A stretch of DNA of 40,136 nt, from the NCBI GenBank assembly GCA_023511725.1, contig JAIMAY010000024.1:1-40136 (forward strand), written 5' to 3'. Both the position numbers and the translations under genes were made by a program. This DNA is from Alicyclobacillus sp. Lineage in GTDB: Bacteria > Bacillota > Bacilli > Alicyclobacillales > Alicyclobacillaceae. The notes under the pieces are model-generated. The model was given only the letters and a program-made list of their open reading frames with translations. It had not been told where the DNA came from and searched no databases. Below, one piece after another: positions 1-40,136 of the stretch. How positions within the stretch are numbered: position 1 is the first letter of the stretch; each line of letters opens with the position of its first letter.

Positions 1-87
1 TACATGACGGAAGAGGCGCAGGAGGGTAAAAACGCATTCCTCGAAAAGCGGAAGCCGGACTTCTCGAAGTTCCGTCGTCTGCCCTGA
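1..87 (+). CDS. menB: 1,4-dihydroxy-2-naphthoyl-CoA synthase, C-terminal end
   Basis: Only the last 28 codons and the TGA stop are in the window; the gene continues off the left edge. The tail begins YMTEEAQEGKNAF and ends KPDFSKFRRLP, matching the very conserved MenB C-terminus (TEEAQEG...KRKPDF). MenB is a crotonase-fold enzyme that closes the second naphthoquinone ring in menaquinone synthesis, turning o-succinylbenzoyl-CoA into DHNA-CoA. The following genes menE, menF, menD and menH belong to the same pathway and strand, which supports the call despite the short fragment. Confidence 0.85.
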   Translation, partial: YMTEEAQEGKNAFLEKRKPDFSKFRRLP

Positions 88-176
88 GCATGGATTGCCC
101 AGCCTGGCGCTGACACGAAAGTCCAAGCACCACCGGAGGTCCGGTGGTGCAATCTTTGTTGGGGAAAGGTGGAACG

Positions 177-1676
177 ATGGTGTCTGCGATGGAAACCGCC
201 ACGTCCACGCTGTCTTTGCCGGATTGGTTGGGGCGTCGCGCCTCGACGCACGCGGACACGGAGGCGCTCCGCCATGCGCAGGGCACCTGGACCTACCGCG
301 ACTTGTACGAACGGGCCGGCGAGCTGGCGGGCGCACTGGCAGAGCGCGGAGTTCGTCCCGGGGATAGGGTGGCTGTGCTGATGCGGCACGGCCTGGCCTA
401 TGCCTGGGTGGCGCACGCGTTGATCCAGGTCGGTGCCATCCTGGTGCCCATCAACACCCGGCTGGCTCTGCCGGAGATGGCTTGGATTGCCGAGGATGCG
501 GAGGCGAAGTGGCTGCTCCACGACGATGCGCACGATCCGGCCGCGCGCGCCCTGTGCAGCGACGGGCTCCGAGCCTGGAACGTCGAACGGGAACTCGACC
601 GAGATGGTGTCTCGAGTGCCCGGTTGTACCGTGATCGGATTGCGCTCGACGACGTGCAGGTCCTGATCTACACCTCTGGAACCACGGGACGGCCGAAAGG
701 CGCCATGTTGACCTACGGAAACCAGTGGTGGAGCGCGGTGGGGTCGGCGCTGCAACTGGGGGTCTTGCCTGGAGATCAGTGGTTGGTGCCCATGCCTTTG
801 TTTCACGTGGGGGGGCTCGCGGTGCTGATGCGCAGCGTGATCAACGGTACGACGGCGGTGATTCATGATCAGTTTCGCCCGGAGGATGTTCATCGCGCCA
901 TCGACGAGGAGGGGGTGCAGCTTCTCTCCGTGGTGCCGACCATGCTGCAGCGGATGCTGGACGTGCGCGGTGACAAGCCTTATCCCCCCTCGCTGCGGTG
1001 TGTTTTGGTCGGTGGCAGCGCGGCGCCGCAACCGATACTCGAGCGCTGCTTGGCGCTGCGGATGCCCGTCGCGCAGAGCTACGGTCTGAGCGAGGCCAAC
1101 TCTCAGGTGGCGACGCTGCGGCCGGTGGATGCTCTGCGCAAGCTGGGATCGTCCGGAAAGCCGTTGATGCCGACCGAGGTGGCCATTTGGGCTGACGGTC
1201 AACCGGCGCCGGCGGGCGTGGTCGGCGAGATCATCGTTCGCGGCCCCACCATTACTCGGGGATACTGGCGTCGGCCCGATGCGACGGCCGAAGCATTCAT
1301 GGGAGAATGGTTTCGCACGGGAGACATCGGCTATCTGGATGACGAGGGGTATCTGTATGTGCTGGATCGGCGCACTGATCTGATTGTCTCCGGTGGAGAA
1401 AACGTGTATCCGGCTGAGGTGGAGGCTGTGCTGCACGCTCACCCCGCGGTGCGTGAGGCTGGCGTCGTTGGCCGACCGGACGCCGAGTGGGGCCAGGTGC
1501 CCGTGGCGTTCGTGGTCCTGCGCGCGGGCGCTCAGGTCGCAGCGGAAGAATTGCAAGCGTTCTGCGTACAGCGGCTCGCGAAGTACAAGGTCCCGAGGGA
1601 CATCCGGTTCGTCCAGTCGTTACCACGGAACGCCGGAGGTAAGCTGCTGAGGAGGACGCTCCGGGCATGGCTGTGA
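177..1676 (+). CDS. menE: o-succinylbenzoate-CoA ligase (MenE)
   Basis: A 499-residue acyl-CoA ligase of the ANL superfamily that activates o-succinylbenzoate with ATP and CoA to make the MenB substrate. Visible motifs in order are the AMP-binding loop IYTSGTTGRPKGAML, YGLSEAN, GEWFRTGDIGYLDDEGY, the hinge VSGGENVYPAEVE and the C-terminal LPRNAGGKLLRRTL, whose GGK lysine is catalytic in the family. I place the start at ATG 177, preceded by AAAGGTGG with 4 nt spacing. GTG codons at 144 and 147 (GGAGGT upstream) would add 10-11 poorly conserved residues and cannot be excluded. The gene overlaps menF by 10 nt. Menaquinone assignment rests on the neighbours. Confidence 0.92.
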   Translation: MVSAMETATSTLSLPDWLGRRASTHADTEALRHAQGTWTYRDLYERAGELAGALAERGVRPGDRVAVLMRHGLAYAWVAHALIQVGAILVPINTRLALPEMAWIAEDAEAKWLLHDDAHDPAARALCSDGLRAWNVERELDRDGVSSARLYRDRIALDDVQVLIYTSGTTGRPKGAMLTYGNQWWSAVGSALQLGVLPGDQWLVPMPLFHVGGLAVLMRSVINGTTAVIHDQFRPEDVHRAIDEEGVQLLSVVPTMLQRMLDVRGDKPYPPSLRCVLVGGSAAPQPILERCLALRMPVAQSYGLSEANSQVATLRPVDALRKLGSSGKPLMPTEVAIWADGQPAPAGVVGEIIVRGPTITRGYWRRPDATAEAFMGEWFRTGDIGYLDDEGYLYVLDRRTDLIVSGGENVYPAEVEAVLHAHPAVREAGVVGRPDAEWGQVPVAFVVLRAGAQVAAEELQAFCVQRLAKYKVPRDIRFVQSLPRNAGGKLLRRTLRAWL

Positions 1677-3106
1677 TCCGGGTGCCACCTGAAAGTATCG
1701 CATTATGGGCCGCCCGCTGGCGCGAGAGGGCGGAACGGCTCGCGCATACGCTGGAGACGCGTGGTTTGCGCAGCGGCTGGGTGGCGTGGTCGGAAACGGT
1801 GCGCACTGCGCTGGATCCAGCCCGCGTTTTCGCGGGACTGTCGCGGCCCAGGGTGATGTGGCGGGATCGGGAAATGGATACCGTCTGGCTGGCCGCCGGG
1901 GAGAGTGTGGAGTGCAATGCCTCGCTCGAGGCGCTACCTGCCGCGTGGCGTCAACTGCGCCAGTCGGTGGCGTTGGCCGAGGGCAGTCACGCGCGGTGGT
2001 TTGCCGGCGCCGCATTTGACCCCGCCGGGGCCGGTGAACCATGGCAGGGTTGGCCGCTCGGATGGCTTTGGCTACCCAGGGTTGCCGTGCGCAGCGTTGA
2101 AGGGATGTCCGAACTGGACGTCTGCCTCCCTGTCGCCAAAGATGGAGAGCGCTGGTGTGTGGACGAGCAGGCTCTCCAGATGGCGGTTCGTGACGCGGAG
2201 GTGATGCTGGCGGAGCGTCATGGCGACGCACCCGAAGCGGATCCGGTCGCTTGGGCGGCCGAACTGCAGGAGGTTCCAGCCCGCGGTGCGTGGCTGGCGA
2301 CGGCCCATGGCGCCGTTCATGCGCTTCGCGATGGCAGATTGCGCAAGGTGGTGTTGGCACGGGCGCTGTGCAGGCGCTTCGCCGGCACCTGGTCGCCTGA
2401 ACGGATCCTGCGGCGTCTGCTGGCCGAAGGGAAGGATTCCTACATCTTTGCCGTGGAGAGGGCTGGCGGGTGCTTTTTCGGCGCCACGCCCGAGCGTCTG
2501 TGCCGGGTTCGGGCAGGTACTGCTGACCTCGACGCCCTTGCCGGAAGCCGCCCCCGCGGCCGGACCCCTGAGGAAGACGCGGCGCTGGCCGCGGAACTCC
2601 TGACCAGCGGAAAGGACCTAGAAGAACACGGGCGCGTGGTGGAATGGTTGGTCCAGGTACTACAACCGATTTCGGAAGATGTTGTGCATGCGGCCCAGCC
2701 CCGGTTGCGACGGTTCAGCTACATTCAGCATCTGCACACGCCGGTCCAAGCGCGTCTGCGAGCGGACGCAACGGTCTTGGATGTGGCGGCGCGGATACAT
2801 CCGACACCGGCGGTGGGTGGCGTGCCCCAGGATGCGGCCATCGAGTTCATCCGCGATGGGGAAGGTGTGCCACGCGGTTGGTACGCCGGGCCTGTGGGCT
2901 GGCTGGATCACGCGGGGGACGGTGAGTTCGCCGTGGCGCTGCGCTGCGCTCTGGTCACCTCGCGGGAAGCGTGGTTGTATGCGGGGGCGGGTATGGTCGC
3001 GGGTTCAAAGCCTGAGGTTGAATGGGAAGAAACTGGGTGGAAACTCCGCCCCATGATGCGTGTCCTGGGCTGGCCGGAAGAGGGGGTCATCCGTGAGCAA
3101 TCGTGA
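1667..3106 (+). CDS. menF: menaquinone-specific isochorismate synthase (MenF)
   Basis: A 479-residue chorismate-binding enzyme converting chorismate to isochorismate, the entry step of menaquinone synthesis. The C-terminal half carries the family signatures: KVVLARA near residue 226, GCFFGATPERL, LAGSRPRGRTPEED, SGKDLEEH, HPTPAVGGVP and GWYAGPVGW, ending with YAGAGMVAGSKPEVEWEET. The N-terminal third is less conserved, as usual. The start ATG lies inside the menE end, with AGGAGG about 11 nt upstream. Siderophore or salicylate isochorismate synthases (EntC, PchA) share the fold, but the men context decides the role. Confidence 0.92.
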   Translation: MAVIRVPPESIALWAARWRERAERLAHTLETRGLRSGWVAWSETVRTALDPARVFAGLSRPRVMWRDREMDTVWLAAGESVECNASLEALPAAWRQLRQSVALAEGSHARWFAGAAFDPAGAGEPWQGWPLGWLWLPRVAVRSVEGMSELDVCLPVAKDGERWCVDEQALQMAVRDAEVMLAERHGDAPEADPVAWAAELQEVPARGAWLATAHGAVHALRDGRLRKVVLARALCRRFAGTWSPERILRRLLAEGKDSYIFAVERAGGCFFGATPERLCRVRAGTADLDALAGSRPRGRTPEEDAALAAELLTSGKDLEEHGRVVEWLVQVLQPISEDVVHAAQPRLRRFSYIQHLHTPVQARLRADATVLDVAARIHPTPAVGGVPQDAAIEFIRDGEGVPRGWYAGPVGWLDHAGDGEFAVALRCALVTSREAWLYAGAGMVAGSKPEVEWEETGWKLRPMMRVLGWPEEGVIREQS

Positions 3107-4826
3107 TCTGGTGCCGGTGTATGATTTCGTCGATGGTCTGGTCGCCGCCGGCGTGACCGACGCGGTGATCTCGCCGGGGTCGAGATCGACCCCGCTCACG
3201 ATGGTGATGGCGCGAGATGGGCGGCTTCGCACGTGGTCGATTCTGGACGAGCGCTCTGCAGCCTTCTTCGCGCTGGGGATGGCGCGTGTACGCGAGCGCG
3301 CTGTCGTCCTCGTCTGCACGTCCGGGACGGCTGCTGCAAACTATCTGCCTGCGGTCATCGAGGCGTACTACAGCGAGGTACCGCTGGTTGTGGTCACCGC
3401 GGACAGACCGCAGGAGTTGCGTGGCGTGGGGGCAAATCAGACGGTGGACCAACTCAAATTGTACGGCTCTCACGTGAAAGGGTTTGTCGAGATGCCGGTG
3501 CCCGTGGACACGGCCACACTTCGGCAGCACGCCCGGGCCATGGCTGTGCGCATGACGGTGTGTGCGACGACGCCGCCGCGTGGACCGGTTCACGTGAACT
3601 GGCCATTTCGAGAGCCCCTCATCCCACCGCGAGCCATGGCGGCGGAGGACGCGCATGACCTGCCGGCCGTGGTCCACCCCGGCCGTCTCGTTCCGGCGCC
3701 GGAGGCCGTGGCATGGGTGCTGGACACCCTGCGGGCCGCAGAGCGCCCGCTGGTGGTGGCAGGTCCGCAGCAGGACCGTGCGCTGGCCGTGCGGTTGCGT
3801 CGCTGGGCAGCGCGGGAGGGCATCCCGATTCTGGCCGATCCGCTCTCGCAGGTACGCACGGTGGAGGGGCCGGGGGACGCCGTGATCGACACGTATGACG
3901 CGCTTCTGCGGTCTCCGCGCGCGTCCTCGCCGCCGCCCGACTGGATTCTGCGCATAGGCGCCACGCCCGTGTCGAAGGTGCTGGGGCAATACCTCGCGAA
4001 CGCGCGAGAATGTCAGATTGCAGTGTCGCCGGCGGCGGACTGGCGCGACCCGTGGTTCACCGTCCATCACGTGATTCAGGCGGAACCCCTGGCGCTGTTA
4101 GAGGCGCTGGAGCAGGCGGCATCCGATGCGGTGCGGCCGCAGCGGCAGGCTTGGTTTCATCGCTGGCGTGATCATAACGACAGAGCGCGCGAAGCCATCC
4201 GCCTGGCGATCCGGTCCCACGACACCGATCGGATGGATCTCGAAGGCCGCCTGTTTCTGGAGCTCGCCGATGTTTTGGCGAATGATGCGGTCTTGATGGT
4301 GGGCAACAGCATGCCGGTGCGGGACCTGGACACGTTCTTCCCAACCCTGGACAGGCGCGTGAGGATCCTTGCCAATCGCGGCGCAAGCGGGATCGACGGC
4401 GTGGTGAGCACGGCGTTCGGGGCCAGCGCAGGCGAGGGTGGTGGCGGGGTTTGGCTTGTGATCGGCGATGTTTCGCTGTTCCATGACCTTGGGGCGCTGT
4501 CGCTCGCCAAGCGCCTGGGTCTGACCCTTCGCATTCTGGTAGTTCACAATGACGGTGGAGGCATCTTTCAGTTCCTGCCGCAGGCGAGCGAACGGGACAC
4601 CTTCAACCACTTCCGGACGCCGCATGGTCTTGACTTTCGACCCATCGTAGAAGCGTTGGGCGGCACGTTTCACAGGGCTGGAACGTGGGCCGAGTTTCGA
4701 GAGAAGGTCGGCCAGGCTGCAAACGCCGAGGGCTTGGTCGTGGTGGAGTTGCGGACGGATCCCGAGGTCAACCGGAATCGGCACGCCGCGGTGATGCGAG
4801 CGGTGCAGGAGGCGGTGCTGGAATGA
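3093..4826 (+). CDS. menD: SEPHCHC synthase (MenD), thiamine-diphosphate dependent
   Basis: MenD condenses isochorismate with 2-oxoglutarate via thiamine diphosphate. The 577-residue product has the three-domain ThDP layout: an N-terminal domain beginning VYDFVDGLVAAGVTDAVISPGSRSTPLT-like (a MenD hallmark), the tract CTSGTAAANYLPAVIEAYY, and a C-terminal cofactor domain with IGDVSLFHDLGAL near residue 456 followed by VVHNDGGGIF, the GD...NDGG Mg-ThDP motif. I choose GTG 3093, with AGAGGGGG just upstream. This makes a 14-nt overlap with menF. An upstream GTG at 3060 is in frame but lies deeper in menF and lacks a better site. The end overlaps menH by ATGA. Confidence 0.93.
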   Translation: MSNRDLVPVYDFVDGLVAAGVTDAVISPGSRSTPLTMVMARDGRLRTWSILDERSAAFFALGMARVRERAVVLVCTSGTAAANYLPAVIEAYYSEVPLVVVTADRPQELRGVGANQTVDQLKLYGSHVKGFVEMPVPVDTATLRQHARAMAVRMTVCATTPPRGPVHVNWPFREPLIPPRAMAAEDAHDLPAVVHPGRLVPAPEAVAWVLDTLRAAERPLVVAGPQQDRALAVRLRRWAAREGIPILADPLSQVRTVEGPGDAVIDTYDALLRSPRASSPPPDWILRIGATPVSKVLGQYLANARECQIAVSPAADWRDPWFTVHHVIQAEPLALLEALEQAASDAVRPQRQAWFHRWRDHNDRAREAIRLAIRSHDTDRMDLEGRLFLELADVLANDAVLMVGNSMPVRDLDTFFPTLDRRVRILANRGASGIDGVVSTAFGASAGEGGGGVWLVIGDVSLFHDLGALSLAKRLGLTLRILVVHNDGGGIFQFLPQASERDTFNHFRTPHGLDFRPIVEALGGTFHRAGTWAEFREKVGQAANAEGLVVVELRTDPEVNRNRHAAVMRAVQEAVLE

Positions 4827-5695
4827 CGGACGCCGAAGCGGAGACGGTACTCATCCACCACGCTGTCACGGTGCGCGGGGTGCGGATGGCTGTGACTGAA
4901 GCGGGCAGTGGCGATGCTCTGTTATGCCTGCACGGCTTCACCGGGAACTGGGAGACGTGGTGGCCGCTCTTGGCCCCGCTGGCGCAGGAGCGACGCCTGA
5001 TCATGCCGGACCTGCTGGGACACGGCCAGTCCGATGCACCCCGAGACCCGGCTCGTTACGCGGCCCCCGAGGCTGTCCTGGATCTCTGCGCCATCCTCGA
5101 CGCGCTCGGCGTTGGCGCCGCGGAGGTGCTCGGCTACTCGATGGGCGGGCGGTTGGCACTGTCCTTGGCGTGCTTTCATCCGCAACGAGTGCGGGCACTG
5201 ATCCTCGAGAGCGCCTCACCGGGCCTGCGCACGGAGGCAGAGCGCGCGGAGCGTCGTGCGGCGGATGAGGCGCTAGCCGACAGGATAGAGGCGGATGGTG
5301 TGGCCGCGTTCGTCGCCTACTGGGAGCAACTGCCGCTGTTTGCAGGCATCCGTCGTTTGCCTTCCTCCATACAGGACAAGGTTCGCACTATTCGTTTGCG
5401 TCAGCGGGCCGCCGGTCTGGCGGGGAGTTTGCGTGGTATGGGCACAGGGCATCAGCCGTCGTGGTGGGATGCGCTGGCGCAAGTCAACGTCCCTGTACTT
5501 CTCATCACCGGACAAGAGGATGAGAAGTTTACGCGTATCGCGCGCGAAATGCACGCGGCTCTGCCGATGAGTCGCGTGGTGACGGTCGATCACGCGGGGC
5601 ACACGGTGCACCTGGAACAGCCAGAGGCATTTCGGGATGTGGTGCAGTTGTTTCTGGCCGAACGGGCCATGGGGACTCAAAAGGGACGAGGCTGA
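4823..5695 (+). CDS. menH: SHCHC synthase-type alpha/beta hydrolase (MenH)
   Basis: A 290-residue alpha/beta hydrolase expected to eliminate pyruvate from SEPHCHC in menaquinone synthesis. Seen: HGFTGNWETW (oxyanion loop), the nucleophile elbow GYSMGG with Ser106, an acidic residue in TGQEDEKF, and the late histidine in DHAGHTVHLEQ. The start ATG overlaps the menD stop as ATGA, so translation is probably coupled. The same frame is open 138 nt further upstream inside menD, but that extension is low-complexity shadow sequence. MenH is hard to tell from other small hydrolases by sequence; position at the end of the men operon is the main argument. Confidence 0.85.
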   Translation: MTDAEAETVLIHHAVTVRGVRMAVTEAGSGDALLCLHGFTGNWETWWPLLAPLAQERRLIMPDLLGHGQSDAPRDPARYAAPEAVLDLCAILDALGVGAAEVLGYSMGGRLALSLACFHPQRVRALILESASPGLRTEAERAERRAADEALADRIEADGVAAFVAYWEQLPLFAGIRRLPSSIQDKVRTIRLRQRAAGLAGSLRGMGTGHQPSWWDALAQVNVPVLLITGQEDEKFTRIAREMHAALPMSRVVTVDHAGHTVHLEQPEAFRDVVQLFLAERAMGTQKGRG

Positions 5696-5717
5696 AGCTC
5701 GCCGCGTCCCGTTTTCC
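5683..5717 (+). terminator. bidirectional intrinsic terminator after menH
   Basis: GGGACG at 5683-5688 pairs with CGTCCC at 5705-5710, extended inward by GGC/GCC, and is followed by GTTTT. The left flank CTCAAAA gives a T-run on the other strand. The stem overlaps the menH stop codon. It can end both the men operon and the convergent cupredoxin gene. Confidence 0.75.
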
Positions 5718-5792
5718 ATCCGTTGATTCGATGGTGCCAGGCCCCAAAACCCGCTTGCATCCAGCGAAGTGCGTCCACGGATACCTTGGCTT

Positions 5793-6479
5793 TCACTTCA
5801 CGGTCACGGTACCGGATGGCGTCGTGATGGTGGGCGATTTTGCGCTGGACGACACATCGAACTCATCCCACATCCCGTTGGCCGCGTGTCCCGGAATCCC
5901 GCAGACCATGGCATACTGGCCCGCCGTCGTCGCCTTGAAGGAAAACTCGACCGCCGGATCCGTTGCTTGGATGCCGGACTGGAAGTTGTTCATCAGTGAG
6001 CCTGGAAATGCTGCAGTAAAGCTGGATCCCGTGCGCTGTGACCACGGTACGAAGCCGACACTGTGCGGCATGTTGGTGTCCTTGTTGACGAAATGCACTT
6101 GGACGGTCCAGCCGACGGGTACGGTAATCTTGAGCTGACCGTTGTTGTACCCGTTGAAGGTCATACCGGCATCGGTGGTCACGCCCTCGATGTTGAGGGT
6201 GAGGGTGTTCTGTCCAGGGCCAAGGCTGTAGAAAGCTGTGTTGCCGCTCGTCCCTTGGCCGGTGCTGTTGCCGGCGCTGCCGGTGCTAGTTCCGGTGGTG
6301 TTGCCGACCGAGGTAGCGACGGGCGGATTCGCCGCGAGGTTACGGTGAGATACATCGTTGGGAAGTTCGAAGTAGGCCACGACCCACAGCACAATGCCCA
6401 ACACAACCCCGATGGCAGAGATCAACAGGCCTTTCAGTGACAATCGCTTCGCCTCCATTCGTACCCGCCGTATGAACAT
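5793..6479 (-). CDS. membrane-anchored sulfocyanin-like blue copper protein
   Basis: A 228-residue protein with a basic N-terminus, one membrane helix at about residues 17-37, a Ser/Thr/Gly/Asn-rich linker (about 55-82) and a C-terminal cupredoxin domain. The type-1 copper ligands are all visible: His139 in NMPHSVGF, then Cys193, His198 and Met203 in CGIPGHAANGM (C-x4-H-x4-M). This pattern and the MPHSVGF segment match the sulfocyanin (SoxE) group, known in acidophilic archaea and bacteria as electron carriers to terminal oxidases. An outward-facing anchored electron carrier is therefore likely, perhaps linked to the menaquinone chain. An internal ATG (codon 8) is an alternative start. No oxidase gene is visible here. 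Confidence 0.85.
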   Translation of the reverse strand: MFIRRVRMEAKRLSLKGLLISAIGVVLGIVLWVVAYFELPNDVSHRNLAANPPVATSVGNTTGTSTGSAGNSTGQGTSGNTAFYSLGPGQNTLTLNIEGVTTDAGMTFNGYNNGQLKITVPVGWTVQVHFVNKDTNMPHSVGFVPWSQRTGSSFTAAFPGSLMNNFQSGIQATDPAVEFSFKATTAGQYAMVCGIPGHAANGMWDEFDVSSSAKSPTITTPSGTVTVK

Positions 6480-6549
6480 GCGCGGGCCCCGTGATCCCTC
6501 TCATTTTTCAGTATAGCGGCAAATGATTGCAAGAAACAGAGGGATGTGC

Positions 6550-7257
6550 TCACCAAAACAGCGAATGGCCATGTTGTCTGAGCCAATGGCGATGATGGCG
6601 ATGATCCGGGATCCAGCGCGCGACATGGGCCCAAAAGCGCGGCGAGTGGTTCAACTCGAGTAGGTGACACAACTCGTGCACCACCACGTAGTCGGCCACG
6701 GCGACGGGTGCGAGCGCGAGCCGCCAACTGAGCATGATGCGCCCCTTGGGGCTGCAGCTTCCCCAGCGGGACTTGGGGTCCGCGATGCGGACGGCACTGG
6801 GGGCAAGGCCAGTCTGTGCCACCCAATCAGACACCCTATCCTGCATCCAGCGGCTGGCTTCGTCAGAGATCACGCGGCGGATAAACCGCTGCATGGCGGG
6901 GGCGTCGAGGGCAGGTACCGGCCCACCGAACTCTAGCGTGGTGCCCGTTCTCCGGACGTACCATTGCTCTGCCTGGCTGAAGGCTACATGCCGGGTGTCT
7001 CCGCCGAGCGTCAGCGACCGCTGTGTCCACGGGGGCTGCGTGGTACGGGAGGTTCGCATCTGCCGCAACATGTTCATGATCCAATGCTGGCGCCGCCGTA
7101 CCTCGGTCTTCCACACGTGATCCGGCAAGGTGGCGGGAATACGCACGACAATCGCATCATCCTCAACGCGAATGGATATGGTGCGATGGCGCTTGGCCGA
7201 GCGAATCACCCGCAAGGGAGGTATATCAGATGGCAGCACGGGGTTATGGTCAATCAT
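6550..7257 (-). CDS. YgjP/DUF45-type M48-like zinc metallopeptidase
   Basis: A 235-residue protein with the zinc motif HELCH at about residues 194-198, a further His in LNHSPRFW and the family signature SRWGSC upstream. This is the YgjP (DUF45, WLM-like) group, whose N-terminal beta-rich region also shows the typical VRIP and EVRRRQHWI segments. The cellular role is not established; some members have been reported to act on nucleotides. I start at ATG 7257, which has GAGGTGG 4 nt upstream; the frame stays open for 27 more codons without a good site. It is transcribed in the same direction as the cupredoxin, with about 70 nt between them. Confidence 0.8.
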   Translation of the reverse strand: MIDHNPVLPSDIPPLRVIRSAKRHRTISIRVEDDAIVVRIPATLPDHVWKTEVRRRQHWIMNMLRQMRTSRTTQPPWTQRSLTLGGDTRHVAFSQAEQWYVRRTGTTLEFGGPVPALDAPAMQRFIRRVISDEASRWMQDRVSDWVAQTGLAPSAVRIADPKSRWGSCSPKGRIMLSWRLALAPVAVADYVVVHELCHLLELNHSPRFWAHVARWIPDHRHHRHWLRQHGHSLFW

Positions 7258-7291
7258 GACCCACCTCTTCCTGCAAGTCTTGATGTGCAAC

Positions 7292-7320
7292 GTTGTACCG
7301 CTGCGGCGATTGTAACGCAA
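7292..7320 (-). promoter_or_regulatory. possible sigma-A promoter for the YgjP-like gene
   Basis: On the minus strand, TTGCGT (7320-7315) and TACAAC (7297-7292) are separated by 17 nt, about 35 nt upstream of the start codon. Both boxes are imperfect, so this is tentative. Confidence 0.4.
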
Positions 7321-7452
7321 ACCACGCCCGCAGACCACGCCGAAAGCTGCCTCGTATCGGCCAGGTGTGGTAGGGGGAACGAAAATGTTTTATCCTGAAA
7401 AGGCGCACCGATGAACATCCTGGGAGGTGCGGCGACTGGAGGAGACGCGGAT

Positions 7453-8613
7453 TTGAAAGTGCTCTTGATCTCAGCGTCGTTTGGTGAAGGTCACAATCAG
7501 GCGGCTTTCGCGGTGCAGGAGGCGCTGCGCGACGCCGGTGCGGATGCCCGTGTCGTGGACTACATGGAATTGGTGCACCCAGCGCTCCGCTCCGTGGCCA
7601 AATTCAGCCTGATCCAGGGCGTCAAGCGTGTGCCCGGCTTGTACGGATGGTTCTATCGTTCGACGTCACGCTTGGATCCGCCGCCGAGTCTGCAGCGACG
7701 GCTGAATCGGTTGGGTATTGCGCAGGTTCGCCGCTGGCTGCGGGCGTATCAACCGGATGCGGTGGTGAGCACCTTTCCCGTACCGAGCGGAGTCATCTCG
7801 GAATTGCGTCAAGCTGGAGAAACCGGCGTCCCCAGTCTGGTCGTCGTGACCGATTACACCGCACATCGGCAGTGGTATCAGCCGGAGACGGACTGGTATT
7901 TCGTGGGGAGTGCGGAAGTGCGCGATGAACTGGCCGGGTTCGGCGCGGACCCTGCACGCATCGAGGTCACGGGGGTACCCGTCCGAAAGCGTTTTGCGAG
8001 CGTCCGATCCGAAGCGGCCCAGCACCGTGCAACGTGGCGGGAACAACGCGGCCTGCGCAGCGATGTGCCTGTGGTCCTCATGATGGGTGGCGGTGCCGGA
8101 TTGATAGCGGACATCTCGGTCTGGATCCGGATTATACGGGACACGCCCGCTCAATTTGTGTTCATCTGCGGACACAACGAAAAACTCTACCGGCGCCTGG
8201 CGCCCCTGCAGTCACCTCGTGTGCGTGTGTTGGGTTATGTGGAGGACATGCATGTGTGGATGGCCATGGCGGATTTGATCATCAGCAAGGCCGGCGCCAT
8301 CACCGTGACGGAGGCGCTTGCCGTCGGCACACCGATGCTTCTGTTCCGTCCCATTCCTGGGCAAGAGGTAAAGAATGCCGCATTCGCCCTGAACTCTGGG
8401 GCGGCCGTGTGTTTTGATGACATCGCGCAGGCGGCGCATTTCCTACACGAAACCCTTGCTCAACCTGAGCGGCTCGCGCAGATGCGGCAGCGTGCACTGG
8501 CATTGCCCCCGAGCAGCGCAGCGGAACGTATCGCGAAGCGAGCGATGGCGTTCGCCGCCAAGTACCGAGAGCATCGGCATGCATATGCGGTCGGCGGTGC
8601 AGAGCCGCAGTGA
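7453..8613 (+). CDS. GT28-family glycosyltransferase, MGDG synthase/UgtP-like (copy 1)
   Basis: A 386-residue glycosyltransferase of the MurG/UgtP/MGDG-synthase fold. The N-terminus reads KVLLISASFGEGHNQAA, the lipid-acceptor loop typical of diacylglycerol glycosyltransferases. The C-terminal half has MMGGGAGL, CGHNEKL, GYVEDMHVWM and the donor-binding motif SKAGAITVTEALAVGTPM followed by PGQE. It probably transfers a sugar to a membrane lipid at the inner face; donor and acceptor cannot be read from sequence. I favour TTG 7453, 9 nt after GGAGGAG, over ATG 7411, which has only weak upstream purines and adds 14 unconserved residues. It heads a cluster with a deacetylase, a YkoP-like gene and a second, related transferase. 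Confidence 0.85.
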   Translation: MKVLLISASFGEGHNQAAFAVQEALRDAGADARVVDYMELVHPALRSVAKFSLIQGVKRVPGLYGWFYRSTSRLDPPPSLQRRLNRLGIAQVRRWLRAYQPDAVVSTFPVPSGVISELRQAGETGVPSLVVVTDYTAHRQWYQPETDWYFVGSAEVRDELAGFGADPARIEVTGVPVRKRFASVRSEAAQHRATWREQRGLRSDVPVVLMMGGGAGLIADISVWIRIIRDTPAQFVFICGHNEKLYRRLAPLQSPRVRVLGYVEDMHVWMAMADLIISKAGAITVTEALAVGTPMLLFRPIPGQEVKNAAFALNSGAAVCFDDIAQAAHFLHETLAQPERLAQMRQRALALPPSSAAERIAKRAMAFAAKYREHRHAYAVGGAEPQ

Positions 8614-8659
8614 GGACTTCACAGTGCCGGCGTCCGAGAGCAAACGGCAGACAGGTGAG

Positions 8660-9382
8660 ATGGCGGCTATGGTAGGCTTGTGGATTCTGGGACTCGTCAT
8701 CCTTCTTGTGCTATGCTACTGTGTTGTGCCCAACTTGTGGATTCGCGTCCTTCGGCGCGGTGTGGTGTGGCGCGGACCGGGCAGAGCCGAGATTGCCCTG
8801 ACGTTTGACGATGGCCCCGATGAGCGTTACACCGGGCGCCTGCTCGACATCCTGCGCGAGGCCGGTGTCCCCGCGACGTTCTTCGTGATCGGCGAAAAAG
8901 CATTGCGCGCTCCGCAATTGGTGCAGCGCATGCGCGAGGAAGGGCACGAGGTGGAGGTGCACGGCTTTCGACACCTTCCTGTGCCACTTTTGAGCCCCGC
9001 ACGGGCTATGGCGCAGGTGGGGCGGACACACCAACTGCTGCGGGACCAATTTGGTGTGCACACGCGCTGGTATCGCCCGCCATGGGGGCTGTGCAATGCC
9101 TGGAGCTTGTTTCCGGCAGGCCGTGCCGGGCACCGACTCATCACTTGGTCTGTCATGGTGGGGGATTGGCGTCTGACGCCTCCACAGGAGCTTCGCCGGC
9201 GTATTCTACGGCGGCTGAAACCGGGTGCCATCATTGTACTGCACGACAGCGATAAAACCTGGGGCAGCCAGCCCGGAGCGCCGGAAAACGTGCTTGCCAT
9301 GCTGCCGTCGCTCATCGAACAGGTGAGAGCGCAGGGTTACGAATTTGTACGCTTGGATCGCTGGTGGCCGAAAGGGAGTTGA
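8660..9382 (+). CDS. membrane-anchored polysaccharide deacetylase (CE4, NodB fold)
   Basis: About 240 residues with an N-terminal hydrophobic anchor (VGLWILGLVILLVLCYCVV) and a NodB domain. The five CE4 motifs are visible: TFDDGP with Asp50/Asp51, HGFRH (His101 and His105), RPPWG (Arg139), the Asp-Trp of VGDWR, and VLHDSD (His195). All catalytic and metal ligands are present, so an active extracytoplasmic deacetylase is expected; the polymer is unknown. The start is uncertain: ATG 8660 or ATG 8669, the latter better spaced from AGGTGAG. An open frame reaching back to 8414 overlaps the upstream glycosyltransferase and is not used. The next gene follows after 5 nt. Confidence 0.85.
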   Translation: MAAMVGLWILGLVILLVLCYCVVPNLWIRVLRRGVVWRGPGRAEIALTFDDGPDERYTGRLLDILREAGVPATFFVIGEKALRAPQLVQRMREEGHEVEVHGFRHLPVPLLSPARAMAQVGRTHQLLRDQFGVHTRWYRPPWGLCNAWSLFPAGRAGHRLITWSVMVGDWRLTPPQELRRRILRRLKPGAIIVLHDSDKTWGSQPGAPENVLAMLPSLIEQVRAQGYEFVRLDRWWPKGS

Positions 9383-9387
9383 CAGGC

Positions 9388-9975
9388 GTGCAGATCATGG
9401 TGGCGCTGTGGATGCTGTGGGAACGGTTGTTTCATGTTGTGATGCGGTTGCAACCGCTGGTGCCAGGCGAGTCCCATCTCTTTTTCTTCAGCGTCCGGCG
9501 CTATTTCGGCAGACCTTTCGTGGCAGGTGATGTCACGGTGAAGAGGTTTGACCGGGTGATCGAAATCCATATGAACAATCAGTTGATCATGCAGTTGATG
9601 AGAGAGACAGACAGCCTGATGGCCTTGGTCGTTCGGCTGATCCAGTTGGCCAAGCGTGATCTGCCGCTGCTGGCGCAACGACTCGCATCGCCCGAGTTCG
9701 ACGGTATCGGTGTGCTGATTGGGACGACCTTCATCCACCGCAGCGTGCAGCATTTCGGATTTCAGACGCGCGACATGTCAAGCCGGCTGTGGCGATGGGT
9801 GGTTCGGCGACATCTCCGTTTCGTGTTTCGAATGGTCAACCCTCATGCGGACGAGTTTCTCCGGTCGCACGCGGAAGTGTTCGTGCCAAAGCTGGTTTAC
9901 ATCTCGCGGGCTCGACTTCTGCAACGTTTTCGCGTGATACCATCGACTCCGACGGTGACGACTTCAGATCAGTGA
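9388..9975 (+). CDS. YkoP-like protein of unknown function
   Basis: A 195-residue basic protein, reading MQIMVALWMLWERLFHVVMR from GTG 9388, which is 9 nt after GGGAG. It has no signal peptide or clear membrane helix; the first 20 residues may form an amphipathic helix. Conserved-looking pieces are FFFSVRRYFG, a central HMNN and VVRLIQLAKRDLPLLA. I relate it tentatively to Bacillus YkoP, which as I recall is also found near or fused to polysaccharide deacetylases; this was not checked. Placement between a deacetylase and a lipid-type glycosyltransferase implies a role in a shared envelope glycan or glycolipid. Confidence 0.6.
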   Translation: MQIMVALWMLWERLFHVVMRLQPLVPGESHLFFFSVRRYFGRPFVAGDVTVKRFDRVIEIHMNNQLIMQLMRETDSLMALVVRLIQLAKRDLPLLAQRLASPEFDGIGVLIGTTFIHRSVQHFGFQTRDMSSRLWRWVVRRHLRFVFRMVNPHADEFLRSHAEVFVPKLVYISRARLLQRFRVIPSTPTVTTSDQ

Positions 9976-9985
9976 GGGTGAAGCC

Positions 9986-11083
9986 ATGCGGATTCTGATC
10001 TTTACCGGACGATTCGGGGACGGTCATCAGCAGGTTTCGACAGTCTTGCGCGAGGCGTTGGAAGCGCGCGGCGTCACCATCATGGAGCAGGACTGTCATG
10101 AGGCAACGAATCGCTGGTTGGCCGCCATCAGTCGCCGATCGTATGAGCTGGCGACACAGTTCACGCCGTGGCTGTACGGATGGAGCTATCAGGTCACGGC
10201 CCGGTTGTCCACCGAGAATCCGTTCTGGGACTGGTTGGCGGTGTCCACGCGGAAGGCCGCGTTGGAGGCGGTCCAGACGTTTCGCCCGGATGCCGTCCTG
10301 CAGGTGTTCCCTGATCACGCGCTGGCGACGCGTCGGCGGAAGGGTCCGCGTCCTTTTACGGCCGTCGTGCTCACTGACTACGCGGTCCACCCTCACTGGT
10401 TCCATCCGGCGGCGGACGCGTACTTCCTGCCCGCCGAAGAGCTCGTGACACGTGCCAGACGCCTCGCGGGACCCAGAGCACGATTGTGGGCTTCCGGCAT
10501 CCCTGTTCGATCTCAGTTTCGCGAGGTTCAACCGCGACCTGCCGAGGCGCATCGCCCCTACATCGTCGTTGCGACGGGTGGACGCGGCGTGTTCTACGGC
10601 TTGAAGGAGACCCTCGAAGTTCTGCACACGGCGTTCGGCGATCACGACATTTACGTAATGTGCGGACGCAATGAGCGGATGAGGAGCGAGATCGAGCGGT
10701 GGCGCGAAGGATGGCCGAATGTGCATGGGCTGCCCTTCGTGGAAAATGTCGCCGCCTGGTTCCAACATGCGTCGTTTGCGGTGATCAAAGCGGGAGGCCT
10801 GACGGTTACGGAGTGCCTCGTCTCAGGTTGTCCTATGCTGATTTACAAGCCGCAGCCGGGGCAGGAAGAGGAGAATGCCCGCTTCATGGAGATGGCTGGG
10901 GTTGCGCTCTGTGCATCGCGGCTGCCCGAGTTGGCCGAGCAACTCCACAAGCTGAAGGATCCAGCGGTTATCCAAAACATGCGCCGGGCATGCGAACGAT
11001 TGGCCCGTCCGCATGCCGCCGATTGGATAGCGGACCAGATGGTCGCGCTCCTACGCAAACGTCGTCAGGGGTTCGGTAGCTGA
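9986..11083 (+). CDS. GT28-family glycosyltransferase, MGDG synthase/UgtP-like (copy 2)
   Basis: A 365-residue paralogue of the transferase at 7453-8613. It opens RILIFTGRFGDGHQQVSTVL, has the matching LTDYAVHPHWFHP segment (copy 1: VTDYTAHRQWYQP), YVMCGRNERM, and the donor motif KAGGLTVTECLVSGCPM with PGQEEENARF. The start ATG follows GAGGGTGAAGCC, 10 nt after the YkoP-like stop. The two copies are clearly diverged, so they probably use different acceptors or act in sequence rather than being a recent duplication. The 3' end overlaps the convergent flavin reductase by 19 nt. Confidence 0.85.
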   Translation: MRILIFTGRFGDGHQQVSTVLREALEARGVTIMEQDCHEATNRWLAAISRRSYELATQFTPWLYGWSYQVTARLSTENPFWDWLAVSTRKAALEAVQTFRPDAVLQVFPDHALATRRRKGPRPFTAVVLTDYAVHPHWFHPAADAYFLPAEELVTRARRLAGPRARLWASGIPVRSQFREVQPRPAEAHRPYIVVATGGRGVFYGLKETLEVLHTAFGDHDIYVMCGRNERMRSEIERWREGWPNVHGLPFVENVAAWFQHASFAVIKAGGLTVTECLVSGCPMLIYKPQPGQEEENARFMEMAGVALCASRLPELAEQLHKLKDPAVIQNMRRACERLARPHAADWIADQMVALLRKRRQGFGS

Positions 11084-11559
11084 AGGGGCACGGCGCGGCG
11101 ATATTGGCTGTGGTAGTAAAGCAGTGGCTCGCGCGTCTCGTCCACATCGGCTGCTTCGACCTGGCCGATGAAGATGGTGTGGTCGCCGGCGGAAATTTGG
11201 TGTGCGGTGATGCATTCGAGCCACCCGAGCGTGTTCTCCAGCAACGGATGTCGGCTCGGGCCGGATCGCCATGGGATGGCGGCAAATTTGTCGTCCATCT
11301 TGCTTGCAAAGTGGGCAGCCAGATGTGCCTGGTCCGCGGCGAGAAAATTCACAGCGAAGCCACCCGCCCGTTGGATCACGGGAAGAGCTTGTGACCGGTT
11401 GTCAATGCAGATCAGGATGTAAGGCGGATTGAGGGACACGGAACAGAAAGCTGAAACGGTGAGACCTGCGCGCTGCGATCCGTCAAAGGCGGTCACCACC
11501 GTGACTCCGCTCGCGAATCGGCCGAGTGCGCGCCGGAAGACGTCAGCGCTGACTGGCAT
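11065..11559 (-). CDS. flavin reductase family (HpaC/DIM6-like) oxidoreductase
   Basis: A 164-residue FMN-binding split-barrel protein. Typical features are FRRALGRFASGVTVVTA near the N-terminus, GLTVSAFCSVSLNPPYILICI, FAVNFLA and the later HTIFIGQVEAAD. Relatives reduce free flavin with NAD(P)H for a partner monooxygenase; no partner is adjacent, so the physiological role is open. ATG 11559 is preferred because AAGGAGAGG lies 9 nt upstream; a TTG nine codons earlier would sit on top of that site. Confidence 0.85.
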   Translation of the reverse strand: MPVSADVFRRALGRFASGVTVVTAFDGSQRAGLTVSAFCSVSLNPPYILICIDNRSQALPVIQRAGGFAVNFLAADQAHLAAHFASKMDDKFAAIPWRSGPSRHPLLENTLGWLECITAHQISAGDHTIFIGQVEAADVDETREPLLYYHSQYRRAVPLQLPNP

Positions 11560-11710
11560 GAATGGTATCCTCTCCTTGGCGACCAAGGCCGCTCCAACGT
11601 GAACGCCGTTATTGTATCAGATCTCCGTGGTGCTGCGCAGCCCGCACGCTGCTCACCTCGACCAGGGTCCCCATCGTTCTAGCATTTCTTTCATTTATCG
11701 CCCGGGCTTG

Positions 11711-11739
11711 TTGTCAGGTTGCGAGATTCGATATATAAT
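11711..11739 (+). promoter_or_regulatory. sigma-A promoter of the c-di-AMP-riboswitch/NlpC-P60 gene
   Basis: TTGTCA (11711-11716), a 17-nt spacer, then TATAAT (11734-11739). Transcription should start near 11746, just before the riboswitch. The stretch 11560-11903 has no gene and holds this promoter and the riboswitch; 11560-11710 shows nothing else I can name. Confidence 0.85.
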
Positions 11740-11757
11740 GACTCCAGTGCGCGAAAA

Positions 11758-11887
11758 TTGTCCGAACTCCCGTGCGCAGGGAGGCGGGGGAAGCTCTTCC
11801 ATCTTGGGGCGAATCGGTTCATGGTCCTCAACGCATGACCGTAGGGATGACCCTGTCCCGAGCCCGTCAACTAACCTCGCAGGACGT
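11758..11887 (+). ncRNA. ydaO/yuaA-type c-di-AMP riboswitch
   Basis: Matches to the ydaO consensus include TTGGGGCGAATC at about 11812-11823, GCATGACCGTAGGG in the middle and the hallmark 3' block CCCGAGCCCGTCAACTAACC with CTCGCAGG. GTCC (11760-11763) pairs with GGAC (11882-11885) as the closing P1 helix. The class binds c-di-AMP and usually turns off cell-wall hydrolase and osmolyte genes, which fits the LysM-NlpC/P60 gene directly downstream. No intrinsic terminator lies between aptamer and gene; the ribosome binding site AAAGGGG (11888-11894) starts right after P1. Boundaries are approximate. Confidence 0.87.
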
Positions 11888-11903
11888 AAAGGGGTATCTG
11901 CCG

Positions 11904-12803
11904 TTGGCGCGTTTCCATACGCTATGGATCAGTGTGGCCTTGTGTGCCGCTGCCCTGCCTTCTTTGGCATGGGCGGGACAAGGCGGGGCACGGGCATCCG
12001 TTTCCACCGCTGTGGATTCCACGGCATCGACAGCATCGCTCACGGTTCCTCTCGCTGACGCCAACTCCGATTACGCTGCGGACGCCCTGTCACCGGTGCA
12101 CGACACGGTGCCGTCAGCAGCGAAGTTTTCCACGCCCGCCACGAGCACCGAAAATCACTCCGCCAAACCTGTTGCCCAGCCCCCACAGCATCCGGCATAC
12201 ATATCCGTGCAGGCAGGCCAGACGCTTTGGGAGCTTGCCCAGACATACCATGTGTCCGTCGGGCAACTGCAGCAGTGGAACGGCCTGACGGATACGAGCC
12301 GTTTGCAGATAGGCCAGCGTTTGGTCCTCAGTCGCGAGGCGGTACAGGCAGCTACGGCTCGGCAAGTGGCGCAGACGTTCCGCCGCACAACGAGCCGGGA
12401 TGGTGCTACTGGTTACGTCACGCAGCCCACGACGTCCTCGGTGGGCGCTCGCGCTGCGAGCTACGCGCTGCGCTATCTGGGTGTACCGTATGTCTTCGGC
12501 GGTTCGTCACCGCGCGGCTTCGATTGTTCCGGACTCGTGCAATATGTGTATGCGATGTGCGGGGTATCGTTGCCTCACTACAGCGGTTCGCAGTTCGGAA
12601 TGGGGGAGCGGGTCAGTCGCTCTGCCCTCGCGCCGGGAGATCTGGTGTTTTTTGACACCGACGGCGCCGGACCCAGCCACGTCGGTATCTACATTGGCGG
12701 AGGCCGGTTCGTGAGCGCCGCAGGTTCGGCGGTTCGTGTGGATTCCTTGGACAATCCCTATTGGGCGGCGCATTACATCGGGGCGCGCCGGATAGGGCGC
12801 TAG
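11904..12803 (+). CDS. secreted LysM-NlpC/P60 peptidoglycan hydrolase
   Basis: A 299-residue exported cell-wall hydrolase. From TTG 11904 the product starts ARFHTLWISVALCAAALPSLAWA, a clean signal peptide, and AAAGGGG lies 9 nt upstream. In-frame ATGs at 11835 and 11847 fall inside the riboswitch and would bury the signal, so they are rejected. A Ser/Thr/Ala-rich spacer leads to one LysM (about 99-143, VQAGQTLWELAQTYHVSVGQ) and a C-terminal NlpC/P60 domain: nucleophile Cys208 in GFDCSGLVQYVY, His259 in SHVGIYIGGG; Ser271 occupies the usual third polar position. It likely cleaves stem peptides and is controlled by c-di-AMP. Confidence 0.92.
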   Translation: MARFHTLWISVALCAAALPSLAWAGQGGARASVSTAVDSTASTASLTVPLADANSDYAADALSPVHDTVPSAAKFSTPATSTENHSAKPVAQPPQHPAYISVQAGQTLWELAQTYHVSVGQLQQWNGLTDTSRLQIGQRLVLSREAVQAATARQVAQTFRRTTSRDGATGYVTQPTTSSVGARAASYALRYLGVPYVFGGSSPRGFDCSGLVQYVYAMCGVSLPHYSGSQFGMGERVSRSALAPGDLVFFDTDGAGPSHVGIYIGGGRFVSAAGSAVRVDSLDNPYWAAHYIGARRIGR

Positions 12804-12822
12804 GGTTGAGGAACCGTCTGGA

Positions 12823-12870
12823 GAGGACAGGACGCCGTACGATGGGCGTTGCTGTCCTCGATTTTTTTTT
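12823..12870 (+). terminator. intrinsic terminator after the NlpC/P60 gene
   Basis: GAGGACAG (12823-12830) pairs with CTGTCCTC (12852-12859), extended by ACGCC/GGCGT, followed by GA and nine T residues. Confidence 0.93.
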
Positions 12871-12943
12871 GGCGCCGGCCACACTGCCAGCTTGCGAACG
12901 TGTGGGACGCCATGCTACACAGGTGGCAAAAGGAGGCGCATCT

Positions 12944-13918
12944 ATGATCAATCGCGTGTGTGACTGCCTGGGTTGCAAATACCCGGTGCTTGAAGGCGGG
13001 CTGGCATACGTGGGAAACGGTCGTCTGGCCGCCGCCGTGTCCAACGGTGGGGGGTTCGGGCAAGTGGGGTCCGCCGGGCGAACACCCGACGGGTTGGCGA
13101 GGGAATTGGAGACAGCGTTTGCGCTGACGGATCAACCGCTCGGGGTGAACGTGCCCATCAGCGAGCACCGTGATCCGGAACCGGTGTTTCGCGTGATCGA
13201 ACGGTATGCGGCACACCTCAAGGCGGTCAGCCTGTCCGCCGGGAACCCGCGACCTTGGATTGGACCTTTGAAACAGTGGGGACTGCGCGTGATCACGCTG
13301 GCATCCACGCCGGCGCAGGCCAAGAAGGCGGAACAAGCGGGGGCGGACCTGGTGGTGTGCGAGGGTTATGAAGCCGGCGGGCACGATGGGCCCGCGGAAC
13401 TGACAACGCTGATCTTGGTTCCGCTGACGGTGCAGGCAGTGTCCATCCCCGTGATCGCGGCGGGCGGTATCTCCGACGGGCTGGCGGCTGCCGCGGCCTT
13501 CGCCCTTGGGGCAGAGGGTATCCAGATGGGCACGCGCTTCGTGGCCACCGTCGAGTGCGAGGCACACGAGGCGTACAAGGCGGCGTTGTTGCAGGCGTCT
13601 TCGGAGGATACGGTCGTCATGGAGCGCTCCCTCGGGCACGTGACTCGGGTACTCCGGTCGCCGTTCGTGGATCGGGTGTTGGCACAGGAGCGGGCCACAC
13701 CGGGCGATCTCGAAGCTCTGCTGCCCCTCATCAGCGGACGCAACAATGCTCGGGCAGCGTTGGAAGGCCAGATGGACGACGGCTACGTCAACTGCGGGAT
13801 GGGCGTGGGCTCGATTCACGAGATCCTGCCAGCGGCCGAGGTGGTACAGCGCGTGATGGCAGAGGCGTTGCGACAGCTTCAGGAGAGTTCAGCCCGCGTC
13901 GCGGCGTGGATGTCATGA
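12944..13918 (+). CDS. nitronate monooxygenase / FabK-like FMN-dependent TIM-barrel enzyme
   Basis: A 324-residue NPD-family flavoprotein. The N-terminus LGCKYPVLEGGLAYVGNGRLAAAVSNGGGFGQVG is typical of the 2-nitropropane dioxygenase/FabK group, as are EGYEAGGHDG (the catalytic-histidine region) and the phosphate-binding PVIAAGGISDG...ALGAEGIQMGTRF. It could oxidise nitronates or reduce enoyl-ACP; sequence alone does not separate these. ATG 12944 follows AAAGGAGG at good spacing; the frame open from 12761 is spurious because it crosses the terminator. No fatty-acid genes are nearby, which slightly favours the nitronate role. Confidence 0.85.
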   Translation: MINRVCDCLGCKYPVLEGGLAYVGNGRLAAAVSNGGGFGQVGSAGRTPDGLARELETAFALTDQPLGVNVPISEHRDPEPVFRVIERYAAHLKAVSLSAGNPRPWIGPLKQWGLRVITLASTPAQAKKAEQAGADLVVCEGYEAGGHDGPAELTTLILVPLTVQAVSIPVIAAGGISDGLAAAAAFALGAEGIQMGTRFVATVECEAHEAYKAALLQASSEDTVVMERSLGHVTRVLRSPFVDRVLAQERATPGDLEALLPLISGRNNARAALEGQMDDGYVNCGMGVGSIHEILPAAEVVQRVMAEALRQLQESSARVAAWMS

Positions 13919-13943
13919 TCGCCGTGAGCGGCCCGTCTGACCT

Positions 13944-14294
13944 TCATTTCTGCGTGATGATCAGGCGCGCGAAGAACTCGGGGCGATTTTCACCCGATGG
14001 GTCTGAGATGATGTCGAAGCTTCCCGGCATCCATGGTGCAAACGAGATGGTCGACACCTCTCCGGGACCCAGGTTGGCGCTGTAGATGCGGTAGTCGGGG
14101 ATTCCGAACTCATGCACGTGCCGACCCCGGTTGACCACGCGGATGGTGAGTGGTTCATCCAGTGCAGCGCGAATCACGCCAGGCTGAAAGCCGTTGTCGG
14201 TGATGACGACCTGCACCGTGGTGTCCGCTTTGGCGGGATGGACACTGACGACGGTCGTGAGTAGAGCGACAATCATGCTCAACAGCAGGCGCAT
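13944..14294 (-). CDS. secreted cupredoxin-fold protein lacking a full copper site
   Basis: A 116-residue exported protein: signal peptide MRLLLSMIVALLTTVVSVHPAKA, then a single cupredoxin-like domain of the EfeO type (TVQVVITDNGFQPGVIRAALDEPLTIRVVNRG). The first-ligand position is present (HVHEFGI), but the C-terminal loop (SFDIISDPSGENRPEFFARL) has no Cys-His-Met cluster, and the mature protein contains no cysteine. It probably does not hold type-1 copper; a scaffold or periplasm-like metal-handling role is possible. ATG 14294 follows GAGGAGG by 10 nt. Convergent with the nitronate monooxygenase. Confidence 0.75.
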   Translation of the reverse strand: MRLLLSMIVALLTTVVSVHPAKADTTVQVVITDNGFQPGVIRAALDEPLTIRVVNRGRHVHEFGIPDYRIYSANLGPGEVSTISFAPWMPGSFDIISDPSGENRPEFFARLIITQK

Positions 14295-14385
14295 CCCTTC
14301 GAAGCCTCCTCGGGCGTCAAGTCTGCGCTTAATGTTTCCAGGAGGCGTCGAGGGTATGCGCTTGTTTTGCACTGCCCATGGGAAC

Positions 14386-14413
14386 GACGGGGCGCCGGTG
14401 AGCCGGCGCCGTC
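14386..14413. other. GC-rich hairpin between two minus-strand genes
   Basis: GGCGCCGG and CCGGCGCC flank a 4-nt TGAG loop, with GACG/CGTC extending the stem. It lies just downstream of the gene ending at 14416 on the minus strand, but no T-run follows on either strand. It may be a weak or factor-assisted terminator, or an mRNA stabiliser. Confidence 0.5.
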
Positions 14414-14415
14414 CG

Positions 14416-14775
14416 TCACCAAGGGTATCCGCCATACGGGCCATACGGAGGATAGTAATACGGATAGGGTGGCCTGGACACAGCGCTGCCGAAAAGGCTT
14501 CCCGCGGCGAACGAGGCAATCACTGCGAATGGAAAGAAGAGCGGGCCAACATAGACGGGCTGCACGTCTTGCCGGTCGGCGTCCGTTGCTTCGGCTGTCC
14601 GGACATTGACGTCCATGGTGCCGGACACGGGGACAGCGTGACCGAACGGCCACAGGTAGACGCCCTTCTTCGTAACGCGAATCAGCAGGCCGTGATAGAC
14701 CCATCCATTGATGTGCTGGATGACCACAGGCTGATGCAACAACTGCAAAGCCTTCTGGTAGAGTTCCTTCCACAT
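14416..14775 (-). CDS. small membrane protein with Pro/Tyr-rich tail, unknown function
   Basis: A 119-residue protein not recognised. It starts MWKELYQKALQLLHQPVVIQ at ATG 14775, with GGAAGGTGG upstream. The first 45 residues resemble a small beta-rich module (VIQHINGWVYHGLLIRVTKKGVYLWPFG). A hydrophobic segment (VGPLFFPFAVIASFAAGSLFG, about 80-100) and a tail made almost wholly of Pro, Tyr and Gly follow. Such tails occur in Bacillus spore-coat and surface proteins, so a sporulation role is possible but not shown. Confidence 0.65.
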   Translation of the reverse strand: MWKELYQKALQLLHQPVVIQHINGWVYHGLLIRVTKKGVYLWPFGHAVPVSGTMDVNVRTAEATDADRQDVQPVYVGPLFFPFAVIASFAAGSLFGSAVSRPPYPYYYPPYGPYGGYPW

Positions 14776-14867
14776 GGTGTACCCACCTTCCGGGCAGGAT
14801 TGCTGCATCCTATGGCACATCCGCCCGCCCTGTGGAGGACACCTGCCCATCACGATGGGCCGCATGC

Positions 14868-14908
14868 AAAAGCGACAGCCCTCGCATTTGTCGCCATGCG
14901 AGGGCTGT
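14868..14908 (-). terminator. intrinsic terminator of the first tRNA-Leu gene
   Basis: A perfect 12-bp stem, ACAGCCCTCGCA (14875-14886) with TGCGAGGGCTGT (14897-14908), sits 5 nt after the tRNA 3' end on the minus strand and is followed there by CGCTTTTGC. Confidence 0.85.
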
Positions 14909-14913
14909 CCTAT

Positions 14914-15000
14914 TGGTGCGGTCGAGAGGACTTGAACCTCCACGAGCTTGCGCTCACAAGAACCTGAATCTTGCGCGTCTGCCAATTCCGCCACGACCGC
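14914..15000 (-). tRNA. tRNA-Leu(CAG), copy 1
   Basis: Read on the minus strand the gene starts GCGGTCGTGGCGGAATTGGC and ends CGACCGCACCA, with an encoded CCA (14914-14916). The anticodon arm CAAGA-TTCAGGT-TCTTG shows CAG. A long variable arm of the leucine class is present (GAGCGCAAGCTC). It has its own promoter and terminator. Confidence 0.95.
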
Positions 15001-15059
15001 GCGTAGTCATATGTGCCGATTCGTTCACGTTTGTGTCGGCGTTCGGCGCGACGACTATT

Positions 15060-15088
15060 ACTATACATGTTCGTCCGGCTCCGGTCAA
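15060..15088 (-). promoter_or_regulatory. sigma-A promoter for tRNA-Leu copy 1
   Basis: Minus-strand TTGACC (15088-15083), 17-nt spacer, TATAGT (15065-15060), about 60 nt upstream of the tRNA. Confidence 0.8.
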
Positions 15089-15160
15089 CCTCTTGAAAGA
15101 TGGAATTGTTTCCAGTTCAGCGGGGAACTGTAGAAGCAGACGAGGGGGGAGTGGCACGCC

Positions 15161-15490
15161 ATGTGGAGGCATGTGTTGGTTTGCATCGCCGGTGTGTACT
15201 TCATCGTGGCACCCTGGTGGACCGGCACGGCAGCTCAGCGCACACCGACGGTGGTGAGCGTGTTGGTCGGACTGGCATTGGCAGGCGTGTTCGGCCTCAT
15301 GGTCGCTCGGCGAGAGACGGACAGAGCGGGGCTTTGGTTCGGTGTGGTCGCCGGTCTGTGGTTCGTGCTTCATCCGTTTCTTGGCCACTTTGAGATTCCG
15401 TCCTACTGGGGGTATGTGGCGCCGGCGCTGGTGGTCATTGCGCTCAGCCTGTGGTCCCTCATGCGCATCACGCAGGTCAGTGAGCGCTGA
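15161..15490 (+). CDS. small SPW-like integral membrane protein
   Basis: A 109-residue, four-helix membrane protein starting MWRHVLVCIAGVYFIVAPWW, with GAGGGGGGAG upstream. The paired VYFIVAPWW and LWFVLHPF segments at the ends of helices 1 and 3 resemble the SPW-repeat family, whose function is unknown. It lies alone between two tRNA-Leu genes, on the opposite strand, with its own terminator. Confidence 0.7.
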   Translation: MWRHVLVCIAGVYFIVAPWWTGTAAQRTPTVVSVLVGLALAGVFGLMVARRETDRAGLWFGVVAGLWFVLHPFLGHFEIPSYWGYVAPALVVIALSLWSLMRITQVSER

Positions 15491-15542
15491 TCTGCGCTGG
15501 GGAGGGTGAGCGGCCTTCACTTCGCGGCACGTTGTAGAACGC

Positions 15543-15573
15543 AAAAGGCGCCGTCTCAAGACGGCGCCTTTTT
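15543..15573. terminator. bidirectional intrinsic terminator
   Basis: GGCGCCGTC (15547-15555), loop TCAA, GACGGCGCC (15560-15568), then TTTTT; AAAA precedes the stem, giving a T-run on the minus strand. It serves both the SPW-like gene and the second tRNA-Leu, which ends at 15587. Confidence 0.93.
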
Positions 15574-15586
15574 GTGCGACAATTTC

Positions 15587-15673
15587 TGGTGCGGTCGAGA
15601 GGACTTGAACCTCCACGAGCTTGCGCCCACAAGAACCTGAATCTTGCGCGTCTGCCAATTCCGCCACGACCGC
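15587..15673 (-). tRNA. tRNA-Leu(CAG), copy 2
   Basis: Identical to the copy at 14914-15000 except for one base in the variable arm (GCGCCCAC against GCGCTCAC on the plus strand). Anticodon CAG; CCA is encoded at 15587-15589. Confidence 0.95.
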
Positions 15674-15721
15674 ATGCAGGGCCGGCTCCTCAGCTTTCGC
15701 CTGTCTGGTGTCGCGGAACAG

Positions 15722-15751
15722 AGTATAGCACGGATGGCGGTACGGATGCAA
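15722..15751 (-). promoter_or_regulatory. probable promoter for tRNA-Leu copy 2
   Basis: Minus-strand TTGCAT (15751-15746), 18-nt spacer, TATACT (15727-15722), about 50 nt before the tRNA. The -10 is good, the -35 weak. Confidence 0.6.
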
Positions 15752-15869
15752 GCGTTGGCCGCACCTGTGTCATCTCTTGCTCGTCCGGAAACATCAAGCA
15801 GGGCAAGGCTGCATGTGTTAGACTCGGATTAGCAGTGCCCATGCGTGAAGTGTGCAGGAGGGGATGCAC

Positions 15870-16709
15870 GTGGCGTTGGTGTATGCGGCCGTTGCGCCGC
15901 ACGGATCGCAGGCTGTGCCGGCCCTGGCGGGTGGGGACGCGGCTCAGTTCGGCGAGACCGCGGCGGGTTTGAGAGCGATTGCCGAAGGTTTGCGCAATGC
16001 AGCACCGGATACGGTGGTAGTGGCCACGCCACATGGGTTCCGGATCGAACGGATGATTTCCATTTCGACGGCGTCGTATGCTGCGGGAGAGGTGGCGGAC
16101 AACGGCGCGGCCGTCTCAGTGAGAGCCGAGGGGGACCCTGGGTTTGCGAGAAAATGGCTGACTGCCTCGCAGCAAAGGGGTATCCCGGCGGCGGGGGTGA
16201 CATTCGGCACCGCCGAGGGTGAGGCGTCCGTGCTCCCCTTGGACTGGGGGGTTGTGATCCCGTGGTGGTTTTTGGCGGATGCCGGTGTCAGGCCGCGCCT
16301 GGTGGTGGTGACGCCCACGCGTGATGTCGGTCTTGAACCCCTGGTCAAGTTGGGGACCTTGCTCGCCGAGATTGCCGAAGCGGATACTCGGCGTGTGGCG
16401 TTTATCGCGAGCGCGGATCAGGCGCATGCGCATGATGTGAACGGACCATACGGGTACGCGCCGGAGGCCAAGCAGTTTGATGAGGCCGTCGTGGAAGCCG
16501 TGCGCGCCGATGACCTGGAGCGGATCTTGAGCTTCGATGCGGAGTTTGTGGATCGAGCGAAGCCGGACAGCCTGTGGCAGATGGCCATCCTGTGCGGCGT
16601 GCTGCGGCGGGTACCGATGCGAGGCACGTTCCTGAGCTACCAGGCACCTACGTATTTTGGGATGCTGTGTGCGTATTGGTCACCGCGGGAGGGTGTTGCC
16701 GGAGCATGA
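15870..16709 (+). CDS. class III extradiol dioxygenase-type (LigB/MEMO-fold) protein
   Basis: A 279-residue protein of the LigB superfamily. The usual metal-binding histidines are visible: His11 in VAPHGS, His55 in VATPHGF, and the C-terminal SADQAHAHDVNGPYG block, followed by YAPEAKQFDEAV. True members cleave catechol rings with Fe(II); Memo-type relatives have other or unknown roles. No aromatic-degradation genes are near. The GTG start at 15870 is 6 nt after AGGAGGGG; ATG 15864 touches that site and is unlikely. The 3' end overlaps dapF as ATGA, so the two are translated together, which hints at a cell-wall or lysine-linked role rather than catabolism. Confidence 0.8.
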   Translation: MALVYAAVAPHGSQAVPALAGGDAAQFGETAAGLRAIAEGLRNAAPDTVVVATPHGFRIERMISISTASYAAGEVADNGAAVSVRAEGDPGFARKWLTASQQRGIPAAGVTFGTAEGEASVLPLDWGVVIPWWFLADAGVRPRLVVVTPTRDVGLEPLVKLGTLLAEIAEADTRRVAFIASADQAHAHDVNGPYGYAPEAKQFDEAVVEAVRADDLERILSFDAEFVDRAKPDSLWQMAILCGVLRRVPMRGTFLSYQAPTYFGMLCAYWSPREGVAGA

Positions 16710-17548
16710 GGATCGTCAAGATGCACGCGCTTGGCAACAATTACGTGTACGTATCGGAGGCAGATCTGCCATCCGGAGAAGTGGATCTGTCCGCGCTCGC
16801 ACGTCGGCTCAGCGATGTCAGGCGCGGCATCGGGTCGGATGGCATGATCCTGATCGGTCCGTCCGCCGTGGCGGATGTCCGCATGCGGATCTGGAATGCG
16901 GATGGTTCTGAAGCAGAGACCTGCGGCAACGGCCTGCGGTGCGTTGCCAAGTACGCGTTTGAGCGTGGATGGGTGAGGGATCCTGTGTTCCGGATCGAAA
17001 CCAAGGGCGGTATCGTGAAGGCCACCGTGCATACGAATGCCCAGGGGCGCGTGGATACCGTGACGGTCGACATGGGGGTACCGTCGTTTGGGGCCGAGGC
17101 GGTGGGTTATACCGGCCCTGTCGATCCGGCGGAGCCCGCGCTGGCACACGTCCCCGTAGGCCACGCGCAGTGGAGCGGCTGGCTGGTGTCGATGGGCAAT
17201 CCGCACCTCGTGCTGTTCGTAGACGACGCAGCGGCCTTTCCGGTGGCCGAGGTGGGGCCGGTGCTGGAGCGTCATCCGGCGTTCCGGGATCGGGCCAATG
17301 TGGAATTCGTCACGTGCGTCAACGACCATGAGTTGGTGTTTCGGGTGTGGGAACGCGGGTCGGGGATCACATGGGCGTGCGGCACAGGCGCGTGTGCAGC
17401 CGTCGCCGCGGGCATACGGGCGGGGATGCTGGCGGACCGGGTGACGGTGCATTTGCTCGGGGGAGACTTGAACATCGAACAGCGAAACGGCCGCATGGAA
17501 ATGACGGGCGAAGCGGTCGAGGTTTTCGAGGGCGAGTTCCACCTGTGA
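16706..17548 (+). CDS. dapF: diaminopimelate epimerase
   Basis: A 280-residue enzyme interconverting LL- and meso-diaminopimelate for lysine and peptidoglycan. It opens MRIVKMHALGNNYVYV and shows both catalytic cysteines in their motifs: Cys73 in ADGSEAETCGNGLRC and Cys225 in ERGSGITWACGTGAC. MGNPHLVLFV and VEFV also match. The ATG overlaps the stop of the upstream LigB-like gene. No other dap genes are in the window. Confidence 0.95.
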   Translation: MRIVKMHALGNNYVYVSEADLPSGEVDLSALARRLSDVRRGIGSDGMILIGPSAVADVRMRIWNADGSEAETCGNGLRCVAKYAFERGWVRDPVFRIETKGGIVKATVHTNAQGRVDTVTVDMGVPSFGAEAVGYTGPVDPAEPALAHVPVGHAQWSGWLVSMGNPHLVLFVDDAAAFPVAEVGPVLERHPAFRDRANVEFVTCVNDHELVFRVWERGSGITWACGTGACAAVAAGIRAGMLADRVTVHLLGGDLNIEQRNGRMEMTGEAVEVFEGEFHL

Positions 17549-17582
17549 GGGAATGCCATCCTCGGACGCCTGGGCACAGGGC

Positions 17583-18233
17583 TCATGCACCGGGACGCCC
17601 GGCGCGAAGGATGGCCAACCCGACAATCAGCAGCACCCCCGCCACGGCGAGTATGCTGATCAAACCGATGCAGAGCACGAACAGCGTCAGCAATGTGGAC
17701 CCCAACCAGATCCAGGCTGCGCGGGCGTGGCCGCAGTGGAATGTGACGCTATAGGCGTGCGTCAAAAGCCAGGCGGCCCACAGCAGGGACAGTGCGGTCA
17801 AGACCCATGCCCACGGCGTCAGATTGGAGAGGCTTACGCCCACGGCGGCGGGTACGACCAGCGCCAATACCGTGGTCCACGCATTGAGCAACCGAAGCCG
17901 TCGGCCTCTCACCTTAAACAGGTGGATGACCATCGTGTGGTTGACGAGCGTGAAGAGACGAAGTGCACCATAGCTCACGGGGACAGCGCCGGCCAGACCG
18001 ACAAGCAGCGCGAGGATGCGCGCCCAGGCCGGTGCTTCGTGAACCCACGGCAGATGCATGAGGCGTGGCAACAGGGCCGCGGTGAGGAGCGCGACCGACC
18101 AAGCCGTCGCAAGGGCGCTGCGCCGCGGGGCGGTCTCCAAAGGAATATCCAGGGTTTCGTCGATCACGGCCACGCCCTCGCGCAGCCGCATCAACACAGA
18201 CCAGTAGTCGCCGTATGTCGATAGTTGCGGCAT
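17583..18233 (-). CDS. Yip1-like polytopic membrane protein
   Basis: A 216-residue protein. After a 45-residue cytoplasmic N-terminus come about five hydrophobic helices (for example ILALLVGLAGAVPVSYGALRLF, AWVLTALSLLWAAWLL, LLTLFVLCIGLISILAVAGVLL). The overall pattern resembles bacterial Yip1-domain proteins of unknown function; this is a weak assignment. The start at 18233 has GAGAGGT upstream. The much longer frame reaching 18581 is spurious, since it runs antisense into the Nudix gene. Confidence 0.65.
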   Translation of the reverse strand: MPQLSTYGDYWSVLMRLREGVAVIDETLDIPLETAPRRSALATAWSVALLTAALLPRLMHLPWVHEAPAWARILALLVGLAGAVPVSYGALRLFTLVNHTMVIHLFKVRGRRLRLLNAWTTVLALVVPAAVGVSLSNLTPWAWVLTALSLLWAAWLLTHAYSVTFHCGHARAAWIWLGSTLLTLFVLCIGLISILAVAGVLLIVGLAILRAGRPGA

Positions 18234-18304
18234 GGGTTGAACCTCTCTTCTCAGTGCTTGCGTCACCATAGTATCACGCATCACGAACAGACGGAGGTGG
18301 CGGA

Positions 18305-18985
18305 ATGAACGTACCCATCCGCCCGGCGGCCACGTTGCTCCTTGTGCGCGACGGTGCGTCGGGTGTGGAGGTTCTGCTCGTGCAGCGCGCGCGGACGATG
18401 CGCTTTCTACCCGGTTACATTGCGTTTCCCGGCGGGGCTGTGAGCGCGGAGGATGAACGCTTGGTGGAGCGGTATGCCATCGGTCGGCCGATGGCTGCGC
18501 AGGCGGCCGACGATGACAGGTTTGCGGTGGCGGCACTGCGCGAGACCGCGGAGGAGATTGGATGGCTGTGTGCACTGGCATCGCCAGACGGGCCTGAGGA
18601 CAGGCCGCTGACGAGAGACGAACAGTGCATCCTCCTGCAGGATGATCACGAGATCACGACCTGGCTGGACCGCGAGCGCCTGCGCTTTGATCTGCGGCAC
18701 CTGCGGTTCGTGGGACGATGGGTGACGCCCCCATCACAGCCGGCACGTTTCGACACCCGCTTCTTCGTGTACGCCGCGAGACATGTGACCCATCCCCAGA
18801 TCAGCCGTCAGGAGTTGGCGGCAGCTCTGTGGCGCGGCGCCCGGGAGACGTTGGCGGACGTCGAATCGGGGCGTCTCCAGGCCGTTCGGCCCACCGTGGC
18901 CATGCTGCGCGGCTTGGCGCGCTGTGCCACGGTGGCCGAGGTGATGGATAGCCTTGACGTACCCGGACCGCCTCCCGTACCGTGA
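18305..18985 (+). CDS. Nudix hydrolase
   Basis: A 226-residue protein with the N-terminal pattern AATLLLVRDGASGVEVLLVQRA, then FLPGYIAFPGGAVSAEDE and the helix AALRETAEEIGWL, giving a Nudix box with a long insertion between the Gly and the RETAEEIG part. This layout resembles the NUDT19/CoA-diphosphatase branch, so a CoA-type or other nucleotide diphosphate substrate is possible. The ATG follows GGAGGTGGCGGA. Divergent from the Yip1-like gene (71 nt between starts) and convergent with the MBL gene. Confidence 0.85.
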   Translation: MNVPIRPAATLLLVRDGASGVEVLLVQRARTMRFLPGYIAFPGGAVSAEDERLVERYAIGRPMAAQAADDDRFAVAALRETAEEIGWLCALASPDGPEDRPLTRDEQCILLQDDHEITTWLDRERLRFDLRHLRFVGRWVTPPSQPARFDTRFFVYAARHVTHPQISRQELAAALWRGARETLADVESGRLQAVRPTVAMLRGLARCATVAEVMDSLDVPGPPPVP

Positions 18986-19022
18986 TGCGCGTGTCGGTGC
19001 AGCGCGTCTTCCGTTGTCCGGG

Positions 19023-19889
19023 TCAGGAAACGGTGTACGTGAAGCTGTGCTGGACAGGATCCCAGGACCGCCTCACCGCGCCGACGTCCAATAGCCGGAG
19101 CAGGTGTGCCTGCACCGTGCGTTGGGCCACAAATTCCGCACCCGCGGCGAGCTGCCCCGCATAGAGAGCGCGCGAGATGTCCCGCACCGTCAGCGGTCGC
19201 TGATGCAGAAGTTGCAGGATCTGCTCCTCCCGCATGGCGCGCCGTTGCCTCAGGGCGGCGGCGGCCTGCGCCACGTTGGGGAGCGGATCGCCATGACCGG
19301 GACCGGCCTGCACATCCCGAAGCGTTTTCAAATGCTCCAACGTGTGAAAATATGCTTCCATGTGCCCGTCCGGCGGTCCAACCCACACCGTTCCATCTCC
19401 CGATAGATTGTCTCCCACCAACACGAGCTGATCTGATTCCACCCACACGTGCAGGTGCCCGTGGGTATGCCCCGGTGCATGCCACAGGTGCACGGCCAAG
19501 GTGCCGACCGCCATCTGTCTGGGTGCCTCGGTCCAAGCCACATGGGCCGGCAGGCGCACGCCATCGAGCCGATGGATGTAGAGGGGAGGTGCCTCGCGTG
19601 CGAGGTCCGTGTGTGCCAGGGGCGCGAGGCCGTCAACGTGGTCCGCGTGGTAATGCGTCGCGATCACGGCCTGGATCCGTTGCACGCCCATCGCCATGAG
19701 CCACTCGCACAGGGCCGAGCGGATCTGGGCATCGGCGGACCCCAGGTCCACCACCGCTGCGCAGCCCCCGTCGACGATGACGTAGGTGTTGGTCGCGCTG
19801 GCCGGAGGAAGGGTCCGGGTCGGGATGGGAATGCGCCACACATGCGGTGTCATGCGCTCAGGATTGAACGATGTCATGGAGGAGGTCAT
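19023..19889 (-). CDS. MBL-fold metallo-hydrolase with C-terminal winged helix (LACTB2-like)
   Basis: A 288-residue metallo-beta-lactamase-fold protein. Zinc ligands are in ATHYHADHVDG (residues 79-84), HAPGHTHGH (His141), VGDN (Asp160) and a later GPGHGDP. The C-terminal 80 residues (REEQILQLLHQRPLTVRDISRALY...VQAHLLRLLDVGAVRR) look like a winged helix, as in the LACTB2-like subgroup. The substrate is unknown; thioesters and RNA are used by relatives. The start at 19889 has AAAGGATG about 9 nt upstream; the frame is open to 20093 without support. Confidence 0.85.
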   Translation of the reverse strand: MTSSMTSFNPERMTPHVWRIPIPTRTLPPASATNTYVIVDGGCAAVVDLGSADAQIRSALCEWLMAMGVQRIQAVIATHYHADHVDGLAPLAHTDLAREAPPLYIHRLDGVRLPAHVAWTEAPRQMAVGTLAVHLWHAPGHTHGHLHVWVESDQLVLVGDNLSGDGTVWVGPPDGHMEAYFHTLEHLKTLRDVQAGPGHGDPLPNVAQAAAALRQRRAMREEQILQLLHQRPLTVRDISRALYAGQLAAGAEFVAQRTVQAHLLRLLDVGAVRRSWDPVQHSFTYTVS

Positions 19890-20034
19890 GCCGGCATCAT
19901 CCTTTCGCCGTGATCGGCACGGCACAATCTCATGGTAGGCGGAGGCAGAAGCGGCGTCAACGTGATGTGGGAGTGACATGGACAGGAGCCGGGCCACTAT
20001 GATGCATTGACACACGCTGAGGAGGTCGATGCAT

Positions 20035-20565
20035 GTGGCGGAACTGGCGCGCGGATTGTGGACGGAAGTATTGCGTCCGCTTTCGGTGAGCATCTACGGT
20101 GAGCAGGTGTTCTGCTCCATCACGACGGAGATGAAGTGGCTGCCGCCCTTCCGGGATGACGCTGACCTGACCGCTCTCCATCGGGAGAACTACGAAACCA
20201 GCTACCACCGGAACACTGCGGCAGGGAATCTCACGCGACTGATCTGGCAGCAGGCGCAGGCGCGCACGCCGTCCAAACGGCTCGTGCTGGTGACGGTCGA
20301 GTGCTTGCTCGAGGCGCGCGAACACGACAGGCGTGCGGCGCAGCATCTTCAGGCGCTGGCGCAGCGAGCGGATGGGCACCGGTCGTGGACGGACGCTGCG
20401 TTGCGTTGGCACGAGCACCGTACCCAGTGGCTGAGGCGCGCAATGCGAACCCTCCGTCGGGGGATTCCCGCAGACTGGTGGGAGGAAGGCAAGGCGTGGA
20501 TGGAGCCCTCGGGCCAGACGGGAGAAACAGACGACGGTCGCGGCTTGGGCAGCGCTGCACTATAA
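20035..20565 (+). CDS. conserved-looking hypothetical protein
   Basis: About 176 residues, not recognised. It is soluble and charged, with predicted helices rich in Arg, Gln and Ala (REHDRRAAQHLQALAQRA, LRWHEHRTQWLRRAMRTL) and a tryptophan-containing end (IPADWWEEGKAWMEPSG). GTG 20035 is 8 nt after GGAGGT; ATG 20029 is only 2 nt away from it and less likely. It lies divergent to the MBL gene and 42 nt before the HAD phosphatase gene, with which it may be cotranscribed. Confidence 0.65.
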   Translation: MAELARGLWTEVLRPLSVSIYGEQVFCSITTEMKWLPPFRDDADLTALHRENYETSYHRNTAAGNLTRLIWQQAQARTPSKRLVLVTVECLLEAREHDRRAAQHLQALAQRADGHRSWTDAALRWHEHRTQWLRRAMRTLRRGIPADWWEEGKAWMEPSGQTGETDDGRGLGSAAL

Positions 20566-20566
20566 T
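20561..20566 (+). promoter_or_regulatory. consensus -10 box ahead of the HAD phosphatase gene
   Basis: TATAAT, 41 nt upstream of the start codon and overlapping the previous stop codon. No convincing -35 lies 16-18 nt upstream, so it may be coincidental. Confidence 0.35.
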
Positions 20567-20607
20567 GGAGTCCGCAGCATCGAAGAGCATGCGGGAGGTT
20601 GCGGACG

Positions 20608-21408
20608 ATGAGGATGAAGATATGGGCTGCACACCGCTGGCGACTGGCTTTGCTCGACCTCGACGGCACGCTCTATCAAGGCTCTCAGGCGGTGCCGGGG
20701 GCGGATGCGTTCGTCGAGCGCCTGCGGATCTCCGGGGTGCAGCCCGTCTTCTTTACCAACAATGCCACGCGCACACCTCAGCAGGTCGCGGACAAGCTGG
20801 GCTCTCTGGGCATCAAGGCGCATCCAGAGGAAGTGTGCACGTCGGCCCAGGCTGCCGCGGACTGGCTCAGGCAGCATGTCGATCCGGACAAGGGCATTGT
20901 GTACATCGGCATGGATGGTGTGGAGGCCGCGCTGCAAGAGGCGGGGATGAGGCACGCGCACGTGCGATCCTGGCATCCAGACGATTTCCAGCCGGGGGCC
21001 GCGGTCATGGGGCTGGATACCTCCGTCACGTACGCGGATCTCGCGGTGTTCTGCCGCGTGGTCGTCGGACTTCGTCGCTTTGTATTGACGAATCCAGACG
21101 TGGCCCTGCCGGGCGATGGCGGACTTCAGCCAGGCAACGGTGCTTTCGGCCGTCTCGTCGAGGCGGTGACCGGGGTGGGGCCGGTGGTCACGGGTAAGCC
21201 TGAACCGTACTTTGTGGATTACGCGCTACGGCGGTTTGGCGCTGCTCGAGACGAGGTGGTGCTGATTGGGGATAATCCGAGGACGGACATCGCGCTCGGC
21301 AAGCGCTGCGGCGTGCACACCATTCGGGTGCGCACCGGCCTGGGCGCGTGGGTGGCTTCGTCGGAAGACGAAGCGGACTGGGTCGTCGACAGCGTGGCGG
21401 ATCTGTAA
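20608..21408 (+). CDS. HAD-IIA sugar-phosphatase family hydrolase (NagD-like)
   Basis: A 266-residue HAD phosphatase. Motif I is LLDLDGTLYQGSQAVPGA, motif II FFTNNATRTPQQV, the C2 cap lies between GLDTSVTYADLAVF and LTNPDVALPGDGGLQPGNGAF, and motifs III/IV are TGKPEPYF and IGDNPRTDIALGKRCG. This is the standard NagD/AraL/p-nitrophenylphosphatase pattern; the likely job is removing phosphate from small sugar or overflow metabolites. ATG 20608 lies 9 nt after GGGAGG. The nrdR operon follows, with its own promoter. Confidence 0.9.
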   Translation: MRMKIWAAHRWRLALLDLDGTLYQGSQAVPGADAFVERLRISGVQPVFFTNNATRTPQQVADKLGSLGIKAHPEEVCTSAQAAADWLRQHVDPDKGIVYIGMDGVEAALQEAGMRHAHVRSWHPDDFQPGAAVMGLDTSVTYADLAVFCRVVVGLRRFVLTNPDVALPGDGGLQPGNGAFGRLVEAVTGVGPVVTGKPEPYFVDYALRRFGAARDEVVLIGDNPRTDIALGKRCGVHTIRVRTGLGAWVASSEDEADWVVDSVADL

Positions 21409-21471
21409 CGCCCGGCGCGAGTTGGCAGCGGATGCCAATCCCTCAATTCTATTGGCCTCGCTGGCACAGGC

Positions 21472-21500
21472 TTGCTAGACACAGATCTAGTGTGTATAAT
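21472..21500 (+). promoter_or_regulatory. sigma-A promoter of the nrdR-nrdJ operon
   Basis: TTGCTA (21472-21477), 17-nt spacer, TATAAT (21495-21500). The expected start is near 21507, leaving a leader of about 75 nt before nrdR. Confidence 0.75.
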
Positions 21501-21536
21501 GGCGATGTGCCTCGGGCTCAACACTACATATAGTAG
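21479..21536 (+). promoter_or_regulatory. probable pair of NrdR boxes
   Basis: ACACTACATATAGTAG (21521-21536) fits the NrdR consensus acaCwAtATaTwGtgt well on its left and central parts. ACACAGATCTAGTGT (21479-21493) is a weaker partner, one base short of the consensus length. They lie about 42 bp apart, four helical turns, one within the promoter spacer and one just after the start. This suits cooperative repression and NrdR autoregulation. Confidence 0.6.
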
Positions 21537-21583
21537 CCTGTACACAAAGCCTGACGTTGCGCCGGATGAGAGGCGATGCAGCG

Positions 21584-22087
21584 ATGAGATGCCCGTACTG
21601 TCAGGCCGAGGATTCACGCGTTCTGGAGTCGCGCACTGGGGATGATGGCACGACCATCCGAAGGCGGCGGGAGTGTACCAATCCTGCGTGCGGCAGGAGG
21701 TTCACCACCTATGAGCGCGTGGAGCAGCGGCCGTTGATGGTGGTCAAGAAGGACGCCAAGCGGGAAGAGTTCTCACGGGAGAAGTTGTACCGCGGAATGA
21801 TGAAGGCGTGTGAGAAGCGCCCAATCTCGGTTGATCAGTTGGAGGCCGTGGTGGACCGGATCGAGCGCTCCCTCCGCTTGGAGTACGAGCGCGAGGTGCC
21901 ATCGTCCGTGATTGGCGAGCGCGTGATGGACGAGCTGCGCGCACTGGATGGTGTCGCCTATGTGCGGTTTGCCAGCGTGTACCGAGAATTCCGGGACGTC
22001 GAGACGCTGGCGCGCGAGGTGCTGGCTTTGCTCAAGGAAGCGCCGGGGCAGAAGTCAAATGATTCCGTCGACGAGGCGCGGGGGTGA
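21584..22087 (+). CDS. nrdR: transcriptional repressor NrdR
   Basis: A 167-residue repressor of ribonucleotide reductase genes: zinc ribbon (MRCPYCQAEDSRVLESR) then an ATP-cone (PLMVVKKDAKREEFSREKLYRGM...) that senses ATP/dATP. The second zinc pair is C-x4-C (CTNPAC, Cys31/Cys36), two residues longer than the C-x2-C I expect in this family. RRRREC and RRFTTYERVE around it are canonical. ATG 21584 is chosen because the protein then begins exactly at the family's MRCPYC. Four nucleotides separate it from nrdJ, so an operon is certain. Confidence 0.95.
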   Translation: MRCPYCQAEDSRVLESRTGDDGTTIRRRRECTNPACGRRFTTYERVEQRPLMVVKKDAKREEFSREKLYRGMMKACEKRPISVDQLEAVVDRIERSLRLEYEREVPSSVIGERVMDELRALDGVAYVRFASVYREFRDVETLAREVLALLKEAPGQKSNDSVDEARG

Positions 22088-22091
22088 CAGG

Positions 22092-25000
22092 ATGGCGGTC
22101 AAAGCGGACGAAACGATGCTGCCGTTCACCGAAGAGGACAAGCTGGGCGTGACGGGCGAGCGGATCCTGGCGGACCGGTATCTGCTCAAGGACGTTCAGA
22201 AGACGTCGCTGGCTCCAGGGTCGCTGGTGGTGGCGGTGCTGGACAAAAAGCGGGCGTATCACGAACTGGCGCGAGTCGTGGATGTGGACGAGAATGAAAA
22301 GCGTGTGACCGTGGAACTCAAGGATGGCACACGTGAGGTGCTGCCCTACCACCAGGTGGATGTGCTGCTGGAGACATCGCCGAAACAGATGTGGCGCAGA
22401 ATCGCCAAGGGTGCGGCGGCCGTAACGAAGGATCCGGCGTACTGGGAAGAGCGTTTTTACCAACTTCAGAACCGCTGGCGATACGTCCCCGGTGGCCGGA
22501 TCAACGCGTCCTTGGGAACCGGCATGCGGACGACCAGCTACAACTGCTTTGTCATCCCCAATGTGGGGCCGACGATGCGTGATTACGCCGAGTCGTTCGG
22601 CCAGACGCTGGAGATTCAGGCGCGTTCCGGCGGTGTGGGCATGAACCTGTCGCGCATCCCGCCGCAGGGCACCCTTGTACCCATATCGACGACGCCGCGT
22701 AAGCAGGAGTTGCAGCTGGTGCTAGATGTGTGGCACGCGGATCTGCCCGAGTTCCTGCAGATGGATTATCCGAACAGCACCAAGGTGGTGCGCGTCAATC
22801 GCGACTTTCTGCGCGCGGTGGAGGAAGGCACGCCGTGGCGATTCGGATTTCCGGATACCACCACACCGGGGTACGACGACATCTGGAATGGATCGCTGGA
22901 GGATTGGCTCGCGCAGGGGCTGCCTGTGCAATGGTCCGATCCGGTCGATGCCCGCAAACTGTATGACGACATCCTGCACAGCGGCGCACTGGTGCTGTCC
23001 GAGGTGGTGGGCACCATCCTGTGCCCCGGTGACCAGCGCAGCACCATCGCTTCGACCCTCGGGGACATGTGGGAACGCATGTACGAGGGGAAGCGTGTGG
23101 CCATCCTGCTGTCTTCGCTGCGTCCGCGCTACAGCTACGTTCGTGGCGTGAACGGGCGCAGCTCCGGGGCGTACTCGTGGGGACTGCTGTACGACAAAGG
23201 GAATCAGGTGTACGGCGATGGCTTTGGCCCGGTCGGCGTGGGCGAGATCATGAGCGTCGGCTGTCAACTGACGCTGCAAGGCGGATCGCGGCGTGGTGCT
23301 TTGATGCTGATCCTCAATGACCGCCACGCGGACGTTTTGAAGTTCATTCGTTGTAAGCAGGTGGACGGCGTCATCACCGGTGCCAACATCTCTGTCGGTA
23401 TCTCCGAGGCGTTCATGGCAGCCAAGGAACGCGGTGAAGCGTGGCAGATCGGGTATGTGCCGGCGGCATATGTGAATGAGTTCGATGGAGATTTCGAACG
23501 GTGGATGGAGGCTGGAAAACCGTTCGAAGTCACGCAGACTTTGCGTGCGGACGAACTGTGGGATGAGTTGGTGTTGTCCGCATGGAAGTCGGCGGAGCCC
23601 GGTGTGGTCTTCCTGGATCGGGCGAATCGCCTGAGCAATTCATGGTATTTTAATCCATTGGTGGCAACTAATCCGTGTGGAGAGCAACCTCTGCCGGCCA
23701 ACGGCATCTGTAACCTGGGCGCTGTGGTGTTGAGCAAGTTCGCCGCTGGATTCGAGGACAGTGGAGAGCGGATCGAATTCCAAGACAAGGAGAAGGAAGC
23801 CTACATCCGCGGATGGTTGCGCCGCTACTTCGATGAGGAGCGAACGGAGTTTCTTCTGCACCACGTCCGGTGGGAGGAGCTCGAGCAGACGACGCGCACG
23901 GGTTTGCGTTTCCAGGATGCTGTGATTGACGCGACCTACTACCCGTTTGAGGAGAACCGCGAGAATCAGATGCGCGAGCGGCGCGTCGGCCTAGGCATCA
24001 TGGGCTTGCATGATCTGCTCATCTACTGCGGCATTCGCTACGGGTCGGAGGAATCGGTGAAATTCATCGATGTGCTGATCGGCCTGATGGCGGAATGGTG
24101 CTATCTCGAGTCGGTGGAGTTGGCCAAGGAGAATGGACCGTTCCCTGCGTTTGACGCGGAGAAGTTCCTGAGTTCGGGGTATATGCGTCAGATGGCGGCG
24201 GAACGTCCCCACGTGGCCGAGGCCATCCGCCAGCATGGCGTGCGGAATGTCACCACGATGACGGTGGCGCCCACGGGGACCACGGGAACGATGATTGGCT
24301 GCTCGACAGGGTGCGAACCATACTACGCGTGGTCGTACTATCGAAACTCTCGCCTCGGGCTGTTCGAGGAACGGGCGGCCATCGTCGACGAGTACTACGC
24401 GACGCACCCGGAGGCGACCGAATTGCCGCCGTACTTTGTGACCGCGATGGAACTGACGCCGGAGGAACATGTGCGTGTACAGGCGGCGTTGCAACGGTGG
24501 ATTGATGCATCCATCTCCAAGACCTGTAACGCACCAAATTCGTACACGGTGGAAGACACCAAACGCCTGTACAACCTGGCGTACGAACTTGGTTGCAAGG
24601 GCATCACCATTTATCGCGACGGGTCCCGGTCGGAGCAGGTGCTGTCGCTCAAAAAAGACGAGGATCAGGGCCAGGGGCATACCGGTGAGACGGCGGAGCC
24701 CGTGCAGCAGGCGGCAGCAACACTGGCCAGCAAGGTCAGCCAGGAAGGGTGCACGTACGTCAAACGGCGGCGGCCGGATGTGCTGTACGGCGCAACGTAC
24801 CGCAAGGAAACGCCGCTCGGAAAAGCGTACATCACCATCAACGATGACCCGGAGGAGCACTTGGCGTTTGAGATGTTCGTCAACATCGGTAAGGCCGGAA
24901 GTGATGTCTATGCCGCCAACGAGGCGCTGGGGCGGGCCATCACGCTGTATCTGCGCGACTCGCGTAACCCCAACAAGGAAGCGGAGTTGGTGAAGCACTT

Positions 25001-25283
25001 CTCCGGCATCGGTGGTTCCAGCTCCGTGGGCTTCGGGGAAAAGCGGATCACGTCCGTGCCGGATGCCATCGCCAAATCGCTGATCGAGCATGCGGAAACC
25101 TTCCCGCTGCGCAAGGCGGCCTTCCGCGAATGGGCATCCGGTCAGGAGACGGCCACGGCAGAAGTGTCTTCGCTACGGGATTACGAGATTGGCAAAGACC
25201 TGTGCCCGCAGTGCCATCAGGTCACGCTGGTGAGAACCGGTGGCTGCTACGAGTGCGAGGCGTGTGGCTACAGCAAGTGCTGA
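22092..25283 (+). CDS. nrdJ: adenosylcobalamin-dependent (class II) ribonucleoside reductase
   Basis: A 1063-residue class II reductase making deoxyribonucleotides without oxygen need. Visible features: RYVPGGRINASLGTG and TTSYNCFVIPN near the N-terminus, GGVGMNLSRIPP, the active-site segment NPCGEQPLPANGICNLGAV (Cys529 and Glu531), APTGTTGTMIGCSTGCEPYY, and the C-terminal cysteine-rich tail CPQC...CYECEACGYSKC that re-reduces the active site. ATG 22092 is 4 nt after the nrdR stop with GGGGTGACAG upstream; an open frame to 21948 overlaps nrdR and is rejected. It depends on B12, which fits the BtuF-like gene at 31329. Confidence 0.95.
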   Translation: MAVKADETMLPFTEEDKLGVTGERILADRYLLKDVQKTSLAPGSLVVAVLDKKRAYHELARVVDVDENEKRVTVELKDGTREVLPYHQVDVLLETSPKQMWRRIAKGAAAVTKDPAYWEERFYQLQNRWRYVPGGRINASLGTGMRTTSYNCFVIPNVGPTMRDYAESFGQTLEIQARSGGVGMNLSRIPPQGTLVPISTTPRKQELQLVLDVWHADLPEFLQMDYPNSTKVVRVNRDFLRAVEEGTPWRFGFPDTTTPGYDDIWNGSLEDWLAQGLPVQWSDPVDARKLYDDILHSGALVLSEVVGTILCPGDQRSTIASTLGDMWERMYEGKRVAILLSSLRPRYSYVRGVNGRSSGAYSWGLLYDKGNQVYGDGFGPVGVGEIMSVGCQLTLQGGSRRGALMLILNDRHADVLKFIRCKQVDGVITGANISVGISEAFMAAKERGEAWQIGYVPAAYVNEFDGDFERWMEAGKPFEVTQTLRADELWDELVLSAWKSAEPGVVFLDRANRLSNSWYFNPLVATNPCGEQPLPANGICNLGAVVLSKFAAGFEDSGERIEFQDKEKEAYIRGWLRRYFDEERTEFLLHHVRWEELEQTTRTGLRFQDAVIDATYYPFEENRENQMRERRVGLGIMGLHDLLIYCGIRYGSEESVKFIDVLIGLMAEWCYLESVELAKENGPFPAFDAEKFLSSGYMRQMAAERPHVAEAIRQHGVRNVTTMTVAPTGTTGTMIGCSTGCEPYYAWSYYRNSRLGLFEERAAIVDEYYATHPEATELPPYFVTAMELTPEEHVRVQAALQRWIDASISKTCNAPNSYTVEDTKRLYNLAYELGCKGITIYRDGSRSEQVLSLKKDEDQGQGHTGETAEPVQQAAATLASKVSQEGCTYVKRRRPDVLYGATYRKETPLGKAYITINDDPEEHLAFEMFVNIGKAGSDVYAANEALGRAITLYLRDSRNPNKEAELVKHFSGIGGSSSVGFGEKRITSVPDAIAKSLIEHAETFPLRKAAFREWASGQETATAEVSSLRDYEIGKDLCPQCHQVTLVRTGGCYECEACGYSKC

Positions 25284-25297
25284 AAGGGCTCATGGTT

Positions 25298-25330
25298 AAA
25301 AATGGGGTGCGCGAATCCGCGCACCCTTTT
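25298..25330. terminator. bidirectional intrinsic terminator after nrdJ
   Basis: GGGTGCGCG (25305-25313), loop AATC, CGCGCACCC (25318-25326), then TTTT; AAAAAT precedes the stem, serving the convergent pit gene too. Confidence 0.9.
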
Positions 25331-25356
25331 CACATACGGTTGGACTCCGCGGAACT

Positions 25357-26343
25357 TCACAGGATGTGAACGATGATCCATGCCAGCACTGCACCAATTA
25401 CGCCACTGGCCGGAATCGTAATGAGCCACGCAAGCACGATGTTGCGAGCCACACCCCAATTGACCTGCTGAAATTTCTTCGCCGCGCCGGTACCCATAAT
25501 GGCCGACGAGATGACATGTGTGGAGCTGACCGGCTGCTTGAGCAGCGTGGCGGTCAAAATCACGGTTGCCGACGTCAGGTCCGATGCAAAACCGTTGATG
25601 GGCTCGAGCTTGATGATTTTGGAGCCGACCGTTTTGATGATCCTCCAGCCACCGCTGGCGGTGCCAACCCCCATCGCGGCAGCGCAGAGCAATTTCACCC
25701 ACAGGGGTACATGAAGGGTTTGTTGAAACCCGCCCGCAACGAGGGCGAACGTGATGACGCCCATGGTCTTCTGGGCGTCGTTCGTGCCATGCATCAACGC
25801 CTGATACGCGGCGGAGAACATCTGTAGAAAACGGAAATACCGGTTCACCTTGTGCGGAGACGCGTTACCGAATACCCAGCGCAGAATTGTCATCAGAATG
25901 TAACCCACGATGAGTGCTGCGATGGGGGAGATGATCAACGCCTCCAAAATGGTGGAGAAGCCCGAGGCGTTCACGGCGTGGACTCCGGCTGCGCCGATGA
26001 CCGCGCCGGTAAGCCCCCCAATCAGTGCATGCGATGACGAGCTGGGCAAACCAAAATACCATGTGAACAGGTTCCAAGATATCGCCGATACAAGGGCCGC
26101 CAGGACGATCCACATCCCGTGCTGAAGATGAAGCGGATTCGCGATCTTTCCGCCCACGGTTTGTGCCACGCCCGTGAAGGTCAAAGCTCCCACAAAGTTC
26201 ATGGCACCGGCAACGAGAACGGCTTTGCGGGGTGAGAGGGCCCGCGTGGAAACCGTGGTGGCGATGGCGTTCGCCGTGTCATGAAAACCGTTTGTGAAAT
26301 CGAAGGCCAGTGCCAACAAAACCACGATGGTGATGAGGACCAA
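25357..26343 (-). CDS. pit: PiT-family inorganic phosphate transporter
   Basis: A 328-residue, roughly ten-helix transporter. The duplicated PiT signatures are seen: FDFTNGFHDTANAIATTVSTRAL at the N-terminus and MHGTNDAQKTMGVITFAL in the second half, plus GLPSSSSHALIGG and QPVSSTHVISSAIMG. It moves phosphate or metal-phosphate with H+ or Na+. The start is TTG 26343, 9 nt after GGAAGGG, and 16 nt after the DUF47 stop. A PhoP box upstream of the DUF47 gene implies induction under phosphate limitation. Confidence 0.93.
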   Translation of the reverse strand: MVLITIVVLLALAFDFTNGFHDTANAIATTVSTRALSPRKAVLVAGAMNFVGALTFTGVAQTVGGKIANPLHLQHGMWIVLAALVSAISWNLFTWYFGLPSSSSHALIGGLTGAVIGAAGVHAVNASGFSTILEALIISPIAALIVGYILMTILRWVFGNASPHKVNRYFRFLQMFSAAYQALMHGTNDAQKTMGVITFALVAGGFQQTLHVPLWVKLLCAAAMGVGTASGGWRIIKTVGSKIIKLEPINGFASDLTSATVILTATLLKQPVSSTHVISSAIMGTGAAKKFQQVNWGVARNIVLAWLITIPASGVIGAVLAWIIVHIL

Positions 26344-26359
26344 GCTAGGGCACCCTTCC

Positions 26360-26971
26360 TTAGGCGTTTTTCACAATCACCGAATCCAGCACGTCCGCCA
26401 CATCTTGGCATCTGTCGGTGATGCTTTCCAGGATTTCGTAGATCTCCTTGAGCTTGATCACGCGCAACACGTCGCTTTCGTCTTGAAAGAGTGCCCGCAG
26501 GGAGTTGCGCAGCAGGGTGTCGCCCGCCTTCTCCAGCTGATTGAGGCTGAGGGTGTGCTGCCGGATGTCCAGTAACTTGCGGTTGTTGAGTTTGTCGATA
26601 GCAGCACGGATCTCCCGAGCGCTTTGCACCAAGGTGTCGGCAAAGTCATTCATCACCGGCGTGGACTCCGTGACATTATACAGATCAAACCGAACGGTGC
26701 AGGCTTCGAAGCCGTCGAGGATATCATCCATCTTGATGGCCAACGCGAGGAAGTCCTCGCGTTCCAAGGGTGTGATGTAGGTGGAGTTGAGCAGCGTAAC
26801 GAGTTCGCTGACGCATTCATCACCCTTGTGCTCGAGCGCTTTGATTCGCGCCGCCAGCGACTCAGGGTGCGCGAGGTCTTTCAGTCCAGTTTGGAACATC
26901 TGTGTGGCTTCCTCAATATTGGCGGCCACCTGCACCAGGTAGCCAAAGAGTTGCTTGTCCCGTTTGGACAT
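26360..26971 (-). CDS. DUF47/PhoU-like Pit accessory protein
   Basis: A 203-residue all-helical protein with two PhoU-like halves; EHKGDECVSEL and NQLEKAGDTLL carry the E-xxxD-type metal-binding patterns of the family, and ALAIKMDDILDGFEAC and ITDRCQDVADVLDSVIVK are characteristic. These proteins sit beside PiT transporters and are thought to regulate them. ATG 26971 follows GGAAGGGG; it is the first gene of the Pho-box operon. Confidence 0.92.
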   Translation of the reverse strand: MSKRDKQLFGYLVQVAANIEEATQMFQTGLKDLAHPESLAARIKALEHKGDECVSELVTLLNSTYITPLEREDFLALAIKMDDILDGFEACTVRFDLYNVTESTPVMNDFADTLVQSAREIRAAIDKLNNRKLLDIRQHTLSLNQLEKAGDTLLRNSLRALFQDESDVLRVIKLKEIYEILESITDRCQDVADVLDSVIVKNA

Positions 26972-27039
26972 CAATGATCCCCTTCCGCTGACCGAGCCCA
27001 ACGGGGCACGGTGGATGGTTGCACGATAGTTACATCACG

Positions 27040-27093
27040 ATCATAGGGACGGATTGTAAACGGGCCGTTGAGGGTATGTAAAGTTTGTGTAAA
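27040..27093 (-). promoter_or_regulatory. PhoP box and -10 of the DUF47-pit operon
   Basis: Reading the minus strand, TTTACA (27093-27088), TTTACA (27082-27077), TCAACG (27071-27066) and TTTACA (27060-27055) recur every 11 bp with 5-nt gaps; TATGAT (27045-27040) follows after 9 nt. That places the repeats at about -60 to -22, exactly where PhoP binds in Bacillus promoters, replacing the -35. Confidence 0.88.
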
Positions 27094-27118
27094 CGAAGGG
27101 GTGTCCTATGAGAAGACA

Positions 27119-27143
27119 AACACCCCGTGCATTCACGGGGTGT
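27119..27143 (-). terminator. hairpin terminator after the zinc-ribbon gene
   Basis: CACCCCGTG (27121-27129) and CACGGGGTG (27134-27142) form a 9-bp stem with loop CATT; on the minus strand TTTGTCTTCT follows. Confidence 0.7.
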
Positions 27144-27184
27144 AAGACTGGGGGACGCACAGTATCAAGGCCGGTGAAAGGAGA

Positions 27185-27391
27185 TCAATCTTCCCGGACA
27201 TTCATGCATCGTTCGCATTCGTAAAGGGAACCGGAACGTTGCAGGGCAAATTCCGCGCCGCACCGCGTGCACTGGCACGTCCATTCGGATGGAGACAGCC
27301 GGTGGTATCCCCAGCCGTAGGCTCTGGCGGCCGACCAGTATGGGTGGGACTGGGGCGTCGTCCATCCGTACAATTCCGACATGGAGACCAT
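27185..27391 (-). CDS. small zinc-ribbon protein, unknown function
   Basis: A 68-residue protein with two cysteine pairs, CQCTRCG and CERC, about 17 residues apart, in the C-terminal half: a probable zinc ribbon. The N-terminal half is rich in aromatic residues (YGWTTPQSHPYWSAARAYGW). ATG 27391 has GGGAGGCGAGGCCC upstream. Function not recognised. Confidence 0.65.
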   Translation of the reverse strand: MVSMSELYGWTTPQSHPYWSAARAYGWGYHRLSPSEWTCQCTRCGAEFALQRSGSLYECERCMNVRED

Positions 27392-27423
27392 GGGCCTCGC
27401 CTCCCGCCTGCGCCTTTGCCATC

Positions 27424-27429
27424 ATTATA
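27424..27429 (-). promoter_or_regulatory. consensus -10 box before the zinc-ribbon gene
   Basis: TATAAT on the minus strand, 32 nt before the start codon; the -35 region (TTACAT at 17 nt) is poor. The rest of 27392-27606 holds the marR promoter region and no gene. Confidence 0.45.
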
Positions 27430-27486
27430 TTACAACAGGTGAGCAAATGTAACTGGCTGTTATAGTACACCATCGTAGTTCGCGGA

Positions 27487-27497
27487 ATTGTCACAAT
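27487..27497. promoter_or_regulatory. 11-bp palindrome, possible MarR operator
   Basis: ATTGTCACAAT is a perfect palindrome about 33 bp upstream of the predicted -35 of the marR gene. MarR proteins bind short palindromes near their own genes, but nothing more links the two. Confidence 0.3.
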
Positions 27498-27529
27498 CGT
27501 GCGGGGGGCAGGGTCTCTGTGAGCCTCGA

Positions 27530-27559
27530 TTGGACGCCCAAAGATTTGGCTGCTAAAAT
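27530..27559 (+). promoter_or_regulatory. probable promoter of the marR operon
   Basis: TTGGAC (27530-27535), 18-nt spacer, TAAAAT (27554-27559), 47 nt before the start codon. Confidence 0.55.
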
Positions 27560-27606
27560 ACGGGCAAGGACGAGTACGGACTGGCTGTGGGAGTTGAGGA
27601 AAATCC

Positions 27607-28074
27607 ATGGCACCCATGGATGCAGGGGAGCATCGAGCTCGCCAATTGGATGAGTTGATGGCGAGATTGCACCGGCTGATGACCGTGAAATCAGATCACG
27701 CCAGCCTGGGTCTGACGGCGTCACAGGTTTTCATCCTGCGCTATCTGGACCGGTGCGACGTGGCGAAAGCGTCCGACATCGCTCGTGTTTCCGGACTCAG
27801 CCCGGGCGCCGTGACGCAGGTTTGTGATGAACTGGTTCGGCAGGGTTTGGTGCAACGCGAACGTTCCACCGATGACCGGCGGGTGGTGCATATTCGCATC
27901 ACCGGCCAGGGCCGGGATAAATTGGAGCAGATTCGGAAGCTTCGCATGGAGCGCATGAAAGGGATTTTGGACAAACTGGACCCGGACGATCTCGATCACT
28001 TTCTGCGCACCATGCATCGCATCATCGACATTGTGGAGGAGACGCAAACACCGGGAGGTTCTGCGGATGAGTGA
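27607..28074 (+). CDS. MarR-family transcriptional regulator
   Basis: A 155-residue winged-helix regulator. After a helical N-terminus, LGLTASQVFILRYLDRCDVAKASDIARVSGLSPGAVTQVCDEL forms the helix-turn-helix, followed by the wing ERSTDDRRVVHIRITGQGRD with the conserved DxRxxxv pattern, and a C-terminal dimerisation helix pair. The ATG follows GAGGAAAATCC. Its stop overlaps the next gene by 8 nt, so it may control the HAD phosphatase and Trp-rich protein genes downstream. Confidence 0.9.
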   Translation: MAPMDAGEHRARQLDELMARLHRLMTVKSDHASLGLTASQVFILRYLDRCDVAKASDIARVSGLSPGAVTQVCDELVRQGLVQRERSTDDRRVVHIRITGQGRDKLEQIRKLRMERMKGILDKLDPDDLDHFLRTMHRIIDIVEETQTPGGSADE

Positions 28075-28699
28075 CCGCCCCTTGCCACCTGCCGTGATCC
28101 TGGACCGGGATGGGGTCATCAATGATAACGACGAGCCGGTGAATGGACCTGAACAGCTTCGCCTCTACCCATGGGCGGCGGCCGCCATTCGCCGATTGAA
28201 CGAAGCGGGGTACAGGGTGATGGTGGCCACCAATCAGGGTGGGGTGGGACTTGGCTACATGAGCGCCCAGGATCTCGATGCGGTTCACGAACGGCTGTCG
28301 GCACTGCTGAAGGAGGAGGGGGCGGTGATTGAAGCGTATGCGGCCTGCACCCATCCGCCACAGGCAGGATGTGATTGTAGAAAGCCACGGCCGGGGTTGA
28401 TCCACAAGCTCTGGGAAGTCATCCCATTTGATAAATCACGCAGTTTCATGGTCGGGGACCGCGAGAGTGACGTCGAAGCCGCGCTAGCCGCGGGGTTGAG
28501 AGCGATTCGTATCGGGCCACCGTCAGAGGGGACGCGTGCAGAACGGTCGGTTGCCAATCTCCGCGAAGCGGTGGATTACATCATGCAGACCTCACGGGAC
28601 GACTTCTCACCTCATACGATGGGGGCAAAGACACCGAGGGAAACGTTCCGAGGAGGCGGCAACGATGACGCGCGACCCTGTCCCGTACACATGGGGTGA
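28067..28699 (+). CDS. HAD-IIIA phosphatase, GmhB-like
   Basis: A 210-residue phosphatase resembling D-glycero-D-manno-heptose-1,7-bisphosphate 7-phosphatase. Motif I is ILDRDGVIND (Asp13/Asp15), motif II VATNQGGVGLGYM, the zinc loop is CTHPPQAGCDCRKP (Cys94, His96, Cys102, Cys104), and motif IV VGDRESDVEAALAAG. GmhB homologues in Gram-positives act on heptose or other sugar bisphosphates for surface glycans. The domain ends by about residue 174; the last 35 residues overlap the next gene's leader and start and look unconserved. ATG 28067 has GGGAGG upstream. Confidence 0.85.
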   Translation: MSDRPLPPAVILDRDGVINDNDEPVNGPEQLRLYPWAAAAIRRLNEAGYRVMVATNQGGVGLGYMSAQDLDAVHERLSALLKEEGAVIEAYAACTHPPQAGCDCRKPRPGLIHKLWEVIPFDKSRSFMVGDRESDVEAALAAGLRAIRIGPPSEGTRAERSVANLREAVDYIMQTSRDDFSPHTMGAKTPRETFRGGGNDDARPCPVHMG

Positions 28700-28913
28700 T
28701 GAAGTATGGCCGAGCGAGTGGGCGCCTCCCATATTCCTCTCGGTTCCTGGGGCGGGCGTGTGGACCGACTGGTGGTGGCGTGAGGGCACATCCAGCCTAC
28801 AGTTGATGGGCGAGACGTATCCGGTGCTCATGCCGTGGTATCCGTGGGCCAGCCCTGCGCTTGGCTGGTGGGATGCTTGGAACTTGAGTCCGTGGACCGG
28901 GGTTTGGGTTTGA
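28665..28913 (+). CDS. tryptophan-rich mini-protein (82 aa), unknown
   Basis: An 82-residue frame with 14 tryptophans (17%) and about 11 prolines, for example VWTDWWWREG, PWYPWASPALGWWDAW. It has no cysteine, signal peptide or long hydrophobic helix. Support for reality: GAGGAGG upstream of ATG 28665, an intrinsic terminator 20 nt after the stop, and an operon position after marR and a GmhB-like gene, whose end it overlaps by 35 nt. Function unknown; aromatic clusters could suit membrane-surface or carbohydrate contact, or a spore-layer role. Confidence 0.65.
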   Translation: MTRDPVPYTWGDEVWPSEWAPPIFLSVPGAGVWTDWWWREGTSSLQLMGETYPVLMPWYPWASPALGWWDAWNLSPWTGVWV

Positions 28914-28932
28914 TGTGTACTGGTGCACAGTG

Positions 28933-28961
28933 GGGCTCGCACTTACGGCGAGCCCTTTTTT
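28933..28961 (+). terminator. intrinsic terminator of the marR operon
   Basis: GGGCTCGC (28933-28940), loop ACTTACG, GCGAGCCC (28948-28955), then six T residues. Confidence 0.95.
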
Positions 28962-29011
28962 ATGGTATGCTGGGGACAAGTTGAAGACCAGAAACTGGCG
29001 GAGGTCATTTC

Positions 29012-30148
29012 GTGCGCAAGCCAGAAGTCACCATCATCCTTCCCACATACAACGAGAAGGACAATGTGATTGTCATCACCGAACGCATCCGCGCATGCCT
29101 CGAGGCTGAGAATTACGAGATCCTGTTCGTGGATGACAGCCGGGATGACACGCCGAAAGTGCTGGAACGCCTAGCCAGCCGGTATCCCGAGGTGCGCTTT
29201 GTACACCGAACCGACGAGCGCGGGCTCGCCACAGCGGTGATTGAAGGGTTTCGGCGTGCTGCAGGAAAATACTTCATCGTGATGGACGCGGATCTCCAGC
29301 ATCCGCCGGAAGTAATCCCAGAGATGGTTCGACTGTTACGATCCGGTGTCGATGTGGTCATTCCCAGTCGCTTCCTCCCCGGTGGGTCGGATGGCGGACT
29401 GGGGCCCTTGCGCAAGCTTATCTCCTGGACGGCTCGTTGGATTGGGCGAATGGCCATTCGTCGGCTCCGGCCCCTCACCGATATCACCGGTGGGTTTTTC
29501 GGCATCCGGGCAGAGGTGGTGGAGGGCGCCTCCCTGAACCCCGTGGGTTGGAAAATCCTTATGGAGGTTCTGGTGAAGGGCCGCTTCGACCGGGTCGTGG
29601 AAATCCCCTATGTCTTCCAGGCGCGCGAGGCAGGCGCGTCCAAGATGAGCCTGCGGGAACAGTGGAATTACCTTCGACACGTGGCACGCCTCGTGGCATA
29701 CAGCCCGGAGGACCGCCGGTTTTTTCTCTTTTGCTTCGTGGGCGCGATGGGGGTGATCGTGAATCTCATCGTGATGTCGTTCCTCGTCTACGTATTGCAT
29801 TGGCATGGTGCCGCGGCTTCCGTGGTGGCGTCCCTGGTTGCCATGTTGCATAACTTCATTTGGAACGATCAGGTGACATGGCGCGGTCACGCACACCCCG
29901 TGCGTTGGCGTCGCTGGCTCCAAGCCCCTCTCTTCATGGTGATTTCCGCGGTGAGTATCCTCATCACGGCCGGATGCGCGGAACTTTTCCATCGCCTGGG
30001 GTGGAATGAGCTCGGTGGTCAGTTGGTGGGAATCCTCCTGGGTACCGTGTGGAGCTTTACAGCCAACAACCGCTGGACCTGGGGTGTACCCCATGAGGAT
30101 AGGTCAGCTGCGCTGATGGTTCACAGGCCCGACGAGCAAAAGCATTGA
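29012..30148 (+). CDS. GT2 polyprenyl-phosphate glycosyltransferase with C-terminal GtrA domain
   Basis: A 378-residue fusion. Residues 1-235 are a dolichol-phosphate-mannose-synthase-like GT2 domain: VTIILPTYNEKDNV, FVDDSRDD, the DxD-type MDADLQHPPEV and TGGFFGIRAEVV. Residues 240-350 form four membrane helices of the GtrA/DPMS type (FFLFCFVGAMGVIVNLIVMSFLV, HNFIWNDQVTWRG, TVWSFTANNRWTWG). It should charge undecaprenyl phosphate with a sugar and may help flip it, for surface glycan or lipid modification. GTG 29012 is 7-8 nt after GGAGG. Confidence 0.9.
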   Translation: MRKPEVTIILPTYNEKDNVIVITERIRACLEAENYEILFVDDSRDDTPKVLERLASRYPEVRFVHRTDERGLATAVIEGFRRAAGKYFIVMDADLQHPPEVIPEMVRLLRSGVDVVIPSRFLPGGSDGGLGPLRKLISWTARWIGRMAIRRLRPLTDITGGFFGIRAEVVEGASLNPVGWKILMEVLVKGRFDRVVEIPYVFQAREAGASKMSLREQWNYLRHVARLVAYSPEDRRFFLFCFVGAMGVIVNLIVMSFLVYVLHWHGAAASVVASLVAMLHNFIWNDQVTWRGHAHPVRWRRWLQAPLFMVISAVSILITAGCAELFHRLGWNELGGQLVGILLGTVWSFTANNRWTWGVPHEDRSAALMVHRPDEQKH

Positions 30149-30306
30149 TTCCTCACACCGTTTGTCCCCGGTTGGCCCAACCCCGGCCGAGCTGCAGCTT
30201 TCGTTTCATACTTGCCAACGCCACCTCATTTCCGCAAAATACAAATTACCCTGGATCGTACGGGTGTGTGTAACAACATCTTGCCGTTCCGGAGGTGAGA
30301 CCTTCG

Positions 30307-30699
30307 ATGGGAACGTGTTCCCGTGCCACGGACCCCACTGCTGTACAGGTATCGCACGCGCTGGATATTCTTGTGCGGGACAGGGTTCCAGAATGGTTGG
30401 AATCGAAGGGGAACATCACCGAGTGTCGTATCTTGAACGACACGGAGTTTGAGCGGGCACTGCGCGACAGTGTAAATCGCTACGCGCGACGGTTCGCGGA
30501 GACCGGGGATTTGGAGCTACTCTGCGACCTGGTGGAGGCGGTGGATACTTGGCTGGCGCTCCGAGGTGTATCCTCCGAAGCGCTTGCTCACGCCCGGGAA
30601 GAACGCAGAAAACGGTGCGGCGGTTTTGACAAGCGTCTCTTTTTACAGAGCATCACGCCGGGCGACGGTGCCTTGCGGCTGCGCGGCCGAACCTGCTGA
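30307..30699 (+). CDS. MazG-like NTP-pyrophosphohydrolase-fold protein, active site degenerate
   Basis: A 130-residue protein resembling the short nucleoside triphosphate pyrophosphohydrolase group: LVRDRVPEWLESKG, TEFERALRD, LVEAVDTWLALRGVSSEAL and the closing EERRKRCGGFDKRLFL. The family's acidic metal site is missing: the first ExxE helix reads DSVNRYARRF, and the second EExxD reads ELLCD. Catalysis as a pyrophosphohydrolase is therefore doubtful. ATG 30307 follows GGAGGTGAGA. The 158 nt upstream (30149-30306) hold no gene I can support. Confidence 0.7.
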   Translation: MGTCSRATDPTAVQVSHALDILVRDRVPEWLESKGNITECRILNDTEFERALRDSVNRYARRFAETGDLELLCDLVEAVDTWLALRGVSSEALAHAREERRKRCGGFDKRLFLQSITPGDGALRLRGRTC

Positions 30700-30741
30700 G
30701 TTTCCGCACCCGCAAAGCACCCGCCGCGCTGCGCAGAGGGT

Positions 30742-30945
30742 TCAGTCGTGGTGGCCCTCCCACTGTTGATCCAGCACCTTGCCGCACTGAACGCAGATGT
30801 AGCGGTAGTGCACGTCGACAGCCTGCGCGGGCACCGGTAGGTCGTCGCGCACAACAATGCTGGAATCAATCTGCAACAATCGCTCCTCCCGAAACCAGGT
30901 ACCCTGGCAGTGGGGGCAGACAACGGCATGCTTGGATGAAGCCAC
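30742..30945 (-). CDS. small zinc-ribbon protein, unknown function
   Basis: About 67 residues with CPHC near the N-terminus and CVQC in YRYICVQCGKVLDQQW near the end, a two-knuckle zinc ribbon. Starts at GTG 30945, with GAGGTGA upstream, or at GTG 30954. Not recognised beyond this. Confidence 0.65.
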   Translation of the reverse strand: MASSKHAVVCPHCQGTWFREERLLQIDSSIVVRDDLPVPAQAVDVHYRYICVQCGKVLDQQWEGHHD

Positions 30946-31074
30946 GGGTGTCACCTCGTCTTCCCTTGAGCTGCGACCGCAATTCGGACGGTCGGTCCCG
31001 TTCCATTATACTGTAGGTCATGGGGTGGGGAAAGCGCGCGCGGCACGCGGCGCTCCACCACAAGGAGGATGAGG

Positions 31075-31302
31075 ATGACACCATTTTTTCCTGACTGGAT
31101 GTTCGTTGCCTTTGCTATAGGCGGGTGGGAGTTGTTTGACCTCGTGGCGCGTTGGTTGCATGACCCCCGCTGGCGATACGCGGGCGGGGGCATTGCTGCG
31201 CTGTGCATGTTGGTGCTGGCGATCCGTTACGCTGTCCGGTTCGTGCGTCGGCGGATGCAGCCACCTCCACCCGAAGATCCGGACGCCTGGAAGCACTATT
31301 GA
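31075..31302 (+). CDS. small two-helix membrane protein
   Basis: A 75-residue protein, MTPFFPDWMFVAFAIGG..., with two hydrophobic segments (about 8-22 and 37-55) and a charged tail RRRMQPPPPEDPDAWKHY. ATG 31075 lies 6 nt after AAGGAGG; ATG 31069 touches that site. Function unknown. Confidence 0.65.
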   Translation: MTPFFPDWMFVAFAIGGWELFDLVARWLHDPRWRYAGGGIAALCMLVLAIRYAVRFVRRRMQPPPPEDPDAWKHY

Positions 31303-31328
31303 CGCCTTACCGAGACCTCGGGACGTGG

Positions 31329-32189
31329 TTACTGAGGATCCCGTGACGGCCCGGCGAACGGGATCACCGGCGCGTCCGGCAGCGGAACACCGAATGCGTG
31401 CGCCAGATCCGGGTGCAGGATGTTCAGCAACTGCTCCAGCCCGTCCACGAGTCGCGGCGAAGGACGACAGAATAGACCCTCGCTTAGCGCGTACACCCTG
31501 CCGCTCTGCACGGCAGGCAGATTCCCCCACGCTGGACGGGAGACGATCCGCTCCAGGCGCACCTTGCGTTGGGGGATCCCCGTCCACACGGCAAGGATCA
31601 CGTCTGGCGCTGCCTCCAGCACACGGGCACCGGTGGGATCGCACACCTTGGCTTCCGGAACGTCGGCGAAGATGTTTTGCCCGCCGGCAAGGGCAGTGAT
31701 TTCCGTAAGCCAGTTATCACCGCCGGGAGAGTACAGGGGGCGCGGCCACCATTCCCAATACACGCGGGGCCGGCTGGACGCCTTCGTACCGGCTTCTCGT
31801 ACCCGCGCTATACGCTCTTTCAGCTGCCATTTCACCGCCTCCGCCGGCGGATTCAAACCGTGGGGCCGTACTGCCTCCGCCAGTCGCTCAAGGTCGGTCA
31901 TCACATCGTCCAGCGATCCCGGATTCAGGACGAGCGTGGGCAGTCCCGTGCGGACCACCTGGTCCACGACACGCTCCATGCCAGGGACCGACAGCGAAGC
32001 CAGGACCAGATCAGGTTCCAACTGGCGCACTTTTTCCACGTCGATGTGCAGATCTGACCCCAACTTGGGCAGAACCGACACCACCTCCGGTGGCCAGTCT
32101 GAATAAAGGTCCACACCGACCAAATGCTTCTCCAGTCCGAGAAAGCAGACCATCTCGGTATTGCTGGGACAGAGCGATACAATGCGCAC
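31329..32189 (-). CDS. BtuF-like cobalamin-binding protein without signal peptide
   Basis: A 286-residue protein of the periplasmic-binding BtuF/FecB fold: RIVSLCPSNTEMVCFLGL, VGVDLYSDWPPEV, LPKLGSDLHIDVEKVRQLEPDLVLAS, then VYWEWWPRPLYSPGG and the C-terminal RVYALSEGLFCRPSPRLVDGLEQL. Normal transport versions are exported, but this one begins directly with the domain and has no signal or lipobox. Cytoplasmic members of this group are annotated as cobalamin-binding proteins of unclear role. GTG 32189 has AAGGAGG 11 nt upstream. No btuC/btuD is adjacent. It fits a B12-using organism (nrdJ). Confidence 0.8.
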   Translation of the reverse strand: MRIVSLCPSNTEMVCFLGLEKHLVGVDLYSDWPPEVVSVLPKLGSDLHIDVEKVRQLEPDLVLASLSVPGMERVVDQVVRTGLPTLVLNPGSLDDVMTDLERLAEAVRPHGLNPPAEAVKWQLKERIARVREAGTKASSRPRVYWEWWPRPLYSPGGDNWLTEITALAGGQNIFADVPEAKVCDPTGARVLEAAPDVILAVWTGIPQRKVRLERIVSRPAWGNLPAVQSGRVYALSEGLFCRPSPRLVDGLEQLLNILHPDLAHAFGVPLPDAPVIPFAGPSRDPQ

Positions 32190-32348
32190 AGTCTCGGTGT
32201 CCTCCTTCGAGACGCACGTGTATTCTTAGGCTTTACTTGACTTGATGAGCTTTCCCTTGTATGCCAAGCGGCGGAATGACAGTTTCCATGGTAGAATGAA
32301 CAGCAAATCCATTGAACGAACCGTGCTAGAGAGGACGGAGGGTCGCCG

Positions 32349-32615
32349 TTGTTTGCTTACTGGTTTCTGCTCTCGCTTCTTACTGCGGTCACGGTGTTTG
32401 GTGCGGCTATGCTGGTGAATATGGTTGGACGCCGTTGGTGGCTTGCGCTTCCCGTGTGGGTGGTGGTGTCCACCGCCATCCTCATCCGCGTGTGGGGCCT
32501 GATCAAGCCCGCGGAGTGGTCCTTGTACACCGCTGGATGGGTGGGGGCAGCGGCTGGGCTGGCTGCGTCCCGCTGGTTGGAGAGATCCGGCTACCCGGTT
32601 TTTCGGCGATCCTAG
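32349..32615 (+). CDS. small three-helix membrane protein
   Basis: An 88-residue protein starting at TTG 32349 after GGAGGG. Three hydrophobic segments (YWFLLSLLTAVTVFGAAML, WLALPVWVVVSTAILI, LYTAGWVGAAAGLAASRWL). It may resemble small Bacillus membrane proteins of unknown function; no confident match. Confidence 0.65.
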   Translation: MFAYWFLLSLLTAVTVFGAAMLVNMVGRRWWLALPVWVVVSTAILIRVWGLIKPAEWSLYTAGWVGAAAGLAASRWLERSGYPVFRRS

Positions 32616-32625
32616 ACACAGCAAG

Positions 32626-32664
32626 CGGGGCGCATCCATCCATGAAGGATGGACACGCCCCGCA
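32626..32664. terminator. strong bidirectional hairpin between convergent genes
   Basis: GCGGGGCG/CGCCCCGC (8 bp), a CA/CA internal loop, TCCATCC/GGATGGA (7 bp) and loop ATGAA. No T-run follows on either strand, so it may act as a weak intrinsic terminator or an RNA 3'-end stabiliser for both genes. Confidence 0.6.
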
Positions 32665-32674
32665 AATGCTTCCC

Positions 32675-33166
32675 TCAGCCCTTGTAACGGGCGATGGACT
32701 CGTTGAGAATACGCTGTGCCTCGTCCACACCCTTCCAACCATCAATGCGCGTCTCCTTGCCTTCGAGGTCCTTGTACACCTCAAAGAAGTGCGCGATTTC
32801 CTTGAGAATGTGCGGTGGCACATCTTCCAGCGATTGCACCTGGTCAAACCGCGGATCAGTTGCGGCGACACCCAACAGCTTTTCGTCCTTGCCCTTGTCG
32901 TCCGTCATATACAGCACGCCCACAATCCGAGCCTCAATCACGCAGCCCGGGAACGTGGGGAAAGACGTGAGGACCAGCGCATCCAGAGGATCTCCATCCT
33001 CAGCCAGTGTGTCCTTTATGTAACCATACTCCGCAGGATAGTGCATGGGCGAGTACAGCACCCGGTCCAGGCGGAACACGCCCGCCTCCTTGTCGAACTC
33101 GTACTTGTTTTGGCTGCCGCGTGGGATCTCGACGAAGACGTCCACCGTGAGCGTTTTCTCTGCCAT
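32675..33166 (-). CDS. ppa: family I inorganic pyrophosphatase
   Basis: A 163-residue enzyme hydrolysing pyrophosphate. VEIPRGSQNKYEFDKE, YPAEYGYIKDT and the signature EDGDPLDALV are canonical, as are DPRFDQVQSLEDV and HFFEVYKDLEGK. ATG 33166 follows AAAGGGGAACAGGG. A frame open far upstream to 34129 is antisense to caxA and ignored. Single-domain family I size. Confidence 0.95.
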   Translation of the reverse strand: MAEKTLTVDVFVEIPRGSQNKYEFDKEAGVFRLDRVLYSPMHYPAEYGYIKDTLAEDGDPLDALVLTSFPTFPGCVIEARIVGVLYMTDDKGKDEKLLGVAATDPRFDQVQSLEDVPPHILKEIAHFFEVYKDLEGKETRIDGWKGVDEAQRILNESIARYKG

Positions 33167-33223
33167 CCCTGTTCCCCTTTCTCCATCCACGGATTTCTGG
33201 CATGCGGCCGTTGCTTCCCGTCC

Positions 33224-33253
33224 ATTATAAAGCGAGCGAGATGGTGGCCGCAA
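33224..33253 (-). promoter_or_regulatory. promoter of ppa
   Basis: Minus-strand TTGCGG (33253-33248), 18-nt spacer, TATAAT (33229-33224), about 58 nt before the start. On the plus strand TGGTAAAAT (33301-33309) could be an extended -10 for the divergent caxA. Confidence 0.65.
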
Positions 33254-33361
33254 TGAACGCAACGGGAGGCTTCTTCGTGTCTCCTCGCGCACCTTCCATG
33301 TGGTAAAATCGTGCTGATATGCGCTCCGGCGGAAGGGCGTAGCAACAAGGGGGAAGTGGTT

Positions 33362-34426
33362 TTGAACCGCTGGATTTGGCCTATCACGGCCTTTCTCGTC
33401 GTGGCCAGCGCCGCTGCCGAATTCAGCCACGCGTCCGACCTCGTGGTGTTCGTCCTGTCGTGCGCCGCCATCGTACCGCTCGCAGGTTTGATGGGCCGCG
33501 CCACCGAATCCATCGCCGCACATGCCGGCCCCCGCATCGGCGGCCTCTTGTCCGCCACGTTCGGCAATGCGGTCGAGCTCATCATCGGCGTGATCGCCCT
33601 GGCACATGGCATGAGCACCCTCGTCAAAGCTTCCATCACCGGTTCCATCCTCGGCAATCTGCTGTTCGTGTTGGGGCTGAGCTTCTTTGTCGGCGGTATT
33701 CGCCACCCCATCCAGCACTTCAATATCCGTGCCGCTCGCAGCAACGCCTCGATGCTGCTCTTGGGTGTCGGCATTGCCTTCATCGTGCCCGCCATCTTCT
33801 CGATGTCCGGGCAGGGCGTGGGCATCGGTTTGTCGGGCGCCGTCGCCGGCGTTTCGCTTGTCCTGTACCTCGCGGGGCTGTATTTCGCCCTGTTCACGCA
33901 TCGCGAGGTATTCGCGTACCTGGAAGACACCGGGGAGGCGGAGGAGGAGCAGGGTGCCGCCATGCGGATGCTCCCCGCTGTGGCCGTGCTGCTTGTGGCG
34001 ACCTGCATTGTCGGGATCGAAAGCGAATGGCTCGTCGACAGCATGCGGACGCTCGGCAGTGCGTTGGGCTGGAGCGAGGTGTTCCTCGGCGTTGTGGTCG
34101 TCGCCATCATCGGCAACGCGGCAGAACACGCCTCGGCGGTGTGGATGGCCTGGAAGAATCGAATGGACCTTTCACTCGAGATTGCTGTGGGCAGCAGCCT
34201 GCAGGTGGCGATGTTTGTCGCACCCATCCTGTTCATCGCCAGCCTGCTACTTGGGCATCCGATGCCGCTGCTGTTCTCTTGGCCCGAGCTTGCCAGCATG
34301 GGTGCGGCGGTCATGCTGGTGGTGGTGCTGATGGTCGACGGAGAATCCAACTGGCTGGAAGGAGCCATGGCCGTCGGGGCGTACCTCGTCATGGCGGTGG
34401 GCTTCTATACCCTCCGCAGTTTCTAA
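33362..34426 (+). CDS. Ca2+/H+ antiporter (CaxA/CAX family)
   Basis: A 354-residue, about eleven-helix cation exchanger. Both alpha-repeat signatures are present: SATFGNAVELIIGVIAL in the first half and IIGNAAEHASAVWMAW in the second, with the conserved Glu residues, and an acidic stretch EDTGEAEEEQ between the halves. It should export calcium using the proton gradient. TTG 33362 is 8 nt after AAGGGGG; GTG 33356 is too near that site. Convergent with ilvA, 15 nt apart. Confidence 0.92.
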   Translation: MNRWIWPITAFLVVASAAAEFSHASDLVVFVLSCAAIVPLAGLMGRATESIAAHAGPRIGGLLSATFGNAVELIIGVIALAHGMSTLVKASITGSILGNLLFVLGLSFFVGGIRHPIQHFNIRAARSNASMLLLGVGIAFIVPAIFSMSGQGVGIGLSGAVAGVSLVLYLAGLYFALFTHREVFAYLEDTGEAEEEQGAAMRMLPAVAVLLVATCIVGIESEWLVDSMRTLGSALGWSEVFLGVVVVAIIGNAAEHASAVWMAWKNRMDLSLEIAVGSSLQVAMFVAPILFIASLLLGHPMPLLFSWPELASMGAAVMLVVVLMVDGESNWLEGAMAVGAYLVMAVGFYTLRSF

Positions 34427-34441
34427 ATGCATGGCGTCTTC

Positions 34442-35662
34442 TCAGGCGTCGCCCGTGACGGGATGGTATCCCGTTTCGCGAAGCGTGTCCACAATCCTGC
34501 GGATGTGGGCGGCGTCGCGGGTTTCCAGGTCCAGTTCCACCTCGGTTTCGCCGATGGCAATGCGAGCGCCGATGCGATGATGCTGGACAGTCACCACGTT
34601 GGCCCCGAGTTTGGCGATGATGTCAAGCAGATCTCGGAGCGCACCGGGCCGATCCGCAATCGTCACCTTCAGACGCAGATAACGGCCGGCCTCAACCAGG
34701 CCGTGCTCGATGGTGCGCGACAGCACCGTGACGTCCACGTTTCCACCCGACAACACCACGGCGCAGCGCCCGGGGTTGGTGATGCGCTGATACAACACAG
34801 CTGCCAACGCGGTGGCGGCAGCACCCTCCGCCACAACTTTGCTCCTTTCCATGAGTAGCACCATCGTCCGGGCAATCTCCTCATCCTCCACCGTCACGAT
34901 GTCATCCACCCACTGCCGCACGGCCGCAAACGTCAAATCACCGGGGCGCTTCACCGCAATGCCATCGGCGATGGTGGAGGCTGCACTGAGAGTGACAATC
35001 CGGCCTTGCTCCAGGCTGGCCGCGAAGCAAGCGGCCCGAGCCGCTTCCACACCAACCACCCGCACCCCAGGGCGCGCGGACTTGACAGCCACCGCAATCC
35101 CGGAAATGAGACCGCCGCCGCCCACGGGTACCACGACGGTATCGACGTCCGTCAGATCCGACAGGAGTTCCAGGCCGATGGTCCCCTGTCCCGCCATCAC
35201 GTGAGGATCATCAAAGGCGTGTACAAAGGTGTAGCCGTGCTCCTGCTGCAGCATGAGCGCGTGAGCGTAAGCATCATCGTAGGTGTCGCCGTGCAGCACG
35301 ACCCGCGCTCCGTAACCCTGCGTCGCCGCAATCTTGGCCAGACTCGCGGTCTCCGGCATGACGATGGTGCAGGGGATACCATACCGTGTCGCGGCGTAGG
35401 CGACCCCTTGGGCATGATTTCCAGCAGAAGCGGCGATCACGCCTCGCATTCGCTGCTCATCCGTCAGATTCGCAATCTTGTTGTACGCTCCCCGGAGTTT
35501 GAACGAGCCCGTCTTTTGGAACATTTCCAGCTTAAGATACACGGGGTGGCCGGCCAAGTCGGAGAAGGTCTGAGAATGTTCGAGTGGCGTATGGCGGGCG
35601 ATACCCTGCAGCTTGACCCGGGCCGCCTCGACGTCTTCAAGGGTAGGGAGGGTGGCGCTCAC
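34442..35662 (-). CDS. ilvA: threonine dehydratase with C-terminal ACT domain
   Basis: A 406-residue PLP enzyme deaminating threonine to 2-oxobutyrate. KTGSFKLRGAYNK carries the PLP lysine; ASAGNHAQGVAYAA, VVPVGGGGLISGIA and VVLSGGNVD are family motifs. The last 75 residues (LRLKVTIADRPGALRDLLDIIAKLGANV) form one ACT domain. One ACT instead of the long two-lobed regulatory domain puts it with the TdcB/short IlvA type. GTG 35662 has AAAGGATG 8 nt upstream. Divergent from hisC. Confidence 0.92.
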   Translation of the reverse strand: MSATLPTLEDVEAARVKLQGIARHTPLEHSQTFSDLAGHPVYLKLEMFQKTGSFKLRGAYNKIANLTDEQRMRGVIAASAGNHAQGVAYAATRYGIPCTIVMPETASLAKIAATQGYGARVVLHGDTYDDAYAHALMLQQEHGYTFVHAFDDPHVMAGQGTIGLELLSDLTDVDTVVVPVGGGGLISGIAVAVKSARPGVRVVGVEAARAACFAASLEQGRIVTLSAASTIADGIAVKRPGDLTFAAVRQWVDDIVTVEDEEIARTMVLLMERSKVVAEGAAATALAAVLYQRITNPGRCAVVLSGGNVDVTVLSRTIEHGLVEAGRYLRLKVTIADRPGALRDLLDIIAKLGANVVTVQHHRIGARIAIGETEVELDLETRDAAHIRRIVDTLRETGYHPVTGDA

Positions 35663-35686
35663 GACCGTCCATCCTTTCACCTGTGA

Positions 35687-35710
35687 TACAATGGACAACA
35701 CCGTATTGTA
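35687..35710. promoter_or_regulatory. overlapping divergent -10 boxes between ilvA and hisC
   Basis: TACAAT (35687-35692) is preceded by TGA, an extended -10 for hisC on the plus strand. ATTGTA (35705-35710) is TACAAT on the minus strand, for ilvA. Together they form an inverted repeat with a 12-nt centre. No good -35 boxes are seen. Confidence 0.5.
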
Positions 35711-35736
35711 CCAGAAGAGGAGAGGAGACAGGGCTA

Positions 35737-36846
35737 GTGAGTCTTGAACTTGAACGGCGGGTGCGGTCCGGGATTGAGCGGATCGAACCCTATCAGCCCG
35801 GGATCACAGATGATGAGCTCCGGCACCGTTATGGATTGACGCGGGTCATTAAGCTGAACGCGAATGAGAACGCGCTCGGACCATCACCGCTTGCGATTCG
35901 CGCGGTTCAGGAGGAGCTTCCACACCTTCATCACTACCCGGATGGCGCGAGCGAATTGCTGCGTGAGGCCATCGCGGAGTTCCATGGAGTGACGCCGGCT
36001 CATGTCCTGGTGGGCAACGGTTCGGACGATATCATCAAACTGCTGTCCGAGACATTTCTGGACGACGGCGATGAGATCATCGTTCCACATCCCAGCTTTT
36101 CGCAGTATGCGTTTGGTGCCCACGTCATGCGCGCGACCGTCAAGCATGTGCCGTTGGAGGCTCCGGACTTTGCGTACGACGTGGAGCGGCTGGCGGCCGC
36201 CGTGGGACCTCGAACCAAGCTCGTGTACGTCTGCTCCCCCAACAATCCCACCGGAGGGATCATGACAAGGGCCCAGGCGCGCTGGCTGTTGGGGCACCTG
36301 CCGAAGCATGTGTTGGTGGTGTTCGACTTTGCGTACAACGACTATTCGCAACACCCGGAGCGAGTGCGGGAGGAGGACGGGTTGCTCGATGATCCACGCG
36401 TCATCGGTCTGCACACCTTCTCCAAATTGTATGGGTTGGCCGGACTTCGCGTCGGCTACGGCTTGGCTCATCCCGCCGTGTGGTCGTACGTGCATCGCGT
36501 ACGGGAACCATTCAATGTCAACCGTGTAGCGCAGCGGGCCGCCGCCGCGGCCTTGCGCGACGAGTCGCACCGCCGCGCATCGGTGGCCCTGGCGGCGCGG
36601 GCGAGATCGCAGTACACGGAGGCATTGCGACAGATGGGGCTGCCGCACCCGATGCCGGAAGGGAACTTCATCCTGGTACAAACCGGGGATGGGCGTGCCA
36701 CCGCCCACGCGCTGATGCAGCGTGGGATCTTGGTGCGAGCGGGTTTTTCCGGGTTGGACGCGTATGTGCGCATCACGTATGGGCTTGAGGAGGAGAATGA
36801 AGCCTGTCTCGCGGCGTTGCGTGAAGTGGTTCAGCACCGGGGGTGA
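35737..36846 (+). CDS. hisC: histidinol-phosphate aminotransferase family enzyme
   Basis: A 369-residue class I/II aminotransferase: KLNANENALGPSPLAI, HYPDGASELLREAIAE, VGNGSDDIIKLLSETFL, SPNNPTGGIMT and the PLP lysine in HTFSKLYGLAGLRVGYG. The N-terminal KLNANENALGPSP pattern is the HisC hallmark, but Gram-positive HisC proteins also transaminate aromatic precursors, and no his genes are adjacent. GTG 35737 follows AGAGGAGAGGAGA. Confidence 0.88.
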   Translation: MSLELERRVRSGIERIEPYQPGITDDELRHRYGLTRVIKLNANENALGPSPLAIRAVQEELPHLHHYPDGASELLREAIAEFHGVTPAHVLVGNGSDDIIKLLSETFLDDGDEIIVPHPSFSQYAFGAHVMRATVKHVPLEAPDFAYDVERLAAAVGPRTKLVYVCSPNNPTGGIMTRAQARWLLGHLPKHVLVVFDFAYNDYSQHPERVREEDGLLDDPRVIGLHTFSKLYGLAGLRVGYGLAHPAVWSYVHRVREPFNVNRVAQRAAAAALRDESHRRASVALAARARSQYTEALRQMGLPHPMPEGNFILVQTGDGRATAHALMQRGILVRAGFSGLDAYVRITYGLEEENEACLAALREVVQHRG

Positions 36847-36912
36847 GGATGGAACGGCCTGGTCCAGACAGACATGGTCCAGCCTTCGCGCAACCCGTCT
36901 GGGCCGGCCGCT

Positions 36913-37689
36913 TCAATGGACGCGGTCGGCCCGGAACCGCCAGATGAGCAAAATCACGCCGAGCACGACGAGAGGAGCGCTTGTCCACTGCGCCGCATCC
37001 CAGTGAAACAGGAACCGCGGCGAGTCACCGCGCAGCATCTCGAGAAAGAAGCGAACGAGGTTGTAGCTCACGAGGTAGTACAGGAAAAGCGTCCCTTTCG
37101 GCCACCGGCGCTGCTTGAGGATGAGCAGCAGGGCGAACAGGATCACGTCCGCCTGGCCCTCCCAGACCTCGGCGGGCCACAGTGGCTGATCACCGAATGT
37201 CTGTCGCGCGAGTGTACCGGGAGGGTAGAGCAGGCCGAAGTCGCCGTGGGTCGGATCGCCGAACGCATCCCCGTTCATCAGGTTAGCGTCGCGTCCGATG
37301 CTCTGCCCGAGCAGAAGGGCTGGCGCCACCACATCGGCAAACGACCAGAAATCAATACGGTGTTTTCGGATGTACCAAATCGCCACCAGCGCTGCTCCCA
37401 CGACGCCGCCCTGAATCGACAGGCCACCATGCCAAATGGCCGGGATCTCTGCGGGGTTGGCACGGTAATACGCCCAGTCAAAGAAGAACACCTGCCAGAA
37501 CCTGGCACCCACCAGCCCGCCAATCAACAGGGCCGGTGCCAGATTCCACAGGTGCGGGACGAGATCCGGCTTGCCGTCCGCTTTGGCGAAATACAGAGCG
37601 GCCCCCAGACCCAGTAAGAACGCTGCCGCAAAGATGGTGCTGTACGCGCGGACAGGGAAAGAGCCAATCCAAAACCAGTATTGATGCAT
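36913..37689 (-). CDS. lgt: prolipoprotein diacylglyceryl transferase
   Basis: A 258-residue, seven-helix enzyme that attaches diacylglycerol to lipobox cysteines. Seen: FPVRAYSTIFAAAFLLG, GGLVGARFWQVFF, WHGGLSIQGGVVGA with its HGG, and the Lgt signature region GQSIGRDANLMNGDAFGDPT, which reads RDANLMN where RxGNFxN is usual. ATG 37689 has GGGAGG 6-7 nt upstream. Convergent with hisC. Confidence 0.93.
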   Translation of the reverse strand: MHQYWFWIGSFPVRAYSTIFAAAFLLGLGAALYFAKADGKPDLVPHLWNLAPALLIGGLVGARFWQVFFFDWAYYRANPAEIPAIWHGGLSIQGGVVGAALVAIWYIRKHRIDFWSFADVVAPALLLGQSIGRDANLMNGDAFGDPTHGDFGLLYPPGTLARQTFGDQPLWPAEVWEGQADVILFALLLILKQRRWPKGTLFLYYLVSYNLVRFFLEMLRGDSPRFLFHWDAAQWTSAPLVVLGVILLIWRFRADRVH

Positions 37690-37747
37690 ACTGCGCCTCC
37701 CGGGTATCACGCGCCGCCTCTCGCAGCGGTGCGGCGAATTCCGGTTC

Positions 37748-37756
37748 ATTATACCA
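37748..37756 (-). promoter_or_regulatory. extended -10 promoter of lgt
   Basis: Minus-strand TGGTATAAT (37756-37748), 59 nt before the start; no -35 needed for an extended -10. Confidence 0.55.
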
Positions 37757-37837
37757 TATCCCCGTCCATGGCTCTGGGGGCGCCTCGGAAGTGGCGGTGT
37801 TCATGATACAATGGGACGTCGGTGGATGGCCTGATGG

Positions 37838-38179
37838 TCAACTCTGGCCCTCGATGGATCCGCGCGGCGCGTGGCGCTCCGGTTCGCGTGTCGGCGTCTG
37901 CCTGTCCGACCGCATGGGATTCTGGTCGCGATGGGCCGATACGCGGCGCTGACCGTGCTCCCAAGGGGTCGACTCACCCAGGCCCTCCGTCAAGGCACTC
38001 GCACCGTAGGGGCCTTCGGGAAATTCCTCCGGGAGAATGTCCTGTCGCTGGCTCTGTACATAGGAGAGCTCGGGATTGGGCGCATCCTCGGTCGTCACGG
38101 GACCGGGATCATAGGCACCTGATGCGACGGAACGGATTGGGGGATGCGCATCGGGAACATTCGGCTTCTGCTCCGTCAT
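37838..38179 (-). CDS. small hydrophilic, probably disordered protein
   Basis: A 113-residue protein starting MTEQKPNVPDAHPPIRSVAS at ATG 38179, with GAGGTGAG 4-8 nt upstream, which is the main support. Rich in Pro, Glu, Arg and Gly; PEEFPEGPYGAS in the middle is the most distinctive stretch, and may correspond to the small DUF3905-type Firmicute proteins (not verified). The C-terminal 30 residues are very basic. No membrane segment. Confidence 0.55.
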   Translation of the reverse strand: MTEQKPNVPDAHPPIRSVASGAYDPGPVTTEDAPNPELSYVQSQRQDILPEEFPEGPYGASALTEGLGESTPWEHGQRRVSAHRDQNPMRSDRQTPTREPERHAPRGSIEGQS

Positions 38180-38311
38180 GGGTCTCACCTCACGGGGTAG
38201 GATACGACAAGCCGGCGTGGGCTATCCCAGGAGACCGAAGGCACCGCTCCGCGCGCCGGAGGTGTGCGGATCATCCTGCGAATCACAACAGTCGATAAGG
38301 AGTCGATGGGA

Positions 38312-39796
38312 ATGTCGGCAGAGACGGGACAGGTTCGGGTGCGGTTTGCACCGAGCCCCACAGGTGCTTTGCACATTGGTGGCGCCCGCACCGCCTACTT
38401 CAATTGGTTGTTCGCGCGTAAGCACGGCGGGGTGTTCGTGTTGCGGATCGACGATACGGACCGTCAGCGCTCCACGGAGGCGTCATACCGCCAAATCTTG
38501 GACAGCCTGCGTTGGCTCGGCATCACTTGGGATGAAGGCCCGGAGGTGGAGGGACCGTTCGGGCCGTATCGGCAATCGGAGCGGCTCTCTGTGTACCGTG
38601 AGCAGCTGGACAGGCTATGGGAGCAGGACAAGGTCTACGCTTGCTTCTGCTCACCTGAAAAACTGGCGGAGGAGCGGGAGCAGGCGCAGCGGGAAGGAAG
38701 GGCGCCGCGGTATGCGGGGCACTGCGCCGGCTTGTCGCTCGAGGAGCAGCGCCGGCGGATTGCGGCCGGTGAGCCGCACGCGTTCCGGTTGCGCACGGCA
38801 TCGACAGGGCAAACGGTTGTGCGCGATGTGATCCGCGGAGAGGTCACGTTCGATAACCGCGAGTTGGATGACTTCATCGTCTGGAAGACGGACGGTATGC
38901 CGACGTATCACTTTGCGAGTTGCGTGGACGATGCGCTGATGCATATCACACACGTTATCCGCGCGGAAGAACACCTCTCCAACACGCCGCGACACGTCGC
39001 GCTGTTCCAGGCACTGGGGGTCCAGCCGCCCGTCTTTGCGCACGTGCCGATGATTTTGGCACCGGATCGGAGCAAGCTGAGCAAACGGCATGGTGCCACC
39101 AGTGTGGAGGAGTATCGGGAGCAAGGGATTCTGCCTGAAGCCTTGGTGAATTACCTTCTGCTGCTCGGTTTTTCGCCCGGGGAGGATCGGGAAATTGTCA
39201 GCCGCGATGAAGCGGTGCAATTGTTCGATCTCGAGCGCGTGGCCAAACATGCGGCCGTTTACGATGTGAAGAAGCTCGAGTGGATCAACGCGCATTATGT
39301 TCATAACATGAGCCCGGATGCGTTGCTGGACCAGATCTGGCCGGAGCTCGAGGGGCGAGGTTGGACCGGGCCTGACCCGGCTCGGGAACAGCTCGCGTGG
39401 CTGCGCACCGCGGTGGAGTTCGCGCGCGAACGTACGCGTACCGTTCGCGATTTGCCGGACATGCTCCGCTACTACTTCGAGGCGCCGGAGAGCTACGACG
39501 AGAAAGGTGCGCGCAAGCATTTTCGCCCCGAGACCGCCGTACGGCTGCAGGCTGCTGCGGATCGGCTGGCCGATGTCCGGCCCTTCGGCGCGGTTGAGGT
39601 GGAAAAGGCGTTCCGTTCCTTGATTTCCGATCTCGGCATCAAGGGCGGAGATCTGATCCACCCGACACGCTTGGCGCTAACCGGTGTCACCGTGGGTCCA
39701 GGGCTGTTCGACGTGATGGTGCTCCTGGGGCGTGACGAGTGCGTGGCGCGGATGCGGCGGGCCGCTCAGTGGATTGAGTTAAACGCCCAGTCGTAA
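38312..39796 (+). CDS. gltX: glutamyl-tRNA synthetase
   Basis: A 494-residue class I synthetase charging tRNA-Glu (and, in most Firmicutes, tRNA-Gln for later amidation). The HIGH motif is in PSPTGALHIGGARTAYF and KMSKS appears as KLSKRHGA; CFC near residue 110 with a later Tyr and Cys suggests the bound zinc. ATG 38312 is 9 nt after AAGGAG; ATG 38306 is only 3 nt from it. It lies directly before tRNA-Gln and tRNA-Glu genes. Confidence 0.95.
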   Translation: MSAETGQVRVRFAPSPTGALHIGGARTAYFNWLFARKHGGVFVLRIDDTDRQRSTEASYRQILDSLRWLGITWDEGPEVEGPFGPYRQSERLSVYREQLDRLWEQDKVYACFCSPEKLAEEREQAQREGRAPRYAGHCAGLSLEEQRRRIAAGEPHAFRLRTASTGQTVVRDVIRGEVTFDNRELDDFIVWKTDGMPTYHFASCVDDALMHITHVIRAEEHLSNTPRHVALFQALGVQPPVFAHVPMILAPDRSKLSKRHGATSVEEYREQGILPEALVNYLLLLGFSPGEDREIVSRDEAVQLFDLERVAKHAAVYDVKKLEWINAHYVHNMSPDALLDQIWPELEGRGWTGPDPAREQLAWLRTAVEFARERTRTVRDLPDMLRYYFEAPESYDEKGARKHFRPETAVRLQAAADRLADVRPFGAVEVEKAFRSLISDLGIKGGDLIHPTRLALTGVTVGPGLFDVMVLLGRDECVARMRRAAQWIELNAQS

Positions 39797-39851
39797 CTGC
39801 GCACACGGGTGCGGTGCAATCTGGAAAATAAGAAATACGAGAATCAGGGTT

Positions 39852-39880
39852 GACATGCTTCGTACCCGCCGATATAATGC
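39852..39880 (+). promoter_or_regulatory. full-consensus sigma-A promoter of the tRNA operon
   Basis: TTGACA (39852-39857), 17-nt spacer, TATAAT (39875-39880), a perfect match at both boxes, starting near 39887, 19 nt before tRNA-Gln. Confidence 0.95.
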
Positions 39881-39897
39881 AAAAGTGTCGGCGGGAA
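39867..39897. repeat. 8-bp inverted repeat flanking the tRNA promoter -10
   Basis: CCCGCCGA (39867-39874) abuts the -10 on its left; TCGGCGGG (39890-39897) lies just after the start site. The 15-nt centre contains the whole -10. Possible operator; see findings. Confidence 0.6.
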
Positions 39898-39905
39898 CGA
39901 AACGG

Positions 39906-39979
39906 TGCCGGATGGTGTAATGGTAGCACGACTGACTCTGGATCAGTTAGTCTAGGTTCGAGTCCTAGTCCGGCAGCCA
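39906..39979 (+). tRNA. tRNA-Gln(CTG)
   Basis: Acceptor TGCCGGA/TCCGGCA, anticodon arm ACTGA-CTCTGGA-TCAGT giving CTG, T-arm GGTTCGAGTCC, discriminator G and encoded CCA. Confidence 0.95.
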
Positions 39980-39982
39980 AGC

Positions 39983-40057
39983 GGCCCTATCGTCTAATGG
40001 TTAGGACGCCGCCCTCTCACGGCGGTAATCGGGGTTCGAATCCCCGTAGGGTCACCA
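39983..40057 (+). tRNA. tRNA-Glu(CTC)
   Basis: Acceptor GGCCCTA/TAGGGTC, anticodon arm CCGCC-CTCTCAC-GGCGG giving CTC, T-arm GGGGTTCGAATCCCC, CCA encoded. Three nucleotides after tRNA-Gln. Confidence 0.95.
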
Positions 40058-40058
40058 T

Positions 40059-40134
40059 GGGTCATTAGCTCAATTGGTAGAGCATCCGACTCTTAATCGG
40101 CAGGTTGAAGGTTCGAGTCCTTCATGACCCACCA
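40059..40134 (+). tRNA. tRNA-Lys(CTT)
   Basis: Acceptor GGGTCAT/ATGACCC, anticodon arm CCGA-CTCTTAA-TCGG giving CTT, CCA encoded at 40132-40134. One nucleotide after tRNA-Glu; the operon may continue past the window. Confidence 0.95.
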
Positions 40135-40136
40135 TA

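Follow-up and report, generated by a model that had tools for sequence, protein, structure and literature searches.

A predicted c-di-AMP riboswitch whose proposed pseudoknot strand overlaps the Shine-Dalgarno sequence of an NlpC/P60 hydrolase gene in Alicyclobacillus sp.

The leader of a predicted cell wall hydrolase gene in Alicyclobacillus sp. is likely a translational c-di-AMP OFF riboswitch, in which the Shine-Dalgarno (SD) sequence of the gene would be locked into the pseudoknot of the aptamer. We infer ligand binding and switching from a comparison with orthologous leaders. The leader lies in a 40,136-nucleotide stretch of DNA that was analyzed as a whole (from here on, the window).

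The leader and the hydrolase gene in the window

The relevant features of the window are as follows.
11711..11739, + strand: promoter-like site of the sigma-70 type, TTGTCA-17-TATAAT, which matches the consensus at 11 of 12 bases
11750..11900, + strand: c-di-AMP (ydaO) aptamer, given as the extent of the RF00379 covariance-model match, with the SD inside the match
11760..11763, + strand: P1 5' strand GUCC (RF00379 alignment; P1 covariation in 17 leaders)
11844..11859, + strand: hairpin GGGA-UGACCCUG-UCCC, the loop of which is the source of the pseudoknot 5' strand (RF00379 alignment)
11850..11854, + strand: ACCCU, hairpin-loop (5') strand of the proposed pseudoknot (loop-tail pairing analysis)
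11882..11885, + strand: P1 3' strand GGAC (RF00379 alignment; P1 covariation in 17 leaders)
11888..11894, + strand: SD AAAGGGG (sequence; the same seven letters at the equivalent position in 14 of 17 leaders)
11891..11895, + strand: GGGGU, tail (3') strand of the proposed pseudoknot, which overlaps the SD (pairs with 11850-11854)
11904..12803, + strand: gene for a LysM-NlpC/P60 peptidoglycan hydrolase of 299 aa, putatively secreted, TTG start (translation, Pfam)
11904..11975, + strand: signal-peptide-like N-terminus MARFHTLWISVALCAAALPSLAWA (judged by eye from the translation)
12204..12329, + strand: LysM domain, residues 101-142 (PF01476, E 1.4e-12)
12480..12791, + strand: NlpC/P60 domain, residues 193-296 (PF00877, E 3.9e-33)
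12823..12870, + strand: intrinsic terminator 3' of the gene, GAGGACAG...CTGTCCTC and then a T-run (sequence; the terminator scan gave the inner part, 12844-12857)

The original prediction placed a promoter, a ydaO-class aptamer and an NlpC/P60 gene end to end and proposed an RF00379 search as a check. RF00379 matched the window over the full model (1-134), scoring 75.5 bits where the gathering cut-off is 38 (E 6.4e-16) and starting 11 nt downstream of the −10 box, and the arrangement is borne out by this match, the 11/12 promoter and the TTG frame. Based on the match, the RNA is a member of the RF00379 c-di-AMP riboswitches and would be expected to bind c-di-AMP. The SD begins at 11888 as predicted, while P1 was found to end at 11885 rather than at about 11887. 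The linker between P1 and the SD is GU, the SD is separated from TTG 11904 by 9 nt, and the gap from P1 to the start codon is 18 nt. A simple terminator scan of 11300-13200 returned three sites, at 12630 (+), 11353-11368 (−) and 12844 (+), and none on the + strand between the promoter and TTG 11904, which agrees with the predicted lack of a terminator hairpin with T-run before the start codon. With the SD only 2 nt past P1 and no intervening terminator, the window departs from the terminator-type ydaO design of Bacillus. An aptamer that adjoins the SD without a terminator indicates access-based translational control, and this part of the original prediction gains support from the orthologs, which add an overlap of the SD with a conserved pseudoknot strand.

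Alternatively, c-di-AMP could switch off transcription by halting RNA polymerase inside the aptamer or immediately past it, with no canonical terminator involved. In the available text on Streptomyces rpfA, ligand binding causes premature termination in vitro (PMC10117811), and a study of Corynebacterium glutamicum nlpC, which cites the rpfA work, reports in the text available that the presence of the riboswitch lowered the transcript at any c-di-AMP level (PMC9960051). We nevertheless consider transcriptional control of this kind unlikely in the window: there is no terminator-like site in 11740-11904, the gap from P1 to the start codon is only 18 nt, and the conserved P1-adjacent feature in 17 leaders is the SD and not a hairpin with a T-run.

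The score of the window protein against PF00877 (114 bits; cut-off, 23) predicts an NlpC/P60 peptidoglycan hydrolase, the secretion of which we read by eye. The original prediction held that the coding frame is open through the aptamer, and this is correct from the in-frame stops at 11736/11739 onward; the open frame is special to 2 of the 17 leaders (the window and L064). The further argument that annotation would place the start at an internal ATG, losing the signal peptide, fails because the next in-frame ATG is only at 12555, inside the NlpC domain. Misleading alternative starts lie upstream, within the aptamer (GTG 11772, ATG 11835 and ATG 11847), and would lengthen the protein.

Further upstream (8657-11083, +), genes for a polysaccharide deacetylase and an MGDG-synthase-like glycosyltransferase form an envelope neighborhood. 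Two tRNA matches with identical scores, at 14917-15000 and 15590-15673 (−) and ~600 bases apart, are perhaps a duplicated tRNA gene.

Loop-tail pairing and the SD in orthologous leaders

Homologues of the protein were sought in 61 genomes, and the 30 best loci, one per genome and including the window, were scanned. RF00379 lay directly upstream of the NlpC homologue in at least 17 of these 30 loci (window included); this number is a lower bound because the flanks extended at most 1,500 nt. In all 17 leaders, the SD falls within the first 12 nt past P1, and the start codon is located 17-21 nt past the last base of this helix. The SD reads AAAGGGG in 14 leaders and CAAGGGG, CAGGGAG and CAAGGAG in one each. 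The start codons, as assigned from the SD position, are GTG (11), ATG (4) and TTG (2), i.e., non-ATG in 13 of 17, and by this comparison the non-ATG start of the window gene is not a curiosity. In 15 of the 17 leaders (window included), the roughly 60 nt that precede the aptamer contain a promoter-like pair (≥9/12), compared to a mean of 1.5 and a maximum of 4 leaders in 300 mononucleotide shuffles. The outer pair of P1 is AU in five leaders, GC in four, UA in four, CG in three and other in one, and is thus paired in 16 of 17 by four Watson-Crick types. Overall, 98.5% of P1 cells are paired, with a covariation score of 0.290 (0.044 shuffled; 0/500 as high). The P1 closing helix is clearly kept by compensatory change across the 17 leaders.

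At its 3' side, the RF00379 consensus has a purine-rich tail, for which the last hairpin loop is the pairing partner. For the crystallized ydaO RNA, which has the loop CUCCUUCG and the tail CGAAGGAG, the pseudoknot is called stable in the available text (PMC5393176); that CUCCUUCG and CGAAGGAG pair with each other is our reading of the sequence. For the pseudoknot we used partner swapping; in some rows of the MAFFT alignment A1, the SD is misregistered. Across the 17 leaders, the score of the leaders' own loop-tail pairs was 14.59 as opposed to 12.37 for swapped partners (0/5000 shuffles as high), and every one of the 17 showed an overlap of 2 nt or more between the SD and the tail strand of the pseudoknot. 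The typical register is AGCC/GGCU, in which GG represents the last two SD bases, and this register is seen at one offset in 9 of 17 leaders. In L056 and L059, the SD has GGAG in place of GGGG, and the loop has the matching change from AGCC to AGCU. For two of the 17 leaders (L037 and L065), the top-scoring match took hairpin-stem bases and is spurious. Based on this comparison, the tail strand of the aptamer overlaps the SD in the orthologous leaders.

The pairing in the window itself, ACCCU 11850-11854 with GGGGU 11891-11895, consists of four Watson-Crick pairs and one G-U, and is equalled by 13-17% of random loops. Its register is one base off that of most orthologs, and the offset table for the 17 leaders had no four-pair match for the window at any offset tried. 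The window pseudoknot is weak alone, and the case therefore rests on the orthologs: the comparison argues for a loop-tail pseudoknot in the group, and the window sequence taken by itself hints at one.

The two larger samples behaved similarly. No swap scored as high as the own pairs among 31 deduplicated direct-type loci of relatives (0/1000), in all of which (31/31) the overlap was at least 2 nt, or among the 44 direct loci in the matches listed for a wider sample (0/1000; overlap of at least 2 nt in 42/44). We rejected the overlap count as proof by itself: it is not discriminating because weak-SD loci score as high, 40 of 45 having an overlap of 2 nt or more.

These data bear on the idea that closure of P1 alone occludes the ribosome, with a compact aptamer 2 nt upstream of the SD and a pseudoknot that has no regulatory role. 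The distance of a few nucleotides between P1 and the SD in 17/17 leaders and the weak window pseudoknot speak for it. We regard it as improbable, because loop and tail co-vary (0/5000 swaps) and the change from GGGG to GGAG in the SD is paired with a change in the loop in L056 and L059.

An ON switch is very improbable. In such a switch, the anti-SD-like ACCUC at 11874-11878 would hold the SD in the ligand-free state, and c-di-AMP would draw ACCUC into the aptamer and thereby free the SD. By reading, ACCUC is complementary to GGGGU, and in the RF00379 alignment ligand binding would engage it in a long-range helix. On the other side, the characterized c-di-AMP riboswitches in the available texts are OFF switches (PMC9960051, PMC6488665), the class conserves ACCUCG for reasons that concern the aptamer, and the ACCUC-SD hairpin is missing from the minimum-energy fold.

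In the favored OFF mechanism with the SD in the pseudoknot, c-di-AMP would fill the aptamer and stabilize P1 and the pseudoknot. With the SD masked in the pseudoknot and the folded aptamer ending 2 nt before it, no 30S start would occur at TTG 11904. Upon a drop in c-di-AMP, the tail would be released and the LysM-NlpC/P60 hydrolase made and secreted. A separate expression platform would not be needed. Folding restricted to nested pairs does not reveal such a switch: the leader does not exceed shuffles in stability (z, 0.13), and the predicted openness of the SD in the full leader varies from 0.07 to 0.81 over the orthologs (window, 0.71) without a common pattern.

Direct genes and leader ORFs at other RF00379 loci

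Among relatives, we found 153 RF00379 loci with the core, of which 152 were parsed; L006, which had no loop, was dropped. Using cut-offs set while viewing the data (SD energy of −9, ORF length of 75 or 100 codons, and the stop range of −13 to +17 used below), we classed these 152 loci as A (48; gene-length ORF from the tail SD), B (48; strong SD with a short ORF only) and C (56 others). Own loop-tail pairs beat swapped pairs in each of the three classes (0/1000 shuffles as high). Removal of 13 of the 48 class A loci that were doubtful by eye left 35, and deduplication left 31. The core CAACTAAC instead of CAGCTAAC (11868-11875 in the window) was present in 24/48 class A, 1/48 class B and 0/56 class C loci, and 16 of the 17 NlpC leaders have an A at that core position. 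This distribution suggests that one base of the aptamer tracks the kind of expression platform.

The 35 class A proteins include matches to the Pfam families LysM (9), NLPC_P60 (7), PG_binding_1 (5) and CHAP (2). The scan for class B covered 27 of 31 downstream proteins, with 4 left out. These 27 proteins included three MFS transporters and one each of permease, K_trans and Usp, and the ten Pfam families listed for them include no cell wall hydrolase family. In the genome of the window, which comprises 2.66 Mb on 76 contigs, RF00379 matched at six loci, and none of these (0/6) is a strong-SD class B locus. The genome also encodes two diadenylate cyclase domains (PF02457). Two further loci in this genome have direct-type c-di-AMP leaders: L003 (contig 63), with a TTG start and a gene that matches NlpC, and L005 (contig 23), with an NlpC-like gene that scores under the NCBIfam cut-offs.

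A pattern scan across named genomes gave at least 44 loci of the direct kind among at least 104 deduplicated loci listed; the direct loci among the matches listed include relatives of Selenomonadaceae, Paenibacillus and Arthrobacter. These 44 start with TTG (27), ATG (12) or GTG (5). With the same picker for both, TTG was used by 26/40 direct genes (L184-L298, among the matches listed) and by 97/466 background genes, and the independent TTG events are fewer than this count because several direct genes are mutual orthologs. The weak start of direct genes may make their initiation SD-dependent.

Among the relatives, short leader ORFs lie within about 100 nt past the aptamer at L007, L010-L018, L025-L031, L067, L085, L117, L308 and others. 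Such a leader ORF has the c-di-AMP pseudoknot strand as its SD, and an intrinsic terminator follows, with the stop of the ORF at its 5' arm. A strong tail SD (−9 kcal/mol or lower) is present in 51 of the 104 non-A loci, or in 41 after deduplication. An ATG is located 3-13 nt past the SD in 30 of these 41, with a peak at 7-8 nt, whereas 1,000 dinucleotide shuffles gave a mean of 8.2 and a maximum of 15; at weak-SD loci, an ATG has this spacing in 10 of 44. For the 18 leader ORFs with a nearby predicted terminator, two of which comprise one or two codons only, the stop lies −13 to +17 nt from the start of the 5' arm in 18/18, compared to 2/18 and 8/18 for the other two frames, in a range picked after viewing the data. 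The stop overlaps the terminator arm in 9/18 in the leader-ORF frame and in 0/18 and 4/18 in the other frames. The peptides MPITTSFLLALP-stop (L012), MSYTFTLHFALP-stop (L117), MTTSAKLSPGPP-stop (L017) and MPNDTDLIESPP-stop (L067) differ, but are of equal length and have an equal CCG TGA or CCG TAG end within the hairpin. These patterns suggest that terminator-type c-di-AMP riboswitches of the same order often give the pseudoknot SD to a short leader ORF.

Four fresh genomes contributed 21 loci, 13 with a strong SD. The ATG was well placed in eight of these by script. A ninth, L309, had been put in the direct class by the script owing to a TTG frame and was recognized by eye; two of the nine (L301 and L302) nearly duplicate a locus already known. 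L308 encodes MLTHVYFTSSPP-stop, the stop being 6 nt into the terminator arm, and no terminator was predicted for seven other strong-SD uORFs in these four genomes.

Two broader readings of the leader ORFs failed. A conserved peptide is unsupported overall, with 66 synonymous and 77 non-synonymous single changes and with codon positions 1, 2 and 3 changed 169, 109 and 189 times; the cluster of L146, L148 and L155 (29 synonymous vs 15 non-synonymous) is the sole one that looks coding. A trait of the whole class was rejected, with the ATG placed in 13 of the 60 non-direct loci listed vs 10.6 in shuffles. Leader ORFs of this kind were also not seen at the six loci of the window's own genome. In addition, we observed longer leader ORFs of 28-48 codons with a common ...SADPP... 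at L110, L116, L121, L122, L146, L148 and L155, where they precede related transporter-like genes. At L016/L070, L301/L307 and L302/L305, two c-di-AMP aptamers occur in tandem with a spacing of about 350-500 nt, and a conserved ORF of 61-62 codons (MQ.QEWIDLGRVSELVGSELLYDADA...) begins from the pseudoknot SD of the first aptamer of such pairs.

The relatives seem to use the SD-hiding design in a way not reported before, with tiny leader genes. In their case, c-di-AMP would leave the leader ORF untranslated and the terminator would form; in its absence, a translating ribosome would occupy the terminator arm and transcription would continue. A second-messenger riboswitch would thus act on transcription by ribosome-coupled attenuation and not by a classical antiterminator. 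Such attenuation is a real possibility. The conservation of the leader-ORF ATG may instead reflect a small hairpin that often has the ATG in its loop. We put forward tentatively, as somewhat short of an even chance, that the aptamer of the order is translational at its root, with the pseudoknot strand as an SD that serves either the gene (the branch of the window) or a leader ORF, and with ribosome-coupled attenuation in the latter. In a literature search with thin coverage of subscription journals, we found no report of a c-di-AMP riboswitch with a leader peptide or small ORF and a terminator.

Relation to known riboswitches

The following comparisons draw on the available text of each source. 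The mechanism proposed for the window is already known in outline because translational control of nlpC (PMC9960051) and docking at the ribosome binding site (RBS) (PMC10907184) have been described. For C. glutamicum nlpC (cg2402), repression of translation by c-di-AMP was measured with reporters, and the discussion of that study proposes a pseudoknot between an exposed CTCC and the GGAG of the RBS (PMC9960051). The two systems are alike in aptamer class, kind of gene and lack of a canonical terminator. They differ in that translational repression is measured in C. glutamicum, whereas in the window translational control is proposed from sequence comparison. C. glutamicum belongs to a different phylum, and the window side adds the covariation of the SD pseudoknot in 17 leaders and the wider sets. 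With Bacillus ydaO and kdpFABC (PMC6488665), the window has in common the aptamer class and, as proposed here, the OFF logic; in Bacillus, however, an intrinsic terminator lies far upstream of the gene, whereas the SD in the window is 2 nt past P1. A 2024 review assigns preQ1-III, cobalamin, ydaO and yjdF to an interdomain-docking group 2, in which the ligand favors a loop-tail contact that occludes the RBS (PMC10907184). This group names ydaO only as a class, and section 5 of the review, as available, includes no case from Alicyclobacillaceae and no use of a leader peptide. The leader ORFs of the relatives resemble the Mycobacterium tuberculosis M-box (PMC12810186) in that a riboswitch governs small-ORF translation tied to premature termination; the M-box has a different ligand and Rho-dependent termination, whereas the relatives have intrinsic terminators.

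Relative to the available texts of PMC9960051 and PMC10907184, our analysis would add a new lineage, evidence from covariation and the gene's own SD as the predicted pseudoknot strand. The covariation in Alicyclobacillaceae (Bacillota) supports a mechanism that was measured once, in an actinobacterium, and in which the SD as a pseudoknot strand was so far only a structural proposal. If the reading of the leader ORFs is true, translation would be required by a whole set of "terminator" riboswitches for c-di-AMP, and ribosome-free in vitro transcription assays would miss how they work. The compact riboswitch is easy to test and reusable as a reporter part. In the window, c-di-AMP would be tied to the output of a wall hydrolase by one short RNA without a separate expression platform.
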